A stretch of DNA of 64,000 bases, from NCBI GenBank assembly GCA_024518585.1, contig JANIHI010000002.1:62001-126000 (forward strand), in the 5' to 3' direction. This stretch comes from Methanolinea sp. Its GTDB lineage: Archaea; Halobacteriota; Methanomicrobia; Methanomicrobiales; Methanospirillaceae. The position numbers and the translations under genes were made by a program. The notes under the pieces are model-generated. The model was not told where the DNA came from. It saw nothing but the letters and a program-made list of their open reading frames with translations, and searched no databases. Shown one piece after another: positions 1 through 64,000 of the stretch. The number at the start of each line of letters is the position of its first letter. Positions within the stretch are counted from its first letter, which is position 1.

Positions 1-345
1 TGACCTCCCCTTCACCCGGCCGACTTCCTGCCCCGTCCCGTCACGGATGCGCATGGTCATGCACCGGAACTCGTGGCAGATACGCGGGCGGAACGGGTAA
101 ATGGTGCAGGAAAAGATACCATCGTCCTGCCGCCGGAGGAACGGGCACCACCCCCTCTCCCACGCAGGGGGATCCGTGCGGGAAAAGAGGGCGACGAGGG
201 ATGGGACGACCTGCACAGGGAGCGTCTCGCGGGTCACACGGACGCTGATGAGAAAAGAGCGGGGAGATGTGGTCCTGATGACCTGGATGTGCCTTCCAAG
301 GCTCATGCAGCACTTTCCACACCGCGTGCAGGGAAAGACTGTCAC
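1..345 (-). CDS. YkgJ-family Cys-cluster protein (partial)
   Basis: The gene runs off the left edge, so only the first 115 residues are visible. They hold the family's Cys signature: CTRCGKCC at residues 6-13, CPF at 67, then Cys80, Cys90 and Cys95 in the context TIYPFRPRIC. This pattern is that of the zinc/iron-chelating domain proteins (YkgJ, UPF0153), probably binding an Fe-S cluster or metal; the biochemical role is unknown. The start is GTG, overlapping the truA stop as GTGA, with a GGGGAG Shine-Dalgarno a few bases upstream inside truA. It is therefore the last visible gene of a PHP-truA-ykgJ operon. Confidence 0.8.
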   Translation of the reverse strand, partial: MTVFPCTRCGKCCMSLGRHIQVIRTTSPRSFLISVRVTRETLPVQVVPSLVALFSRTDPPAWERGWCPFLRRQDDGIFSCTIYPFRPRICHEFRCMTMRIRDGTGQEVGRVKGRS

Positions 346-1193
346 GACCTTACACTCCCCTGGTCCGGGCCATCCCCCGCGAGGTGTCCGATGACGCGGG
401 CCATCACCCGGTGGGACGCAAGTTCCCGGCTGAGGAAGCGCCGTGCCCGGTGACCCGGGTCGACCGGGATGAAGGAAAACCCGTACGCGATCTCCCAGAG
501 CACAAGCCCCCCGGGTGCCGCAGGGGAGAGGGGCCCGACGGAGGCGCCCTCCAGGCGTGACGCGATCTCGCCTTCGTCCCCCCTGCCTGACCCGACAAGA
601 GAGAGGGCCTGCGCCATGTACCGCACCATGTGCCAGAGGAAGCTCTCGGCACACACCTCAAAGACGGGGAGACCCCCCTCGGCAAAGACCCGGGCGGACA
701 GGACCCTCCGGACCGGGTCCCTGCCATCCCGGCGGGCGAACTGCGAGAAGTCGTGCGTCCCCAAAAAGATCCGGGCAGCCCGGTCCATTGCCGGGACGTC
801 GAGATCCCGGTCTCCAAAGAAGTACCGGTACGTCCTGTGGTGGGCCGCGTGCCGCGGGTGGAAGTCGGGGGGGACCTCTGCGTACCCTGTCACCCACAGG
901 TCGGAAGGCAGGTGCCAGCGGAGGAGGGAAACCGCCCGACCGGGGAAGGGCGTGGAGATGCAAAAGACCTGTCCCCGTGCGTGGACGCCCCGGTCGGTTC
1001 TCCCTGCCGCCTGGAAACGACCGGACCGGGCGTCGGAAAAGAGACCCAGCCGGAGGCAGGCGGCAAAAAACTCCCCCTCGACGGTCCGCGGACCTGCCTG
1101 GACCTGGGACCCAAAAAAACCATCGCCGATGTACCCGCAGCGGAAAGCGAGCCGTCTTACCTCTGGGAGATCCTGTGCGAGATCCTCTTCCAT
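342..1193 (-). CDS. truA: tRNA pseudouridine synthase TruA
   Basis: Converts uridines 38-40 of the tRNA anticodon stem to pseudouridine in the cytoplasm. The 283-residue product carries the catalytic motif GRTDRGVH with the nucleophilic Asp near residue 67, and the downstream FLWHMVRYM segment typical of TruA. Length is close to archaeal homologues. The ATG start lies 37 bases inside the preceding PHP gene; no better in-frame start follows before conserved sequence (RLAFRCGYIGDGFFGSQ). It is followed by the YkgJ gene with a 4-base overlap. Confidence 0.93.
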   Translation of the reverse strand: MEEDLAQDLPEVRRLAFRCGYIGDGFFGSQVQAGPRTVEGEFFAACLRLGLFSDARSGRFQAAGRTDRGVHARGQVFCISTPFPGRAVSLLRWHLPSDLWVTGYAEVPPDFHPRHAAHHRTYRYFFGDRDLDVPAMDRAARIFLGTHDFSQFARRDGRDPVRRVLSARVFAEGGLPVFEVCAESFLWHMVRYMAQALSLVGSGRGDEGEIASRLEGASVGPLSPAAPGGLVLWEIAYGFSFIPVDPGHRARRFLSRELASHRVMARVIGHLAGDGPDQGSVRS

Positions 1194-1825
1194 GTGTTTC
1201 TCAGCGACTGCCGCGTGTAGGTGCGAAGCGGGGTCATTCTCCCGAATGCGTGCGTCTTCCCGGCCCGTATTGCAGCAAGGAGGGACGCCAGGTCAGGAGG
1301 GCTCTCCACGAGCGTCCGGCCATACCCGACAAACCGGGCATTATGGGCATCCGACCCGCCGACACAGGGCTTGCCCAGCCTCCGTGCGACCCGCCCGGCC
1401 TTCCTGTTTGCTGCCCCCACGATGTACCTGCTGTTGAAGACCTCGATCGCATCGACGTCATTGACCCAGGAATCGATCTTTCTCCCAGCCCCGTGCCGCC
1501 AGAGGTGGAAGGGGTGGGGGAGGATCACCAGGCCGCCGGCCGCCCGTGCCAGCCTGACCGTCTCTGCCATGTCAAGGCCCCGGGGGATCGGGGCCGTTAC
1601 ACCGAGCACGAGGAGGTGGCCCTGGAGGGTGGAGACCTCGATCCCGGGGATTATGATGAGCCGCGTGGGGAGTGTGAGGGCGAGGAGTGCCCCGGAAACC
1701 GTGTCGTGGTCTGTGATGGCGATTGCATCCAGCCCGACCGACTCCGCCCGGAAGATGACCTCTTCAACGCTGCTCTCCCCGTCCCGGGAGTGGTTGGTAT
1801 GGACGTGGAGGTCGCAGGCAAGCAT
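1157..1825 (-). CDS. PHP-domain metal-dependent phosphoesterase
   Basis: The 222-residue protein begins with the PHP metal-site motif DLHVHTNHSRDG (Asp5, His7, His9), followed by ITDHD near residues 38-41, PGIEVS, a conserved HPFH and GGSDAHN, all expected metal ligands. The family includes TrpH-like nucleoside bisphosphate phosphatases; the actual substrate cannot be read from sequence. First gene of the leftward operon with truA; it diverges from the dihydropteroate-synthase-like gene across only 42 bases. Confidence 0.88.
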   Translation of the reverse strand: MLACDLHVHTNHSRDGESSVEEVIFRAESVGLDAIAITDHDTVSGALLALTLPTRLIIIPGIEVSTLQGHLLVLGVTAPIPRGLDMAETVRLARAAGGLVILPHPFHLWRHGAGRKIDSWVNDVDAIEVFNSRYIVGAANRKAGRVARRLGKPCVGGSDAHNARFVGYGRTLVESPPDLASLLAAIRAGKTHAFGRMTPLRTYTRQSLRNTWKRISHRISQR

Positions 1826-1867
1826 CTGATCATACCCTTTTTGACCTGTGTGATATTAAGAAGATTT

Positions 1868-3280
1868 ATGCGCATCCTCCTCCCGACCGGCAGGGCAACC
1901 CGGGCGGTGGTGGAAGAGGCAGCAGCAGGCCTGGACGCCCGCGTGGTCGTGACCGGGGAGATCGCCTCGTTCCTCACCCCGGAGAAACTTGCGGCCCTCC
2001 TCCGTGAGGACCGGTACGACATGGCGATCGTGTCCGGGATGTGTGTCGCGTCATTCCGCGGGGTGGAAGAGGAGACGGGGGTCCCCGTCTTCCTTGGCCC
2101 CCGCCACGCGGCAGACCTCGGTTTTATCCTCTCCCTCCTCCCGGATCTTGCCCTCTCGCGGACCACGCCGGCCGATGACCTCCTCGTGGAAAAGAGGAGG
2201 AAAGAGGCCGAGTCCCGTATCGCGGCGGCAGAGGCTGCATCAGACTTCACGTTTGTCATCAGGGGTGTCCGTATCGGCGGGACATCGCGGATGAAAGTGC
2301 TTGCCGAGATCATGGACGCCCACCGGGTGCCAGATATCCGGGAAAGGGTTGAGGACTTTTTTGCCCGGGGAGCAGACATCGTGGACCTCGGGTTCTCGTT
2401 TGACGCGACACCCCGCGACGTTGCAGCGGTCTTCTCCCGGCTTGAGAAAACCGATGGCCCCCTCTCTGTCGATACCCAGGACCCTGCCCTGATCGAGGCG
2501 GCCCTCGGGAGGGCGGACCTCGTGCTCAGCCTCCAGGAGGAGAACATTCCCCGGGTGGGAAAAATGGTCGGAGACGCCGGGATAGTGGCCGTTGTCGTTC
2601 CCGGAGAGCGGGGGCTTTCCGCGAACCTCGAAGCAGCACGGGATGCCGGTATCGAGTGCCTCCTCGCCGACCCGCTCCTTCCCCCAGCAGGGTCGGGCCT
2701 TGTCGGGGCCCTCGGGCGCTTCTCCGGGTACGATGTCCCCCTCTTCTTTGGCGCCGGCAACGTCGTCGAGCTCCTGGACGCCGACTCCATCGGCCAGAAC
2801 GCCCTCCTTGCGGCAATGGCCGCGGAAACCGGCGCTTCGGTCATCTTCACGAGCGAGCATTCTGACAAGACCCGTGGCTCGGTTGCAGAGATGCGGCGGG
2901 CGACAGAGATGATGGTCCTTGCGCGGGGCCGGCCTTACCCCAAGGATCTCGGCATCGATCTCCTGGTGATCAAGGAGAAGAGGAGGAGGAGGGAACCTCC
3001 CCTCGAGTACAGGGAAACCATCAGGGCGGGTCCCGCCCCGTCCGAGATTAGTTACGACCCCTGCGGCAATTTCCGGATAGGTATCGAGGGCGACGAGATC
3101 GTTGCCGTGATCCACGGGCGGGCCTACCGGGGGAGGTCGTGGGTGGACGTCTTTTCTGCCCTTCTCGCGAACCGGGAGGTCTCCCTCCTCGACCACGCGG
3201 CCTACCTGGGAGCCGAGCTCTTCAAAGCCGAGCTTGCCATCCGGTTCGGGCGGAGTTTTGAGCAGGACGGGCCGTTTTGA
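1868..3280 (+). CDS. Dihydropteroate synthase-like protein
   Basis: A 470-residue protein of the archaeal dihydropteroate-synthase-related family (MJ0107 type). An N-terminal domain (about 1-140, starting MRILLPTGRATRAVV) precedes a pterin-binding TIM-barrel-like domain (about 140-400) with ADIVDLGFSFDATP, PLSVDTQDPALIEAAL and FGAGNVVELLDADSIGQNA. Family members are thought to act in methanopterin (tetrahydromethanopterin) synthesis, but the reaction for this branch is not settled. The ATG is preceded by an AT-rich stretch (TGATATTAAG). A much longer open frame extends upstream on the same strand, but that part lies antisense to truA and the PHP gene and was rejected. Confidence 0.85.
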   Translation: MRILLPTGRATRAVVEEAAAGLDARVVVTGEIASFLTPEKLAALLREDRYDMAIVSGMCVASFRGVEEETGVPVFLGPRHAADLGFILSLLPDLALSRTTPADDLLVEKRRKEAESRIAAAEAASDFTFVIRGVRIGGTSRMKVLAEIMDAHRVPDIRERVEDFFARGADIVDLGFSFDATPRDVAAVFSRLEKTDGPLSVDTQDPALIEAALGRADLVLSLQEENIPRVGKMVGDAGIVAVVVPGERGLSANLEAARDAGIECLLADPLLPPAGSGLVGALGRFSGYDVPLFFGAGNVVELLDADSIGQNALLAAMAAETGASVIFTSEHSDKTRGSVAEMRRATEMMVLARGRPYPKDLGIDLLVIKEKRRRREPPLEYRETIRAGPAPSEISYDPCGNFRIGIEGDEIVAVIHGRAYRGRSWVDVFSALLANREVSLLDHAAYLGAELFKAELAIRFGRSFEQDGPF

Positions 3281-3338
3281 GGGGGCACCACCCTGGCCAA
3301 TCGTTTTTTGATTCTGCCAGTCAAATAAGAAAAATTAC

Positions 3339-3710
3339 ATGAGAGTCAGGGGCATTCACCAGGCACTCCTTGACCTCCTCCTCGAACTCGGGAGGGACAA
3401 CCACCCCAGGGAATTTGCCGGGGTCCTGCGGGAGGAAGACGGGGTTATCACCGAGTTCTCCCTGCTGCCCGGGACGGTGACCGGCGGCGAGAGTGCTAGC
3501 CTCTTCCTCGACATGATGCCCCTCGACACGCACCTTGCGGGGAGTGCCCACAGCCACCCAAACGGCGTGCTCTCCCCCTCGCAGGCGGACATCTCCTTCT
3601 TCCCGCGGGCAGGCACGTACCACCTGATCATCGGGTACCCCTACAAATCGGACTGCTGGAGGAGCTATCGCGCCGATGGGAGCCCCGTTGCGCTGGAGGT
3701 GGTGGAATGA
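3339..3710 (+). CDS. JAB1/MPN (JAMM) metalloprotease-like protein
   Basis: A 123-residue stand-alone JAMM domain. The zinc motif is intact: His71-x-His73, Ser81 and Asp84 in HSHPNGVLSPSQAD, with a candidate catalytic Glu in REFAGVL. Archaeal JAMM proteins cleave isopeptide bonds of ubiquitin-like SAMP proteins or act as related peptidases; the substrate here is inferred only. The stop overlaps the start of ribL as ATGA, so the two are co-transcribed. Confidence 0.87.
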   Translation: MRVRGIHQALLDLLLELGRDNHPREFAGVLREEDGVITEFSLLPGTVTGGESASLFLDMMPLDTHLAGSAHSHPNGVLSPSQADISFFPRAGTYHLIIGYPYKSDCWRSYRADGSPVALEVVE

Positions 3711-4153
3711 AGCGGGTTGTGGCAACAGGCACATTCGACATCCTCCACCCCGGGCACCTCTACTACCTCGGGGAGTCCCGCAAGCTGGGGGATGTCCTGT
3801 ACGTGATCGTTGCAAGGGACCAGAACGTGCGGCACAAGCCCAGGCCCGTGATCCCCGAGGACCAGCGTGTCAGGATGGTCGCCTCTCTCCGGGTCGTTGA
3901 CCACGCGGTCCTCGGCGACCTCCATGACATGTTCCGGCCCATCGAGGAGATCCGGCCGGATGTCATCACGTTCGGGTACGACCAGCACTTCAACGAGGAG
4001 AAGATACGGGACGAGCTGGCAGCCCGGGGCCTTGCACCCCTCCTGGTGAGGATCGGGCAGTACAGGGGAGATCCCTACTGCAGCTCGCGGGAGATCGTTC
4101 AGTTAATCCGGGATAGGGACAGACAAGAGCGGGGCAGCCCGGAGAGAGTATGA
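3707..4153 (+). CDS. ribL: Archaeal FAD synthase RibL
   Basis: Transfers AMP from ATP to FMN to give FAD. The 148-residue protein is a single cytidylyltransferase-fold domain with the nucleotide-binding motif GTFDILHPGH at residues 8-17 and the later substrate loop RGDPYCSSREIV; this matches the archaeal RibL type (MJ1179), which lacks the bacterial riboflavin kinase half. It is translationally coupled (ATGA) to the JAMM gene. FAD supply fits the flavin-dependent FrhB of the hydrogenase encoded at the far end of the window. Confidence 0.88.
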   Translation: MKRVVATGTFDILHPGHLYYLGESRKLGDVLYVIVARDQNVRHKPRPVIPEDQRVRMVASLRVVDHAVLGDLHDMFRPIEEIRPDVITFGYDQHFNEEKIRDELAARGLAPLLVRIGQYRGDPYCSSREIVQLIRDRDRQERGSPERV

Positions 4154-4255
4154 ACGCCCGGCGCCAGGGAAAATTGGTTTTCCTGGCCCCCGGACCCCCA
4201 CCCCTGCGCGATCCCAGGCCTGGTCTTTCCCTTTTGCGGGGGACACCGTCCATCA

Positions 4256-4270
4256 CGTTAATATAAAGGA
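4256..4270 (+). promoter_or_regulatory. TATA element of the encapsulin operon
   Basis: The sequence CGTTAATATAAAGG is the best archaeal TATA match in the 172 bases after ribL. It predicts a transcript start near 4285-4290 and a leader of about 35-40 bases before the cargo gene. A GC-rich stretch precedes it, so the encapsulin genes probably have their own promoter rather than depending on ribL read-through. Confidence 0.55.
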
Positions 4271-4325
4271 ACGAAACAAGGCATACTTTGGGTTTTTCAG
4301 CCCGCCATTGGGAAGTGTGACGAGT

Positions 4326-4697
4326 ATGCCAGAATTTGGGACAGCGTTCTCCGGGAAGAAGAGTGACCGGATCCTGACACCGGCCGAGCTGGTCCGTGCC
4401 ATCCGGCTGATGGTCGCTGCCGAGTACGAGGCAGTCCAGATGTATACCCAGCTTGCAGAGTCCATCGACAACGATCTTGCACGGGAAGTCCTCCTCGACA
4501 TTGCCGACGAGGAACGCGTGCACGCCGGTGAATTTTTGCGGCTGCTCCAGGAACTCGTTCCGGACGAGCCTGACTTCTATGCCCAGGGGGCAGCAGAAGT
4601 GGAAGCAGAGATCGCAAAGCGTGCACAGCCGAAGGGAGCCAGCATGCCGGAAGAGAAGAAAGAGAATCCCCTGACGATCGGGTCGCTGAAGGGGTGA
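4326..4697 (+). CDS. Encapsulated ferritin-like cargo protein (EncFtn type)
   Basis: A 123-residue helical protein placed directly before the encapsulin shell gene. The core MVAAEYEAVQMYTQLAES and DIADEERVHAGEFLRLL supplies the Glu and E-x-x-H residues of the half-ferritin ferroxidase site, which forms only when two subunits pair. The last residues, LTIGSLKG, match the encapsulin targeting peptide consensus (L-T-x-G-S-L), joined through an acidic, Lys-rich linker. Expected role: oxidise Fe(II) and deliver it to the shell lumen. ATG was chosen over a TTG 18 bases upstream. Its stop overlaps an alternative GTG start of the shell gene. Confidence 0.9.
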   Translation: MPEFGTAFSGKKSDRILTPAELVRAIRLMVAAEYEAVQMYTQLAESIDNDLAREVLLDIADEERVHAGEFLRLLQELVPDEPDFYAQGAAEVEAEIAKRAQPKGASMPEEKKENPLTIGSLKG

Positions 4698-4705
4698 TAA
4701 AAGAC

Positions 4706-5503
4706 ATGTCCAGCCAGTACCTGGGGCGCAGCGATGCCCCTATCAGTGCAAAGACCTGGTCCCTGCTTGACCGGGCAATGGTCGATTCAGCAAAAAGCGT
4801 CCTTGCAGGGCGAAGACTCCTCGAGATCGAGGGACCCTACGGCCTTGGCCTCAAGGCAGTTCCGCTCGAGGACTGCCGCGTGAGCGAGTGCCTTGCCGTG
4901 AGCCAGTTCGTCCCCGTTCACATGATCTATACCCGCTTCTCGCTCGGGTTGCGGGATATCGTCTCCTATGAACAGAACGGGCTCCCCTTCTCGGCAGCCC
5001 CCGCTGCCCAGGCCGCGATCGAGTGCGCCCGGCAGGAAGATGCCCTCGTCTTCGAGGGTGCGGCCGGGGTTACAGGTCTGACGACGCACGAGGCGACGGG
5101 GACACTCGCCCTTTCCTCGTGGAACACCGTGGGGAAGGCTGCGGATGACATCATCCAGGCGATGATCATCCTCGACGAGGCAGGGTACCATGGGCCCTAT
5201 GCCCTCGCGCTGGCCCCTTCGCGGTACAACCTCCTCTTCCGGAGGTATCTCCAGGGCCAGAGCACCGAACTTGAACACATCCAGACCATCGTGACGGACG
5301 GCGTCTACAAGGCGCCTGTCCTCAAGAGTGGGGGTGTACTGCTCGCAACCGGGAAACGGTATGGATCGATCGTTCTCGGCCAGGACATGACGGTGGGGTA
5401 CGTCGGGCCCGCGGGGGACAGCCTCGAGTTCTCGGTCACAGAGAGCCTTGCGCTCCTGATCCGGGAACCTGCATCCATCTGCGTTCTCCGGGACAAGAAG
5501 TAA
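4706..5503 (+). CDS. Encapsulin shell protein (family 1, Linocin-M18 type)
   Basis: A 265-residue HK97-fold shell protein that self-assembles into an icosahedral protein compartment. Family hallmarks are the N-terminal LGRSDAPISAKTWSLLDRAM, the GRRLLEIEGPYG segment, EDALVFEG, GPYALALAPSRYN and the C-terminal ILGQDMTVGYVGP, in the order seen in the Thermotoga protein. The ATG is preceded at ideal distance by GGGGTGAT, a near-perfect Shine-Dalgarno that spans the stop codon of the cargo gene; the GTG inside that site is the less likely start. Unlike the Pyrococcus protein, the ferritin domain is not fused to the shell. Confidence 0.95.
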   Translation: MSSQYLGRSDAPISAKTWSLLDRAMVDSAKSVLAGRRLLEIEGPYGLGLKAVPLEDCRVSECLAVSQFVPVHMIYTRFSLGLRDIVSYEQNGLPFSAAPAAQAAIECARQEDALVFEGAAGVTGLTTHEATGTLALSSWNTVGKAADDIIQAMIILDEAGYHGPYALALAPSRYNLLFRRYLQGQSTELEHIQTIVTDGVYKAPVLKSGGVLLATGKRYGSIVLGQDMTVGYVGPAGDSLEFSVTESLALLIREPASICVLRDKK

Positions 5504-5518
5504 GGTCCCCCCTGTCTC

Positions 5519-5538
5519 TTTTTTTTTTTTTTTTTTTT
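5519..5538 (+). terminator. 20-T tract after the encapsulin gene
   Basis: An uninterrupted run of 20 thymines follows the encapsulin stop and ends exactly at the stop codon of the convergent helicase gene. Oligo-T tracts terminate archaeal RNA polymerase. For the opposite strand the same run gives oligo-A, so it would act mainly on rightward transcription. Confidence 0.75.
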
Positions 5539-7802
5539 CACCCGTTATCCAGGACAAGGGAGAGCAGCTGGTGAGCCGCTTCCTTGTCGAGGGGCTGGTT
5601 GTCGCTCCCGCACTTGGGGGAGAGGATGCAGGACGGGCACCCCCGGTCGCATCCGCAGTCTGCAACGAGGGCCCGGGCAGTCGAAAGAAGGGTCTCACAG
5701 ATCTCGTACCCCTTCTCGGCAAGGCCGATCCCCCCCTCGTACCCGTCGTAAACAAAGACAGTGGGTTGCCCGGACTCGCCGCCGCAGGGGGTCGAGAGTC
5801 CTCCGATATCCCAGCGGTCACACAGCACGTGGAAAGGCATGACGGCAATGAGGGCATGTTCCATCCCGTGGAGACCGCCGGCAAGGTCGCGCCCCGACAG
5901 GGAGACGGCATCGCAGGGCCCGGGGGCTACCTCGAGCCAGAGACTCCTCGTCGGGAACTGGACGGGGGGGAGGTCGAGGGGCTCGATCCCGATGACACTC
6001 TCCCGCTCGATCATCTTGTAGGCGGTGTACTGCTCTGTCACTTCCACGTCACCGTAATGGAGGCGGGCGCCGGGGAGCTCGCGGCTGGCCCTCACTGCCG
6101 TCACCCTGACAGAGCCCGATTTCAGGGGCCGGGTATAGTAGTCCACGTCAACAGGGGTGACATGAATCGTCCGGGACTCGAGGTCGAAAGACTCCACCCG
6201 GAACTGTTCTCCCTGGTGGAGGAGGATCGCACCCTTGTGGGCTTCCCGGTATGCCTGTGCCCGGTCGAGGGTCTCGAGGACGCGCCCGTTGCACAGGACC
6301 GCAAAGGTCTCGCGAAAACCCCCCTCGAGCGAGACGAGGTCTGCGGCCCGCCGTGTCCCCGCGTATATCCAGCCCCTGCGGGTCCTGCCCAGGAGGGACT
6401 GGGCAGCAAGGGAGGAGACGGTGAGGGGGAGGGTTGGGGGGAAGAGGTCGCGGTCCGCATCGCAGTCGAGGGGCAGCTCGGCTGCCGCACACAGGACCTG
6501 CCCGGAGAGGATGTAAGGGTTTTCAAGGTCGATGATGGCATGCTCCAGGGGGGCCCCGAAGAAGGCGTCCGGGTGGTGCATGAAGTACTGGTCGAGGGGA
6601 TTCGGGGACGCAACGAGGATTGCAAGTGCATCCCGTGCGTTCCGGCCGGCACGCCCAACCTGCTGCCAGGCTGCCATCATCGTCCCGGGAAAGCCCGAGA
6701 GTACCACGGCATCGAGGGTCCCGACGTCGATCCCGAGCTCGAGCGCGTTCGTGGAGACAACGCCCCGGAGCGTGCCCGACTTGAGACCCTCCTCAATTGC
6801 CCTGCGCTCCTCCGGCAGGTACCCCGCCCGGTAGGAGGCAACCATCCCCTCCAGGGCGGGCCGGAAGACGTCTGCAACCTCCTCCCTGGTCCAGGAGGCA
6901 ACCAGTTCCGCTGTCCTTCGCGACCCGGAAAAACAGAGGGTCTGGAGACCGGCTTCCATGCACCGGGCGACGACCCGGGCAGAGTCGTGGTGCATCGACC
7001 TGCGGGGGGGCCATTCGCGGCATGGGTTGTAGAAGGCGATCGTCCGGGAGCCCCCCGGGGAACCGTCGCGCGAGATCACGCGGAAAGGCACCCCGCAGAG
7101 TTTCCGGGCAAACTCAGCCGGGTTGGCGAGGGTCGCGGAGGAGAGCACGAAACGGGGGGCTGCGCCATAGTTCCTGCACACCCTCCGGAGCCGCCGGAGG
7201 AGCAGCGCGACATGGGAGCCAAAGACACCCCGGTAGCGGTGGGCCTCGTCGACCACGACGGCGCAAAGCCCCCGGAAGAACCTGCTCCACTGGTGGTGCC
7301 AGGAGAGGATGTGGTGGAGCTCGTAACAGTTCGAGAGGATGATCCGTGCCTCCTGTCGTATCCGGCCACGCCTGCTGGTCTCCGTGTCCCCGTCGTAGAC
7401 CGCACTCACCGGTCCCGTCGAGAAACCCCCTTCCAGGGCCCGGAGTGCGACCTCCTGGTCGCGGGTGAGCGCCTTTGTGGGATAGAGGAACAGGAACGTG
7501 GACTCCGGCCGCGTCACAAGCTCCTCATAGACAGGGAGGGCAAATGCCAGGGTCTTTCCGGATGCCGTCGGCGTGGTGAGGATGAAGTTCTCGCCGTCCC
7601 GGAACGCCGAGACTGCCTCGCACTGGTGCGAGTAAAGGTGGATGCCCCGGGAATCGAGGAACCCCTTGATCTGTGGGGGCAGCGGTGGGTCGAGGGATCC
7701 AAAGACAGGATCCCTCGCCGGTATCTCCCGGGCGTAGACCCAGCCTTCCTGGAGCCCGGCGTCGTTTTGGAGGGCATCCAGCGCTTCCCGGATGGGACTC
7801 AT
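5538..7802 (-). CDS. mrfA: MrfA/YprA-like DExH helicase
   Basis: A 754-residue superfamily-2 helicase. Walker A is TTPTASGKT at residues 76-84, motif II is DEAH at 185-188, motif III is SSATLAN and motif VI is QQVGRAGRNARD. The C-terminus has the four-Cys DUF1998 signature DCGCDRGCPSCILSPKCG expected of the MrfA/Hrq1 group. The characterised bacterial relative works with the MrfB exonuclease in repair of mitomycin-type DNA damage, and the exonuclease is the immediately upstream gene here, overlapping as ATGA. Archaeal function is inferred from this conserved pairing. Confidence 0.88.
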   Translation of the reverse strand: MSPIREALDALQNDAGLQEGWVYAREIPARDPVFGSLDPPLPPQIKGFLDSRGIHLYSHQCEAVSAFRDGENFILTTPTASGKTLAFALPVYEELVTRPESTFLFLYPTKALTRDQEVALRALEGGFSTGPVSAVYDGDTETSRRGRIRQEARIILSNCYELHHILSWHHQWSRFFRGLCAVVVDEAHRYRGVFGSHVALLLRRLRRVCRNYGAAPRFVLSSATLANPAEFARKLCGVPFRVISRDGSPGGSRTIAFYNPCREWPPRRSMHHDSARVVARCMEAGLQTLCFSGSRRTAELVASWTREEVADVFRPALEGMVASYRAGYLPEERRAIEEGLKSGTLRGVVSTNALELGIDVGTLDAVVLSGFPGTMMAAWQQVGRAGRNARDALAILVASPNPLDQYFMHHPDAFFGAPLEHAIIDLENPYILSGQVLCAAAELPLDCDADRDLFPPTLPLTVSSLAAQSLLGRTRRGWIYAGTRRAADLVSLEGGFRETFAVLCNGRVLETLDRAQAYREAHKGAILLHQGEQFRVESFDLESRTIHVTPVDVDYYTRPLKSGSVRVTAVRASRELPGARLHYGDVEVTEQYTAYKMIERESVIGIEPLDLPPVQFPTRSLWLEVAPGPCDAVSLSGRDLAGGLHGMEHALIAVMPFHVLCDRWDIGGLSTPCGGESGQPTVFVYDGYEGGIGLAEKGYEICETLLSTARALVADCGCDRGCPSCILSPKCGSDNQPLDKEAAHQLLSLVLDNG

Positions 7803-8902
7803 GTCTCCTCCAGGAAGCAGGAGAAGAGACGCGCAAGCGAGACAAGGTCCTGGCAGTTGTGCTCGACCACCGGGACGAGGGGACCGGGGTTCGCATGGGT
7901 GACGTACGCTTCGTAGAACTCCGGCACCATCAGGGAGGGCACGTCAAGACCCCTCGTGATCCCAAAGAGCCCCCGCTCGAGGGTGCAGAGCCGGCAGTCG
8001 GAAAACGTTGCCGAGTACCGCTGCCTCGCGGGGTGGAGGAGGTCGTAGTGGACGGCAGGGGCGGAAAACTCCTCGCCGTACAGGGCACACCTCTCCCGGA
8101 GGTAAGGCACGTCAAAGGACCGGCCGTTGTAGGTGACAAGGACCCTCCCGGCAGAGAACCGCTCGATGGTCGCGAGGAGTGCGGGCAACTCCTCTGCCAT
8201 CTCCCGCACGAGGAACTGCTCGGTGACCAATTTTTGGTCTTTGAGAGAGGCCAGGCCGACGAGGATAATGGGTCGCTGGAAGATGCCGAGAGTCTCGAGG
8301 TCCAGGAAGAGAAAGTCCTCCTCTGCAAAGAGCCGGGCGGAGGAGGTGTACCGGGGGTGGGAAGGGGGGTACCAGCGGGAGACGAGGGCGAGGACGTCGG
8401 CAGGCGACCCCTCGGTCAGGACGTGCAGGCACTCCCGGGCACGTGCGCCGAACCGCCGGTGGGAGAGGAGGTCCGCAATCGTCCGGTACCCCCTCCTTTT
8501 CAGGTGCCTTGCCGTCTGCCTCCCGATACCGTAGACGAGAGTCAAGTCCGAGAGGAGCTGTCCCCGCACGTCCGGATGGTCTCCGACCGGAAGGCGGAGC
8601 GGGTGATCCCGCCGGATACAGTAGACCTCTCCCTCCGGTGTACTGATGCAGTCCCCCGGGAAGACCTCCTCGAGGGACCGGTCCTCATATAACCTGAGAA
8701 GTGCGGACTTGAGGCGGATCGTCTCGCGGTACTCGGACTCAAGGACGGGAGAGTGGGAGAGGAAGGCCCGGTGGAACCTGTCGTTTTGGATGACGGAATA
8801 GTCACGCGATCCCGAGACGCGGTCCCGCCAGAGCCTGCTGGCGGTCTCAAAGACCAGGGGCAGGGTCATTTGGTTATAAGGCACTGTGTGGGGGAAATGC
8901 AC
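7799..8902 (-). CDS. mrfB: MrfB/YprB-like DnaQ-fold exonuclease
   Basis: A 367-residue protein. A helix-hairpin-helix-like segment (VYGIGRQTARHLKRRGYRTIADLL, roughly residues 124-147) precedes an RNase H/DnaQ-fold nuclease with FLFLDLETLGI (first Asp-x-Glu), VTYNGRSFDVPYLR and the late NCQDLVSLARLF, giving a DEDD acidic set. The GTG start is chosen because GGAGAGAGGA lies just upstream; an in-frame ATG 33 bases downstream (MTLPLVFE) is possible. With mrfA it forms a two-gene operon. Confidence 0.85.
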   Translation of the reverse strand: MHFPHTVPYNQMTLPLVFETASRLWRDRVSGSRDYSVIQNDRFHRAFLSHSPVLESEYRETIRLKSALLRLYEDRSLEEVFPGDCISTPEGEVYCIRRDHPLRLPVGDHPDVRGQLLSDLTLVYGIGRQTARHLKRRGYRTIADLLSHRRFGARARECLHVLTEGSPADVLALVSRWYPPSHPRYTSSARLFAEEDFLFLDLETLGIFQRPIILVGLASLKDQKLVTEQFLVREMAEELPALLATIERFSAGRVLVTYNGRSFDVPYLRERCALYGEEFSAPAVHYDLLHPARQRYSATFSDCRLCTLERGLFGITRGLDVPSLMVPEFYEAYVTHANPGPLVPVVEHNCQDLVSLARLFSCFLEET

Positions 8903-9226
8903 TTATCCTCTCTCCGTGCACCGTGAAAGTGTGCGGACAGGAAAAAACAGGGCGGGAACCGATTCCCCTCCCGGGGCCTTGGACGAATTCCGGCCGGGGA
9001 GAGGGCATGGTCAGGGTGTGCAGAAGGAATATTCCGGCGGGAAGGGCCCCCGGTGGGGGGATGCCGGAATGCCCGCGTGGAGAAGAAAAAAGGGAAGGGA
9101 CATTATCCACCGGGTAAAAACCTCAGGAAGGTATCTGACCGGGAAGGGAGCCCCCCCTCATCCGGGACACCGGGACGCAGGGGGAGGAGCGGAGTTGGAC
9201 ATGGCATTCCCGGGGGAGATTTCCGG
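8903..9226. other. Intergenic region between divergent mrfB and HAD gene
   Basis: These 324 bases carry the mrfB and HAD promoters. Only short GC-rich open frames without database-like character are visible on either strand, and no convincing RNA gene was recognised. The stretch GGAATATTCC near 9030 is a perfect 10-base palindrome but has no known assignment. Confidence 0.5.
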
Positions 9227-10015
9227 ATGGTAAAGTTCCGCGGTTTTCTCATCGACCTCGACGGCGTCGTGTACACAGGGACCACCCCGCTTCCCGGGGC
9301 GGCCGCGACCATCGCCTGGTTACAGGAGTGCGGGTATCCTTTCCGGTACATCTCGAACAGCACGCGGAGGTCAGTCCGGAGCCTTGTCAGGATGCTCGGA
9401 GAATGGGGAATTTCTGCCACACCCGGCATGGTCCTTACCCCCGCAGTCGCTGCGGCTGACCTGATCCGGAAGCGGAGCGGTTCACGGGTCTTCCTCCTCA
9501 CGACAGAGGATGTCCGGGAGGACTTCTCAAACGCGGGTCTCGTGCCATCCCGGACGGGGTGCGACGCCGTCGTGATCGGGGACTGCGGGGACAGCTTCAC
9601 GTATTCCTCCCTCAATGGGGCATTCCGGCTCATCCACGAGGGCGTCCCCTTCATTGCCCTGGAAAAGGACCGGTACTTCCGCGACACTGACGGCCTCTCC
9701 CTCTCTGCCGGCCCCTTTGTTGTTGCACTCGAGTATGCAACCGGCCGAAAAGCCGAGCTCGTCGGGAAACCGAGCCCTGAGTTTTTCCGGGCAGGCCTCC
9801 GGTCCCTGGGACTGGCGCCCGGAGAGGCCGCCATGATCGGGGACGATGTCGTCTCTGATATCGGGGGGGCAATGGGGATCGGTATGGGGGGTCTCCTCGT
9901 CCGGACCGGGAAGTTCTCGCCGGAGAGCCTGGCCCAGGCCAGGAAGCCACCAACGGCAGTCATCGCCTCGATCGCATCCCTCCGGGAGTACCTGGAGGGG
10001 ACAGGTCCGGAGTGA
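9227..10015 (+). CDS. HAD-IIA family sugar-phosphatase-like hydrolase
   Basis: A 262-residue HAD hydrolase of the NagD-like IIA subgroup. Motif I is DLDGVVYTG (nucleophile Asp and acid Asp), the IIA cap follows, and motifs III/IV are GKPSPEFF and MIGDDVVSDIGGA. Substrates of this group range from nucleotides to sugar phosphates; none can be assigned here. The ATG with upstream GGGGGAGA begins the conserved KFRGFLIDLDGVV strand; longer open frames upstream are GC-rich noise. The lipoprotein gene starts six bases after its stop. Confidence 0.88.
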   Translation: MVKFRGFLIDLDGVVYTGTTPLPGAAATIAWLQECGYPFRYISNSTRRSVRSLVRMLGEWGISATPGMVLTPAVAAADLIRKRSGSRVFLLTTEDVREDFSNAGLVPSRTGCDAVVIGDCGDSFTYSSLNGAFRLIHEGVPFIALEKDRYFRDTDGLSLSAGPFVVALEYATGRKAELVGKPSPEFFRAGLRSLGLAPGEAAMIGDDVVSDIGGAMGIGMGGLLVRTGKFSPESLAQARKPPTAVIASIASLREYLEGTGPE

Positions 10016-10021
10016 TGAGAG

Positions 10022-11131
10022 GTGCGTTCCTGCAACATCCTCCCCCTGGTCGTGGCAGTCGCTCTCGGGATACTTGCCGCCGGGTGCACCGACGTTCTTC
10101 CCTGGGCGCACCCGCCCGCCGTCTACCCCGCCATCGTCCCGGTCCCGGGGGAGACAGTCCCCTCCCCCCCTCCCTTCACGTTCCGGTTCGAGGATTTTTC
10201 CGTGACCGTCGAGGTCCCGGTGGACGCGGCCGTGTATACCGGTGCACGCAGGGCCGACAAGGGTGCACGGATCTTTGACCAGCGCATCCCGGAGTCTGAA
10301 TGGAGGGCAGGGATCTACCGGGCCCTCATGGCGGACCCGCACCAGGACGGGTTCTTTGACAACCTCCTTGCCGTCCTCCGCGCTGTCAGGGAATCGCGGG
10401 GACTCGACAGCGACGAGTACATCGAGCTCCTCTCGGTCTTTGTCCAGTCCATCCCCTACGAGGACCAGCAGTCATCCGACCCCCGGTTCCCGATCGAGGT
10501 CTGGGTCGATGGCGCGGGCGACTGCGACGACAAGAGCCTCCTGCTCGGATCCCTTCTCTCCCGGGAAAACTACCGGACCGCGCTCCTCTTCTTTGAAAAG
10601 GAGGGCCACATGGCGGTCGGGGTGGGGTGCAGCGGCCCGGGATACGCGGGGACGGGGTACGCCTACGTCGAGACGACGAACGTGACATTCGTCGGTGTCC
10701 CGCCAGGGGAACTTGCCGGCGGGGTCCGCCTCACCTCGGTGCCCCTTGTCATCCCGGTCGGGGAGGGGACGCTCAATTATACCCGGTGTAGAGAAACGGC
10801 GGCACTGGCTGCTGCCATGGGGGAGATGGAGCGCGAGATCGGCCTGGAAAAGGAGCAGGTACGGGAGCTCGAGGACGCCCTCTCGGAAGAGAAGAGGGAA
10901 CTGGACGCGATGAGGGCGTCCCTGGAAGCAACTGCGCCCCGCGTGGCTGATGCCGGGTATTATTCCCGCGTTGCCGCGTACAATGCCAGGGTCAGGGATT
11001 ATAACGCGCAGAGGTCCCGCCTCCTCGCCCTCCTCGAACGGCACAACCTCCTCGTGGACCGGTACAATACCCTCGCCACGCACCAGTACGACAGGAAGGG
11101 CATGGTCGCATTTCTTGCGTCACTCCGGTGA
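10022..11131 (+). CDS. Transglutaminase-like lipoprotein with C-terminal coiled coil
   Basis: A 369-residue exported protein. The N-terminus has a hydrophobic signal ending in the lipobox LAAGC. The middle carries a transglutaminase/protease-like signature: GAGDCDDKSLLLGSLL (candidate catalytic Cys), GHMAVGVG (His) and YAYVETTNV (third position). Residues about 260-350 are a Glu/Arg/Leu-rich coiled coil. GTG is the start, with GGAGTGAT spaced five bases upstream. Such proteins are common as predicted surface peptidases in Methanomicrobiales; the target is unknown. Followed by a strong hairpin. Confidence 0.78.
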   Translation: MRSCNILPLVVAVALGILAAGCTDVLPWAHPPAVYPAIVPVPGETVPSPPPFTFRFEDFSVTVEVPVDAAVYTGARRADKGARIFDQRIPESEWRAGIYRALMADPHQDGFFDNLLAVLRAVRESRGLDSDEYIELLSVFVQSIPYEDQQSSDPRFPIEVWVDGAGDCDDKSLLLGSLLSRENYRTALLFFEKEGHMAVGVGCSGPGYAGTGYAYVETTNVTFVGVPPGELAGGVRLTSVPLVIPVGEGTLNYTRCRETAALAAAMGEMEREIGLEKEQVRELEDALSEEKRELDAMRASLEATAPRVADAGYYSRVAAYNARVRDYNAQRSRLLALLERHNLLVDRYNTLATHQYDRKGMVAFLASLR

Positions 11132-11132
11132 A

Positions 11133-11169
11133 GCCCCCCCAAGGGGGCTCCACCCCCTTGGGGGGGGCC
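11133..11169. terminator. GC-rich hairpin after the lipoprotein gene
   Basis: An almost perfect inverted repeat, GCCCCCCCAAGGGGG and CCCCCTTGGGGGGG around a five-base loop, begins two bases after the lipoprotein stop. It lacks a following T-run, so it may be an mRNA 3'-end stabiliser or a dispersed palindrome rather than a classical terminator. A related C/G palindrome lies near 39377. Confidence 0.5.
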
Positions 11170-11251
11170 GGTCCGGCAGGGGTCACCTTCACAACCGTTT
11201 AATCCTCTCCCCCCGAGATATACGGGGTGAGGATATGCCGGGAGGAAAGAG

Positions 11252-11983
11252 ATGCTCGAGATAGAAGACCTGCATGTGAAGATCGGGGACAGGGAAGTCC
11301 TCCATGACATCGACCTGACCATCAGGGAAGGGGAGACACACGTGCTCATGGGCCCGAACGGGTCGGGAAAGACAACGCTGCTGCGTGCCATCATGGGTTT
11401 TTCCGGCCTTGAGGTGACGAAGGGCACTATCCGGTTCAAGGGAAAGGACATCACGGGCATGCCCATCCACGAGCGGGCAAAGATGGGCATCGGGATGCTC
11501 TTCCAGCGACCCCCGACGGTCTCCGGCCTGAAACTGGGCAAGCTCCTTGCCGTCACGTCCGGGGACAGGGCCGGGATGGTCAGTGAGTATGCACGGTTCC
11601 TCCACATGGACGGGTTTATGGACCGTGCGATCAACCTCGGGTTCTCCGGCGGGGAGATCAAGAGGAGCGAAGTCCTCCAGCTCATGGTCCAGCAGCCGGA
11701 CTTCGTGATGCTGGACGAGCCGGAGAGCGGGGTCGACCTCGAGAACATCACCCTGATTGGAAACGCGATCGCCCGCCTGCTCGAAAAGGACGTCCACATC
11801 GTGAACCGCAAGAAGAGCGGTCTTGTGATCACGCACACGGGCTACATCCTCGATTACCTGGATGCGGACTTCGGCCACGTGATGTGCGATGGTGTCTTCC
11901 GGTGCCACGGGAACCCCCGGGAGATCCTCAAGGTGATCAAGACGTCGGGATACAAGGAGTGCCTGGCATGCCAGAAGATCTAG
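11252..11983 (+). CDS. sufC: Fe-S assembly ATPase SufC
   Basis: ABC ATPase that powers the SufB scaffold during iron-sulfur cluster assembly. The 243-residue protein has Walker A GPNGSGKTT at about residues 34-42, the variant signature GFSGGEIKRSEVLQ and Walker B FVMLDEPESGVD, all characteristic of SufC. GGGAGGAAAGAG precedes the ATG. It is paired only with one SufB/D-type gene, giving the minimal two-gene archaeal SUF system. Fe-S demand from Frh and other methanogenesis enzymes makes this a core gene. Confidence 0.95.
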   Translation: MLEIEDLHVKIGDREVLHDIDLTIREGETHVLMGPNGSGKTTLLRAIMGFSGLEVTKGTIRFKGKDITGMPIHERAKMGIGMLFQRPPTVSGLKLGKLLAVTSGDRAGMVSEYARFLHMDGFMDRAINLGFSGGEIKRSEVLQLMVQQPDFVMLDEPESGVDLENITLIGNAIARLLEKDVHIVNRKKSGLVITHTGYILDYLDADFGHVMCDGVFRCHGNPREILKVIKTSGYKECLACQKI

Positions 11984-13083
11984 GGAAGATGAGCGAACTC
12001 TCGCCCGAAGACAGGGAGAAGTTGACCCTGACGGGCCTTGAAGTGGAGATGAAGAACAGGGAGGGGAGTTTTTTCCAGGTCGACCAGGAGATCAGGCAGT
12101 GGACCTCCCTCAACGAGGGAATCGAGGTCCTCCCCATCCACGAGGCGCTGCGCAAGTACGACTGGCTCTCCGCGTATTCCTGGAACCTGGTCAAAGGGGA
12201 CAAGGACCAGTACACGAAGTACGTCGCTGACCAGCCCGAACCGCGGGGCTTCGTGATCATCGCCCGCAAGGGGAGCAAGACGATATACCCCCTCCAGGCA
12301 TGCCTTTTTTTGGCCCGCAGTCCCGTCCAGCACGTGCATAACATCATCATCGCCGAGGAAGGTGCCGAACTGCACATCATATCGGGCTGCGCCAGTGCCT
12401 CCTATACGAAGACCGGGTCGCACATCGGGGTGACCGAGTTCTACGTGGGCAAGGGAGCCCGCGTCACATCGACGATGATCCACAACTGGGGCGAGGAGAT
12501 CAGTGTCTTTCCCCGGAGCGCTGCCCGCGTGGAGGAGGACGGCGTGTTCATCTCCAACTACGTCTGCATGCAGCCGGTCAGGAAGGTCCAGATGGCCCCC
12601 TTCGTCGAGCTTGCCGGGAGGAACGCGGTAGCCCTGTTCAGCAGCATTGTCGTGTGCACGCCGGGCTCGAACATGGATCTCGGGTCGGTCGCCCGTCTCA
12701 CGGCAGAGGGGTCGAGCGCCGAGCTGGTCACGCGGGCCATCACGACGGGCGGGACCATCATCTCCCGCGGCATGATCGAGGGGGTATCGCGGCACACGAA
12801 GGGGCACATCGAGTGCAGGGGACTCATCCTCCGGGACGGGGTTATCCACGCCATCCCCGAGATCAAGGGCAACGTCGTGGATACCGAGCTCTCCCACGAG
12901 GCTGCCGTTGGAAAGATAGCCCGTGACGAGATCGAGTACCTGATGTCCCGCGGTCTCGATGAGGACGTCGCGACGGCAACGATCATCAGGGGGTTCCTCG
13001 ATGTGAAGATCGCCGGGCTGCCGAACGCGCTGCAGGCCCAGATCGATGCCGCCATCGACGCGGCAGAGAGGAGCGGGTTCTAG
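11968..13083 (+). CDS. sufB: Fe-S assembly scaffold SufB/SufD family protein
   Basis: Beta-helix scaffold partner of SufC. It lacks the long N-terminal region of bacterial SufB. Conserved core residues are visible: IECRGLIL (candidate cluster Cys) and TELSHEAAVGKI with the His-Glu pair seen in SufB. The start at this ATG has AAGGAG eight bases upstream and overlaps sufC by 16 bases; an ATG 21 bases downstream (MSELSPEDR) is the main alternative and has only a crowded AGGGA. Either gives about 365-371 residues. One copy presumably serves both SufB and SufD positions. Confidence 0.9.
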   Translation: MPEDLGKMSELSPEDREKLTLTGLEVEMKNREGSFFQVDQEIRQWTSLNEGIEVLPIHEALRKYDWLSAYSWNLVKGDKDQYTKYVADQPEPRGFVIIARKGSKTIYPLQACLFLARSPVQHVHNIIIAEEGAELHIISGCASASYTKTGSHIGVTEFYVGKGARVTSTMIHNWGEEISVFPRSAARVEEDGVFISNYVCMQPVRKVQMAPFVELAGRNAVALFSSIVVCTPGSNMDLGSVARLTAEGSSAELVTRAITTGGTIISRGMIEGVSRHTKGHIECRGLILRDGVIHAIPEIKGNVVDTELSHEAAVGKIARDEIEYLMSRGLDEDVATATIIRGFLDVKIAGLPNALQAQIDAAIDAAERSGF

Positions 13084-13169
13084 CGGCCCGCGGGGCAGCC
13101 GGCGTCGCCGGGACGAAACGGTGCGATCAGGAAGAAGGATGCTCGCAGGAAAGGGTGCGCAGACCGGGG

Positions 13170-13856
13170 ATGAGGTGGATGCCAGTGACCCATGACCCGT
13201 GGGAGAAGGAAAGGGAGGCGATGGTTGAGCACCAGATCGCGGCCCGCGGTATTGCGGACCGGAGGGTCCTTGACGCGATGCGGAAGGTCCCGCGCCACCT
13301 CTTCGTGCCTGCCGGGTACGAGAGTGCGGCCTACCGGGACTTTCCCCTCCCCATCGGGCACGGCCAGACCATCTCCCAGCCCTACATCGTCGCCCTGATG
13401 ACAGAGCTCCTCGCTGTCTCCCCCGGCGATCGCGTCCTCGAGGTGGGTGCGGGGAGTGGGTACCAGGCGGCCGTGCTCGCCACGCTCGGTGCCGAGGTCA
13501 TTTCGATGGAACGGATCCCCGAGGTCGCGCGGATCGCGGAGGGGAACCTCCGGAGGGCAGGGTACACGGGGGTGCGGGTGGTCGTAGGGGACGGGACCCG
13601 GGGTTATCCCTCTGCCGCACCCTACCAGGGGATAATTATCACGGCTGCCGCCCCCGCGGTCCCCGAACCCCTCGTGGACCAGCTGGCCGAGGGGGGAAGG
13701 CTGGTCGCCCCCGTCGGGGGACGGGACCTCCAGGAACTCGTCAGGCTCGAGAAGAGGGGGGGAAAGGTCACGAGGACCTCGCACGGCGGGGTCGTGTTCG
13801 TCCCCCTCCTGGGGGAGTTTGGCTGGGAGGGCCGAACGGGAAATGGCATGGCATGA
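13170..13856 (+). CDS. pcm: Protein-L-isoaspartate O-methyltransferase
   Basis: Repairs age-damaged isoaspartyl residues using S-adenosylmethionine. Conserved features are MVEHQIAARGI, the HGQTISQPYIVALM substrate segment and the SAM site VLEVGAGSGYQAAVLA. The start is uncertain between GTG 13155, ATG 13170 and ATG 13179, all upstream of the conserved region. It heads a four-gene overlapping run with the cyclase, the Cys-rich orphan and, after a short gap, glmM. Confidence 0.92.
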   Translation: MRWMPVTHDPWEKEREAMVEHQIAARGIADRRVLDAMRKVPRHLFVPAGYESAAYRDFPLPIGHGQTISQPYIVALMTELLAVSPGDRVLEVGAGSGYQAAVLATLGAEVISMERIPEVARIAEGNLRRAGYTGVRVVVGDGTRGYPSAAPYQGIIITAAAPAVPEPLVDQLAEGGRLVAPVGGRDLQELVRLEKRGGKVTRTSHGGVVFVPLLGEFGWEGRTGNGMA

Positions 13857-14469
13857 CGTGACCCGTCCGCTGGGGGAAGGGACACCCGTCTACCCCGGCG
13901 ACATCGTCCCCTCGTTCCGGCAGGAGGACAGGGGCCGGTACAGGATCTCGGAGATCCACCTCTCGACCCACAGCGGCACCCACATCGATGCACCCTCCCA
14001 CTACATCGCGGGTGGTGCAGCCGTCCACGAGATCCCGCCCCGCGTCCTCGTCGGGGAGGTCACGGTCCTCCCCGTGCCCGGGAGGAAAACGGAGATCGGG
14101 CCCTGGGATCTCGGGGGAGCAAGGGCAGAAAGGCTCCTCTTCAAGACGTGGTACTCGGGGGAAAAAACCTTCAGGGAGGACTACCCCGGGCTCTCGCTCG
14201 CGTGCGCGGAAGCCCTCGTGCAGGCCGGGACCCGGTGCGTCGGGATTGATTCCCCGTCAATTGAGCCTTATTCGGGTGATGGGGCGGTCCACCGGGCACT
14301 CCTCTCCCGGAACACTGCCGTGATCGAGTTCCTTGACCTCTCGGGTATCGCACCGGGAATATACTGGATGGTGGCGTTGCCGCTCCGCCTCGAGGGGCTG
14401 GACGGGTCGCCATGCCGGGTCCTGCTCCGGGACCCGGGGGGAGGTGTAAGAGATGGATATCGTGCATAG
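13843..14469 (+). CDS. Cyclase-family (kynurenine formamidase-like) hydrolase
   Basis: A 208-residue metal hydrolase of the cyclase family. The signature HSGTHIDAPSH supplies the metal ligands, preceded by TRPLGEGTPVYPGD and followed by GIDSPSIEPY. Some members hydrolyse N-formylkynurenine and others cyclic amides; without other tryptophan-degradation genes nearby the substrate is not assigned. The ATG at the start of MAWHDVTRPL overlaps the end of pcm by 14 bases. Confidence 0.85.
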   Translation: MAWHDVTRPLGEGTPVYPGDIVPSFRQEDRGRYRISEIHLSTHSGTHIDAPSHYIAGGAAVHEIPPRVLVGEVTVLPVPGRKTEIGPWDLGGARAERLLFKTWYSGEKTFREDYPGLSLACAEALVQAGTRCVGIDSPSIEPYSGDGAVHRALLSRNTAVIEFLDLSGIAPGIYWMVALPLRLEGLDGSPCRVLLRDPGGGVRDGYRA

Positions 14470-15055
14470 TGCCGTTGGAAAGCTGCGGGAAATGACACGC
14501 GGCTGCGGGTACGAGGACGGGAACATCGTCCTCTCGGTCAACCCTGACCGGAAAGTCTGCCAGTTCGAGAAGGGAGCCTGCATGGAAGTATCCTTTGGCG
14601 GGAGGATAGCAGAGTTCGTGACGTTTGAGCCCACGAGGGGGACGACCCGCCTGCCGTTCCTCTTTTCGGCGGCACTGGAAAAACCAGCACACAGGGCCGC
14701 TGCCTGTGCAATCATCAACGTATTGACCGGTTTTATGTGCATCTCGCGGGCACGGCGGTCCTGCAACCCCGGGTGCCACGCTGCCTGCATGGCAGACCTC
14801 CGCGCCAGGATCGGGGAGAAGGCGGTCGGGGGCCTGGAAATTCCCGGCCACGTGCTCCGGTCCTTCCCCCGGCATACAGACAGCCCCGGCGGGGGGGACG
14901 TCGTTCTCGTCGGGGGAGAGGGCCTCCTATCCCCGGAGTTTGGATCCCTGCTGGAAGAGGGGGGGCCAGAAAAGATACTCCTCGTCGGTCCGTCCACGTC
15001 AGGTATCGCGTGCCTTGAGAGCCTCCCCCACTGGTGCCCCTACGGGGAGGGTTAA
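14453..15055 (+). CDS. Cys-rich hypothetical protein
   Basis: A 200-residue protein I do not recognise. It has a cluster SCNPGCHAACMADL in the middle (three close Cys and a His), two earlier Cys in VCQFEKGAC, and the C-terminal ILLVGPSTSGIACLESLPHWC, which weakly recalls the VGPST segment of DUF364-type metal-chelation proteins. The spacing suggests a bound metal or Fe-S cluster. It overlaps the cyclase gene by 17 bases, so it is translated from the same mRNA. Codon use is like that of its neighbours. Confidence 0.6.
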   Translation: MDIVHSAVGKLREMTRGCGYEDGNIVLSVNPDRKVCQFEKGACMEVSFGGRIAEFVTFEPTRGTTRLPFLFSAALEKPAHRAAACAIINVLTGFMCISRARRSCNPGCHAACMADLRARIGEKAVGGLEIPGHVLRSFPRHTDSPGGGDVVLVGGEGLLSPEFGSLLEEGGPEKILLVGPSTSGIACLESLPHWCPYGEG

Positions 15056-15087
15056 CTCTGTTTCTCCCGGCCACAACTGGAATGACA

Positions 15088-16362
15088 ATGCGTTTTGGCT
15101 CTTCAGGCATCCGGGCAGTCTATAGCCGGGAACTCGTCGAGTGTGCGCTCGCCCTCGGCAGTGCGCTCGGGGAGAGGCCCGGGGTCGTCCTCCTCGGGCA
15201 CGACACCCGTACCAGTTCTCCTGTCATCTCCCGGGCGTTTGCATCGGGGACCCTCTCCCGGGGGGGTTGTGTCCTCCTCGCAGGGCTCGTCCCGACACCC
15301 GCCCTCGCGCATGCCGTCCCGGACGGGGCGGCGGGGTGCATGGTGACAGCCTCGCACAACCCCCCTGAATTCAACGGGATGAAGGTCTTTTCTCCCGGGG
15401 GAGCATCGTTCACGAGAACCCGGCAGCAGGAGATCGAAGTGCTGCTCGGGGAACGTCTGCAGCGGTCGGGCAGGGGAGACCCATCCCTGTTCGGGCAGGT
15501 CGAGGAGAGGGAGATCCTCTCCCCCTACATCAGGGACATTACCGGGAAGGTCTCGTGCGCGAGGAAGGTGAAAGTTGTACTGGACTGCGGGGGTGGTGCA
15601 GGGAGCGTGGCAAGCCCCCACCTCCTTGCAGGGATCGGCGCGGATGTCCGGGCCATCAACTGTTCGCCGACGGGTTTTTTTCCCCGTCCGTCAGAACCGT
15701 CGGAAGAGGCGCTCGCCTACATCGGCGCGCTCGTTCGCCGGTGGGGAGCCGACGGTGCCGTCGTCCACGACGGGGACGCCGACCGCATGGCAGCGTTTGA
15801 CAGCCGGGGACGGTACATACCGGGAGACACCCTCCTCATCCTCTTTGCGCGGTTCCTGGGGGCAAGGAAAGTCGTCACGACAACGGATGCAAGCATGGCA
15901 ATCGACGACTGGGCAGACGTCACGCGGACCCCCGTCGGGGACAGCTACGTCTCGGAAGCCCTCCTTTCCGGGGGGGACTTTGGGGGAGAGCCCTCGGGGG
16001 CATGGATCTTTCCCAGGCACTCGCTCTGCCCCGACGGGCCTTTCGCCGCCGCCCTCTTCTGCCAGATGGCGTCCGAGTGGGATATCGCGGGTGAAGTCGA
16101 TGCGATTCCCCGGTACCCCGTTTTGAGGACTTCGGTGCACTGCACGCGGTCGGCGGACGTCCTGGTGGCATTGGGTGCTGACGTGCCTACCGACGGAATC
16201 CGGGTGGAGAGAGAGGACGGTTGGTACCTCGTGCGTGCGTCCGGCACGGAGCCAAAAATACGGGTGACGGCAGAGGGCAAAACGACGGATGCCGCAAAGG
16301 CACTCCTCGACGAGGGGCTTTCGCGGGTCAAAAAATGGAAAAAAGAGATATCGCGGGAGTGA
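15088..16362 (+). CDS. glmM: Phosphoglucosamine mutase-type phosphohexomutase
   Basis: Interconverts glucosamine-6-phosphate and glucosamine-1-phosphate (inferred for this alpha-phosphohexomutase from context). The catalytic phosphoserine lies in TASHNPPEFNG, the Mg site is DGDADR and the C-terminal phosphate clamp is RASGTEPKIRV; 424 residues is the usual size. GGA sits six bases before the chosen ATG; another ATG two codons upstream is possible. First gene of the glmM-glmU-glmU2-glmS run that makes UDP-GlcNAc. Confidence 0.9.
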   Translation: MRFGSSGIRAVYSRELVECALALGSALGERPGVVLLGHDTRTSSPVISRAFASGTLSRGGCVLLAGLVPTPALAHAVPDGAAGCMVTASHNPPEFNGMKVFSPGGASFTRTRQQEIEVLLGERLQRSGRGDPSLFGQVEEREILSPYIRDITGKVSCARKVKVVLDCGGGAGSVASPHLLAGIGADVRAINCSPTGFFPRPSEPSEEALAYIGALVRRWGADGAVVHDGDADRMAAFDSRGRYIPGDTLLILFARFLGARKVVTTTDASMAIDDWADVTRTPVGDSYVSEALLSGGDFGGEPSGAWIFPRHSLCPDGPFAAALFCQMASEWDIAGEVDAIPRYPVLRTSVHCTRSADVLVALGADVPTDGIRVEREDGWYLVRASGTEPKIRVTAEGKTTDAAKALLDEGLSRVKKWKKEISRE

Positions 16363-16375
16363 GAGGGTACCTGGT

Positions 16376-17575
16376 ATGCAGTGCGTCATCCTGGCAGCAG
16401 GAGAGGGAAAGAGGATGCGGCCGCTCACGGCGACACGCCCCAAGGTCATGCTGCCGCTTGCAAACCGCCCCATGCTCGAACACCTCATCGGTGCTGCCCG
16501 GGATGCCGGGATATCAGATATTCTCCTTGTCGTGGGGTACAGGGAGGAAGAGGTCCGCCAGTACTTCGGGGACGGGAGGGATTTTGGCGTCCGCATCGGG
16601 TACGTGGTGCAGCGGCACCAGAGGGGCACTGCCGATGCGCTCGCCACCGCAGAGGAGTGGGTTGGGGGCAATTTCATCCTGATGAACGGGGACATGGTCC
16701 TCTCTTCCCAAGACATACGGGGCGTCATTGCAGCCGGCCCGTCCACCCTCGGAGTTGCGCCCTCCGACCATCCCGAGGATTACGGGGTCGTCAAGGTCAG
16801 TGGCGACAGGGTCACGGGGCTCTGGGAGAAGGCGAAGGAACCTGCCGGGAACCTCGTGAATGCCGGGATATACCACTTCGGGGAGGACATATTCCCCCTC
16901 ATCGGGGGTGTCGGGCTCTCCCCCCGGGGCGAGCGCGAGCTCACGGATGCCCTGGGGGTCCTGATTGCCCGGGGAGTGCTGCGTGCCGTGACGGTCACGT
17001 CATGGCTCGACGTCGGCTACCCCTGGGACCTGCTCTCTGCAAACGAAAAGATGATCCCGGAAATTTCCCCGGAGGTCAGGGGTACCGTGGAGGAGGGTGT
17101 CGTTATAAAAGGCCCGGTTCATGTCGGGGAACGGTCGGTGGTCATGGCCGGGTGCTACATCGAGGGACCCTGCATCATCGGGAAAGACTGCCGGATCGGC
17201 CCCCATGCTTACATCCGGGGGGCAACGGCCATCGGTGACGGCTGCCACATCGGGCACGCGACCGAAGTCAAGAATTCGGTCATCCTTCCCCGGACGAACC
17301 TCCCCCATTTCAACTACCTGGGCGACTCGGTGGTCGGGAGCGGGTGCAACTTCGGGGCCGGGACGAAGGTTGCCAACCTCCGTCATGACCGGGGCGAGGT
17401 GACAGTCCGGGGGCTCTCCACGAAGAGGAAGAAGTTCGGGGCAGTCATCGGGGACGCCGTGATGCTCGGGATCAACTGTTCAGTCAACGTCGGTGCGGTC
17501 ATTGGAAGCGGTGCAGCCATCGGGCCCCACTGCCTGGTAGAGGGTTATATCGCTCCCGGGACAAAGGTCAGGTAG
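16376..17575 (+). CDS. glmU: Bifunctional GlmU-type UDP-GlcNAc synthesis enzyme
   Basis: A 399-residue two-domain protein. The N-terminal nucleotidyltransferase has LAAGEGKRMRPLTATRPK and the LMNGDMV metal site. The C-terminal left-handed beta-helix has hexapeptide repeats (residues about 240-395) and the acetyltransferase residues in PHFNYLGDS (His and Tyr) and CNFGAGTKVAN (Asn). It should therefore acetylate glucosamine-1-phosphate and then transfer UMP. Starts 13 bases after glmM. The neighbouring paralogue lacks the acetyltransferase residues. Confidence 0.9.
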   Translation: MQCVILAAGEGKRMRPLTATRPKVMLPLANRPMLEHLIGAARDAGISDILLVVGYREEEVRQYFGDGRDFGVRIGYVVQRHQRGTADALATAEEWVGGNFILMNGDMVLSSQDIRGVIAAGPSTLGVAPSDHPEDYGVVKVSGDRVTGLWEKAKEPAGNLVNAGIYHFGEDIFPLIGGVGLSPRGERELTDALGVLIARGVLRAVTVTSWLDVGYPWDLLSANEKMIPEISPEVRGTVEEGVVIKGPVHVGERSVVMAGCYIEGPCIIGKDCRIGPHAYIRGATAIGDGCHIGHATEVKNSVILPRTNLPHFNYLGDSVVGSGCNFGAGTKVANLRHDRGEVTVRGLSTKRKKFGAVIGDAVMLGINCSVNVGAVIGSGAAIGPHCLVEGYIAPGTKVR

Positions 17576-17582
17576 GTGCAGG

Positions 17583-18740
17583 ATGCAGGCAGTTATACTC
17601 GCAGCAGGGGAAGGAAAGAGGCTCCGGCCTCTCACCAGGAGCCGTCCCAAGGCCCTCATCCCGGTCGCAAATGTCCCCATCATCGATTACGTCATCCGGG
17701 CCCTCCTCGCGTGCGGTATCCGCGATATCACCGTCGTTGTCGGGTACCGCAGGGAACAGGTGATCCGCCACCTCAACGAGGAGGGGTTCCCCGTGCGCGT
17801 GGTCGTGCAGAACAAGCCCCTTGGGACAGCCCATGCCCTCCTGCAGGCGCGCGAAAACCTTTCGGGGCGGTTCCTCGTGCTCCCGGGTGACAACTACGTC
17901 GACAGTGCATCCATCGCGCGGGTCAAGGACGTGCCGGACGCGGTCCTCGTCAAGGACCACCCGTACCCCTCCAACTTCGGGGTCGTGGAGATTCGGCGCG
18001 GTCACGTGATGCGTATCGTCGAAAAACCGGAACAGGCGCCCGGGTTTACAATCTCGACCGGTATATTCTCGCTCGACCTGGACTTTTTTGACTACATCAG
18101 GCAGCCTGACCTCACCGACGCGGTCAGCGCGTTCCTGGAATCCGGGAGGAAGATGAGAGCTGTCACCGCCGCTGACTGGCAGGACGCCATCTACCCCTGG
18201 GACCTCCTCTCCATGAACCGGCTCCTCATCCCCGCGGCATCTCCCGAAAAGGCAGGCGAGATCTCTGCCGGGGCCGTGGTCCAGGGGCATGTCCGGATCG
18301 GTGCGGGCACAAAGGTTCTTCCCGGGTGCACCATCATGGGACCGGCCGTCATCGGCGCGGAGTGCGAGATCGGGCCACAGGCGTGCATCATGCCCCATAC
18401 ATCCATCGGGAACAGGGTCCAGGTTGGCCCGGTCTCGGTTGTCGGGAACAGTATCATCCTCGACGATGCCGTGGTCGGTCCCCACTCGCTCGTGAGGGAC
18501 GCGGTCATTGGAGAAGGTTGCCGCCTGGACGACCATTCAAGCACGGTGACAGCCTCTCCCCTCCTCGAGATCGAGGGTGAACAGGTCAGGGGTTGCTTTG
18601 GGGCAGTCACCGGGGAGAAAGCCCGGATAGGGCCCTTCACGACGTTGCGGGCCGCCATCGTGGGAAATAACGTGACCATCCGTGGGAACAGGCAGGTCCA
18701 TGGAACAGATGCCATCGGTGACGGCAGCCTGGTGGTATAA
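17583..18740 (+). CDS. Sugar-1-phosphate nucleotidyltransferase, GlmU paralogue
   Basis: A 385-residue paralogue of the preceding gene, starting seven bases after its stop. The nucleotidyltransferase half keeps LAAGEGKRLRPLTRSRPK and VLPGDNYVD, with VEKPEQAPGF in the sugar site. The beta-helix half has hexapeptide repeats but no counterpart of the His-x-x-Tyr and Asn acetyltransferase residues found in the first copy. It is probably a glucose-1-phosphate thymidylyl/uridylyltransferase-like enzyme making another NDP-sugar. The substrate is unproven. Confidence 0.85.
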   Translation: MQAVILAAGEGKRLRPLTRSRPKALIPVANVPIIDYVIRALLACGIRDITVVVGYRREQVIRHLNEEGFPVRVVVQNKPLGTAHALLQARENLSGRFLVLPGDNYVDSASIARVKDVPDAVLVKDHPYPSNFGVVEIRRGHVMRIVEKPEQAPGFTISTGIFSLDLDFFDYIRQPDLTDAVSAFLESGRKMRAVTAADWQDAIYPWDLLSMNRLLIPAASPEKAGEISAGAVVQGHVRIGAGTKVLPGCTIMGPAVIGAECEIGPQACIMPHTSIGNRVQVGPVSVVGNSIILDDAVVGPHSLVRDAVIGEGCRLDDHSSTVTASPLLEIEGEQVRGCFGAVTGEKARIGPFTTLRAAIVGNNVTIRGNRQVHGTDAIGDGSLVV

Positions 18741-18742
18741 GG

Positions 18743-20485
18743 GTGTGCGGGATAATCGGGTATACGGGGGAGAAGAGGGCAGCCCCCCTCGTACTCGAGG
18801 GCTTGAAAAGACTTGAGTACAGGGGGTACGACTCCTTTGGCATCGCGGTCGTATCAGACAGCGACCTCTGGGTCTGGAAGAAGAGGGGCAAGATATCGCA
18901 GGTGAATCCCCCCGTCCTGCGCAGGAAGGGAAGAACCGCCATTGGTCATACCCGGTGGGCGACTCATGGGGAACCGAGTGATGCGAATGCCCACCCGCAT
19001 ACCGACTGCCGGGGTACAATCGCCATCGTGCACAACGGCATCATCGAGAACTACGCGTCAATCAGGCGGGAACTCGAGGGGCGTGGGCACACGTTCCGGT
19101 CGGAGACGGACACGGAGGTCATTGCGCACCTTGTCGAGGAACATTTTTGGGGCGATCTCCTCTCTGCTGTGAGAGCCGTCCTCCCACAGCTCGAGGGGAG
19201 TTATGCCATCCTTGCCGTTGCAGGGGGAAACGAGGGGATCGTTGCGGCAAGGAAGGAGAGTCCGCTCGTCATCGGGGTCGCGGACCGTGCCTGCATTGCC
19301 GCTTCCGACGTGACAGCCATTCTCGAACACACCGACCGCGTCGTCTACCTCGAGGACGGGGATGTCGCGACGCTCCTGCCCTCGGGGCCGACCATATGGC
19401 ACGGAGGAGAACAGGCCGACCGGCCCGTCCGGAAAGTAGACTGGGACGTCGCAGAGGTCCGCCTCGGTGGCTTTGCCCACTACATGCAGAAGGAGATATA
19501 CGAGCAGCAATCGGTCTTTTCATCGACAGTGAGAGCCCTGTATGCAGAGCCCATACCTGACGTGCTCAAGGACTTCTCCGGCATCACCCTCGTTGCATGC
19601 GGGACGTCGTACAACGCATGCCTCTTCTGCCAGTACCTCATCGAGGAGTACTGCGGCATTCCGGTGAGGGCCGAGATCGCCTCTGAATTCAGGTACCGTA
19701 CCCCTCCGGGAGGCGACCTCGTGGTCGCCGTGACCCAGTCGGGAGAAACTGCCGATACCCTCTCTGCACTGAAGCAGGCGCGCATGCACAACCACCCGAC
19801 CCTGGCCGTCACAAATGTTCTGGGAAGCAGCATCACCCGGCTCGCGGATTACACCCTCTTCATGCGGGCCGGCCCGGAGATAAGTGTCGCGGCGACAAAG
19901 TCTTTCATCGCGGAGCTGGCGGTCTTTTTCTACCTTGCCGATGTGATGGGCGGTGGCCGGCTCCGGAAGTCAGTCCTCTCCGGTCACGAGGCAATCGGGG
20001 AAGCCCTGCTGCAGGACATCTCTCCTGCGGTTGACCTGTGCAGGGGGGCCCAGTCCATCTTTTTCGTGGGTAGGGGACCGTTCTTTCCCCTTGCGCTGGA
20101 AGGGGCACTCAAGATGAAGGAGATCACGTACATCCATGCCGAGGGGTACGCGGCAGGGGAGATCAAGCATGGGCCGTTTGCCCTCCTCTCGCACAAGACC
20201 CCGGTTATCGCACTCTCTCCCCCTGGAGAGACCTTCCCTGCGATGGTATCCAATATCAGGGAGATGAAGGCCAGGGGCGTTCCCCTCATCGTCATCGGGG
20301 ATGGGAATTCGCAGGAACTCCGGGACATTGCCGATGTCCTCATACCGCTCCCGGATGGGGACATGGTCTCTGCAGTTCTTGGGGCTGCCGTCCTGCTGCA
20401 GCTCCTCGCGTACCGGACGGCAGAGGCACTGGGACGGGAGATTGACCAGCCCCGGAACCTCGCCAAGAGCGTGACGGTGGAGTGA
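18743..20485 (+). CDS. glmS: Glutamine-fructose-6-phosphate aminotransferase (isomerizing)
   Basis: Makes glucosamine-6-phosphate from fructose-6-phosphate and glutamine, the first step of UDP-GlcNAc synthesis. The 580-residue protein begins (M)CGIIGY with the N-terminal nucleophile Cys, has GHTRWATHGEPS and HNGIIENY in the glutaminase domain, then two SIS domains with VACGTSYNA, TQSGETADT, SVAATKSF and the C-terminal PRNLAKSVTVE. It starts with GTG three bases after the previous stop, closing the glm operon. Confidence 0.96.
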   Translation: MCGIIGYTGEKRAAPLVLEGLKRLEYRGYDSFGIAVVSDSDLWVWKKRGKISQVNPPVLRRKGRTAIGHTRWATHGEPSDANAHPHTDCRGTIAIVHNGIIENYASIRRELEGRGHTFRSETDTEVIAHLVEEHFWGDLLSAVRAVLPQLEGSYAILAVAGGNEGIVAARKESPLVIGVADRACIAASDVTAILEHTDRVVYLEDGDVATLLPSGPTIWHGGEQADRPVRKVDWDVAEVRLGGFAHYMQKEIYEQQSVFSSTVRALYAEPIPDVLKDFSGITLVACGTSYNACLFCQYLIEEYCGIPVRAEIASEFRYRTPPGGDLVVAVTQSGETADTLSALKQARMHNHPTLAVTNVLGSSITRLADYTLFMRAGPEISVAATKSFIAELAVFFYLADVMGGGRLRKSVLSGHEAIGEALLQDISPAVDLCRGAQSIFFVGRGPFFPLALEGALKMKEITYIHAEGYAAGEIKHGPFALLSHKTPVIALSPPGETFPAMVSNIREMKARGVPLIVIGDGNSQELRDIADVLIPLPDGDMVSAVLGAAVLLQLLAYRTAEALGREIDQPRNLAKSVTVE

Positions 20486-20489
20486 CGGA

Positions 20490-21713
20490 ATGGACGGGAG
20501 AGAGACGGGAAAGGATCCGGCGGGCCAGGACGGGAAAATGTGGGCGGGCACGGCGAGGGTGGCAGTTTTCGGCCCCTCAAAGAGGTTCCTTTCGGGAATC
20601 ACGTATTTCACGATACGCCTTGCGAACGCACTCTCATCAGTCGCCAAGGTCGATGCCCTTCTCTTCCGGCACATGCTCCCGAAGAAACTTTTCCCGGGGT
20701 GGAAACGCGTCGGAAAAGACCTGTCCGCCGAAGGTTTCCTTCCGGGTGTGGGGGTCCATGAGGTCATGGACTGGTACAACCCTGTCAGCTGGATGAAAGC
20801 ATACGCCGTGGCACGGAAATCAGACATGGTCATTCTGCCCTGGTGGACGTCGAGCGTGGCCCACATGTACCTCTTCATCCAGGCACTCACCTGGAAGAGA
20901 CGGCTTGTGATGATCGAGTTCCATGAGCCTGTTGACCCGCTCGAGGACGCAAGTCCCCCCCTGCGCGTGTATGCCCGCGTCACCGGGTGGCTGGTCCGAT
21001 CCCTTGCAGGAGGATTCGTGACCCACACGCGGTACGACCGCGACCTGATCGTCGGGCGCTACCACATCCCTGCACGTGACATCCATATCATTCCCCACGG
21101 GCTCTATGACCAGTATACACGGGTTGACCAGGAGGAGGCACGGAAGGCACTGGGGATAGGGGAAGATTACGTCATCCTCTTCTTTGGACTATTGCGAAAG
21201 TTCAAGGGCGTGCGCTACCTGATCGAGGCGTTTGAACTTCTCCCGCCCCCCCTCAAGGAAAAATCGCGTCTCTGCATCGTGGGGGAGGCATGGGAAGACC
21301 AGGAGTCGGTCGATATGGCACGCCGTTCCCCTGACCGTGACAGGATCAGCATCGTTGACCGGTATATCAGCGACAGGGAGGTCTCCCTCTACTACTCCGC
21401 GGCCGATGTCTTTGCCGGTCCGTACACGCGTGAATCGCACGATCCCTGTGCGGTATGCCACATCGCGATGTCCTTTGGCCTTCCCGTCATCGCATCCCGG
21501 ACAGGAGGCATGGTCGAGAGCCTCGGATCCTACGAGGGGGTATTTTTCGTCCCACCGGAAGACCCCGGTGCCCTGCGGGAGGCGCTCGAAGTCGTGTACA
21601 GGGGCAGGGACAAGAGATACCCCGTGCCGGAGGATCTCCGGTGGGAGAACATTGCGTTGCGGTGGAGGGATATCTTCCTCGAAAAAATGGCCATGGAAGG
21701 ACGGAAAATATGA
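20490..21713 (+). CDS. GT4-family glycosyltransferase
   Basis: A 407-residue GT-B glycosyltransferase. The C-terminal half shows the family-4 pattern: IHIIPHGLYDQ, ILFFGLLRKFKGVRYLIEAF, then ESHDPCAVCHIAMSFGLPVIASRTGG with the donor-binding acidic residue. It starts four bases after glmS with GGAGTGA upstream and is likely to use a UDP-sugar from that operon. Sugar and acceptor specificity cannot be read. Together with the next GT4 gene and aglB it probably builds the lipid-linked glycan of the S-layer and other surface proteins. Confidence 0.87.
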   Translation: MDGRETGKDPAGQDGKMWAGTARVAVFGPSKRFLSGITYFTIRLANALSSVAKVDALLFRHMLPKKLFPGWKRVGKDLSAEGFLPGVGVHEVMDWYNPVSWMKAYAVARKSDMVILPWWTSSVAHMYLFIQALTWKRRLVMIEFHEPVDPLEDASPPLRVYARVTGWLVRSLAGGFVTHTRYDRDLIVGRYHIPARDIHIIPHGLYDQYTRVDQEEARKALGIGEDYVILFFGLLRKFKGVRYLIEAFELLPPPLKEKSRLCIVGEAWEDQESVDMARRSPDRDRISIVDRYISDREVSLYYSAADVFAGPYTRESHDPCAVCHIAMSFGLPVIASRTGGMVESLGSYEGVFFVPPEDPGALREALEVVYRGRDKRYPVPEDLRWENIALRWRDIFLEKMAMEGRKI

Positions 21714-21755
21714 GGGCCGGGAAGTTTTTGCCGGGTACGGGATGGTGATTCGGGA

Positions 21756-22826
21756 GTGAAGATCGGCGTCCTTTCGGGCTACGATTTCTCTGTCCTTGGC
21801 GGTGCCGAACGCCTCATCCTCGACCTGGCCCGGGCACTCGGGGCAGAGGTCGTCGTCCCCACTTTCCGCGAGGAGATCGTGTCCCACTATGAACCCGAGC
21901 GCCGGGTCCCCCTCGTCTCCCTCGGCCACCCTCTCCCGGGAGAACCCCTCCGGCAGCTGGCAGGGATGCGCCTCTTCCGGAAGGTCTCCCTTGATTACGA
22001 CGTCGTGGTCTGCATCGATGACATGGCCATCCGCTACCTCGTCCACCCCGTTGCCCACCTGTACTACATGCTGACGCCCCGGCGGGCCCTCTATGACATG
22101 TATTACCACTTCATCGCGGAGAAGGGCCTGGCCCAAAAGGCATTCTATGTCCCGGGCCTTGCCCTGGCACGGTACATCGACAGGCGTTTTGTGGATCATT
22201 ACGTCCGGAATATTGCCTGCATCTCCCACACGGTCAGGAACCGCATCCAGAAAGTCTACCGCCGGGACGCCGCCGTCCTCTATCCCCCGGTGCACGTGGA
22301 GAAGTTCTCCTGGAGGCCATCTGAGGGCTACTGGCTCTCGCTCGGGCGGGTTGACAAGTGGAAGAGGGTCGACCTCCAGGTCGAGGCGTTCCGCAGGATG
22401 CCGGAGAAGAGACTGGTCATTGCAGGGAGGGTATATCCCGGGTTCGAGCAGCTTGTCAGGAATGCCCCCGGGAACGTGGAGTTCCGCCACGTCCAGGGCG
22501 AGGGAGAGATGCGGGACCTCTACTCGCGGTGCGAGGGATTCATCACGACGGCAATCGACGAGGACTTTGGGATAACTCCCCTCGAGGCCATGGCGAGCGG
22601 GAAACCCGTCGTCGCGGTCCGCGAGGGGGGGTACCAGGAGACTGTTGTCGACGGTGTGTGCGGGAGGCTCGTTTCACCCGATATTCTCGAAATCTGCGCT
22701 GCCGTGAGGGAAGTCGGGGAGAAGTCAGACGAGTTTGGGGATGCATGCCGGCGAAGGGCCGAGCTCTTTGATTTTCCTGTATTTGCCAACCGCGCCCGGG
22801 AAATGGTCGGGGCCCTCTCCCGATAA
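21756..22826 (+). CDS. GT4-family glycosyltransferase
   Basis: A 356-residue GT-B enzyme. N-terminal GYDFSVLGGAERLILDLARAL is the acceptor-side glycine loop, and the C-terminal domain has YWLSLGRVDKWKRVDLQVEAF and DFGITPLEAMASGKPVVAVREGG, a full family-4 donor motif. GTG is the start, with GGTGATT at good spacing. It is in line with the preceding glycosyltransferase and 168 bases before aglB. Confidence 0.88.
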   Translation: MKIGVLSGYDFSVLGGAERLILDLARALGAEVVVPTFREEIVSHYEPERRVPLVSLGHPLPGEPLRQLAGMRLFRKVSLDYDVVVCIDDMAIRYLVHPVAHLYYMLTPRRALYDMYYHFIAEKGLAQKAFYVPGLALARYIDRRFVDHYVRNIACISHTVRNRIQKVYRRDAAVLYPPVHVEKFSWRPSEGYWLSLGRVDKWKRVDLQVEAFRRMPEKRLVIAGRVYPGFEQLVRNAPGNVEFRHVQGEGEMRDLYSRCEGFITTAIDEDFGITPLEAMASGKPVVAVREGGYQETVVDGVCGRLVSPDILEICAAVREVGEKSDEFGDACRRRAELFDFPVFANRAREMVGALSR

Positions 22827-22873
22827 CGGGTATAGCCTCCCGCCGGGGATACCCCCAATTCTCCGACCCCGGG

Positions 22874-22885
22874 ACTTAAATATCC
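22874..22885 (+). promoter_or_regulatory. TATA element upstream of aglB
   Basis: ACTTAAATATCC followed by a six-T run lies in the gap after the glycosyltransferase gene. Transcription would start near 22905, giving aglB a leader of about 90 bases. The T-run may also end upstream transcripts. Confidence 0.5.
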
Positions 22886-22994
22886 TTTTTTCATGGCAGA
22901 AATTACCGAAAATGCCCGGATCTACCGGATAAGTACAAAGGATTAAAATGGAGGGGTGCCAACATGTCCTCAAAGGAGAAAGGGAAAAGATACC

Positions 22995-25580
22995 ATGGAA
23001 GCCCCCGGTTTCATGCAATACAAGAAGTACCTGATTGTCATTTTACTGGCTCTCATGGCCCTCTTCATGGTCTGGATACGAGTACTCCCCTCGGCTGCCC
23101 TCGGGTCAACTGACATCCTCAACCTGGTCGGGAGTGATGACCCCATGTACAACCTCCGCCAGGTCGAGCAGATGAACGTCAATTTCCCGGCCTACAACTG
23201 GTTTGAGGCCATGACGCTCTACCCGAACGGCCAGGTCATCCACTGGGGACCCCTCTTCATCTGGATACTATCCGGCCTCTGCCTTGCCCTCGGGGCAACC
23301 ACTCGCCCGGAGATCATATCTGTCAGCCTCCTCGTGCCGCCTGCCATGGCTGCCCTCATGGTCCCGGTCATGTTCCTCCTCGGCAGGAAGATCTCCGGGA
23401 CTGCAACAGGCCTTTTCTCCGCATTTTTCATTGCGGTCGTCAGCGGCCAGTTCTTCTACCGCTCCCTGTACGGGTACCTTGACCACCACGTCGCCGAGGT
23501 CCTCTTCAGCACCATTTTCATTCTCTGTTACACATGGGCCCTGTCCTACGCCCGGGAACACCCGGTGGACTTTTCCCGGCGTGAAACACTGTGCATGCCC
23601 CTCCTCCTTGCCGTTTCCTGTGGTATCTCTTACGTCCTTGGCCTCCTCGTGATGCCGACGATGGTTCTCTTTGCGTTCATCGTGGCAATAACCACGTTTT
23701 TCTTGTTTGCATGGGGATTTTTCCGCGGTCTGAAGGGAGACTCGCTCCTCCTCCTCAACACCGTGACGTTCGGTATCGCGGCCGCGAGTTTCCTCGTATT
23801 CGGGGTACACAAGGAAGGGTTCCAGTTCGACTACTACACGCTGGGGCACCCCCTCGCCTACCTCCTCATCATCCTCGGGACCGCGGTCCTCTATGCTCTC
23901 GGGCGTATCTTCCAAAAGAAGGGGCAGGTGCAGTACCTCGCGGGCTTAGCAGGTCTGTTCGTGGTTGTCTTCGGATTCTTTGCGATCGCTCTCCCCGGCC
24001 TTTTTTCCACGTTTTTAGCGAGTATAGCCCAGTTCTTCGGACAGAACGAGCTCTACCTTACCATCCAGGAGGCCCGGTCATGGACTGCCGCTGATGCATG
24101 GGACAACTTCGGGCTCGGGCTGGTCCTTCTGGCCGCGGGCCTTGTTCTCCTCTGCGTCCTGCTCTGGAAGGAGAAGAGGGACGAACACCTGGTCGTCCTC
24201 GTCTGGTCCCTGGTCATCATCATCGCGACATGGCAGCATATCAGGTATGAATACTACTTTGCAGCCCCCCTTGCCCTCCTCTCAGGACTTTTCGTGGGAT
24301 GGGTCGTCGGATGGGGCTGGAAGGATATCTCCTCCCTCCTGACCGCTGAGAGGGGGGAGAGAACAAAAGAGCCTGCCACGGAGAGGTCCAGGGCAAAACT
24401 GAAGGGGAAGAAGCAGGCAAAGCAGGAACCTGCGGCCCGCAGGAGAGATCCCACCAAGATCGGGGTACTTGCGGTGGTTATCGCCATCGCTCTCATCTTT
24501 GCGTATTTCCAGGTCTCCTACGAGTTCCGGGTCGCATCATCCGGGGGACTCCGCATGAACCCCGACTGGCGGGAGTCCCTCGAGTGGCTGGGAGCCGGGA
24601 CACCCGACCCGGGCGTTGATTACTACCGGATTTACGACAAGGAGACGTTCCGGTATCCCCCTGAATCCTACGGTGTCATGTCGTGGTGGGACTACGGCCA
24701 CCTGATCACCTACATCGCCAAGCGCATCCCGAATGCCAACCCGTTCCAGTCGGGTGTTGCCGGGGAGAACGGCGCCGCATCGTTCTTCATGGTGGAGTCC
24801 GAGGAGAGGAACCGGGCAATCGCTGACACGCTCGGGGTCCGGTACGTCATGACCGATATCGAGATGGATACGGGGAAGTTCTGGGCCATGGCGACCTGGT
24901 TCAATACCACTGCAGGGATCTCCCCCTACGTCGCCACCATCCTTGCCCCGGCCCAGGACAAGCCAGGCACCTATACCCCGCTCCAAATGTACCTGGCCCC
25001 GTATCACCGGACGATCGTCTCCCGTCTCCACAACTTTGACGGGTCCATGGCAGAACCCGGGCAGGTCTACTACGTGGAGGCCAACCTAGGCCGGGCAGCA
25101 TACCCCGTCGCAACAAAAGCAGAGGTGATGGAGGCCACTGCGGCAATAGCGGCAGCCGAGGCCTACAACCGGAACGCACCGCCCGGGATGAAGGCCATGG
25201 TCCTCTCCTCGAACATCCTGACTCCCATCGAAGAGGTCCCGGCCCTCCGGCACTACCGGCTCGTCCACGAATCGCCGACGAACGTGCTGGCCGGTTACGG
25301 AGATTCATCACGCTATGACCTCAAGTACGTCAAGGTATTCGAATATGTCCCCGGCGCGCGTATCACGGGTGATGGCACGATAGAGGTCCAGGTTGTCACC
25401 AATACGGGACGAGAGTTTACGTACAGGCAGAAGAGCACGGGGGGTGTCTTCATCGTCCCGTACGCAACGGCAGGGTCACCGTACGAGGTCAGGGCAAAAG
25501 GGAAATACCGTATCGCAGGCACGGGGCGGGAGATTGAAGTCCCCGAAGAGGCAGTCCTGCAGGGTCTCCCGGTTGGGTGA
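22995..25580 (+). CDS. aglB: Oligosaccharyltransferase AglB (STT3)
   Basis: Catalytic subunit that moves a lipid-linked glycan to Asn in N-x-S/T sequons on the outer face of the membrane. The 861-residue protein has an N-terminal signal anchor, the first acidic motif in GSDDPMYNLRQ, about a dozen membrane segments to residue 525, and the soluble catalytic domain with SWWDYGHLITY (the WWDYG motif). The cytoplasmic loop around residues 450-500 is rich in Lys/Arg. GTG 22956 is an alternative start. The upstream glm and GT4 genes supply sugars. Confidence 0.93.
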   Translation: MEAPGFMQYKKYLIVILLALMALFMVWIRVLPSAALGSTDILNLVGSDDPMYNLRQVEQMNVNFPAYNWFEAMTLYPNGQVIHWGPLFIWILSGLCLALGATTRPEIISVSLLVPPAMAALMVPVMFLLGRKISGTATGLFSAFFIAVVSGQFFYRSLYGYLDHHVAEVLFSTIFILCYTWALSYAREHPVDFSRRETLCMPLLLAVSCGISYVLGLLVMPTMVLFAFIVAITTFFLFAWGFFRGLKGDSLLLLNTVTFGIAAASFLVFGVHKEGFQFDYYTLGHPLAYLLIILGTAVLYALGRIFQKKGQVQYLAGLAGLFVVVFGFFAIALPGLFSTFLASIAQFFGQNELYLTIQEARSWTAADAWDNFGLGLVLLAAGLVLLCVLLWKEKRDEHLVVLVWSLVIIIATWQHIRYEYYFAAPLALLSGLFVGWVVGWGWKDISSLLTAERGERTKEPATERSRAKLKGKKQAKQEPAARRRDPTKIGVLAVVIAIALIFAYFQVSYEFRVASSGGLRMNPDWRESLEWLGAGTPDPGVDYYRIYDKETFRYPPESYGVMSWWDYGHLITYIAKRIPNANPFQSGVAGENGAASFFMVESEERNRAIADTLGVRYVMTDIEMDTGKFWAMATWFNTTAGISPYVATILAPAQDKPGTYTPLQMYLAPYHRTIVSRLHNFDGSMAEPGQVYYVEANLGRAAYPVATKAEVMEATAAIAAAEAYNRNAPPGMKAMVLSSNILTPIEEVPALRHYRLVHESPTNVLAGYGDSSRYDLKYVKVFEYVPGARITGDGTIEVQVVTNTGREFTYRQKSTGGVFIVPYATAGSPYEVRAKGKYRIAGTGREIEVPEEAVLQGLPVG

Positions 25581-26564
25581 ATGGCATCCCGGTGTTCGGT
25601 TATATACAGCGAGGAATTTACCAGACACGACCTCTCCTGGCACGAAGAGAACAGCCGGCGCCTCCTTTCCGTCCTCTCCAGCATCCCCCCGGATATCAGG
25701 AGGAGGCCCGCGGAAGAAGCAGATATCGAAGACATAGCACGGGTCCATGATCACCGGCACATCCGCATGATCGAGGAGCTCTGCTCGTATGGGGGCCGGA
25801 GGTACCTTGACATGGACACGTACGTGACCGGGGAGACGTTCCATGTTGCAGCCCTCGCCGTGGGGTCCTCGATTGCAGCGGTCCGGCGGGCACTGGGAGG
25901 GGAGCACTGCTTTGCCCTCATCCGCCCTCCCGGTCACCACGCGGAACCGGACAGGGCGATGGGATTCTGCATCTTCAACAACGCCGCGATAGCCGCTGCC
26001 TGGGCCCTGGAGCGGGTCGAGCGCGTGGCGATCATTGACTGGGACCTCCACCACGGGAATGGCACCCAGAAGATCTTTTACGAGAGTGACCGTGTCCTCT
26101 TCTGCTCCATTCACCAGAGCAACATTTTCCCCTGGACGGGATGGATCGATGAGGTCGGGTCGGGAAGGGGCAGGGGCTTCTCGCTGAATGCACCCTTGCC
26201 GGCAGGAGGGGGTATCGGGGACTATGTGTACATCTTTTCGGAGGTATTCTCCAAGGCACTGCGCCATTTCGAGCCTGACGTCGTTATCGTCTCAGCTGGC
26301 CAGGATCCCCTGCACGATGACCCGAAGGCAGGAATGCGACTCTTTCCGGAGGATTTCGCCATCCTGTGTTCATCCATCAGGCAGGCGTCCCCCTGTCCGC
26401 TGGCTCTTGTCCTTGAGGGTGGGTACGGGCCGTCTGCCGGAAAGGCAATATTTCACATCCTTGACGCCCTCCGGCGGGAGGATCCGCCCCCCATTCCCTC
26501 GGGTCTCCCTGTGAGGGAGAGCACGAAAAGGGTCGCCCGGTTCCTGAAAATGGTGATGGTGTGA
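25581..26564 (+). CDS. Class II histone deacetylase-like amidohydrolase
   Basis: A 327-residue arginase-fold zinc hydrolase. RPPGHHAEPDRAMGFCIFNNAAIAA contains the catalytic His pair, IDWDLHHGNGTQ the zinc Asp and His, SAGQDPLHDDP the second zinc Asp and LEGGYG the C-terminal loop. Prokaryotic members deacetylate polyamines or acetyl-lysine; the substrate here is open. Its ATG directly abuts the aglB stop codon, so it is in the same transcript. No acetyltransferase partner gene is nearby. Confidence 0.87.
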   Translation: MASRCSVIYSEEFTRHDLSWHEENSRRLLSVLSSIPPDIRRRPAEEADIEDIARVHDHRHIRMIEELCSYGGRRYLDMDTYVTGETFHVAALAVGSSIAAVRRALGGEHCFALIRPPGHHAEPDRAMGFCIFNNAAIAAAWALERVERVAIIDWDLHHGNGTQKIFYESDRVLFCSIHQSNIFPWTGWIDEVGSGRGRGFSLNAPLPAGGGIGDYVYIFSEVFSKALRHFEPDVVIVSAGQDPLHDDPKAGMRLFPEDFAILCSSIRQASPCPLALVLEGGYGPSAGKAIFHILDALRREDPPPIPSGLPVRESTKRVARFLKMVMV

Positions 26565-26643
26565 GGGGAGAGCCCGCCGGGAAAGTGCAGGAAAGAGGGA
26601 AAGGGGTGTTTTTTTGAGGGTCTTTTGGGCGGGCGGGCCGCCT

Positions 26644-27813
26644 CTAGGGTACTGTCCGCCGGTCCTTGTGAAGGTGGGAGACTTCAAGGCCCGGGACAAT
26701 GACGCGGACGGTCGGAAACGGGGTGCGACCCATATCGACAACACAGACCCTCCCTGCAGTCCGGTCCAGGTCATCGAGGATAAGCATGATGTCCTCGTCT
26801 ATCCATTCCGAGCTGCAGTCCGAAACGAGGGAGAGAGGGATTTCCCCTGCCGGGGCAAACCATTCGCGGTTTATCCTTTTCATGCGTTCGTACCCCGCAC
26901 GTGCGAGGAGCATGTCCCGGTTCGGTGACGAGATCTCGCCCATCAGGTACGAGGCACGGGAGAAGGCAACGTCGACAAGGGCCCTCTCGACCGCGATGTG
27001 CGGGTCGGGGTGGCAGCATGAGCCCATGATGAGCAGGCCAGGGTCCCTTGCCTGCGTATCGTCGGCCGCGGCGGCAACCACCGGGACCCGTGTCCGGCCC
27101 TCGAGGAGCCAGAGGTGGATATCAACCCCCGATCCCGTGAATTTTGCGAGGAGTTCCTGCGCCGGTCCCGGCACGTCCACGCGTATCCGTCTTCCCATGT
27201 CCCGTTTGCGCTCGGCACGGCTCAGGGCATCGAGTTCCAGGACCTCGAGGAGCCCGTGCAGGATGGCCTCCTCCCTCACGTTCCCGCTGGCAAGGCCGCA
27301 GGGGTCGCTTGCAAAGAGTTGCGTGGTCATCCCCCGCGAATCGTAGGGGTGGTACACCGCATTGCTCGGGACAAGGACCTTTTCCCCGTTTTTGATGTCC
27401 ACCCCGGGAGTCCAGTGAAGCATCTCGCCGGGGGCAAGGGGCCGGGGGAGGATGAGCGAGCGGGGGTCGATTGCCCCCCGGACCGTTGCCTCCTCGTAAC
27501 TGGCATAGTCCATTGTCTCGCCATGGTACTCCCCGGAGAAGCGTTCGATTGCAGCCACCATTGCAGATACCCGGGCGAGGAGGCGGGACCTTCCCATGCC
27601 GGGGAGGAACGGGGAAAAACCACGGGGCGCCCGCCGGCGCTGTGCGACAAAACAGGGAATCCCCACGCGGTCTTTCCGGGTGAGGTCCCGCAGCCTCTCG
27701 ACTCCGACTGCCTCCATGAGGAGGCGTGCAGCCTTCTCCGTCTCTTTGGGTGCCTTTGCCCGGTGGGTGCCGTCAAGGAAGGCCTTCCTGACGTGGGCAA
27801 GTTCCTGGACCAT
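26644..27813 (-). CDS. ycaO: YcaO-domain protein, McrA-glycine thioamidation type
   Basis: A 389-residue YcaO protein (MVAAIERFSGEYHGE; NVREEAILHGLLEVLELDA; a family ATP-binding acidic set). In methanogens this family, often with TfuA, converts the backbone amide of a glycine in methyl-coenzyme M reductase to a thioamide. No TfuA gene lies next to it here. The ATG sits 28 bases downstream of the TATA sequence CTATAAAA, implying an almost leaderless mRNA. The open frame extends upstream past that promoter, but the extension is not conserved-looking. Confidence 0.85.
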   Translation of the reverse strand: MVQELAHVRKAFLDGTHRAKAPKETEKAARLLMEAVGVERLRDLTRKDRVGIPCFVAQRRRAPRGFSPFLPGMGRSRLLARVSAMVAAIERFSGEYHGETMDYASYEEATVRGAIDPRSLILPRPLAPGEMLHWTPGVDIKNGEKVLVPSNAVYHPYDSRGMTTQLFASDPCGLASGNVREEAILHGLLEVLELDALSRAERKRDMGRRIRVDVPGPAQELLAKFTGSGVDIHLWLLEGRTRVPVVAAAADDTQARDPGLLIMGSCCHPDPHIAVERALVDVAFSRASYLMGEISSPNRDMLLARAGYERMKRINREWFAPAGEIPLSLVSDCSSEWIDEDIMLILDDLDRTAGRVCVVDMGRTPFPTVRVIVPGLEVSHLHKDRRTVP

Positions 27814-27837
27814 CGTACCCCGTGGGTCAGGGAAGGG

Positions 27838-27846
27838 TTTTATAGT
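27838..27846. promoter_or_regulatory. Shared central TATA element, ycaO / DUF2098
   Basis: The only TATA-like sequence in the 56-base divergent gap is TTTTATAG (CTATAAAA on the other strand). Its centre is about 28 bases from both start codons, the distance expected from TATA to transcription start. It could serve both directions, giving leaderless or near-leaderless mRNAs. Confidence 0.55.
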
Positions 27847-27869
27847 TTCCACGCCACCGGGGAGATTGT

Positions 27870-28163
27870 ATGCACCCGGATGAAGTGGAAGTCGGCATGC
27901 GGGTCCGCTACCCGCGTACCGGGACAACGGGGAATATCCTGGCCCTCCAGGTCCAGGGGAAAGAGACGTTTGCGGAACTGGACTCGACCCGCCTCTTCTA
28001 CAGGGTGGACCAGCTCGTCCCTGTCGGGAAGAGCCAGGAGAAGAGTAAGGGGCTTTCCGAGGACACGGTGGAAAAGATTGCAAAAGAAAGGGAGTTCTAC
28101 TCCGGCAGCGGCTTCCAGGAGGCCATCAGCCACACGGACCAGAGCTGCGAAGGTGGCGGTTAG
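27870..28163 (+). CDS. DUF2098 domain protein
   Basis: A 97-residue protein of a family largely confined to methanogens. The N-terminal 55 residues (VEVGMRVRYPRTGTTGNILAL) look like a small beta-barrel; the C-terminus is charged and hydrophilic. Function unknown. GGGGAG lies just before the ATG. It diverges from ycaO, and its 3' end overlaps that of nikR by four bases on the opposite strand. Confidence 0.75.
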   Translation: MHPDEVEVGMRVRYPRTGTTGNILALQVQGKETFAELDSTRLFYRVDQLVPVGKSQEKSKGLSEDTVEKIAKEREFYSGSGFQEAISHTDQSCEGGG

Positions 28164-28582
28164 TCGGTCACCGGGATGGTCGTCAGCTTGACGGACTCCA
28201 CCCCTTTCTGGGACATCAGCCGCTCTGCCAGAGATTTGAGCTGTGACCCGTCTCCCCTGACCAGGATGACCTCGAGGCACCGGTCGTGGGTGATGTGGGA
28301 GTGAAGAGACGCCTGGATGATGCTCATGAACTCGTGCTGGATGTCCGTGAGGGTGGTGAGGAGGTTCCTCTGTCCATGGTCGTAGATCATGGTGATAACC
28401 CCCTGGCGTTCCCCTTTCACGTCAGACATCCACTTATAGTACGTGATGTAGTTCCGGATCGCATCCCGGATCCCCTCTGACCGCGACGAGTAACCGCGGT
28501 AATTGATGATCTCGTCAAACTTGTCCAGGAGGTTCTTGGGCAGGGAGATCCCGATGCGGGAGAGTTCAGTATCAACAGTCAT
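28160..28582 (-). CDS. nikR: Nickel-responsive regulator NikR
   Basis: A 140-residue ribbon-helix-helix repressor. The DNA-binding domain is RIGISLPKNLLDKFDEIINYRGYSSRSEGIRDAIRNY (about residues 8-45); the ACT-like nickel domain has HSHITHDRCLEV with the His and Cys nickel ligands. It should repress nickel uptake or nickel-enzyme genes when Ni is plentiful, relevant to MCR and the NiFe hydrogenase Frh. An inverted repeat in its own promoter suggests autoregulation. Confidence 0.93.
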   Translation of the reverse strand: MTVDTELSRIGISLPKNLLDKFDEIINYRGYSSRSEGIRDAIRNYITYYKWMSDVKGERQGVITMIYDHGQRNLLTTLTDIQHEFMSIIQASLHSHITHDRCLEVILVRGDGSQLKSLAERLMSQKGVESVKLTTIPVTD

Positions 28583-28596
28583 GGTCTAACCCTCAT

Positions 28597-28608
28597 GTAC
28601 AGGAGTGT
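28597..28608. promoter_or_regulatory. Inverted repeat in the nikR promoter
   Basis: TACA-GGAG-TGTA lies 15-26 bases upstream of the nikR ATG, between probable TATA sequences (GATAAAATT, TTTTAAG) and the gene. Position fits an operator overlapping the transcription start. The half-sites match those of the palindrome at the frhA promoter, but spacing differs (four versus one base). Confidence 0.4.
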
Positions 28609-28695
28609 AATTTTATCAAGTAACTTAAAACTTCGCAAAATACCTGGCATTCGTTGATACTTTGTAATACTTATAGTGCAGACTCCCGATTGTGC

Positions 28696-28707
28696 ACATT
28701 TATACGG
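28696..28707 (+). promoter_or_regulatory. TATA element of the PP2C-like gene
   Basis: ACATTTATACGG is about 31 bases before the ATG, so the mRNA would have a leader of only a few bases. Confidence 0.5.
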
Positions 28708-28733
28708 GAGGCAATCCCATTAAAAAGTGACCA

Positions 28734-29393
28734 ATGCGGGCAATCGAGCACTTTGGACTCACCGAGAAGGGACTCCGGGAGAGGAACGAGGATGCGTTCC
28801 TCGCAACGACTCTGGGCGAGGTCCACCTCTTTGCCCTCGCGGAGGGGATGGGGGGACCGCCCGGCGAACCGACCCCGGCCCAGGTGGCCATCGGTGCCCT
28901 CTCGGCCGGGAAGGTCGGGGGTGGCATGGGATCCCTCGTGGATCTCCTGGAGCGGCTGCTTGCCGAAGCTGACGAAGCTCTCTACAGTCTCGTGACCCGG
29001 TACCCGGACAGTGAGCCGCCGGCGGTTGCCATGAGCCTTGCCCTGATCGATCCCGGTGGGGAGTGCATCGTCAGCAGTCCCGGATCGCGCAAGGTCTTTT
29101 TCCTTGCAGCGGACCGGGGAAGGCCGGGTGAAGGCAGTGCCATCGGGACCGACGGGGAATTTTCCCTCCATGACCCGGGAGGGGGGATGCACCAGGCCTC
29201 GCTCCCGCCCGGTTTCCTTGTCCTGTGTTCCGATGGTGTGGGTGACTTCGTGGGGGATACCCGCCTGGAAGAGATCGTCAGGGAACGGGGTGACGACCTC
29301 GAGGCTGCCTGCAGGACGATCGTATCCGAGGCCTTTTCAAACGGGAGCGATGACAACCTCACCATCGTGCTCGTCCGCCGCCAGGAGCCATGA
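28734..29393 (+). CDS. PP2C-family protein phosphatase-like protein
   Basis: A 219-residue PPM-fold protein. RERNEDAFLA, SPGSRKVFFL, LVLCSDGVGDFV and SDDNLTIVLV match PP2C motifs 1, 7, 8 and 11. The second metal motif, normally ADGMGG, reads AEGMGG, so a key metal-ligand Asp is replaced by Glu. Activity may be altered, or Glu may still bind metal. It diverges from nikR over 151 bases. No protein kinase gene is adjacent; Bud32 is the only kinase-fold protein in the window. Confidence 0.85.
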   Translation: MRAIEHFGLTEKGLRERNEDAFLATTLGEVHLFALAEGMGGPPGEPTPAQVAIGALSAGKVGGGMGSLVDLLERLLAEADEALYSLVTRYPDSEPPAVAMSLALIDPGGECIVSSPGSRKVFFLAADRGRPGEGSAIGTDGEFSLHDPGGGMHQASLPPGFLVLCSDGVGDFVGDTRLEEIVRERGDDLEAACRTIVSEAFSNGSDDNLTIVLVRRQEP

Positions 29394-29467
29394 GGGGGTC
29401 AATGCCCGGAGGAGACCAGTTTGCGCTCCCACCCGTGGCGCTCCGACGGGAGCAGACGTGATCGCCG

Positions 29468-30388
29468 ATGGACAGCATCACCCACGCCCTTGCCGCTTTC
29501 CTTGTCTTCTCACCGTTTGCCACTGGCGCGGTCCTCGTCTCTGCGGTACTCGGGGCCGTCCTGCCCGACTCTGACATCGTCATGAGGCGGTTGTCCGACC
29601 GGGACCCGCGTCTCTTTGTCTTTTCCCACGGTGGTTTTACCCACAGCCTTGCCGGTGCTGCTGCCCTCGGGGCCGGGGTCGCCCTTGGGTTCCTGGGAGA
29701 AAGGACGGTATCGGGGCAGGCCCCCGTCGGGCCTGTCCTGGTGGGAATCGTCTTTCTCGCCTCGCTTGCAGGGGCACTGACGCACCAGTTCCTCGACGTC
29801 CTCGCAGTCCCGGGAATCCCCCTCCTTTACCCCGCGAGTTGCCGGAAGGTCTCGGTCGGCATCTTTCCCGGTCCAAGATTCGTCCTTTTCGCAGCAAGCA
29901 CCCTTTTTCTCGTCGTCTGGCTGATGGGATACGGGTCGTCTGATGGCCTGCACACCTACGCGGTCCTGGGTGGGCTTTTCATCCTTGCCCACGGGGTCCT
30001 GAAGGTTGCAGCGACCAGGAAATTCGGGAAACGGGCAATTCCCACGGTTAACCCCCTCACGTGGCTGGTTATCCGGGACACGGGGTCTGCATGGCATGTC
30101 TCCCGTGCCGGCCTCCTTTCCCCACGCGGGGAAGAGAGGATTTACGAAAAAAACGCCGGTATCGACCCGGACGTCCTCGATTCATGTGAGCGTGACCCCC
30201 GCGTGCGGCGGCTCCGGTACTATTCGTATATCGTTGTTGCAGAAAGGAGAGGCGACGATATCCTTCTGCGTGACCCCCTCAGGGAGGACGGGTACATCTT
30301 TTTCCCACCCCACTATACGAGGGTCATTATCCCGGGAAAGGGAAAAATGAACACGGAGCGGGAAAACCATGCATTCAAAGGGTATTAA
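29468..30388 (+). CDS. YdjM/DUF457-family membrane-bound metal-dependent hydrolase
   Basis: A 306-residue membrane protein. It begins MDSITHALAAF and has LGAVLPDSDIVMRRL, FSHGGFTHSLAG and THQFLDVLAVPGIPLL, the His/Asp metal-site motifs of this family, in about five hydrophobic segments (to residue 185). A soluble C-terminal domain of about 120 residues follows. Bacterial YdjM is linked to membrane or DNA-damage functions, but no activity is established. A 74-base gap separates it from the PP2C gene. Confidence 0.8.
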   Translation: MDSITHALAAFLVFSPFATGAVLVSAVLGAVLPDSDIVMRRLSDRDPRLFVFSHGGFTHSLAGAAALGAGVALGFLGERTVSGQAPVGPVLVGIVFLASLAGALTHQFLDVLAVPGIPLLYPASCRKVSVGIFPGPRFVLFAASTLFLVVWLMGYGSSDGLHTYAVLGGLFILAHGVLKVAATRKFGKRAIPTVNPLTWLVIRDTGSAWHVSRAGLLSPRGEERIYEKNAGIDPDVLDSCERDPRVRRLRYYSYIVVAERRGDDILLRDPLREDGYIFFPPHYTRVIIPGKGKMNTERENHAFKGY

Positions 30389-30397
30389 GTAGGTGAG

Positions 30398-30410
30398 TCT
30401 TTATAATAAG
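30398..30410 (+). promoter_or_regulatory. TATA element of the aIF2-gamma operon
   Basis: TCTTTATAATAAG predicts transcription starting near 30430, at or beside the TTG start of aIF2-gamma. The GGAGG at 30414-30418 would then lie outside the mRNA, leaving it unclear whether initiation is leaderless or from an earlier transcript. Confidence 0.5.
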
Positions 30411-30429
30411 TACGGAGGCTTGATCAGCA

Positions 30430-31665
30430 TTGCATGACGTGACCATTCCCAGCGTGAATATCGGCGTGGTGGGGCATGTTGACCACGGAAAGACGACACT
30501 CGTGTACGGTCTGACGGGGGCATGGACAGACCGGCACAGCGAGGAGATCAAGAGGGGGATCTCCATCCGCCTGGGGTACGCGGACGCCACGTTCTACCGG
30601 TGCGACCGGTGCGAAGGCCCCGAGTCTTTCGGAACACAGCCCACGTGCCCGGTCTGCGGGGGGAAAGCAGTGCCGTTCCGCTCGGTCTCTTTCGTGGACG
30701 CGCCCGGACACGAGACGCTCATGGCCACGATGCTCTCGGGATCGGCCCTCATGGACGGGGCGATGCTTGTGATTGCGGCAAACGAGACGTGTCCCCAGCC
30801 ACAGACCAAGGAGCACCTGATGGCGCTCGAACTCGTCGGGATACGAAGGATCGTGATCGTCCAGAACAAGATCGATGTTATCACCCAGAAAGAGGCCATG
30901 AAGCACTACGAACAGATACGGGCATTCGTGAAGGGAACGATCGCAGAAAATGCCCCGATTATCCCGGTATCAGCGCAGAAAGCCATCAATATGGGAGCCC
31001 TCGTGGAAGCCCTTGACCAGACGATCCCCGTGCCCGCGCGTGACCCGAATGCAGACCCCCTGATGCTGCTTGCCCGGTCCTTTGACATCAATAAACCGGG
31101 TTCAAACTGGCGGGACCTCAAGGGAGGCGTGATTGGGGGCTCCCTCATCAGGGGCGTCCTTCGGGAATCTGACGATATCGAGATCCGTCCCGGGCGCCAG
31201 GTCCAGGTCGAGAACAAGATCCGCTGGGAGCCAATCGAGACAAAGATCACGACCATCAACGCCGGGTCAAAGAAAGTGACGGAAGCCACACCGGGCGGTC
31301 TGCTCGGAATCGGGACCAAGCTTGACCCTGCACTGACAAAGAGTGATGCCCTGGCAGGACAGGTCGCAGGCCATCCCGGGAAGCTTCCGCCCGTCTGGGA
31401 CAGGATACGCTTCCGCGTCACGCTCATGGAGAGGGTTGTGGGGGCAACGAGCGAGATGCAGATAGAACCCCTCAAGCACAACGAACCCCTGATGCTCTCG
31501 ATCGGGACAGCCGTGACCGTTGGCATCGTGGTCAATGCCAAGAAAGACGTGGTCGAGACAGCTCTCAAGAGGCCGGTATGCGCAGAGACAGGGGCACGGA
31601 TCGCGATCAGCCGCCAGCTGGGAGGGAGATGGCGCCTGATCGGGATGGGGATCCTGACCGAGTGA
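30430..31665 (+). CDS. eif2g: Translation initiation factor aIF2 subunit gamma
   Basis: GTPase subunit that carries initiator Met-tRNA to the small ribosomal subunit. The 411-residue protein has G1 GHVDHGKTT, switch 2 DAPGHE, NKID, a zinc knuckle CDRCEGP...CPVCGG (about residues 58-77), and domains 2 and 3 typical of eIF2-gamma. The start must be TTG (HDVTIPSVNIGVVGH) or a GTG three codons later; there is no ATG before the conserved region. First gene of a large archaeal information operon, with a 4-base overlap to the PIN gene. Confidence 0.95.
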   Translation: MHDVTIPSVNIGVVGHVDHGKTTLVYGLTGAWTDRHSEEIKRGISIRLGYADATFYRCDRCEGPESFGTQPTCPVCGGKAVPFRSVSFVDAPGHETLMATMLSGSALMDGAMLVIAANETCPQPQTKEHLMALELVGIRRIVIVQNKIDVITQKEAMKHYEQIRAFVKGTIAENAPIIPVSAQKAINMGALVEALDQTIPVPARDPNADPLMLLARSFDINKPGSNWRDLKGGVIGGSLIRGVLRESDDIEIRPGRQVQVENKIRWEPIETKITTINAGSKKVTEATPGGLLGIGTKLDPALTKSDALAGQVAGHPGKLPPVWDRIRFRVTLMERVVGATSEMQIEPLKHNEPLMLSIGTAVTVGIVVNAKKDVVETALKRPVCAETGARIAISRQLGGRWRLIGMGILTE

Positions 31666-32042
31666 AGGTCCTGTTCGACTCCAATGCCCTGATGATACCC
31701 TCCCAGTTCCGGGTCGACGTGTTTACAGAGCTCGGAAACATTATTGGGGCCTATGAACCATTGATACTGACAGAAGTACTCCACGAGCTCAAGGGGCTCT
31801 CCCGCGGGTGCGGGAGGGAGGGGAGTGCTGCCCGTTTTGCACTTGACCTTGCCTCACGGTGCAGGGAGGTTGCAAGTGGGTATTCTGAAGGGAGCGTCGA
31901 TGAGAAGGTCCTTGCCTATGCCCGGGAGCATAGGTGCATGGTCGTGACAAACGACAGGAAATTAAAGGACCTCCTCCTCTCGGAAGGTGTCCCGGTGATC
32001 ACCCTTATGCAGAGAAAGAGACTTGGTCTACTGAGGAGATAG
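31662..32042 (+). CDS. PIN-domain nuclease-like protein
   Basis: A 126-residue PIN domain of the type regularly found beside aIF2-gamma in archaea, related to the Fcf1/VapC9 group. Acidic residues are in place: FDSNALM (first Asp), the central Glu of EVLHELKGL, and TNDRKLKDLL. An rRNA-processing or toxin-like ribonuclease role is possible but unproven. GTG start overlapping the aIF2-gamma stop as GTGA; no antitoxin gene is evident. Confidence 0.85.
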   Translation: MKVLFDSNALMIPSQFRVDVFTELGNIIGAYEPLILTEVLHELKGLSRGCGREGSAARFALDLASRCREVASGYSEGSVDEKVLAYAREHRCMVVTNDRKLKDLLLSEGVPVITLMQRKRLGLLRR

Positions 32043-32059
32043 CGGGAGAGAGTGTTTGG

Positions 32060-32650
32060 ATGTATTACAGGATGGAGCTGTCAGACAAGGTGAGGGTGCC
32101 CCCCCACCGCATGGGCGAGGAGCTGCTCAGGGTGATACTGGACGTGCTTCAGGAGCACCTCGAGGGCAGTATCGACAAGGAGATTGGTATTTTTATCGCG
32201 GTGACACGCGTCATCAGAGTCGGTGAGGGGGAGATCATACCCGGCGACGGGGCCATTTACTACGACGTCGACTTTGAGGCAGTCGTCCTCCGGCTCAGCC
32301 TCCAGGAAGTCCTCGAGGGCCTCGTTGTGGAAACAACGAGTTTTGGTGCGTTCGTGAGCCTCGGTCCCATCGATGCCATGCTCCACGTGAGCCAGATATC
32401 TGACGAGTACATCAACTACGACGAGAAGAATGCCCGCCTCATATGCCAGGAATCCAAGCGTTTCATCGGCGTCGGCGAGGCTGTCCGGGTGCGGGTTGTC
32501 ACGCTCTCCCTCAACGAGAGGGAGCCCCGTGACAGCAAGATCGGCCTGACCATGCGCCAGGCAGGCCTCGGGACGGCCCGTTGGCTCGAGGAAGACATGC
32601 AGAAGGAGAAGGAAAAGGAGAAAGGCGGTGGCGAGCGTGGCAGCCGTTAA
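32060..32650 (+). CDS. rpo7: RNA polymerase subunit Rpo7 (RpoE')
   Basis: Stalk subunit of archaeal RNA polymerase, paired with Rpo4. The 196-residue protein has the N-terminal RNP-like domain MYYRMELSDKVRVPP and a C-terminal S1/OB domain (GLVVETTSFGAFVSLGPIDAMLHVSQIS). The last 15 residues are a Lys/Glu-rich tail that overlaps the start of spt4 by 23 bases. Confidence 0.96.
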   Translation: MYYRMELSDKVRVPPHRMGEELLRVILDVLQEHLEGSIDKEIGIFIAVTRVIRVGEGEIIPGDGAIYYDVDFEAVVLRLSLQEVLEGLVVETTSFGAFVSLGPIDAMLHVSQISDEYINYDEKNARLICQESKRFIGVGEAVRVRVVTLSLNEREPRDSKIGLTMRQAGLGTARWLEEDMQKEKEKEKGGGERGSR

Positions 32651-32840
32651 GAAGAAACTCGTCTCTGTCTGCAGGGAATGCCACCGTGTCGTCGAGGGCG
32701 AGGCCTGTCCGGTCTGCGGGACTACGAACCTCTCCACGGACTGGGCCGGGTACCTCGTCATCATTGACCCGAAGAACTCGGAAATTGCAAAAAAGATGAA
32801 CATCACGCTCCCCGGAAGGTATGCCCTGAAGGTCCGCTGA
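32628..32840 (+). CDS. spt4: Transcription elongation factor Spt4
   Basis: A 70-residue zinc-ribbon protein that with Spt5 increases RNA polymerase processivity. CRECHRVVEGEACPVCG supplies the four zinc Cys, and NLSTDWAGYLVIIDP is the Spt4 core. GTG is taken as start; another GTG three codons on is possible. Confidence 0.93.
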   Translation: MASVAAVKKKLVSVCRECHRVVEGEACPVCGTTNLSTDWAGYLVIIDPKNSEIAKKMNITLPGRYALKVR

Positions 32841-33328
32841 TGCTGCGTCTCCCGGACCATTGCAGGCACCTCTTCAGGGTGCCTTTTGGAAGGCTGGAGC
32901 CTGACATCGGGGCGGTCGTCGCTGAGCTCCGGGAGACTGCTGTCTACACCGTCGGAGACATCGTGACGCACAACCTCCTCGCGCATGGCGTGACGCCCGC
33001 GGTCGCCGTCATCGACGGGCATACAATGCGGAAGCCCTGCAAGCGGATTCCGACGGTCTTTCCAAGGGTTTTCCGGGCAAGGAACCCGGCCGGCACGATA
33101 ACCCCCGAGCTTACCGGTGCACTCAGGGAGGCAATCGCCTCTCCCCCCTCCCTCGTCGTCGTGGAGGGTGAGGAGGACCTGGCAGTCATCCCCCTTGCCC
33201 TCGAGGTCCCACAGGGCAGCGTGATCCTCTATGGCCAGCCGGGGGAGGGTGTTGTCATCCGGGTGATCGATGACCGGGCAAGGGAAGATGCACGCCGGCT
33301 CCTCGCATGCTTTGTCCCGGGGCCGTGA
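32840..33328 (+). CDS. GTP-dependent dephospho-CoA kinase
   Basis: Archaeal last step of coenzyme A synthesis, phosphorylating dephospho-CoA with GTP. The 162-residue DUF359 protein shows VYTVGDIVTHNLL, AVIDGHTMRKP and VVVEGEEDLAVIPL, the conserved blocks of the family. The ATG overlaps the spt4 stop by one base (TGATG). Confidence 0.9.
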   Translation: MLRLPDHCRHLFRVPFGRLEPDIGAVVAELRETAVYTVGDIVTHNLLAHGVTPAVAVIDGHTMRKPCKRIPTVFPRVFRARNPAGTITPELTGALREAIASPPSLVVVEGEEDLAVIPLALEVPQGSVILYGQPGEGVVIRVIDDRAREDARRLLACFVPGP

Positions 33329-33332
33329 GATA

Positions 33333-33345
33333 GGATATAAATAAC
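33333..33345 (+). promoter_or_regulatory. TATA element before eS24
   Basis: GGATATAAATAAC lies 28-40 bases before the eS24 ATG and predicts a very short leader, suggesting a second internal promoter for the ribosomal protein genes. Confidence 0.55.
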
Positions 33346-33372
33346 TTTGATGCGTATAATAAGAGGATACCG

Positions 33373-33669
33373 ATGGACATTGAGGTTACAAGGGATACAC
33401 GCAACGAGCTGCTGGGAAGGAGGGAGGTGGACTTCGTCCTCCGTTTTGACGGCCCGACACCGTCGCGCATGCAGGTCCTGGGAAAGGTGGCGGCGATTCT
33501 GAACGTCAAGGAGAACCAGGTCGCCCTCGACTCCCTCAAGACGAGTTTCGGGATGACATCCTGCACCGGGAAAGCACGCATCTACGACACCGAAGATATC
33601 CGGAACAGGGTTGAGAGACCGTTCCTCCTCTCCCGGGGAGTCCCCAAGCCAAAAGAAGAGGGTGCATAG
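33373..33669 (+). CDS. rps24e: Ribosomal protein eS24
   Basis: A 98-residue small-subunit protein. [30 protein letters not shown] and [13 protein letters not shown] are typical of eS24. It is in the conserved archaeal order spt4, (kinase), eS24, eS31. Confidence 0.95.
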
Positions 33670-33673
33670 GACC

Positions 33674-33862
33674 ATGGCAGCAAAGAAGAAGGCAAAAGAG
33701 ACAAAACCGAGGAGGAGTTCCTATTACGCGGTCTCCGGGGGAAAGGTTGTGTTCTCACGGAAGTTCTGTCCCCGCTGCGGCCCGGGGATCATCCTTGCTG
33801 ACCACCCCGACCGCGCGGCCTGCGGGAAATGCGGGTACACGGAATTCAAGAAGGCTGCCTGA
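33674..33862 (+). CDS. rps27ae: Ribosomal protein eS31 (S27ae)
   Basis: A 62-residue small-subunit protein with an N-terminal Lys-rich tail and the zinc finger [24 protein letters not shown]. Unlike the eukaryotic form it has no ubiquitin fusion. ATG is four bases after the eS24 stop. Confidence 0.95.
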
Positions 33863-34190
33863 CGCGTGCAAAAACCCTGTAACCACACCGGGAAAGGAAA
33901 CTCCCTCCATCAGGGACCACGGGGCCAATCCGTGGGAGATCCCTTGCACATTGAGAATGCCAAAATGGCACGGGCACATCTCCCCCCCAAGGGTTCCCGT
34001 GCCGTTGAACAGAGGGGGTGGAGATCGCGGATGCGGTTTTCCAATGGTAATGGCTTTGCCATTTTCACTATTCATGCTCGATCGCAGGGCGTTCATGGGC
34101 GGTTTGTATGAAACCTGCGTCCGCGCCTTTGACCCGGGAGGCATGTGATTTTTACGGTCTCACGGGGTTCTCTCCCGAAGAAGTGTAACC
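33863..34190. other. Intergenic region eS31 to kae1 with hairpins
   Basis: These 328 bases hold no credible ORF. A long-range inverted repeat (GGCACGGG at 33967 and CCCGTGCC at 34006) flanks a C-rich loop, and the minus strand carries one copy of a structured repeat that recurs at 59.2 kb. A clear TATA element for kae1 was not found. Confidence 0.55.
34035..34102 (-). repeat. Structured repeat element, copy 1
   Basis: Read on the minus strand it begins CCGCCCATGA, continues through a GCG-stem and GAAAATGGC-AAA-GCCATT hairpin and ends CATTGGAAAA. By eye about 54 of 67 positions match copy 2 at 59226-59292. The hairpin stem is unchanged while its loop differs (AAA versus GGA), as expected of structured RNA or DNA. 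Similarity continues upstream (GCAGGT and TTTCATA). Confidence 0.65.
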
Positions 34191-35762
34191 ATGCCTGATT
34201 TTGGCCCGGTCCTTGGAATCGAAGGAACTGCCTGGAACCTTTCTGCTGCCGTTTTTGAAAAGGATCTCATCGCCCTCTACTCAAAGCCCTACACGCCCGT
34301 TCAGGGCGGGATCCATCCGCGCGAGGCGGCCCAGCACCACGCCTCGGCGATGAAAGAGGTCGTATCCCGGGTACTCTCGGAGGCCCCCGCGATATCGGGG
34401 GTGGCATTCTCCATGGGCCCGGGGCTTGGCCCGTGCCTGCGGACGGTTGCAACAGCAGCCCGGGCCCTCGCCCATGCCCTGGACGTCCCGCTCGTGGGCG
34501 TCAACCACTGTGTTGCCCACGTCGAGATAGGGAGGTATGCCACAGGTGCGCAGGATCCCGTCGTGCTCTACGCAAGCGGTGCGAATACCCAGGTGATCGG
34601 GTACCTGAACCGGCGGTACAGGATATTTGGCGAGACACTGGACATTGGCCTTGGGAATGCCCTCGACAAGTTCGCCCGGAGCAAGGGGCTTATGCATCCC
34701 GGGGGACCGGCCATCGAGGAGCGTGCACGGGCGGGACGGTACATTGACCTCCCCTACACGGTCAAGGGGATGGACCTTGCATTCTCGGGGCTGGTCAGTG
34801 CCGCAAAAGACCATCCCGCCCCGCTCGAAGACGTCTGTTTCAGCCTCCAGGAGACGGCGTTCGCGATGTGTGTCGAGGTGACGGAGAGGGCTCTTGCCCA
34901 CACCGGCAAGGACGAGGTGCTCCTGGTCGGTGGCGTCGGCGTCAATCGTCGCCTCCAGGAGATGCTCTCCCAGATGTGCGGGGAGAGGGGGGCAACCCTC
35001 CACGTTCCCGACCGGCAGTACATGGGAGACAACGGGGCGATGATTGCGTATACCGGCCGGGTCATGCTCGAGGCCGGGTGCGCAATGGACCCAGCAGAGA
35101 CACGGGCCAACCCCTCTTTCCGTGCAGACCAGGTCGAGGTCACCTGGAGGGAGGATGGAGTCCCTGCACGGGAGAGGAGGGAGACGGCCCCGGCCTCTGC
35201 CCGGGGGGCAGAAGCTGTTGTTACCCTCATGGACGAGATCGTCTGCAAGCGCCGTGTCAGGAAACCCTACCGCCAGCCGTCCCTGGATTCCCGGCTCATC
35301 GCAGAGCGGACGAGGGCGGAGGCCCGGCTCATCGCAATGGCCCGGCGACAGGGAATCCCGACCCCCGTCATCCGCGACATAACCCCTGACACGCTCGTGA
35401 TGGAGAGAGTAAAAGGCACGCTGCTCCGGGACGATCTCGTCCCGGAAAACTTGTACCTTGCCGGAAAAACGGTGGGAAAGCTCCACTCAGCAGGGATCGT
35501 CCACGGGGACCTCACGACCAGCAACATGATCCGCCGGGACGGTGCCTGTGTCCTGATCGACTTCGGCCTTGCCCAGGTATCGGGCGAAGTAGAGACCCGC
35601 GGAGTCGATATCCACGTCCTTTTCCAGACGCTCGAGAGCACAACCGACGAGCACCCGCTCCTAAAAGAAGCGTTCTGCAAGGGGTACAGGGAGGAGTTTG
35701 ATGGTGCCGACGAGGTCATCGCGCGGGAACGCGAGATCGAACGGAGGGGGCGGTACCTCTGA
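34191..35762 (+). CDS. kae1: Kae1-Bud32 fusion (KEOPS t6A enzyme and kinase)
   Basis: A 523-residue fusion. The Kae1 half (to about 325) has the metal motif HCVAHVEIGRY and GASGAN-like YASGANTQVIGY, and transfers threonylcarbamoyl to A37 of ANN-decoding tRNAs. The Bud32 half has RKPYRQPSLDSRLIAERTRAEARL, VHGDLTTSNMI and IDFGLAQ, a small kinase/ATPase that drives the KEOPS complex. The fusion is known in many Euryarchaeota. Its stop codon overlaps the next gene's probable CTG start. Confidence 0.96.
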   Translation: MPDFGPVLGIEGTAWNLSAAVFEKDLIALYSKPYTPVQGGIHPREAAQHHASAMKEVVSRVLSEAPAISGVAFSMGPGLGPCLRTVATAARALAHALDVPLVGVNHCVAHVEIGRYATGAQDPVVLYASGANTQVIGYLNRRYRIFGETLDIGLGNALDKFARSKGLMHPGGPAIEERARAGRYIDLPYTVKGMDLAFSGLVSAAKDHPAPLEDVCFSLQETAFAMCVEVTERALAHTGKDEVLLVGGVGVNRRLQEMLSQMCGERGATLHVPDRQYMGDNGAMIAYTGRVMLEAGCAMDPAETRANPSFRADQVEVTWREDGVPARERRETAPASARGAEAVVTLMDEIVCKRRVRKPYRQPSLDSRLIAERTRAEARLIAMARRQGIPTPVIRDITPDTLVMERVKGTLLRDDLVPENLYLAGKTVGKLHSAGIVHGDLTTSNMIRRDGACVLIDFGLAQVSGEVETRGVDIHVLFQTLESTTDEHPLLKEAFCKGYREEFDGADEVIAREREIERRGRYL

Positions 35763-36319
35763 AGATAACGGTTGTCACGAACAACCCCCACAAGGCCCGC
35801 GAGATCGCCCTCTTTTTCGAGGGTCTGGCAGAGGTCACGCACGTGCCCCTCGAGTGCCCGGAGGTGAGGGATGACCGGGTCCGGGTCATTGCCGTGAAGA
35901 AGGCAGAGTATGCATACCAGGTCCTCCATACACCCCTGATCTGCGATGATACGGGCTTCTTCATCCGTGCGCTGAAGGGTTTCCCCGGCCCGTACGCAGC
36001 CTATGTCCAACGGACGATAGGAAACGAGGGAATACTCAGGCTCATGGAGGGGAGGAGCGACCGGCGGGCATCTTTTGAGACTGCCGTGGCCTATGCTGAC
36101 GCCGAGGGAGTCCGGGTATTTTCAGGCAGGATTGAGGGAACGATCGTTGCACCCCGGGGAGAAGGGGGTTTTGGCTATGACCCAATCTTTGAGTGGCGGG
36201 GGCGCACCCTTGCAGAGATGACACCGGCCGAGAAGAACAGGATATCGCACAGGGCCCGCGCTCTTGCCCGACTGAGGCATTTCCTGGAGGGGAGGGAGCC
36301 TGGCAAAGGAGAGCCCTGA
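35759..36319 (+). CDS. XTP/dITP pyrophosphatase (HAM1 family), probable CTG start
   Basis: Removes non-canonical purine nucleotides (XTP, dITP) from the pool. The 186-residue reading frame begins KITVVTNNPHKAREI, whose TNN-x-x-K is the conserved nucleotide-binding start; later blocks are CDDTGFFI, FPGPYAAYV and GGFGYDPIF. No ATG, GTG or TTG precedes this segment in frame: the first is GTG 35843, which would delete the motif. CTG at the kae1 stop (CTGA overlap), preceded by GGAGGGGGCGG, is the best start. Confidence 0.88.
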   Translation: MKITVVTNNPHKAREIALFFEGLAEVTHVPLECPEVRDDRVRVIAVKKAEYAYQVLHTPLICDDTGFFIRALKGFPGPYAAYVQRTIGNEGILRLMEGRSDRRASFETAVAYADAEGVRVFSGRIEGTIVAPRGEGGFGYDPIFEWRGRTLAEMTPAEKNRISHRARALARLRHFLEGREPGKGEP

Positions 36320-36350
36320 AGCCACCCAAAACTCTTATGTGGTCAGGCGA

Positions 36351-36363
36351 CCTTTATTTAAAG
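36351..36363 (+). promoter_or_regulatory. TATA element before eL40
   Basis: CCTTTATTTAAAG is about 29 bases before the eL40 ATG, predicting a leaderless or near-leaderless mRNA. Confidence 0.5.
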
Positions 36364-36385
36364 ACCAGAACAGCGGTGTTTTACC

Positions 36386-36532
36386 ATGGCACGGTTTCCG
36401 GAAGCTGAAGCACGATTACTCAACGTCAAGATATGCATGCGATGCAACGCGAGAAATGCCATCCGCGCGACAAGGTGCCGCAAGTGCGGGTATCAGCACC
36501 TGCGGCCAAAGAACAGGGAACGCAAGGCCTGA
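36386..36532 (+). CDS. rpl40e: Ribosomal protein eL40
   Basis: A 48-residue large-subunit protein. [12 protein letters not shown] leads into the zinc finger [20 protein letters not shown], followed by [12 protein letters not shown], the standard archaeal eL40 sequence. It is easily missed because of its length. It lies 66 bases after the XTP pyrophosphatase and converges with the BLES03-like gene. Confidence 0.95.
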
Positions 36533-36536
36533 AATG

Positions 36537-37187
36537 TCAGGCTGAATAATACGTTACCTTTTTCCCTTTTTCGCTGTATTCACCCCGGAAGGTCTCGATG
36601 TTCCTCTTGTACCCGAGCCTCTCCGTGAACCCGAGTTCACGCAGTCTCTCGCGGACACGCATCACGTCGGCCTCGTCGCGCCAGTCACGGGTGTAGACGT
36701 AGATGACCCTCCGCTCATCCCGGGAGTCCGGGTTTGGCCTGGCTGTGCTCACTTTCGAGGATATCCCCAGCTCACCGCGGCAGGTTGCGTCCCGCACCCT
36801 GACCCACGCGGAATCGATCTCAGAGGGCGGGAGGAAGATGAGCCATTTCCCGGCCAGATCATCCTCGATGGCACCCGGGGAGACTCCCGGGGCATCCTGG
36901 ACGATCCAGTGCATCGTGCGTGTCTTTCCCGGGATAACCCCTTCACCCTGCCAGATGAGCGTGTAGATTCCTTCCACGCCCCCATACCGTCTTTCCAGTG
37001 CCTCGCCGAGCACGGGATAGTCCGTGCAGAAAGACCGGAAAATTTCTGCAAAGCGGTCGCGGAAGTCGACCCGGTTCTCGACAAGGGAAAAGAGGAAGAG
37101 GCCCTGCTCCTGGAGCTCCCTGTTGAGGAGGTGGAGGAAGAGCCCGCAGGCAAGGTCAGAGTGCGAATCCGGATCGAGATCACTCAT
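36537..37187 (-). CDS. BLES03/UPF0696-like protein (DUF1917)
   Basis: A 216-residue protein. The C-terminal two thirds (GKWLIFLPPSEIDSAWVRVRDAT, LGISSKVSTARPNP, RRVIYVYTRDWRDEADVMRV, LGYKRNIET) resembles the eukaryotic BLES03/C11orf68 family, proposed to have a phosphothreonine-lyase-like fold related to eIF4E. Function in archaea is unknown. It ends four bases from eL40 on the opposite strand. Confidence 0.65.
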   Translation of the reverse strand: MSDLDPDSHSDLACGLFLHLLNRELQEQGLFLFSLVENRVDFRDRFAEIFRSFCTDYPVLGEALERRYGGVEGIYTLIWQGEGVIPGKTRTMHWIVQDAPGVSPGAIEDDLAGKWLIFLPPSEIDSAWVRVRDATCRGELGISSKVSTARPNPDSRDERRVIYVYTRDWRDEADVMRVRERLRELGFTERLGYKRNIETFRGEYSEKGKKVTYYSA

Positions 37188-37231
37188 ACATTAGGGTTGA
37201 GGGGATCGATAAAAAAGGGTATGGGGGCGAC

Positions 37232-37996
37232 CTAGGTCCGGAGGAGGGAACCGGCAAGTGCTGCTGCACGCTCACCAGAGAGCAGCATGCCGCCAAAGAC
37301 AGGGCCCATCCGGTGTTCGCCCGCGACGGCATTGGCAGCCATGCCGCACGCCACGAGCCCGGGGAATATCTCCCGCGTGTGGGAGAGGATCTCTCCTTCC
37401 GCCCGCTGTGCCCACATGAACCCCTCTCCCTTCACCCGGACCGTGCCGCCCTTCCTCTCAACGAGCCGGGCAAGGACTGCATCGTGGCCGGTTGCGTCAA
37501 CCGCGACATGGCACCCCATCGTGAGCGGGTCGATGTGAAGACCTGCCATCTCTACCGGTGTCCAGTTCAGGACGAGGCCGGAGAGTTTCCCATCGCCGTG
37601 TATCATCACGTCCTCGACGGAAAAGAGGGTGAAAAATTCCACGCCGGCGTCACAGGCGGCAGCGGTGAGCTTGGCCACCGCCTCAACCGAAGAGGCGACG
37701 TAGTACCCTTTCCCGTAGGGGGTGGAGTGGATGCCGAACCTGTCCAGGAGCCGCCGGGCCTCTTCCTGGACGACAATGCGGGGAAACATCATCCCGCCGC
37801 CCCACATACCGCCGCCGACGGAGAGCTTCTTCTCGATTAAACCGACGCGATAGCCCTCTTTCGAGAGGATAGCCGACGCGGTGAGACCGGATGGCCCTCC
37901 CCCGACGACGGCCACGTCCATCTCCATGAATTCGAGGAACTTTTCCATCTGCGACCCGACGATGGCCCTGCTGATAGTGATCTCGTCAAGCTCCAT
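37232..37996 (-). CDS. thi4: Thi4-family thiazole synthase / ribose-1,5-bisphosphate isomerase
   Basis: Makes the thiazole precursor of thiamine from NAD, glycine and sulfide. The 254-residue flavoprotein-fold product has the dinucleotide site AVVGGGPSGLTAS, GGGMWGGGMMFP and the C-terminal HRMGPVFGGMLLSG. The position of the sulfur-donating Cys of the yeast suicide enzyme is occupied by His (AGLHIDP), the sulfide-using archaeal type. Start chosen at MELDEITISRAI; an ATG 33 bases upstream is possible. Confidence 0.9.
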   Translation of the reverse strand: MELDEITISRAIVGSQMEKFLEFMEMDVAVVGGGPSGLTASAILSKEGYRVGLIEKKLSVGGGMWGGGMMFPRIVVQEEARRLLDRFGIHSTPYGKGYYVASSVEAVAKLTAAACDAGVEFFTLFSVEDVMIHGDGKLSGLVLNWTPVEMAGLHIDPLTMGCHVAVDATGHDAVLARLVERKGGTVRVKGEGFMWAQRAEGEILSHTREIFPGLVACGMAANAVAGEHRMGPVFGGMLLSGERAAALAGSLLRT

Positions 37997-38068
37997 GGTA
38001 CTTTTCCCTGTAGTATTTCCCTGCTCCATGAATTAACCATGGGATCGCGGTCCGGGCTGCCATTGCAG

Positions 38069-38083
38069 GAATATTTATAGATT
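38069..38083. promoter_or_regulatory. Divergent TATA element, thi4 / htpX
   Basis: ATATTTATAG reads as CTATAAATAT on the minus strand. Rightward it is 30 bases from the htpX ATG, predicting leaderless htpX mRNA; leftward it would start thi4 mRNA near 38048. Confidence 0.5.
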
Positions 38084-38104
38084 TTGCCCGTAAATAAATA
38101 TTTT

Positions 38105-38983
38105 ATGAAAGTTTGGAAGCGCGATCTCGGACTCACGCTGAGGATCTGGCTGACCATGTTCCTCCTCTTCCTGGTGTACCTGGTCTTCCTCGCCGTCCTC
38201 TCCATGCTGGGCGTGGGACTCCCCTTCCTGGTCATTTTGGTATTCGGGATGGCGTTTATCCAGTATTTCTTCTCGGACAAGCTGGTGCTCTGGAGTACCA
38301 GGGCACGGGTGATCGAGAAGGACGAATACCCCGAGCTCTTTCGGATGGTTGAGAAACTCGCAGCTGAGGCGGACCTGCCTATGCCCCGGGTCGCCATCAT
38401 GCAGACCCCCGTCCCGAATGCCTTTGCCACGGGTCGGAGCCCGCGCCATGCAGTTGTCGCAGTCACCGACTCCATCATGAGGCTCCTCTCTCCCCGCGAG
38501 CTGGAGGCAGTCATTGCCCACGAACTGTCCCACGTGAAAAACAGGGACGTGCTGACGTTGACGATAGCGAGTTTCGTGGCGATGATTGCAGCCCTCATCA
38601 TGAACAACTTCCTGTTTGCGAGCATGTTCTCGCGCAGGGAAGACAACCCCTGGATCATCGCGGGCATCGTTGCCATCATCGTCTACTTTGTCTCCCAGCT
38701 GTTGATCATGGCACTTTCCCGGTACAGGGAGTTTTCCGCGGACCGGGGGAGTGCCTACATCACGGGAAGGCCGCGGGACCTCATCTCCGCCCTCGAGAAG
38801 ATCAGTGGCCGGATGGACTACGTACCCCCGGAACAAAAGAGGATCGTGGAGAGTGCAAATGCCTTCTTCATCATTCCCGCCCTTTCCGGGGCGACGCTGA
38901 TGGAGCTCTTCTCCACGCACCCACCCCTCGAGAAGCGTATCGCGGCCCTCGAAAAGATCGAGTATGAGATGAAGGGGTACTGA
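38105..38983 (+). CDS. htpX: HtpX-family membrane metalloprotease
   Basis: A 292-residue membrane zinc protease for quality control of membrane proteins. Two N-terminal membrane helices (residues 12-56) are followed by the zinc motif AVIAHELSHVKNRD (HExxH), two more helices and the third-ligand region YREFSADRGSAYITG. The ATG lies at the predicted transcription start. Confidence 0.93.
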   Translation: MKVWKRDLGLTLRIWLTMFLLFLVYLVFLAVLSMLGVGLPFLVILVFGMAFIQYFFSDKLVLWSTRARVIEKDEYPELFRMVEKLAAEADLPMPRVAIMQTPVPNAFATGRSPRHAVVAVTDSIMRLLSPRELEAVIAHELSHVKNRDVLTLTIASFVAMIAALIMNNFLFASMFSRREDNPWIIAGIVAIIVYFVSQLLIMALSRYREFSADRGSAYITGRPRDLISALEKISGRMDYVPPEQKRIVESANAFFIIPALSGATLMELFSTHPPLEKRIAALEKIEYEMKGY

Positions 38984-39166
38984 TCTTCCCCCCGGGCCCG
39001 GGGGGGAGTCCCGACCGGGACGACCACCCGGGGATCCCCGGTCCATTTTTCCCTGCATATGTCCTTGATTTCCCCGCAGGGGGCCTATCCTGGTGATTTT
39101 AGGGGAAAGGGCGCGCAAGGAACACAAAGCATAATACTCATCATTGCCATAATAAAAAGGCGCATT
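38984..39166. other. Intergenic region before the tRNA pair
   Basis: A G/C-rich stretch after htpX (CCCCCCGGGCCCGGGGGG at about 38990) forms a strong hairpin and may end htpX transcripts. CATAATACTC near 39130 is the probable TATA element for the tRNA genes. No ORF is supported. Confidence 0.5.
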
Positions 39167-39237
39167 GCATCGATGGTCTAGTGGCATGACTTAGGCCTTC
39201 CAAGCCTATAGCCCGGGTTCAATTCCCGGTCGATGCA
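39167..39237 (+). tRNA. tRNA-Gly (TCC)
   Basis: A full cloverleaf: acceptor GCATCGA pairs with TCGATGC, discriminator A; anticodon stem TAGGC/GCCTA with loop CTTCCAA, anticodon TCC; T arm CCGGGTTCAATTCCCGG. CCA is not encoded. Three bases separate it from tRNA-Val, so both come from one precursor. Confidence 0.95.
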
Positions 39238-39240
39238 CTC

Positions 39241-39314
39241 GGGCTCGTGGTCTAGCTGGCTATGACGTCGCCTTCACACGGCGGAGGTCAGGAGTTCGAA
39301 TCTCCTCGAGCCCA
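39241..39314 (+). tRNA. tRNA-Val (CAC)
   Basis: Acceptor GGGCTCG pairs with CGAGCCC, discriminator A; anticodon loop TTCACAC with anticodon CAC; T arm AGGAGTTCGAATCTCCT. No intron and no encoded CCA. Confidence 0.95.
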
Positions 39315-39345
39315 TCATCTTTTCCTTTTTGTCCTTTCCCGTCAG
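39315..39345 (+). terminator. T-rich terminator after tRNA-Val
   Basis: Several short T-runs (TCTTTTCC, TTTTTG, CCTTTCC) directly follow the tRNA gene, a typical archaeal termination region. A GGGGGC/GCCCCC hairpin follows at about 39377-39397. Confidence 0.6.
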
Positions 39346-39437
39346 TGAGGAGCACGAGTGCGTGGATGGGAACCAAAAGTGGGGGCTGCCTCGCCCCCAC
39401 ACCCCCGCATGGGGACAGACCCGCCGCGAGTCCCTCC

Positions 39438-39908
39438 TCATGAACTGCTGGTAGTCCTGAACCTTTCCTTTAACCCACGTGCGAACTCTTTTGCCTCTTC
39501 GAGGTCAGATTCGTTCGGTCTGCCCTTGTTGATACCCCCGATGATTCTGAAGGGACCCCAGCTGTCCCACCCCTTGCAGGCGAATTCACCAATGACGGCG
39601 TAACCTTTCTTCTTCAGCAAATCCTTGAGAAATGCGTTTTGGGCCGGATCACCCTTTCCACTCGTGGAGAAGACAAAAGCCTTCTTTCCCTCGCCATGGG
39701 GCAGGTTTTCGACGAACTCCAGGAGTGACTTGTGATGCTTTCCAAAGAATATGCCTGAACCGAAACATATCAGGTCGTATGCTTTGAGATCCGCCTGCCT
39801 GGCCCCATCGATGGTGACGAGGTCTGCTCCCAGCTCACCTGCAATTGCCCGTGCGACCTTCTCCGTATTCCCGTGATGAACAGATACATAAACGACGAGA
39901 GTCTTCAT
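39438..39908 (-). CDS. Flavodoxin family protein
   Basis: A 156-residue FMN-binding electron carrier. The phosphate loop VSVHHGNTEKVARAI (residues 8-22), CFGSGIFFGKHHKSLLEF and FVFSTSGKGDP give the three FMN contact loops. The ATG lies about 30 bases downstream of GATATAGC, indicating a leaderless transcript. Redox partner unknown. Confidence 0.88.
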   Translation of the reverse strand: MKTLVVYVSVHHGNTEKVARAIAGELGADLVTIDGARQADLKAYDLICFGSGIFFGKHHKSLLEFVENLPHGEGKKAFVFSTSGKGDPAQNAFLKDLLKKKGYAVIGEFACKGWDSWGPFRIIGGINKGRPNESDLEEAKEFARGLKERFRTTSSS

Positions 39909-40214
39909 TTGATAAAACCATGCATGGATTCTGCTATATCTCTGCCGCCTGCGCACAAATGCCTGCATGACGGATAATACAATCCAATCCCCTGTTGCGG
40001 TACCGACAGGGGCTGTACCTAGAGGAGGGGCTAAAAACAAGGGTCATTGCAATTCTCCGGCTGAACGGTGGCCACCAGGGTTCCGGGGGTGCCGATGGGG
40101 GGTGCAAACAGGGACCGGAGCATTCCGGGGGAAGTCCTCATGGCAGCCCTGCAGGGGGGTAACAGGCAAGGAAATATGTTATAGTATGCAGGACCTCAGG
40201 AATACTGATGTCAC
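39909..40214. other. Intergenic region flavodoxin to TPR gene
   Basis: The 306 bases between divergent genes contain the flavodoxin TATA (GATATAGC, minus strand) and one for the TPR gene (GAAATATGTTATAGTATG near 40170). Open frames in between overlap known genes or are low quality, and no precursor peptide for the nearby radical SAM enzyme was recognised. Confidence 0.45.
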
Positions 40215-41078
40215 ATGGGGAGTGAGGGGACGGCGTGGAAAAATGGAAGGATCGTGCTCTTCCTTGCAGCAGCAGCATTCCTGCTCGTCCCGGCCATCCC
40301 CGTCCATGCCGACAGCCCGGCCGAGGTTGCCAATGCCCTCATGAGGAGGGCCGATGACCTCGTTGTCCAGGGGAGGCCCCTTGAGGCTCTCACCCTCTAC
40401 GAGGAAGCGATTACCCTGGACCCCTACAGCACCCAGCTCTGGAACCGATTGGGGCTGACCCAGATGAAGGTCGGCAGGTACCCGGACGCACAAATCTCCT
40501 TCCAAAAGGCCCTGGATATGGATCCCTACTACACGGCAGCCTGGAAGAACAAGGGGGATGCCCTTGCGGCCCAGGAACAGTTCCAGGCGGCCATCGACGC
40601 CTACGACAGGGCCCTCGCGATCAATGCAAACGATATCTACACCCTGTACGAGAAAGGCGTCTGCCTGCAGAAGATGGGAAAGACCGAGAAAGCCATGGAA
40701 GCATACACCGAGGTGGTCCGTCTCGCCGAGAGGGAAGTGAGGAAAAATCCGAACGAAGCCCGGTATAACGCCCAGCTCTGGACGACGAAAGGCGATGCCC
40801 TTGCCCGGCTGGGCCGTTACAGGGAGGCCATGGAGGCGTATGGGGCCGCACTGGAGATCAACCCCAAGATGGAGCGGGCCGCCAGGGGGATAGAAGCCGT
40901 CAACGAGACCCTTTACCGTGGGAGGGGTTCGCCCGAGCTGCTCCAGACACCGGCCCTTCCGGAAAAGACAACGCAAGCCCGGTCAGCTATCCCCCTCTCA
41001 CCCTTTCCCGCCCTCCTTGCCCCTGGTCTCCTGGCCCTCGCCCTCTGGTGTGCGAGGTCACTACAAAGGAAGTCCTGA
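40215..41078 (+). CDS. Exported TPR-repeat protein with C-terminal membrane anchor
   Basis: A 287-residue protein. Signal-like hydrophobic segment at residues 12-32 ending AIPVHADS, then four to five tetratricopeptide repeats (residues 35-235: ALTLYEEAITLDPYSTQLWNRLG, ISFQKALDMDPYYTAAWKNKGDAL and further units), and a hydrophobic C-terminus followed by RSLQRKS, probably a membrane anchor. It may act as a surface protein-interaction scaffold. The radical SAM gene begins 21 bases later. Confidence 0.8.
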   Translation: MGSEGTAWKNGRIVLFLAAAAFLLVPAIPVHADSPAEVANALMRRADDLVVQGRPLEALTLYEEAITLDPYSTQLWNRLGLTQMKVGRYPDAQISFQKALDMDPYYTAAWKNKGDALAAQEQFQAAIDAYDRALAINANDIYTLYEKGVCLQKMGKTEKAMEAYTEVVRLAEREVRKNPNEARYNAQLWTTKGDALARLGRYREAMEAYGAALEINPKMERAARGIEAVNETLYRGRGSPELLQTPALPEKTTQARSAIPLSPFPALLAPGLLALALWCARSLQRKS

Positions 41079-41099
41079 CACCATCTTCCCGGGAGTCCC

Positions 41100-42224
41100 A
41101 TGGTCTTTTTTCACCTCATCCTGACCGATGACTGTAACCTCTCGTGCAGCTACTGCCGGGGACGCGTCACGGAAAATACGGGTGAGTGGGGAGGTCGTGA
41201 CGTGGAGATTGACTGGGACCTCCCTCCCGACCTCTCGGTAGACCTCCCCTCCCTCTATTCGTTCCTCGGAAAGGACCCCTCCGCATGCCTCACCTTCTAC
41301 GGGGGAGAGCCGCTTCTCCGGATCCCCCTCATCAGGGAGATCATGGACCACGCGCCGGTCGGGAGGTTCATGGTCCAGACAAACGGCCTCCTCCTGCAGG
41401 ACCTCCCTGCCACCTACCGGAACCGGTTCGACACGATCCTCGTCTCCCTGGACGGCACGGAGGAGCTCACCGACCGGCACCGGGGCCGCGGGACGTACAG
41501 GAAGGTGATGGAGAACGTGCAGGCACTCATCGCGGGAGGCTACAGGGGGGAACTCATCGCCCGGATGACCGTCGGGGAGGATACAGATATCCGCGAAGCA
41601 GTCTTTGCGCTTGCAAGGAACAAAGACTACTCATTTTCCTCCATCCACTGGCAGCTCGATGCGGATTTCTCGGGAGACCCGTCTATTGGCAGGTTCCGGG
41701 AATGGGCAGAGGGAGAGTACAACCCGGGTATCCGCAGCCTTGTCCATGACTGGGTGGAGAGCATGGAATCAGGGGAAGGTGTCTTGCGGTGGTACCCGTT
41801 CCTGCAACCCATGCAGGACCTCCTGCTGGGGAGAAGCAGCCCCTTGCGGTGCGGTTCGGGCCATGCCAACTACACGATCATGACCGACGGGCACATCGGC
41901 CCCTGCCCGGTCATGGTCGGGATGAAGGAGTTCTACGTGGGGCACGTTGGGACATCTGACCCCTTGAGGCTGCCCCGTGTCAGCGTGGAGAGCGAATGCA
42001 CGGCCTGTACCCACCGGGAATTCTGCGGGGGAAGGTGCCTCTACTCCCAGGTCGTGCGGCCCTGGCCCGACGAAATGAAGAGGGTCGTGTGCAGAACGGT
42101 GGAAAACCTAAAAGAATCACTGACCGCGGCCCTTCCCCGGGTAAGGGAGTGTATCAGAAAGGGGATCATCCGGGAGAGCGACTTTTCCCACACGCGGTAC
42201 AACGGCTGCGAGATAATCCCCTGA
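41100..42224 (+). CDS. Radical SAM/SPASM peptide-modifying-type enzyme (AF1577-like)
   Basis: A 374-residue radical SAM protein. The cluster motif CNLSCSYC (residues 13-20) is followed by TFYGGEPLL, and the C-terminal SPASM-type region has CGSGHANYTIMTDGHIGPCPV, CTACTHREFCGGRC and late Cys residues for auxiliary clusters. It resembles the AF1577 family predicted to modify ribosomal peptides. No adjacent small precursor ORF is convincing, so the substrate could be the preceding TPR protein, a distant peptide or something else. Confidence 0.82.
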   Translation: MVFFHLILTDDCNLSCSYCRGRVTENTGEWGGRDVEIDWDLPPDLSVDLPSLYSFLGKDPSACLTFYGGEPLLRIPLIREIMDHAPVGRFMVQTNGLLLQDLPATYRNRFDTILVSLDGTEELTDRHRGRGTYRKVMENVQALIAGGYRGELIARMTVGEDTDIREAVFALARNKDYSFSSIHWQLDADFSGDPSIGRFREWAEGEYNPGIRSLVHDWVESMESGEGVLRWYPFLQPMQDLLLGRSSPLRCGSGHANYTIMTDGHIGPCPVMVGMKEFYVGHVGTSDPLRLPRVSVESECTACTHREFCGGRCLYSQVVRPWPDEMKRVVCRTVENLKESLTAALPRVRECIRKGIIRESDFSHTRYNGCEIIP

Positions 42225-42241
42225 AGGGAGCCTGGAGTCCA

Positions 42242-42721
42242 TCAGCGGTGATAGGACTCTCCCCTGTTGATCCGGCAGGAGCGGTATATCTGCTCGAGGA
42301 GGATGAGGCGTGCGAGCTGGTGGGGAAACGTCATCCGTGAGAACGAGAGCGTGTGGGTGGCAGCAGCGGTCACGGTATCCGGCAGGCCGAGCGGTCCCCC
42401 GATGATGAACGCGATGCGGGAACAGCCCAGGACTTCCCACTTTTTCAGGTTTGCCGCAAGTTCCTCGCTGCTCCAGGGTTCCCCTTCCACTGCGCACACG
42501 ACCCGGATACTGCACCCCGCGGCCGCGGCGAGGACCCGTGACCCCTCCCGGGAGAGGATCTCCTCCTTCTCGCGTTCGCTCATCCGGGGAGGAATTTTTT
42601 CCTCGTCCACCTCGCGCAGCTCGACCCGGACATAGGGCATGATCCGGGCACAATAGTCCCCTATCCCATCCTTCAGGTACTTCTCCCTGACCCGCCCGAC
42701 GCCGATGATCCGGATCTGCAT
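42242..42721 (-). CDS. rlmH: 23S rRNA pseudouridine-1915 N3-methyltransferase RlmH
   Basis: SPOUT methyltransferase acting on helix 69 of 23S rRNA. The 159-residue protein has the start MQIRIIGVGRVREKYLKDGI, the SAM knot IAFIIGGPLGLPD and SFSRMTFPHQLARLILLEQIYR, matching the family over its whole length. Convergent with the radical SAM gene. Confidence 0.93.
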   Translation of the reverse strand: MQIRIIGVGRVREKYLKDGIGDYCARIMPYVRVELREVDEEKIPPRMSEREKEEILSREGSRVLAAAAGCSIRVVCAVEGEPWSSEELAANLKKWEVLGCSRIAFIIGGPLGLPDTVTAAATHTLSFSRMTFPHQLARLILLEQIYRSCRINRGESYHR

Positions 42722-43022
42722 GCGGGAAAAGGGTTGGCCCTCCCGGCAATATACCCTCGGGTATGCCCTTCACTTTCACCCCCCACGGCCGGGATTTAAG
42801 AACCACCCGCCCTCATCCCTGGAGTGAGGAGGCCGAGAGATTCCGACCTCCCTCTGCAACCCTCGAAAGCCACCTTGAATCGGATGGACCCGGTAACTCC
42901 CCACCCTCTTTTCGGGTCCTCCCCCCGCCTGATTAGCTCCACTGCCCCATCTTTTTCGGGGCGGCGGGGTTCCGGCCCGCAGGCGTCATGGTTTCATAAT
43001 TATTTTTAAGAGTTCGGGGAAA
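42722..43022. other. Intergenic region rlmH to khtT-like gene
   Basis: The 301 bases lack a credible protein gene. GATTTAAGAA at about 42794 is TATA-like, followed by a stretch with GGAGG and CCTCC pairing around 42830-42855 that could be an unrecognised small RNA. TAATTATTTTTAAG at about 42998 is the likely promoter of the antiporter genes. Confidence 0.4.
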
Positions 43023-43517
43023 ATGGTGTACATGGCACTCCGTTCTCTCAACCTGCCGGGGATAGGGACAAAATACGAACTTGAAACGGAAAAGAAAGAT
43101 ATTGTCGCCATCTTCTTTCTGAAAAGCGGGAACATCCAGATGTACACCCTCCCCCGTGACGCCCCGGCGCCGGCCGTGGCCGAACTCACCCCCGCTGAGG
43201 CACGCCGGATCGGCGCCATCCTCTCGGGGGCCATCATGGAGGCAGACCAGGAGAGCGTGGAGATCGCCTTTTCGGCACTCTCGGACCTTCGCATCAGCAT
43301 CCACACGTACATCATCGGGAGGCAGTGTGCGGGAAAGAGCCTCGAAGACCTCCAGATCAGGGCCCGGACGGGCGCAACAATCATCGCGGTCTCGCGGGGG
43401 GAGAAGAATATCGTCAATCCCCCGCCCAGTTTCACGTTCGAGGAAGGTGATGCCATCGTTGCCATCGGCGAGGCAGACCAGCTCAAGAGGCTCGAGCAGG
43501 TAATCCTGGTGGCGTAA
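43023..43517 (+). CDS. TrkA-C domain antiporter regulator, KhtT-like
   Basis: A 164-residue soluble protein. The N-terminal half (LPGIGTKYELETEKKDIVAIFFLKSGNIQMY) and the C-terminal TrkA-C domain (GKSLEDLQIRARTGATIIAVSRG, FEEGDAIVAIGEADQLKRLEQ) match KhtT, the ligand-sensing subunit of K+/H+ antiporters. Its stop overlaps the antiporter start by one base. Confidence 0.88.
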   Translation: MVYMALRSLNLPGIGTKYELETEKKDIVAIFFLKSGNIQMYTLPRDAPAPAVAELTPAEARRIGAILSGAIMEADQESVEIAFSALSDLRISIHTYIIGRQCAGKSLEDLQIRARTGATIIAVSRGEKNIVNPPPSFTFEEGDAIVAIGEADQLKRLEQVILVA

Positions 43518-44653
43518 TGGAAGGGATCGTCCTTGCCCTCTCTGTCTGCCTGGTGCTCGCCCTGATCACCAAGAAACTGGCGCTCCCCTCGATCCCCTTC
43601 TACATCATCGCAGGGCTCCTCCTGGGCAAGAGCGGCCTTGCCCTCGTCCACGAAGACAGCATCGCCCTCTTTCTCACTCACCTCGGGCTCCTCTTCCTCC
43701 TTTTCTTCCTCGGCCTCGAGATCAAGCCGGACCGCATATGGAGCAACCAGAGGGCAATTGTCAAGAGCGGTGTGATCGATCTCCATATCAATATCCTGAT
43801 CGGGTTTGTCGCCGCATACGCGCTGGGTTTTTCCCTCTTGGATGCCCTCGTTGTTGCCGCTGCCTTCTTCATCAGCAGCACAGCCATGGCGGTCACATCC
43901 CTCGTCGAGAACAAAAAGCTCCTGATGAGGGAGGCAGAGACCATCGTATGGCTCATGGTCTTTGAGGATATCGTCATTATCCTCGTCCTTGCATTCTTCG
44001 GGTCATCCGGGGAACACCCCGTCCTCATGCTTGCAAAAGTGGTCCTGGTCCTCCTCGTGCTCGTCGTCATCACGCGCGTGGGCAGGGACTACATCATATC
44101 GGTACTGAAGAGGGACGATGAACTGCCCGTGCTCCTGACATTTTCCGCGGTTCTTGGGATTGCCGCCCTTGCCGGCGCATGGAGGATACCCGAGTCATTC
44201 ATGGTGATTGCTTTCGGTACGATCCTTGGGACAATCGATCCCGTTGCCTTCGAGATCCACTCAAGGCCGTTCAAGGACGTTTTCCTGGTCGTCTTCTTCG
44301 TTTTTTTCGGGATTACGACAGACCTCTTTGCCCACGGGGTCTCGCTTGTAGCAATCATCGCAGTGAGCGTCGCTGCGGTCTTTTCCAAGCTTGCATCGGG
44401 GGTCGCCATCGGGAAGGTCATCCATGGTGACCGGGCATCAGGAATGGAGATATGGACGAACACGATTGGCCGCGGCGAGTTCTCCATCGCCATTGCAGCC
44501 ATATGGGGGTCTGCCGTGGTGTCGAGCACCGTTGCGACCATGGTCATTGTCACGTCGATTGTAGGGGCCTTTGCGGCAAAGTACAGCACCCACATCAGGA
44601 CGTTTTTGCTCGGGGTGCGTCCTGAAGGGGGTACCCCTCCCCCACGCAGGTAG
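43517..44653 (+). CDS. CPA2-family cation/proton antiporter, KhtU-like
   Basis: A 378-residue membrane protein with about 11-12 helices. SIPFYIIAGLLLGKSGL and FLLFFLGLEIKPD are the CPA2 hallmarks, followed by FISSTAMAVTSL and IGRGEFSIAIAAIW. It should exchange K+ or Na+ for protons, controlled by the TrkA-C subunit encoded just upstream. The end converges with sepS. Confidence 0.9.
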   Translation: MEGIVLALSVCLVLALITKKLALPSIPFYIIAGLLLGKSGLALVHEDSIALFLTHLGLLFLLFFLGLEIKPDRIWSNQRAIVKSGVIDLHINILIGFVAAYALGFSLLDALVVAAAFFISSTAMAVTSLVENKKLLMREAETIVWLMVFEDIVIILVLAFFGSSGEHPVLMLAKVVLVLLVLVVITRVGRDYIISVLKRDDELPVLLTFSAVLGIAALAGAWRIPESFMVIAFGTILGTIDPVAFEIHSRPFKDVFLVVFFVFFGITTDLFAHGVSLVAIIAVSVAAVFSKLASGVAIGKVIHGDRASGMEIWTNTIGRGEFSIAIAAIWGSAVVSSTVATMVIVTSIVGAFAAKYSTHIRTFLLGVRPEGGTPPPRR

Positions 44654-44695
44654 GGGGAAAAGAACAAGGGTGTGGCGGGCTGGTGGTTGGACCAC

Positions 44696-46276
44696 TCAGA
44701 GAATTTCCGACCGGGCCGCGAAGAAGACAGGCCCCCGGACATCCACCTTCTTCTTCCGGTCCGTGATGTCCCTCATCACGTGGTCTGCGACCCGCAGGTT
44801 GATGTCGCTGGGGAGTTTTGCCACCTTGACCTGGACGTGCACCGGCTCTTGGCACGCCGCCCCCCCCTCGATCCGGGCCGCAGCAAGCATGCTGACAGCA
44901 TCGAGGTAAGAGATGCCGCAGGAGACGCCCTCGGTCCGGACAGCTGACCACTGGGGAGTGTCAGGCACACCGAGGATCGACCCCTGGTAGGCAAAGACCT
45001 CGTTGCCGCATGCCGGCCCAAGGAGCCTTGCCCCCTCCTCCTGCTCCTCCACGAGGACACGGACCTTTGTGCCATTGAGGGGCCCTTCGTATGCAACGAA
45101 CGAGCAGGGCCCGGTCTCTGCGGCATGCTCCCGTGCCGTGCGGGCGATCGCCCGGGAGAGCACTCTCCCTTCCACCGTGGAGGGCTCGCTCCGCACCGTG
45201 ACTCCCCGCGCGATCTCGAGGTCCGAGAGGGGCCTTGGGTGGAACTGGGGGAATACCATCTCCCGTATATCCTGGGCGCTCGTCGTGATCATCGCGAGGC
45301 GTTCCACACCGAGCCCGAGGTTCATGACAGGGATCCCGATACCGTATTCGGCAAGGGCGGAGGGTGAGTACATGCCAAAGGTCGCCACCTCGACCCAGTC
45401 GTGGACGGGATGGCGTGCATAAACCTCGGTCTGGGTGTCAGGCATGTAATACTTTGACCGCTTCTCGTCCGGGCGGAACCGGAAGTCCGTGAAACCGAAT
45501 GCCGAGAGGAGGGCCTCTGCAACGGCTTTTCCCTCCTCGTTGGTCACGTCGTCCCCGGCAACGACGCAGGACGCGGAGTGGTAGCTCATCAGGCGGGTCG
45601 GCCCCTCCTCCTGCTCGCGCCGGAAACAGCGGTCCACGGAAAAGAGCCTCAAGGGCAGCGGGCTCCTCTCCCAGAGGGCAGAAAGGGTAAGGAACCATCC
45701 GCTCGTCATGTGGCTTCGCAGCGTGGACCGGGAAGACCGGGGGGCAAGGTCACGGAAGGCCGAGAAGACCTTCTCGTAGATCTCGACGGTCAGGCCGTCA
45801 TCAATACCGAGGGCCTGGGAGGTTGCGTGGACGAGATCATCTCCGTCGATTGCAGACCGCTTATACTCCTGGAGGATCTGGCGGAGCCTTGCCTCCTCAT
45901 CCGGGGTGACCGGCTTTCCTGTTATCGACGCGATACCCTCGAGCTCTTCCCTCCCTATCCCCTGGTTGGGCCGCTCAAGCCCCCCCAGGTAAAAGACCCT
46001 GTCGAGGACGGCACTTGCCTCGGGACCGAACTGCCTGTAGACGTCCTTTTCTTCGACAATGATGGGGTTGCAGATCTCGGTAAACCCGAGGCGGAGGTAG
46101 GTCTCGCGGAGGCGGTGCACCATCGCGAACACGGGGTGCGGAGCTGCTGCCGGGTAACGGAGCCGGGGGTACAGGTCACCCACACGCGGGGGTGTCAGGA
46201 CAGTGGGACCTTCATGCCAGGCTCTCTCGAAATGTTCGCGGGACCTGGCTTTCCAGGCCTCGGGGTCGAACTTCAT
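44696..46276 (-). CDS. sepS: O-phosphoseryl-tRNA(Cys) synthetase SepRS
   Basis: Charges tRNA-Cys with O-phosphoserine, which a second enzyme (SepCysS, not in this window) turns into Cys-tRNA. The 526-residue class II synthetase starts [20 protein letters not shown] and has [41 protein letters not shown] (motif 2) and [10 protein letters not shown] (motif 3). This pathway is diagnostic of methanogens and relatives. ATGA overlap with taw1. Confidence 0.96.
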
Positions 46277-47142
46277 GCGACACGCTCCAGGCAGACAACG
46301 AGGCTTGCCGCATTTTCATCCCTGATCCGGTAATCAGAGCCCCGTGCAATCTCTCCCGCAAACGCTTTCACATCGGCAAAGCTCGGCATGTTCTCCCGAT
46401 CCAATCTTTTTCTACTGTATCCCAGAAACATATATCCCTTCACCTCCACGTACCATGCCCCGGAGTCCTGCACCATCCGTGCGTAGGCTTCCGGTGCGAA
46501 GTCGTTGTACCCCTTGACAAGGGTGATCCTGACTGCCGACCTCCGCCTGCCGAGAAGGAGGAGGCTCTCCCGGATGGAGTCCCAGTAGTCCTCCTCCGGC
46601 CTGCAGAGCGAAAGGTAGGTCTCCCTGTCCGGGGCAACGAGCGAGACATACATCTGGAACGGCCGGCAGTGGGAGAGGACATCCGGCCGTGTACCGTTGC
46701 TTACAAGGAACGTGGAGTAACCATTCTGCGAGAGGAGGTCGATGAGCCCGGGGAGGGAGGGGTAGAGCGTGGGCTCTCCCGAGAGTGATATCGCGACGTG
46801 CCGCGGGTCCAGTGCCTCCGAGAACCGCTCCGGCGTGACGTAGGGGGAGACCTTGTAACCGGAGAGTGCCCGCTTCTGGAGGGGACGGATTCGCTCGAGT
46901 ATCTCGGCAGGCGTGCACTCCCTCTCCCCGGGATAGACATGCTCACATGACCTCCAGCAGAAGAGACACCGCTGGTTACACCGGAGGGTGGGTGTCATCT
47001 GGACGCAGCGGTGGCTCTCAATCCCATAGAACTGGTTCTTGTAGCACTTCCCCTCCCCCCGCAATGCCTTCTTGCACCAGAGGCAGGGCTTGAGGGCGGC
47101 GGACGACCCCTCCCGGAAGAACTGGTACCCCTGCCGGCGCAA
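46273..47142 (-). CDS. taw1: 4-demethylwyosine synthase Taw1 (TYW1)
   Basis: Radical SAM enzyme that builds the tricyclic base precursor of wyosine at G37 of tRNA-Phe from pyruvate. CLWCKKAL...[18 protein letters not shown] supplies the extra-cluster Cys residues, and [10 protein letters not shown] is the radical SAM motif. Start is uncertain: no ATG or GTG precedes the conserved LRRQGYQFF, so a TTG four bases after the argS stop was chosen; another TTG at 47196 would overlap argS by 50 bases. Confidence 0.9.
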
Positions 47143-47146
47143 CGCG

Positions 47147-48811
47147 TCACATGGTTGCGAGTGGAACGATGCCAAGGGCCTGCAACGCCTCCGCAAGTGT
47201 ATTCTGGGTAGCCCTGACCAGGGTCAGCCGGGAATCGCGGGCGGTCCCCTCGCTCCTGAGCACGGGGACGAAGTGGTAGAACGTATTGAAGAGGTCTGCC
47301 AGTTCCCTCGCGTATGCTGCCAGGATGTGGGGCTTTAAGTCCCTGACAACGTTCTCCATCACGAGGGGGAAGCGGATGATGTGCCGGGCGAGGGCGAGTT
47401 CATGGGGGTCCTCTGGTGCATATGCAAACCCAAACGTCCCTGCCTTTTCCAGGATGCTGCACGCCCGCGCATGGGCATACTGGATGTAGGGGCCGCTCTG
47501 CCGTTCGAAATCGAGGGCCTCCTTCCAGTCAAAGACCGTGCTCTTGTCAGGGGATATCTTCACGATGTCATAGCGGATCGCTGCAAGGGCCACGGATCGC
47601 GCGATCTCCTCCTTCTGGGCCTCCGGGAGCTCGGGCCTGCGTGATGCGACCTCCCCGTACGCCCTCCGCGTGACCTCGTCGAGGAGGTCGTCGGCGGACA
47701 CGAACGTGCCGGCCCGGGTACTCATTGACCCCTCCGGGAGGGAGACAAACTCGAAGTGGACGATCTCCGGCGGGCGTTCCCCGAGGAGCCGGAGCGTGGT
47801 GACGAGCTGGGCACCGATCAGCTTGTGGTCGGCACCGAGGACGTCGATGACGCGGTCATAGTTCCGTGACTTCCACGTATGGTAGGCAAGGTCCCGGGCC
47901 GCATACACGGATGTCCCATCGCTCCTGCGCAGCACGTACTCCTTGGCAAATCCAAACGCCGAGAGGTCGAGCCAGAGCTTGCCGTCGTGCCGGCACTCTT
48001 CCATGTGGGATATCTTTGAAAGGACCCTCTCTGTATCCCCGTTCCGGATGAAATCACTCTCCCACACAAACCGATCGTGCTTTGCACCGAGCCTGTCGAG
48101 GGTGACGCGGAACCCTTCCAGGCATTCCGTGACGGCAGAGCGGAAGAGCCTGACGGTTGCAGGGTCCCCGGACTCGACGAGCTGCATCAGGCGGTCCACC
48201 TCGGCGACGCACTCCGGTCTCTTCTCGAGTTCCCTGTTGGCGGCAATGTAGATCCGTGCGACGTGGTGGTCCCCCTTCTCGCCCGGGACAGGGTTATCAG
48301 GGATGTTCTGGAACCCCCAGACCACGATTGCGATCTGGCGGCCCATGTCATTGACGTAGTACTGGACTTCGAGGGGGTACCCCGCTTTCCGGAGGCAGCG
48401 GGCCAGCGTGTCTCCGATGATCGTGTTGCGGATATGGCCGACGTGGAGGGGACCGTTCGGGTTGGCACTCGTGTGCTCGAGGACGACCCGTTCCTGCCGC
48501 GGGGGGAAAGAGCCGTAGCCGGGGTGCGTGGCATCCTGAATCGCGCGCTCCTGGATCGCGGGACCGAGCTGGAAGTTGATGTAGGGGCCGGCGGCCTCGA
48601 TCAAAATACCCTCCATGTCGGCCCGCTGCGACAGACGGGCCGCGATATCCCTGGCTATCTCGGCAGGAGGTCTCCTCATCTTCTTTGCGAGCGAGAACGC
48701 GACGGTGCTCGCCAGGTCAGCGTGGGCACCACCATCGGCCAGGAAGACCTCGTCCTGGCCACAGACCTCCTTTAAGGCAGCGCCGATGGAAAAGTAAAGC
48801 CGCGAAAGCAT
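47147..48811 (-). CDS. argS: Arginyl-tRNA synthetase
   Basis: Class I synthetase, 554 residues. The N-terminal Add-1 domain is followed by HTSANPNGPLHVGHIRNT (HIGH-type motif), LRRSDGTSVYAARDLAYH and the anticodon-binding C-terminus. KMSKS is replaced by the weak MSTRAG seen in many archaeal ArgRS. It begins five bases after prf1. Confidence 0.95.
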   Translation of the reverse strand: MLSRLYFSIGAALKEVCGQDEVFLADGGAHADLASTVAFSLAKKMRRPPAEIARDIAARLSQRADMEGILIEAAGPYINFQLGPAIQERAIQDATHPGYGSFPPRQERVVLEHTSANPNGPLHVGHIRNTIIGDTLARCLRKAGYPLEVQYYVNDMGRQIAIVVWGFQNIPDNPVPGEKGDHHVARIYIAANRELEKRPECVAEVDRLMQLVESGDPATVRLFRSAVTECLEGFRVTLDRLGAKHDRFVWESDFIRNGDTERVLSKISHMEECRHDGKLWLDLSAFGFAKEYVLRRSDGTSVYAARDLAYHTWKSRNYDRVIDVLGADHKLIGAQLVTTLRLLGERPPEIVHFEFVSLPEGSMSTRAGTFVSADDLLDEVTRRAYGEVASRRPELPEAQKEEIARSVALAAIRYDIVKISPDKSTVFDWKEALDFERQSGPYIQYAHARACSILEKAGTFGFAYAPEDPHELALARHIIRFPLVMENVVRDLKPHILAAYARELADLFNTFYHFVPVLRSEGTARDSRLTLVRATQNTLAEALQALGIVPLATM

Positions 48812-48815
48812 GCTC

Positions 48816-50090
48816 TCAATACCCCGTCCTGTACCTGAGCAATGCCGCAATACCACCAAAGGCGGAATAGAGCATCGATCCCTCCTCGAAGTCGTCAGAG
48901 ATGATCTCCACGCGCGTGCTGGTCTGGTCGGCAAGATTCGTGAGTTCCTCGATGATGTCCGTCTCCTCGTCAACGACCAGGGGACCACTGCAGGCCTTGC
49001 AGGTGTGGGACGCAATGATGTCCTGGACGGTCTTTCCCGGTTCCAGCTGGATCGTCCGTTCCTCGGAATGCCCGCAGGCCTGGCAGCGGACCCTGACACG
49101 GGACTTCCGGAGGGAGGCAGACAGGAGGAGGATGTCAACGGATCCCATGGCAAGGTTCTTTCGCACGCTCTCCTCGCCGTATGCCGCAAGCCCCTCCTCC
49201 TTGACGAGTTCCTTGAGGAACCGGTTCATCAGTTCCTTCTCCTTGATCACCTCCACCCCCTTCAACGCATCGCGGGCCGCGTCCACGAGTTCGGAAAGCC
49301 CGCTCTCGTTCGTGTAGGCAACGTCAAAGAGGCCGATGATCCTCTTCTGGATCTCGTGGTGGAGGTACTGTCCGGCCTCGAACTCCTCCTTGGTCGGGCT
49401 CGGGCCACCGATCAGGACGCCCTTGAACCGCTCGAAAAAGTCCTTCTCGGCGAGGAAGATGGCACTGGCACGTTCCCCTATCTTCGTGTAGAACTCGTGG
49501 ATGGCAATCTCCCGGAGCCGCTGGAACCGGACGCTGGACTGCCCGCCCTTCCTCTGCTTTCCCGGAACCGTGGACGTGACACCCCCGACGGGCTCGATGC
49601 GGTTCCCCCGGAGGAAACCCCAGTAGGCCTCGCGGCGGTCGAGCACGAGGAGCCCGTAAACGTTCTTCTCCTCGAGCATCTGCATGAGCGGCTCGAGTTC
49701 AAAGACCGAGCTGCAGCGGTACATGTAGAGGTTGAGCGGTTCGGGTGGCTCGATGATGGTGCACTCGAGGTCTGTCCTGTCCCCCTGGAGCTGGATCGTC
49801 CCGCAGAAGACTGCCATCCCGTGCGGCGGCGGGTTCCTGTAATACTTGAGCCGTGAGAGGATCGAGGAGATGGCGCTCTGGACGTTGGTCCGGGTCTGCT
49901 TGCTCTTGATGTTTGAACACTGCCCGTACTCGTCGCGGAGCTGGGCGACGACGTCATGGATCTGCTTGTCGGGAGGGATATAGAGGGATATGAGTTCCGT
50001 TCCGCTGCCCTGCTTGGACTGGAGCTTCTCGAGGGTCTTCTTGAACTCGTACTTCCTGCGCCCCTCGTCCATCTCCTGGGTCTCGGTCAT
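48816..50090 (-). CDS. prf1: Peptide chain release factor aRF1
   Basis: Recognises all three stop codons and releases the peptide. The 424-residue protein has the stop-decoding CSNIKSKQTR (NIKS) in domain 1, the catalytic GKQRKGGQSSVRF (GGQ) in domain 2, and a zinc-ribbon (CQACGHSEER...CKACSGPL) in domain 3. GGGGGGAAG precedes the ATG. Its TATA (CAAATTTATGG near 50145) lies inside the end of the next gene. Confidence 0.96.
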   Translation of the reverse strand: MTETQEMDEGRRKYEFKKTLEKLQSKQGSGTELISLYIPPDKQIHDVVAQLRDEYGQCSNIKSKQTRTNVQSAISSILSRLKYYRNPPPHGMAVFCGTIQLQGDRTDLECTIIEPPEPLNLYMYRCSSVFELEPLMQMLEEKNVYGLLVLDRREAYWGFLRGNRIEPVGGVTSTVPGKQRKGGQSSVRFQRLREIAIHEFYTKIGERASAIFLAEKDFFERFKGVLIGGPSPTKEEFEAGQYLHHEIQKRIIGLFDVAYTNESGLSELVDAARDALKGVEVIKEKELMNRFLKELVKEEGLAAYGEESVRKNLAMGSVDILLLSASLRKSRVRVRCQACGHSEERTIQLEPGKTVQDIIASHTCKACSGPLVVDEETDIIEELTNLADQTSTRVEIISDDFEEGSMLYSAFGGIAALLRYRTGY

Positions 50091-50127
50091 CCCGCTCTTC
50101 CCCCCTGCTGCAAAGCTTCAATACATT

Positions 50128-51024
50128 TCAACCCGCGGGGCCATAAATTTGCGCACATTTCCCGAGTATCAGCTCGTGTACTTCCGCATTTGAACCGTGT
50201 GTCCCGTTGAAGGAGAAGAACTCCTTTGGTTCGGGTAGGGCCAAAAAGAACTCCTGGCCCCGGGAGAAGGGGATGATGGGGTCACCGGCTGCATGGAAGA
50301 TCCAGGACGGGCGGGGAGAGAGCCGTTGGGCCTGAATCTCGGGGTCGACAGAGAGGAGGAACCGCCGTGGGTCTCCCGTGTACTTCGCCCCCGCACGGGA
50401 GAACCCGGAGGTCGAGATACCGATGTACCCGGCAAAAGCAGGGTCGACCCCGGCGGCAACCGCTGCATACCGCCCGCCGTTGCTCTCCCCCATGGCATAG
50501 ACAGGGAGGGGAGGCACTCTTTGGAACTTCTCATCGAGGTACTTCCTGGCAGTCACCATGTCACAGACGGAGAGGTAGTACTGTGGCCAGGCCCCGGTCG
50601 AAAATTTCGAAAAGTCGCGCTCGAGGTCAAGGGGGTAGCCTGCAGTCTCCCCGCCATTCCCCCGCACGTCCAGGACGAGGAATGCGTAACCTTTCTCTGC
50701 GTACAAAAGAGCTTGGGAGATATAGCCCTCCTTTTTTACCCCCGCACCCGGGGAGAGGACGAACCCCGCCCGGGGGGACGGGGGATAGGCGGCGAGGGCA
50801 TACACATCCCCCCCGCTGCACAGGAAGACAATGCGGGAGACTGTCACGTCGCCGTATCGTTCCTGCGGTGTTTCATTGGCGGTGCACGGGGGGCACTCGA
50901 GCGTGAGCATCCCGGAATCATCGACGCTGTATCCTGCCGGGGGAAGGGCACTCCTCTCGCTGCACCCGGCGGCGAGGAGGACGGCAAGGAGGGAGAGGCA
51001 GATGAGAGGAGCAAATACTCTCAT
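50128..51024 (-). CDS. Secreted alpha/beta-hydrolase lipoprotein
   Basis: A 298-residue exported hydrolase. Signal with lipobox LLAAGCS, then the alpha/beta fold: GFVLSPGAG, FLVLDVRGNGGETAG, the nucleophile elbow AMGESNGGRYA (Ser), HAAGDPIIPF (Asp) and FNGTHGSNAE (His). Family members are peptidases or esterases; the substrate is unknown. The ATG overlaps the NUDIX stop as ATGA, which fixes the start. Confidence 0.83.
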   Translation of the reverse strand: MRVFAPLICLSLLAVLLAAGCSERSALPPAGYSVDDSGMLTLECPPCTANETPQERYGDVTVSRIVFLCSGGDVYALAAYPPSPRAGFVLSPGAGVKKEGYISQALLYAEKGYAFLVLDVRGNGGETAGYPLDLERDFSKFSTGAWPQYYLSVCDMVTARKYLDEKFQRVPPLPVYAMGESNGGRYAAVAAGVDPAFAGYIGISTSGFSRAGAKYTGDPRRFLLSVDPEIQAQRLSPRPSWIFHAAGDPIIPFSRGQEFFLALPEPKEFFSFNGTHGSNAEVHELILGKCAQIYGPAG

Positions 51025-51530
51025 GTCCATCCCCCCATGCACCGGCAGACCAGGCAGATCGTCTTTGCATCGCAGATGCGGCCGTCCCGGACCATTGTCA
51101 GGAGCTCGCCCCATGGTACTTTTTCGGTCTCAATGACCTCGTCCTCGTCCTTTTCGTGGAGGGTCGAGGGGACAAGACCGCGGGCCTCGTACAGGTAGAT
51201 CACCTCGTCCGAGTAGCCCGGCGTGGTGTAGATCCAGCCCCGCGGGAGGAACTCTTCCGCGCGAAACCCGGTCTCCTCGATCAGCTCACGCCGGGCAGTG
51301 GCGATGGGCTCTTCACCGGGCTCGAGGGTCCCGGCCGGCGCTTCGAGGATGTACTCCCCGATGACGAACCGGAACTGCCGGATGAGGCAGCAGGACCCGT
51401 CATCGAAAAACGGGAGAATCGCAACGGCATTCCCGGGGTGGACAGAGACCCTCTCGACCTGTCTCCCGTTGGGAAGGGTGTACTCCCTCTTCTCGACCGA
51501 CAGCCTCTTTCCCCTGTAGAGTTCTGTCAT
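51021..51530 (-). CDS. NUDIX hydrolase, ADP-ribose pyrophosphatase type
   Basis: A 169-residue NUDIX protein. The Nudix box is [23 protein letters not shown], followed by [13 protein letters not shown] as in ADP-ribose pyrophosphatases. Probably hydrolyses ADP-ribose to AMP and ribose-5-phosphate. Both ends overlap neighbours as ATGA (queC upstream, hydrolase downstream). Confidence 0.9.
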
Positions 51531-52198
51531 TCCTCGCTCCTGTAGGGCAGGGGGTCTTTTATCCCCAGCGCAAAAAATGCCGCCTGGCGGAAGTGGCAGG
51601 CCCCGCAGACACCGCACGCGACGTCTTCTGCCTGGTAACAGGACCAGGTATGCTCGTAGGGGACATGGAGGGACAGCCCGAGGGAGAGGATATCTCTCTT
51701 GGACAGGTTGACAAAGGGCGTGACAAGGCGGATACGGCCACCGCTCCGGGTCCCGGTATCGATCGCCCGCTGGAACGCCTCGATGAACGCCGGCCTGCAG
51801 TCCGGGTACCCGCTGTAGTCCTGGGCCTGGACGCCGATGAAGATGGCATCCGCGTCCCGCGACTCGGCATAGCTGGTCGCAATCGCGAGGAGGTTTGCAT
51901 TCCGGAACGGGACGTAGGTGTTTGGAATCCCCTCCCTTTCCGGGTCATAGGGTTCCACGGGGATCGCGTGGTCCGTGAGGCTGCTCTTCCCAAAGAGGGA
52001 GAGGTAGGTGAGGTCCACCTCAAGGTACTCCTCGGCATTGAGGAGACGGGCAATGGTCCTCGCGCAGGAGCGTTCCTTCTCCTCCGTCCTCTGTCGGTAA
52101 TTGAAGTGGAGGGCGAGGATCTTATACCCCCTCTCCCGGGCGAGGTAGGCAAGGGTCGTTGAGTCCATCCCTCCCGAGAGGAGGCAGACCGCCTTCAC
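51527..52198 (-). CDS. queC: 7-cyano-7-deazaguanine synthase QueC
   Basis: Makes preQ0, the base inserted into archaeal tRNA to form archaeosine. The 223-residue protein has the ATP loop [12 protein letters not shown] (residues 6-17) and the zinc site [15 protein letters not shown]. It lies three bases after queE. Confidence 0.95.
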
Positions 52199-52201
52199 TG
52201 C

Positions 52202-52810
52202 CTAGCTCACCCCCAGGATCTTGTGGAGCTGGAGTTGCAGGCGGGCGGGGAGGTCTTCCCTGACGAGGAAACGGGCAATCCCCCGGGGGTCCGTCCCCTC
52301 GACCGGCGAGAAGAAGACCTGGGCCCGGGAGGGGTGGTCCCGGATGACCCCTGCTGCATAGGTGCAGTCTGCCCTGTCCCTGACGACGAACTTGACGGCA
52401 TCGTCCCCCGTGAGGAAGGGCAGGAGAGAGAGGTCGCTCTCCTCTCCTGACGAGGGGCACTTGACGTCCATGCAGATACTTGCATAGGCCTGGTACGCAG
52501 AGAAATCGAGGGTCCCGTTGGTCTCGATATCGATCATGTACCCTGCAGTGGCGAGATCTTTGACAAGCTCAAGGAGGGGTGGTCCCTGGAGGAGGGGTTC
52601 CCCGCCGGTGATGCAGATGTAGTGGCCGCCGAGATTTCGGACACGTGCGAGGATGGCATCCCGCCCCATCTCCTCTCCCCCGGTCCGGGCTTTCCGGGTA
52701 TCGCACCACGCACAGTCGAGGTTGCACCCGGCAAACCTGATGAAGGTGCAGGGCCTACCCTGGTTTTTCCCCTCCCCCTGGATGCTCCGGAATATCTCAT
52801 GCACCTTCAT
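52202..52810 (-). CDS. queE: 7-carboxy-7-deazaguanine synthase QueE
   Basis: Radical SAM enzyme turning carboxytetrahydropterin into CDG. SIQGEGKNQGRPCTFIRFAGCNLDCAWCDT carries the CX3CX2C cluster motif, with ITGGEPLLQ and IETNGT following. ATG overlaps queD by 14 bases; an in-frame TTG lies two codons upstream. Confidence 0.95.
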   Translation of the reverse strand: MKVHEIFRSIQGEGKNQGRPCTFIRFAGCNLDCAWCDTRKARTGGEEMGRDAILARVRNLGGHYICITGGEPLLQGPPLLELVKDLATAGYMIDIETNGTLDFSAYQAYASICMDVKCPSSGEESDLSLLPFLTGDDAVKFVVRDRADCTYAAGVIRDHPSRAQVFFSPVEGTDPRGIARFLVREDLPARLQLQLHKILGVS

Positions 52811-53210
52811 GGTCAACTTCAGCGTAGCATGCCGGTGATTCCCAGACCCGGACCCGGACGACGCGGGCCTGCAGGCCCAGGCGGGTGCATTCGTCCCGGA
52901 TCATGCCGGCAAAAAGGGAAGCTAGGTTTTCGCTCGTCGGTTCCCCCGGGGTCGTGATCACGGGGTGGAATGCCTCGATTGCCCTGGCCATGGGGTCTTC
53001 CCGGTTGAGGATGATCTGGTGGTCGAAGGTGCTGATGACTTCCCGTATGGTGTTGAAGTCCACGAGGATGCCCGTCTTTTCGTCTGCCTGCCCCTCCATC
53101 CAGACTTCAACCTTCCACCGGTGACCGTGCAGGCAGTTGCACTTCCCCTTGTAATGGAGGAGCCTGTGGCTTGCGTCGAACTGGACTTCCTTGAAAATAC
53201 GACAGATCAT
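52797..53210 (-). CDS. queD: 6-carboxytetrahydropterin synthase QueD
   Basis: First committed step of deazaguanine synthesis. The 137-residue protein has ASHRLLHYKGKCNCLHGHRW (zinc His residues and catalytic Cys), FDHQIILN and PTSENLA. It opens the queD-queE-queC-NUDIX-hydrolase operon. Confidence 0.94.
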   Translation of the reverse strand: MICRIFKEVQFDASHRLLHYKGKCNCLHGHRWKVEVWMEGQADEKTGILVDFNTIREVISTFDHQIILNREDPMARAIEAFHPVITTPGEPTSENLASLFAGMIRDECTRLGLQARVVRVRVWESPACYAEVDHEGA

Positions 53211-53233
53211 TGGAGAGAATGTTGGAGGGAACG

Positions 53234-53250
53234 GGATATAATATTATTAG
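53234..53250 (-). promoter_or_regulatory. TATA element of the que operon
   Basis: On the minus strand the sequence reads CTAATAATATTATATCC, placing the transcription start within about ten bases of the queD ATG. Confidence 0.5.
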
Positions 53251-53315
53251 CAATGGGATCCAACCATTTAAGGCAATCGTGGACACCTGCACAATATATA
53301 AGTCGCCACCGCGCG

Positions 53316-53325
53316 TTTATATATA
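53316..53325 (+). promoter_or_regulatory. TATA element of the rps12 operon
   Basis: TTTATATATA predicts a start near 53350 and a leader of about 30 bases before rps12. A second TATA-like sequence, CAATATATAAG, lies about 25 bases upstream and may give tandem promoters. Confidence 0.6.
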
Positions 53326-53380
53326 CCACAGAGGGTGAATTCCGTCCACTTTCAGTCAACAACAGGAATGAGGGTATTTC

Positions 53381-53809
53381 ATGGGTAATGGAAAATTTGC
53401 AGCGAGAAAACTGATCAAGGACGCAAAGAAGTTCCGCTGGAGCGACCCCAAGTTCGTGCGCAGCCACGGCGGTGTCAATATCAAGTCGGACCCGCTCGAG
53501 GGTGCACCGCAGGCCCGCGGGATCGTGCTCGAGAAGATCGGTGTGGAAGCAAAGCAGCCGAACTCGGCCATCCGCAAGTGCGTGAGAGTCCAGCTGATCA
53601 AGAATGGGAGGCAGGTCACGGCATTTGCCGTCGGTGATGGGGCAATCAACTTCATCGACGAGCACGACGAGGTCGAGATCGAGGGGATCGGCGGTCGGCT
53701 CGGGAGGTCGATGGGGGATATCCCGGGCGTGCGGTACGTCGTCACAAAAGTCAACAACGTCTCGCTCCACGAGATGGTCATTGGGCGCAAGGAGAAGCCA
53801 CGCAGGTGA
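53381..53809 (+). CDS. rps12: Ribosomal protein uS12
   Basis: A 142-residue decoding-centre protein. [36 protein letters not shown] is the conserved loop; size and sequence are standard archaeal. First gene of the rps12-rps7-fus operon. Confidence 0.97.
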
Positions 53810-53814
53810 TCCGG

Positions 53815-54396
53815 ATGCCAGAGACAGAACCCGCAGCACGCCTCCTCTTCAACCGGTGGGACCTTGGGGAAGTCCAGGTGACGGACCCAAGCCTTGTCAA
53901 ATACATCAGCTTAAACCCCGTGATCGCACCCCATACAACCGGCAAATTCACCCGCCAGGAGTTCAACAAGGCCAACATGCTCATCGTGGAGCGCCTCATC
54001 AACCGGCTCATGCAGTCCGAGATGAATACCGGCAACAAGCAGCTTGCCACCCGGATCGTGCGTGACGCCTTCGAGATGATCCACAAGAAGACCAAGAAAA
54101 ACCCGGTCCAGGTCCTCGTGGAGGCTATTGCAAACACGGGCCCGCGGGAAGAGACCGTCCGCCTGAAGTACGGGGGGATCAACGTCCCCAAGTCTGTGGA
54201 CACCGCGCCGCTGCGGAGGGTGAACACGGCGCTCTTCTTCATCTCCGAGGCGGTCTACAAGGCAGCGCACAAGAGCAAGAAGCCTGTGGCCGCATGCCTT
54301 GCCGATGAACTCATCGCCGCGTCCAAGGGCGACGTGAAGGCATACTCCGTGAACAAGAAGGAAGAACGCGAGCGGATTGCAAAGTCCGCCCGATAA
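53815..54396 (+). CDS. rps7: Ribosomal protein uS7
   Basis: A 193-residue small-subunit protein that nucleates 16S head assembly. AGGTGAT, a strong Shine-Dalgarno placed four bases upstream and spanning the rps12 stop, selects this ATG over the overlapping GTG at 53806. TRQEFNKANMLIVERLINRLMQ and RRVNTALFFISEAVYKAAHKSKKPVAACLADELIAAS are conserved. Confidence 0.96.
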   Translation: MPETEPAARLLFNRWDLGEVQVTDPSLVKYISLNPVIAPHTTGKFTRQEFNKANMLIVERLINRLMQSEMNTGNKQLATRIVRDAFEMIHKKTKKNPVQVLVEAIANTGPREETVRLKYGGINVPKSVDTAPLRRVNTALFFISEAVYKAAHKSKKPVAACLADELIAASKGDVKAYSVNKKEERERIAKSAR

Positions 54397-54426
54397 GGAC
54401 AATCATTCACTTTTTTGTGGTGTTTT

Positions 54427-56619
54427 ATGGCCCGAGGCAGAAAATCAATCGAAAAAGTCACCGAACTCATGAGCGACCCGGCGCACATCCGGAATATCGG
54501 CATCGTAGCACACATCGACCATGGCAAGACCACCCTCTCTGACAACCTGCTTGCAGGGGCAGGGATCATCTCGGAAGAACTCGCCGGCAAGCAGCTCTTC
54601 ATGGACTCTGACGAGGAAGAGCAGGCCCGGGGGATCACGATTGATGCCAGCAACGTCTCCATGGTCCACGAGTACGAGGGGAAGGAGTACCTCATCAACA
54701 TGATAGATACCCCCGGGCACGTGGACTTCGGGGGCGACGTGACCAGGGCCATGCGGGCGGTAGACGGCGCAGTCGTGCTGGTGGATGCCGTGGAAGGGAC
54801 CATGCCCCAGACCGAGACGGTGCTCCGGCAGGCCTTAAAGGAGGGTGTCCGCCCCGTTCTCTTCATCAACAAGGTCGACCGCCTCATCAACGAGCTCAAG
54901 GTCGACGAGATGGAGATGCAGATCCGGCTCGGGCGGGTCATTGACAAGGTCAACAAGCTGATCAAGGGCATGAACGAGCAGGCATACAATGCCGGCTGGA
55001 AACTTGACGCCGTCCAGGGGACTGTCGCGTTCGGGTCGGCCCTCTACAACTGGGCAGTCTCGGTGCCCTACATGAAGAAGAGCGGGGTCTCGTTCAAGGA
55101 AGTCTATGACAGGTGCCGCAGCGGCAACATGAAGGACCTTGCAAAGAGGAGCCCGCTCTGCGACGTCGTGCTTGACATGGTTGTCCGGCACCTGCCAAAC
55201 CCCGTCGAGGCGCAGAAACGCCGTATCAGGGTTATCTGGCACGGTGACCCCGAGTCCCCGGAGGGAAAGGCCATGCTCAACTGCGATCCGAACGGTCCCG
55301 CGACGCTGATGGTGACTGACATCTCCTTTGACCCCCACGCCGGAGAGGTCGCCACCGGCAGGCTCTTTTCCGGCAGGATCCGCCGGGGCTCGGAGATGTA
55401 CGTCATGGGGACGGCAAAGAAGGTCAACCGACTCCAGCAGGTCGGCATCTTCATGGGCCCGACCCGTGTCGAGGTGGAGGAGATCACGGCAGGAAACATT
55501 GCAGCCGTCACCGGGTTGAAAGACGCCATCGTGGGCTCGACCGTGACCACGCTCCAGGATATGACTCCTTTTGAGTCACTCAAGCACTACAGCGAGCCCG
55601 TCATGACCGTGGCCGTCGAGGCCAAGAACATGAAGGACCTCCCGAAACTCGTGGAAGTCCTCCGCCAGGTCGCAAAAGAGGACCCCACTCTCCAGGTCAC
55701 CATCAACGAGGAGACGGGAGAGCACCTCATATCGGGGATGGGAGAGCTGCACCTCGAGATCATAACCGGCAGGATCAAGAGGGACAAGGGTGTCGAGATC
55801 ATCACCTCCGAACCGATCGTCGTTTACCGGGAGACCGTGACGCAGAAGGCCGGGCCCGTGGAGGGGAAGTCTCCGAACAGGCACAACCGGTTCTACATCG
55901 AGGTCGAACCCCTGCCCGAGGCAATCGTCGACCTTATCCGGAACGGGCAGGTCTCCATGAACCAGACCCAGCTCGAGCGCAGGGATGCCCTGATCGCGGC
56001 TGGAATGGACAAGGAGGAGGCCAAGAACGTCAAGGATATCTATGGTCACAACATGTTCATCGACATGACCAAGGGTATCCAGTACCTCAACGAGACGATG
56101 GAGCTGATCATCGAGGGAATCCACGAGGCCCTCGACGGCGGTCCTCTCGCCGACGAGAAGGTGCAGAACCTCAAACTCCGGCTCGTGGACGTGAAGCTCC
56201 ACGAGGACGCCATCCACCGGGGACCCGCCCAGGTCATCCCCGCCGTCCGGGCTGCGGTCAAGGCCGCGATGCTGATGGCCGGCGATACCCTGCTCGAGCC
56301 CGTCCAGAAGATCCAGATTACGGTCCCCACCGAGCAGATGGGGAACGCGACAGCCCAGATCCAGGGGCGGCGCGGGCAGGTCTACGATATCCAGAGCGAG
56401 GGCGACACGGTGACGGTGGTCGGCAAGGCACCGGTCGCCGAGCTCTTCGGGTTTGCCGGGGATATCCGGTCGGCAACCGAGGGGAGGGCCATGTGGAGCA
56501 CGGAATTTGCCGGTTTTGAACTCGTGCCGGCCAACATGCTCAAGGAAGTCGTTGCCAGCATCCGCAAGAGGAAGGGATTGAAAGAGCAGATCCCGACACC
56601 TGCGGACTACCTGGCCTGA
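54427..56619 (+). CDS. fusA: Translation elongation factor aEF2
   Basis: Translocase GTPase, 730 residues: G1 AHIDHGKTT, switch [14 protein letters not shown], and the C-terminal diphthamide loop [18 protein letters not shown] whose His is the diphthamide site. It starts 30 bases after rps7. EF-1 alpha, which often follows in archaeal str operons, is not next here; a terminator and the convergent cyclophilin gene follow. Confidence 0.97.
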
Positions 56620-56624
56620 AAAAG

Positions 56625-56676
56625 TCCTTTTTTTCCCGGTTCGTTGGGGGAAAAAAGGATCAGTTTTTCTTATTTT
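56625..56676. terminator. Bidirectional terminator, aEF2 / cyclophilin
   Basis: The inverted repeat TCCTTTTTTTCCC and GGGGGAAAAAAGGA surrounds an eight-base loop, followed by TTTTTCTTATTTTT. It can terminate both the rightward aEF2 transcript and the leftward cyclophilin transcript. Confidence 0.7.
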
Positions 56677-57164
56677 TGCAGGATTCTTGCCCTGGCGATC
56701 GTGACCGGCTGGAGGGGCCGGTCGTTCCGGTCGGTCTTCTGCTTTGCAATTTTCTTCACCACGTCCATCCCGGCAACAACCCTCCCAAACACGGGGTGAC
56801 GCCCGTCGAGGTGGTGGTTGTCAACGAGGTTGATGAAGAACTGGCTTCCCCCCGTGTTGGGACCTGCGTTTGCCATGGCAACCGTACCCCGCTCGTTTTT
56901 CCTTCCCGGCGCAAACTCGTCTTTTATTGCGTACCCCGGTCCCCCGCGTCCCGTGCCGGTGGGGTCTCCACCCTGGATCATGAAGCCATCGATGACCCTG
57001 TGGAAGATAGTCCCGTCGTAAAATCCCTTCTGCACGAGGGAGGCAAAGTTCCCTGCGGTGAGGGGCATGTCGGGGAAGAGCTCGATCCCGATGGTCCCCA
57101 GGTTCGTCTCGAGGTTCACCCTCTGTCCCGGGTTCACATTCCCGGCAGCTGGAGTCGTGGCCAT
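56670..57164 (-). CDS. Cyclophilin-type peptidyl-prolyl isomerase
   Basis: A 164-residue cytoplasmic cyclophilin. LETNLGTIGIELFPDMPLTAGNF, FHRVIDGFMIQGGDPTGTGRGGPGY (catalytic Arg) and NTGGSQFFINLVDNHHLDGRHPVFGRV are complete. An ATG at MATTPAAGNVNPGQ was chosen; the longer open frame upstream overlaps the GTPase promoter region. Confidence 0.94.
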   Translation of the reverse strand: MATTPAAGNVNPGQRVNLETNLGTIGIELFPDMPLTAGNFASLVQKGFYDGTIFHRVIDGFMIQGGDPTGTGRGGPGYAIKDEFAPGRKNERGTVAMANAGPNTGGSQFFINLVDNHHLDGRHPVFGRVVAGMDVVKKIAKQKTDRNDRPLQPVTIARARILQK

Positions 57165-57310
57165 AGGAATACATTTGACCCTGTTTCCCCAAGGAGTTTG
57201 CGACCATGCCGGGAGACTCGATCCCCGGGCCATGCCCGGGAAGGTTCCTCTCGCCGTCACGTCCAAAAAACCAGAGCGAAACGGTAAAAAAAGCCAATGG
57301 TACATATCCC

Positions 57311-57802
57311 ATGATGGCAGGAGGCAAGCTGAAGGTCGTTGTTTTCGGGGCGTACAATGCAGGGAAATCCACCCTGATCCAGACACTTGACCCCTCTGCC
57401 CGCCATGTCGAGGCGCATACCGGTGAGGGTGACACGACAATTGCCCTTGACTACGGGCGTGTCGTTGTCCATGCCCTGAATGTCTACCTCTTTGGGACTC
57501 CCGGCCAGGACCGGTTTGAGTTCGTACGCCAGATCATCGCCCGCGGCATGGACGCCGCCATCCTCGTCGTCGATTGCAGTGTGCCTCCCGATGAGTTCAC
57601 CCTGCACCTCTATTCGGCTATCTCCGGGCAGAGGGTCCCACTTGCCGTAATCCTGAACAAGTGTGACCTCCCGGATGCATGCCCGGCGGACCTGGAGAAG
57701 ATATTTCAGAATGCAATGGTTTTTGCGGTCTGTGCCCGGGACAAGGCAGCAGTCACTGCCGCGCTCACGAGGTTTATCGAGTCATTCATGAAGGAATTGT
57801 AG
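57311..57802 (+). CDS. Small GTP-binding protein (Arf/Rab-like, COG2229 type)
   Basis: A 163-residue single G domain. P-loop GAYNAGKST (residues 13-21), switch 2 LFGTPGQDRF, with the usual DxxG Asp replaced by Thr, and NKCD for guanine specificity. Related prokaryotic proteins are MglA/Roadblock-system GTPases; no Roadblock partner is adjacent. Starts with a double ATG; the second is also possible. Confidence 0.83.
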   Translation: MMAGGKLKVVVFGAYNAGKSTLIQTLDPSARHVEAHTGEGDTTIALDYGRVVVHALNVYLFGTPGQDRFEFVRQIIARGMDAAILVVDCSVPPDEFTLHLYSAISGQRVPLAVILNKCDLPDACPADLEKIFQNAMVFAVCARDKAAVTAALTRFIESFMKEL

Positions 57803-57823
57803 GAAGGACGAGGGAGATATCCC

Positions 57824-58306
57824 TCATTTCCAGACCGTGACCGGGTTGATGGTCGCATCGATCAGGAGATCGAACCGGATCTCCTTTGTCCACCCCGCCT
57901 TCTCAAACATGTTCATGAAACAGACCCCGATTTTCGTTGCATGCGGGTACTTCCTGATCGCGCCTGCCACCTGTTCCAGGGTAACGGGGACATTTGGCAT
58001 CGAGAGTCCCCCCATGACGACCACTGCGGCAGGGTTCCTGACGGTCGCCAGACTCCCGGTCTGCATCCCTACGTCAGGGACGAGATTGACCAACCGTGCC
58101 TTTGATTCATCGACGTACGGGACGAAGACCTGCTGGAGGTCAAGGCTCCGGACGGCAAAACCCAGAAGTTCGACGAACGGCGTGCACGTCCCGGGGCATC
58201 CGTAGTAAACGACTTGGTCACCCGGTTTCAACCCTTTCTTCTCGATGAAGTCCTTGAACGGCCGGAGCATCCCCGGCACTCCCTGGAAAACCTCCTTTTC
58301 CGGCAT
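57824..58306 (-). CDS. DUF2124 domain protein
   Basis: A 160-residue protein of a methanogen-specific family. Conserved stretches are VVYYGCPGTCTPFVELLGFAVR (two Cys), PYVDESKARLVNLVPDVG and AAVVVMGGLSMPN. Structure and function unknown. It converges with the GTPase gene, 21 bases apart. Confidence 0.75.
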   Translation of the reverse strand: MPEKEVFQGVPGMLRPFKDFIEKKGLKPGDQVVYYGCPGTCTPFVELLGFAVRSLDLQQVFVPYVDESKARLVNLVPDVGMQTGSLATVRNPAAVVVMGGLSMPNVPVTLEQVAGAIRKYPHATKIGVCFMNMFEKAGWTKEIRFDLLIDATINPVTVWK

Positions 58307-58378
58307 TGCAATTTTACTCCTATGAGTTAGAATAACTCCCGCGGCTTATATCAATGTATAGGTACCAGGGAGAGAGGT

Positions 58379-58960
58379 ATGGAAGGGTTCCCAATGGTGA
58401 CCGGGACACGAGGGACAGGGGAGGGAGAGAGAGCCGGCGGGAGTCCGCCGGTCTTCCCAAAGAGGATAGTGATCGCATACGCGAGCAGGTATGGTTCGAC
58501 CGCGGAGATTGCCGAACAGATTGCGGGGGAACTCCGGTCGCTTGGGTATGCCGTTGACTGTGTCTCCTTCCGGCAGGGAGGAATCCGGCTGAACGAGTAC
58601 GATGCCGCGGTCCTCGGCAGCCCGCTCTTCCTGGGCAAGTGGCTGGCAGAGGCCCGCGAGTTTGTCTCCCGGGAACGGGCTGCCCTCGGGAGGATGCCTG
58701 TTGCAGTCTTTTCGGTCGGGTACACGTTCCGGGACCCAACACCGGCCGCCCTCGGGGCGGGGGAGGAGGCAATCCAGGAGATCTGTCGCATGATCCCCGT
58801 GCGGGACAGGGCATTTTTTCCGGGGAAAGTAGACACCGGCCGGATGAGTCCTGCGGACCGGGCGGTCCTCTCCCTTGCAAAGGTGACGCCGGGGGATTTC
58901 CGGGACGAGGAGATGGTCCGGTCATATGCCCGGCGCCTCCCGCGGGTCCTTGGCCTGTGA
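58379..58960 (+). CDS. Flavodoxin-domain protein (HemG-like)
   Basis: A 193-residue protein. After an N-terminal tail of about 28 residues, RIVIAYASRYGSTAEIAEQIAGEL is the FMN phosphate loop, and AVLGSPLFLGKWLAEAREFV and VAVFSVGYTFRD are further flavodoxin loops, as in menaquinone-dependent protoporphyrinogen oxidase-like proteins. GAGAGAGG precedes the ATG; CTTATATCAATG is the likely TATA. Role unknown. Confidence 0.8.
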   Translation: MEGFPMVTGTRGTGEGERAGGSPPVFPKRIVIAYASRYGSTAEIAEQIAGELRSLGYAVDCVSFRQGGIRLNEYDAAVLGSPLFLGKWLAEAREFVSRERAALGRMPVAVFSVGYTFRDPTPAALGAGEEAIQEICRMIPVRDRAFFPGKVDTGRMSPADRAVLSLAKVTPGDFRDEEMVRSYARRLPRVLGL

Positions 58961-59355
58961 GAAAAAACAGGAGTCCAAAAGGGATTGACCCCCCCCAAAA
59001 GATCCCCAAAAGAGGATACCAGAAGGACCAGTGCAGGGGAAAGGGGGTCAATGGCCCCTTCCCGGCGTCCCCGGGGTACATGGTTGACGAAGGAGATCCC
59101 GGGGTTCCCCTGGTTGTCTCTTGCTATCCGCTCAAAATGGCAGGGGTCCTTTGAAAAAAACCACATGATTCTCTTCGAGACACAAGGATACAAAATGAAA
59201 ATCGCAGGTGCGATTTTCATAGTGTCCGCCCATGACCGCCGTGCGGTCAAGCATAAAACATGAAAATGGCGGAGCCATTTCATTGGAAAAGGGGAGGGAC
59301 CGGGGGGAGAAAACGCCTTTTCCGGCGCACCCCCCCTGCCTTTCACCAGATCTTT
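58961..59355. other. Convergent intergenic region with structured repeat
   Basis: The 395 bases between convergent genes have no supported ORF. The first half is C/A-rich. The second half holds three consecutive hairpins: TGAAAATCGCA/TGCGATTTTCA (59196-59219), GACCGC/GCGGTC (59234-59248) and AAATGGC/GCCATTT (59264-59280). Confidence 0.6.
59226..59292 (+). repeat. Structured repeat element, copy 2
   Basis: Counterpart of the element at 34035-34102 on the minus strand. It starts CCGCCCATGA, contains the stems GACCGC/GCGGTC and AAATGGC/GCCATTT, and ends CATTGGAAAA. An additional perfect 11-base-stem hairpin lies immediately upstream; copy 1 keeps only part of it. It may be a small RNA gene or a dispersed intergenic element. 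Confidence 0.65.
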
Positions 59356-59976
59356 TCAGGTTACGCTGACGTGGAGGTCAAATACCTCGACAGTCTCGAT
59401 GAACGTCACATTCACCGGGGTGCCCCACATCTGGATGGTTGCCGTGTCCGGGGCCTCCTCTGCCTCGAATGCCACGCGGAGACCGTCGACCTTGAACTCC
59501 GGGCTGAGTGAGAGGGGGAGGTAATTTTTCCCGTCGTCACCCGCAATCCCGAAGAAACCACCTTCAAGGGGCACAAAGACGATAGTGCCGGCCGGGACCC
59601 AGGGCCGCCTGTACTCGGCGTGGACCAGGGTACTGCCTTTCTCCAGGGAAGAGAAAACCCACTCGCGGGTACCACCTGCACCGACAAGCTTCGTATCAGG
59701 GGCAATGAACTCGTCTTTATCGATGGCAAGGCCATGCGGCCGGGTCATGTTCCACATGTAACCGGTGGTCGGGTTCTCGGGGAGGCGCAGGGAAAAACGT
59801 GTCCCTGCCGGGACAGAGACGTTCTTTCCGTTGTGTTCGGGACCGAATACGGGGCTTGGGGTCATGGTCGGCGTGGGTTCTTTTTCGGCCCCCTGTTCCT
59901 GGAGGCAGCCGGCTGCGAGGACAAGGCAGACGGCCAGTATAGCCAGGGGGGCAAGAATGAGCATCGAACGGTTCAT
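59356..59976 (-). CDS. Chagasin-like protease inhibitor (I42) lipoprotein
   Basis: A 206-residue exported protein with a signal and lipobox VLAAGCLQ, then a Thr/Pro linker and a chagasin-like Ig domain. The three inhibitory loops are present: NPTTGYMW, GAGGTREWVF and YRRPWVP. Such inhibitors block papain-type cysteine proteases; an extracellular defensive role is possible. AGGTGA eight bases upstream selects the ATG at MNRSMLIL. Confidence 0.83.
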   Translation of the reverse strand: MNRSMLILAPLAILAVCLVLAAGCLQEQGAEKEPTPTMTPSPVFGPEHNGKNVSVPAGTRFSLRLPENPTTGYMWNMTRPHGLAIDKDEFIAPDTKLVGAGGTREWVFSSLEKGSTLVHAEYRRPWVPAGTIVFVPLEGGFFGIAGDDGKNYLPLSLSPEFKVDGLRVAFEAEEAPDTATIQMWGTPVNVTFIETVEVFDLHVSVT

Positions 59977-60101
59977 GGCGTGGTTCACCTGTCACCATGT
60001 AAGAAAAGGGCACCAGCTGTTATACCCTTTCCCTTAAGTGCGAAAATAACTGCAGTGAAAATGAGTCTCTCTCTTCCCGAAAAGGGAAGAGCTAAAAAAG
60101 T

Positions 60102-60980
60102 TTATTTCGGTCCCAGGTAGGGATTCCGCAGGGCCTTGTTCACGCCGAACTTTGCCCTTTCCTCGACGGTCTTCTGGTTCTTGGTGATCTTCTCGGTCGC
60201 GAGTTTCGTCACGAGCTCGAGACCGGGCTTGACCTGTTCGATCGGCTTGGTCTCGAAGCACCCGGCAGCGATCGCCTTGCTCCAGATGTCGTCACCGTTG
60301 CGTGTCCGGACAAAGACCGTGCTCCAGCCGTCCGGGCTCCCGACCGAACCGGTCGAGACGTCCGCGAGGTTTGCCACGTAGTCGAGGCAGACGTGGCATC
60401 CGGGCTGCTCGTACTTGTGGGTCACCTTGAGGGGGAGCTGGACGACCTGCCCGCGCTGCCCGTAGACCCAGAACTTGCCTTTGCCGATCTCCATCTTCCT
60501 GACGGCCTCCATCTTCATTGCCGCATGGTCCTCCACGAGCTGCTTGATGCTCTGGTACGAGAAGTTCTCCATGCAGAAGATGCCGATGGCGAGCTTGATC
60601 TTGTCGTCGACGTCACGCAACCCGACGGGGTAGAGCTGGCCCTTCCGGACGGCCTGCATCTGGCACGGTGTCCCGACGATACCGATCTTGTCAAGGCCAA
60701 AGCTCCGTGTCGCTTCCTTGATCCACGACACCTGGGGGCTGATGTTGTACTTCGTGCCGCTCGAGGTCATCAGTTCCTCGACGGTGGTCGCGATGAACGG
60801 GCGGGGCCTCCACGGCTCGTCGCCGGGTCCGGCAACGATTGCGCCATCGATGATTCCCTCCTCAAGGGCGAACTTGAAGAGCTGGGTCACTATTCCCCCG
60901 TCCTGGGCCCTCTTTAAGATGGCCTTGTCAGTGCTGCGAGCCGATACACAGAGTTTGTACTTTCCGAGTTCTCCTGCCAT
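60102..60980 (-). CDS. frhB: F420-reducing hydrogenase subunit beta
   Basis: FAD/Fe-S subunit that passes electrons to F420. The 292-residue protein has CVSARSTD, GGIVTQLFKFALEEGIIDGAIV, VGTPCQMQAVR and CHVCLDYVANLADVSTGSVG, typical of FrhB. AGGTGAGAGAG precedes the ATG. Last gene of the operon. Confidence 0.97.
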   Translation of the reverse strand: MAGELGKYKLCVSARSTDKAILKRAQDGGIVTQLFKFALEEGIIDGAIVAGPGDEPWRPRPFIATTVEELMTSSGTKYNISPQVSWIKEATRSFGLDKIGIVGTPCQMQAVRKGQLYPVGLRDVDDKIKLAIGIFCMENFSYQSIKQLVEDHAAMKMEAVRKMEIGKGKFWVYGQRGQVVQLPLKVTHKYEQPGCHVCLDYVANLADVSTGSVGSPDGWSTVFVRTRNGDDIWSKAIAAGCFETKPIEQVKPGLELVTKLATEKITKNQKTVEERAKFGVNKALRNPYLGPK

Positions 60981-60990
60981 CTCTCTCACC

Positions 60991-61872
60991 TCACTTGAGT
61001 GCCGCCCCAATGGCGTCCATAATGGCCTCGAATTCGGGAACCACGTCGAAGTTGAAGAAGCTCCTCGGGCACTGGGCGTAACATGCACCGCACTTGATGC
61101 ACATCTCCCTGTTCACGTTGGGCTTCCCGTACTCGTGGGTGATCGCCCGGACCGGGCATGCCGCCGCACAGGACCCGCACCCCATGCAGAGGCCCTGGTT
61201 GACGACATCATACATCAGGTCGCAGCCGCAGGCCTCGGTCCCGCGCTCGGCAAGCTGCATCAGCGGGGCGAGGTACTTCTTTGCCAGCTCCTGCTGGTCC
61301 TTGTTGCCCTTCAGGAGCAGGTATGCCATGACGCACACGTTCCTGATCAGCTGCGGGCAGGGGGCACACCCAGGGATGTAGACATCCACCTTGATGAGGT
61401 CCCCGATGGGCAGGTACGACTCGTGCTGGGGCTGGTTGGGCTGACCACCACGGGCAAAGCGCGTGATGTTGCCGTAACAGGCACATCCGCCGACTGCAAC
61501 CACGACGGCTGCCTTCTCGCGGGTCTCCTTGATCTCCTGTACTGATAGCTTGTCCTGGATACACACCGACCCCTCGACGAGGGCAACGTCCATCTTGGGG
61601 ATGTGTCGCACGTCGGCAAGGGTCAGGCCGTAGACAAGGTCGGCGTATTTGTCAAGAATGGTTAACAATCCACCATAGTTGTCTGCTAGGGATACCAGAC
61701 AGCCCGTGCACCCGCTCATGTGCACATGGCCAACTGTAATCTTGTCTGCCACAGGCTTTTCCTCCTTTTTTATCGTTTCAGCCTTCTTCTCCACACCAGC
61801 CGCGGCCGCAGGTTTTGCCTCCGGCTTCTCGCTGGTGCTCTTCTTTCCGAAGATTCTCGAGAGTAGTCCCAT
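60991..61872 (-). CDS. frhG: F420-reducing hydrogenase subunit gamma
   Basis: Small subunit carrying Fe-S clusters between FrhA and FrhB. HMSGCTGCLVS, GGCACYG and GCAPCPQ bind the proximal cluster; CMGCGSCAAACP and CIKCGACYAQCP are two ferredoxin-type sites. This 293-residue version includes a 40-residue Ala/Lys/Glu-rich N-terminal extension (MGLLSRIFGKK) overlapping frhD by 95 bases, with GGGGTGG before its ATG. The alternative is GTG 61752 with AAGGAGG eight bases upstream, 25 bases after the frhD stop, giving a 253-residue protein of normal FrhG form. Confidence 0.93.
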   Translation of the reverse strand: MGLLSRIFGKKSTSEKPEAKPAAAAGVEKKAETIKKEEKPVADKITVGHVHMSGCTGCLVSLADNYGGLLTILDKYADLVYGLTLADVRHIPKMDVALVEGSVCIQDKLSVQEIKETREKAAVVVAVGGCACYGNITRFARGGQPNQPQHESYLPIGDLIKVDVYIPGCAPCPQLIRNVCVMAYLLLKGNKDQQELAKKYLAPLMQLAERGTEACGCDLMYDVVNQGLCMGCGSCAAACPVRAITHEYGKPNVNREMCIKCGACYAQCPRSFFNFDVVPEFEAIMDAIGAALK

Positions 61873-62332
61873 AATCCACCCCTATGTGGGCAAGTATCTC
61901 CTTGACTGCCCGGGGAATCGCTGCCGAAACTTCATCTGAAAGTCCGATCTCTAATTCCGGTGCGCTCACGCGCCGGGGCTGGCACCCGATCACGATGATC
62001 TCCATGGCGTCCTTCAGCCTGAGAAGTGGCTCGGTGAGGTCCCACGAGTGGGCATCACGGTAACATCCCGGCGGGAGATCCTCGGGGGGAATCGACCTGA
62101 TCTCACCTGGCTCTCCCCCAAAGTCCACCGTGTCGACAACGATCAATTTCCGTGTTACCGCCGGGTCAAGCAGCGTAAAAATGAAATGCGGGGCACCCAG
62201 GCCTGCATCCACGGCTTTTACATTGTCGGGGAGGTCAAGTTGCCGAAGCTCTTCCACCACGGCGGGTCCGAACCCATCGTCGGCAAACAGGAAGTTGCCA
62301 CACCCTGCGATCACGATCTCGGGATACAACAT
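61778..62332 (-). CDS. frhD: F420 hydrogenase maturation endopeptidase
   Basis: Removes the C-terminal peptide of the FrhA precursor after NiFe insertion. The 184-residue protein has IAGCGNFLFADDGFGPAVVEEL, with the nickel-binding acidic residue, and VVDTVDFGG, as in HycI/HybD-type proteases. The last 28 residues, past HIGVDYG, are unusual and read through the region shared with the frhG extension. Starts 11 bases after frhA. Confidence 0.94.
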   Translation of the reverse strand: MLYPEIVIAGCGNFLFADDGFGPAVVEELRQLDLPDNVKAVDAGLGAPHFIFTLLDPAVTRKLIVVDTVDFGGEPGEIRSIPPEDLPPGCYRDAHSWDLTEPLLRLKDAMEIIVIGCQPRRVSAPELEIGLSDEVSAAIPRAVKEILAHIGVDYGTTLENLRKEEHQREAGGKTCGRGWCGEEG

Positions 62333-62342
62333 GCAATCGGTC

Positions 62343-63710
62343 TCACTGGATGAGTTTCTGGGCGATGACTCTCTTCTCCTCGTCGATGACGATCATGTGG
62401 GTGGCACATGATACGCACGGATCATATCCGCGGACCACCATCTCGGCGACCTGCCAGGGTGCACCGGTCAGGGCACGGCTGCACGTCGGGAAGTTCCAGG
62501 TGGTGGGGACGAGCATCTCGTAATAGAGGACACGTCCGTCCTTGACCTTTGCGAGGTGGACGTCTGTCCCGCGGGGTGCCTCGTTTGCGGCCCAGCCGAG
62601 GGACCCGTCACCCTGCGGGATGTGGTCTGCGAGGACTTTGCCGTTCGGGTTGTACTCGTCGAGGGCATTGATGATGGTGTAGAGGCAGTCAGTGTATTCG
62701 AGCTGCCGGGCGATGTGCTGGCCCCATGTCCCCTTCTCGTCGAAGTTCTTGAACCGGACAAGGCGTGCCCGCGGGCCGACCTCGACGGGGGCGCCGTCAT
62801 AGAGCGGCACACCCGTGCAGGCCTCCATCTGGGGGTTGACCTTTGTCCCGACCGGGGACGTCCCCCCGATGGGGTAGCTTGGGTCTGCGAGGCTGACCTC
62901 GCCCTCGCCCATGTACCAGTCCCATGGCCTGACATCAGTCCACCGGTTGGGGTCCCATCCCGGGCACTCGTCCAGGTTGCTGCTGCCATACATGGGGTGG
63001 GCTGCCATGTAACCCTGGTTGTGGTAGCCGAGGGTCTTTGGGAGCGGGATCTGCTTTCCGCCGACCTCGACCCAGTCCCTCTTCTTCATGTTGTTAAGAA
63101 CGGCAACCATGAAATCCATCTGCTCGTGGGCAAGGACGAGGCCTTCCTTGGCAAGGTCGTACATCTTGGTGACCGCCTGCTTCGTGCATGCCTTGTACAT
63201 GCCGCCGACGCGGGGGTTGCTCGGGTGCACGGCCTCACCGCCCGCAATCTCACCGATGGTCTGGCCGATCTCGCGGAGTCTCTGGATCCTTTTAGCAACC
63301 GACCGGACCGGTTCCTGGGGGGAGAACGGGTTGATCTTGGTGTCAGTCCCCGGCAGGTAGAAGTCGGGCAGGATGAGGATGTTGTGCAATGCGATACTGT
63401 GGAGCCGGTTGGCCGCCTGGAGAATATACCGGAGCAGCTTGGCATCCTTTGGGATCTCGCAGCGGATAGATCCTTCCATGGACTCGATACCGGCCAGGGT
63501 GTGGGCGATCGGGCAGATACCACACACGCGGGACGCGATCTTCGGGACCTGGTCCATCGTCTTTCCAATGGCGAGCTTCTCGACACCCCTGACGGGCGTG
63601 ATCGAGAGCCAGTCACCACGCTCGACGATACCGGCATCGTCCACTTTCAGGACGAGCTTTGAGTGTCCCTCATGCCTCGTGGTTGGAGAGATCTCTACAA
63701 TTTTCGACAA
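62343..63710 (-). CDS. frhA: F420-reducing hydrogenase subunit alpha (NiFe)
   Basis: Catalytic NiFe subunit splitting H2 for F420 reduction. The N-terminal nickel motif is RVCGICPIAH (residues 61-70) and the C-terminal one is DPCVSCATH; the 17 residues after that His are the peptide FrhD removes. No Sec codon is present. The only available start is TTG (SKIVEISPTTRHEGH), with GAGG about nine bases upstream. Leader of about 100 bases from the predicted promoter. Confidence 0.97.
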   Translation of the reverse strand: MSKIVEISPTTRHEGHSKLVLKVDDAGIVERGDWLSITPVRGVEKLAIGKTMDQVPKIASRVCGICPIAHTLAGIESMEGSIRCEIPKDAKLLRYILQAANRLHSIALHNILILPDFYLPGTDTKINPFSPQEPVRSVAKRIQRLREIGQTIGEIAGGEAVHPSNPRVGGMYKACTKQAVTKMYDLAKEGLVLAHEQMDFMVAVLNNMKKRDWVEVGGKQIPLPKTLGYHNQGYMAAHPMYGSSNLDECPGWDPNRWTDVRPWDWYMGEGEVSLADPSYPIGGTSPVGTKVNPQMEACTGVPLYDGAPVEVGPRARLVRFKNFDEKGTWGQHIARQLEYTDCLYTIINALDEYNPNGKVLADHIPQGDGSLGWAANEAPRGTDVHLAKVKDGRVLYYEMLVPTTWNFPTCSRALTGAPWQVAEMVVRGYDPCVSCATHMIVIDEEKRVIAQKLIQ

Positions 63711-63795
63711 TATAATCGCCTCATGGTATTTGCATGTTCACAGTGCGATACAGGTGTTGTTCCACACGCACCTCTCGGGAAGAGAGATGGTTGAC

Positions 63796-63808
63796 CGTAC
63801 AGTGTACG
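63796..63808. promoter_or_regulatory. Palindrome at the frhA transcription start
   Basis: CGTACA-G-TGTACG is a perfect inverted repeat located at or just after the transcription start predicted from the frhA TATA element. A repressor bound here would block initiation. The half-site TACA/TGTA also occurs in the nikR promoter. Confidence 0.5.
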
Positions 63809-63830
63809 TTCATCAGAAGTGTCACATTCT

Positions 63831-63843
63831 CCTATTATTTATT
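63831..63843 (-). promoter_or_regulatory. TATA element of the frh operon
   Basis: Read on the minus strand it is AATAAATAATAGG, the best TATA match upstream of frhA, predicting transcription from about 63811. Confidence 0.6.
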
Positions 63844-64000
63844 CCCTCTGCAAATGTCCCAGGTGCCTAAGATGAGTGATTATATGAGAAAAACAAGGAA
63901 ATGGACGGTTTAAAATGACCCTGAAGATTTGGGCATCTCCCGGCATGAATGTCACCGGTCCATTCCGCTCCCCTTCACGGGCCTGGATCTTTGTTTAAAA

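What the first reader, a model, noticed from the sequence alone, without database searches (positions are those of the whole stretch)
4256..5503. Encapsulin nanocompartment with ferritin-like cargo in a hydrogenotrophic methanogen
The cargo is a half-ferritin with ferroxidase-type Glu/E-x-x-H residues ending in LTIGSLKG, an encapsulin targeting tail; the shell gene follows with a Shine-Dalgarno embedded in the cargo stop region. A dedicated TATA and a 20-T terminator make it a self-contained unit. Family 1 encapsulins are known in bacteria and some archaea, but an iron store in a strict anaerobe rich in Fe-S enzymes, placed beside FAD synthase and a JAMM protease, deserves attention for iron storage or oxygen-stress survival.
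Basis: partly seen in the sequence, partly recalled or inferred. Interest (0 to 1): 0.75.

Follow-up and report, generated by a model that had tools for sequence, protein, structure and literature searches.

The report
Methanogen encapsulin with ferritin-like cargo
A methane-making archaeon carries an ordinary two-gene kit for a protein-shelled iron-oxidising compartment, and comparing its relatives shows that the shell and the cargo's address tag are lost together while the ferritin-like enzyme is kept, so the enzyme seems to have a job outside the shell as well.

Summary
Window 4326-4697 encodes a 123-aa half-ferritin of the EncB/EncFtn family ending in LTIGSLKG. Window 4706-5503 encodes a 265-aa Family 1 encapsulin shell (NF041155, 222 bits; PF04454, E=6e-70). 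The shell's GGTGAT ribosome site overlaps the cargo stop. The genome has mcrA and its named relatives are Methanolinea. This is a new member of a known kind: an Flp-type Family 1 encapsulin, already reported from two archaeal phyla. The FAD-synthase/JAMM neighbourhood is essentially genus-specific and gives no functional clue. A separate cage ferritin is also encoded.

The survey adds one useful thing. All 50 genomes of the order with an intact shell have the tail on the cargo. None of 40 shell-less genomes examined has it, yet they keep the ferritin core. Two lineages show the loss in progress: a shell pseudogene beside a cargo whose stop codon falls just before a decayed tail. A third, in the window's own genus, has a clean shell deletion. 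This argues that the tail serves the shell and that tail-less EncFtn proteins work without one, a point a 2024 review left open. Shell assembly, T number and chemistry are untested.

The parts
4259..4270 (+). TATA-box-like promoter element (TTAATATAAAGG) of the cargo-shell unit
   Evidence: 58 sequence; element present at the same place in close relatives
4326..4697 (+). cargo: 123-aa EncB/EncFtn-type ferritin-like protein, three helices (19-46, 50-77, 82-100), ferroxidase residues E33, Y40, E63, H66
   Evidence: NF058679 99.5 bits (cut-off 90); PF02915; PDB 5n5e/2e0z/7s8t; AF2 pLDDT 77; Foldseek best 5n5e, 7s8t, 7s5k (E above 0.001, probability 1.00)
4671..4694 (+). C-terminal targeting peptide LTIGSLKG of the cargo
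   Evidence: fits published consensus L-x-V/I-x-x-L (PMC11202242); conserved in 50 of 50 genomes with an intact shell, absent in 40 shell-less genomes; single match in own genome
4693..4698 (+). Shine-Dalgarno GGTGAT of the shell gene, overlapping the cargo stop codon
   Evidence: 7-nt spacing to ATG 4706
4706..5503 (+). Family 1 encapsulin shell protein, 265 aa
   Evidence: NF041155 222 bits (cut-off 100); PF04454 E 6.3e-70; PDB encapsulins such as Myxococcus EncA E about 1e-40; only copy in the genome
5520..5539 (+). run of 20 T, probable U-tract terminator; length not conserved in relatives

Best explanation
The locus is a two-gene Family 1 encapsulin operon of the Flp (EncFtn) type. Step 1 (inferred from homologues): the cargo forms an annular decamer whose dimer interfaces make a di-iron ferroxidase site. 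Step 2 (strongly supported by comparison): its disordered C-terminal LTIGSLKG tail docks it inside the shell made by the next gene. Step 3 (inferred): the shell, an icosahedral HK97-fold cage, confines the ferric product, giving mobilisable iron storage and removal of Fe(II) plus O2 or peroxide when this strict anaerobe is exposed to oxygen. Step 4 (supported by the survey): shell and tail are a dispensable add-on in Methanomicrobiales; lineages that lose the shell also lose the tail but keep the ferritin-like core, which therefore also has a shell-independent role, most likely Fe(II) oxidation and peroxide or O2 protection.
For: Curated family hits for both genes over cut-off and to solved encapsulins and EncFtn proteins. 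Ferroxidase residues are invariant in the aligned relatives. Every intact shell found next to a relative has a tailed cargo directly upstream. Tail and shell co-occur: 50 genomes with both, 0 of 40 shell-less genomes with a tail. Relics: G019 has a shell pseudogene, a cargo stop before the tail and a TLNSLK relic after the stop. G403 has a shell broken by stops and frameshifts, a cargo stop before the tail and a TIGPMK relic after the stop. G001, same genus, keeps the nucleotidyltransferase-cargo-MrfA order, lacks the shell and has a Lys-rich end in place of the tail. The core stays under purifying selection in shell-less pairs, dN/dS about 0.03-0.11. On the cargo tree tail and shell change together in every independent pair counted.
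Against: No direct evidence of particle formation; AF2 of the shell failed (pLDDT 33). The sign test on independent pairs has too few pairs to reach significance (p=0.25). A cage ferritin in the same genome weakens a need for a second store. O2-dependent ferroxidase activity in a strict anaerobe is only inferred. Some genomes are incomplete MAGs, so single cases of absence are uncertain.
Confidence: 0.9

Rival explanations
1. The compartment is mainly an oxidative-stress device: the di-iron cargo consumes O2 or H2O2, and iron mineral is a by-product rather than a store.
For: Methanogen host (mcrA); a separate cage ferritin can serve storage; Pfam assigns the cargo to Rubrerythrin, many of which reduce peroxide (family knowledge).
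Against: Same ferroxidase residues as EncFtn proteins with shown ferroxidase activity and iron-loaded shells in Myxococcus (PMC11202242); no rubredoxin-like domain in the cargo.
Confidence: 0.35
2. Tail-less proteins are the ancestral state in Methanomicrobiales and the tail plus shell were gained once, by transfer, in the Methanoregulaceae and a second family, rather than being repeatedly lost from an encapsulated ancestor.
For: A single split of tailed from tail-less cargos is not rejected (AU p=0.59); shells of the order group together (support 91).
Against: At least three lineages inside the tailed group show loss (G001, G019, G403), so later losses occurred in any case; the root of the cargo tree is not resolved (one long bacterial outgroup).
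Confidence: 0.5
3. The shell gene is a domesticated or decaying provirus capsid, not an encapsulin.
For: Encapsulins share the HK97 fold; remote HK97 hits elsewhere in the phylum look like virus capsids (L053-L056).
Against: NF041155 equivalog score more than double its cut-off, tailed cargo in operon in all relatives, no viral genes among the conserved neighbours.
Confidence: 0.02

Closest known systems
Flp-type Family 1 encapsulin operons (Rhodospirillum rubrum, Haliangium ochraceum, Myxococcus xanthus EncA/EncB/EncC)
   Same: Half-ferritin with EExxH site and C-terminal LxIGSL-type tail, working with one shell protein (PMC11202242)
   Different: Archaeal host; the stretch between GPxG and the conserved F of the following strand is about 16-18 residues shorter than in Myxococcus EncA (alignment); entry-site motif DxxxEExVH instead of HxxxEExEH
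Archaeal fusion-Flp encapsulins (Pyrococcus furiosus PFC_05175)
   Same: Closest cargo core with a solved structure (5n5e) and the same D in place of the first His of the entry-site motif (PMC11202242)
   Different: Here cargo and shell are two genes joined by a targeting tail, not one fused protein
s-FLP, tail-less EncFtn (Nitrosomonas europaea NE0167, PDB 3k6c)
   Same: Shell-less relatives in Methanomicrobiales have this anatomy: about 100-aa core, no tail
   Different: The review leaves open whether s-FLPs are encapsulated; these occur in genomes where no Family 1 shell was found

Membership tests
Family 1 encapsulin | HK97-fold Linocin_M18 / encap_f1 shell protein | tested here: met
   PF04454 E 6.3e-70, NF041155 222 bits over cut-off 100
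Family 1 encapsulin | dedicated cargo encoded next to the shell with C-terminal targeting peptide L-x-I/V-x-x-L | tested here: met
   LTIGSLKG, 8 nt between genes; tail conserved in relatives with a shell
Family 1 encapsulin | self-assembly into an icosahedral shell with cargo inside | not testable with these tools
   needs expression and EM; AF2 of the shell monomer failed
EncFtn / Flp (EncB family) cargo | curated family model | tested here: met
   NF058679 99.5 bits over cut-off 90; TIGR04535 84 bits, below its stricter cut-off 125
EncFtn / Flp (EncB family) cargo | two long helices plus short further helix, ferroxidase ligands Glu, EExxH and Tyr | tested here: met
   AF2 helices 19-46, 50-77, 82-100; E33, Y40, E63, H66 invariant; Foldseek best hits are EncFtn structures
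EncFtn / Flp (EncB family) cargo | D5 decamer with ferroxidase activity | not testable with these tools
   needs biochemistry

The most novel reading that the evidence does not exclude
In Methanomicrobiales the encapsulated-ferritin core has a selected, shell-free function, and shell plus targeting tail form a detachable module that has been shed several times, with the cargo ending just before its tail; the order thus holds matched natural pairs of encapsulated and free versions of the same ferroxidase.
Probability: 0.6. Interest if true: 0.5.

Novelty: new member of a known kind. Interest (0 to 1): 0.35.

Why it matters
The operon itself is ordinary for Family 1 encapsulins, though in the open-access library I found no paper that describes encapsulins in Methanomicrobiales. 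The comparative set matters more. A 2024 review (PMC11202242) says it is unclear whether tail-less EncFtn proteins are encapsulated. Here dozens of such proteins occur in genomes without a detectable Family 1 shell, with intermediates caught losing both parts, so the question 'what does an EncFtn do without a shell' becomes directly testable with orthologous pairs from one genus.

Tried and rejected
Cargo swap (tail captured by a native tail-less ferritin): the first tree split tailed cargos in two groups, but an AU test does not reject a single split (p=0.59), so dropped. Second cargo elsewhere in the genome: tail pattern found only here. Family 2 shells in shell-less genomes: no hit to PF19307, but no control rang, so inconclusive. 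Shell-like hits elsewhere in the phylum (L053-L056) look like virus capsids and had no ferritin-like neighbour detected. Rfam around the locus: nothing. Shell structure prediction unusable (pLDDT 33). Plasmid search for cargo relatives: none. Length of the E-loop region as a T-number predictor: too indirect to claim.

Full report
What is there. The cargo (window 4326-4697, 123 aa) hits NCBIfam EncB_fam NF058679 with 99.5 bits against a cut-off of 90 and Pfam Rubrerythrin. Its closest solved relatives are the Pyrococcus furiosus and Myxococcus EncC encapsulated ferritins. The shell (4706-5503, 265 aa) hits Pfam Linocin_M18 with E=6e-70, NCBIfam encap_f1 with 222 bits against 100 and solved encapsulins such as Myxococcus EncA with E about 1e-40. 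It is the only such gene in the genome. The shell's GGTGAT overlaps the cargo stop (TGA 4695-4697) and lies 7 nt before the ATG.

Anatomy of the cargo. A predicted model has three helices (19-46, 50-77, 82-100) and a disordered tail from about 102. Foldseek ranks EncFtn structures first (5n5e, 7s8t, 7s5k, 5da5), with probability 1.00 but modest E-values. E33, Y40, E63 and H66 match the ferroxidase positions of Rhodospirillum EncFtn (E32, Y39, E62, H65; residue numbers from family knowledge). The outer entry motif is DxxxEExVH, closer to archaeal fusion proteins (DxxxEExA/TH) than to bacterial ones (HxxxEExEH), following PMC11202242. The tail LTIGSLKG fits the published consensus L-x-V/I-x-x-L.

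Host and context. The genome (1.78 Mb, 96.5% complete) has mcrA, and its nearest named relatives are Methanolinea MAGs, family Methanoregulaceae. The order JAMM, nucleotidyltransferase, cargo, shell, MrfA-like helicase (opposite strand) is kept throughout the genus. Elsewhere only cargo and shell stay together, with the helicase still beside them in some nearby genera and the nucleotidyltransferase at one locus, L017. So the neighbours give no functional clue. The TATA-like element has a counterpart in close relatives; the 20-T run is 4-9 T in relatives. The genome also has a cage ferritin with PF00210 at 161 bits.

Distribution. In the order, 52 of 232 genomes match the shell, all in Methanoregulaceae (f1) and one other family (f3). 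The cargo-family profile, in contrast, matches 199 of 232 genomes, 151 over cut-off. Many of the strong matches outside f1 and f3 stop at profile position 97-104 of 117. I fetched 40 regions and read the ends. The core is kept and the protein ends shortly after the third helix with no tail. Cross-tabulated by genome: 50 with shell and tail, 40 with neither, none with tail and no shell, and one (G019) with a shell match but no tail.

Loss caught in the act. In G019 the shell is a fragment with no start and no second half, while the helicase neighbour is still there. The cargo ends at KKGV-stop, and the reading frame after the stop still spells TTLNSLK-stop, a decayed tail. In G403 (another family) the shell is split by stops and frameshifts, and the cargo ends just before ...ETTIGPMKV-stop. 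In G001, of the window's own genus, JAMM, nucleotidyltransferase, cargo and helicase are in place but the shell is gone, and the cargo ends in a lysine-rich stretch. Four shell-less genomes of genus g6 also lack the tail, three of them with lysine-rich ends, while three other members of that genus keep shell and tail. In shell-less pairs the core shows dN/dS of 0.03-0.11, so it is still selected. On the cargo tree tail and shell always change in the same direction (3 of 3 supported pairs, too few for significance).

Interpretation. Shown: the family membership of both genes, the operon layout, and the strict co-occurrence of tail and shell in the set examined. Inferred: assembly, loading, ferroxidase chemistry, and iron storage or oxygen defence. 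The survey argues that the tail exists for the shell and that the core has work to do without it. The direction of the oldest event (gain in Methanoregulaceae and f3, or loss elsewhere) is open: a single split of tailed from tail-less is not rejected, the root is unresolved, and shells of the order form one group.

Comparison with the literature. [quoted passage not shown] The 2024 review (PMC11202242) calls it unclear whether tail-less s-FLPs carry an undefined binding sequence and could be encapsulated. In the open-access library no paper treats encapsulins of Methanomicrobiales; subscription papers are not covered. Verdict: a new member of a known kind, with a comparative set of moderate interest.

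Caveats. Fetched tail-less genomes were chosen from the match list, not at random, but the shell census was independent. MAG incompleteness can mimic absence. The Family 2 check was inconclusive. The shell model failed.

Noticed in passing
L030, L031, L033, L034, L050, L064, L069, L072, L074, L076, L078, L079, L084 directly downstream of the shell: Relatives of another genus (g5, probably Methanoregula) and G481 carry a third gene behind the shell: about 115 aa, no Pfam or NCBIfam family, usually ending in CGTSC-like cysteines. In the family 24 of 108 genomes have it and 23 of those also match the shell. Possible accessory of the methanogen encapsulin; absent from the window's genome.
   Followed up: partly
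L170 (G001), L082, L085, L087: After loss of shell and tail the ferritin-like protein has a lysine-rich C-terminus in at least two separate lineages.
   Followed up: partly
L053-L056: Weaker encapsulin-model hits in other families of the phylum resemble HK97 virus capsids rather than cargo-linked encapsulins; the Methanosarcina control hit may be of the same sort.
   Followed up: no
window 5520-5539: A run of 20 T follows the shell gene, where relatives have 4-9 T; may be real or an assembly or slippage effect.
   Followed up: partly
window 11252-13083: Two genes that look like SufC and SufB (Fe-S cluster assembly) lie about 6 kb downstream; identified from the translation only.
   Followed up: no
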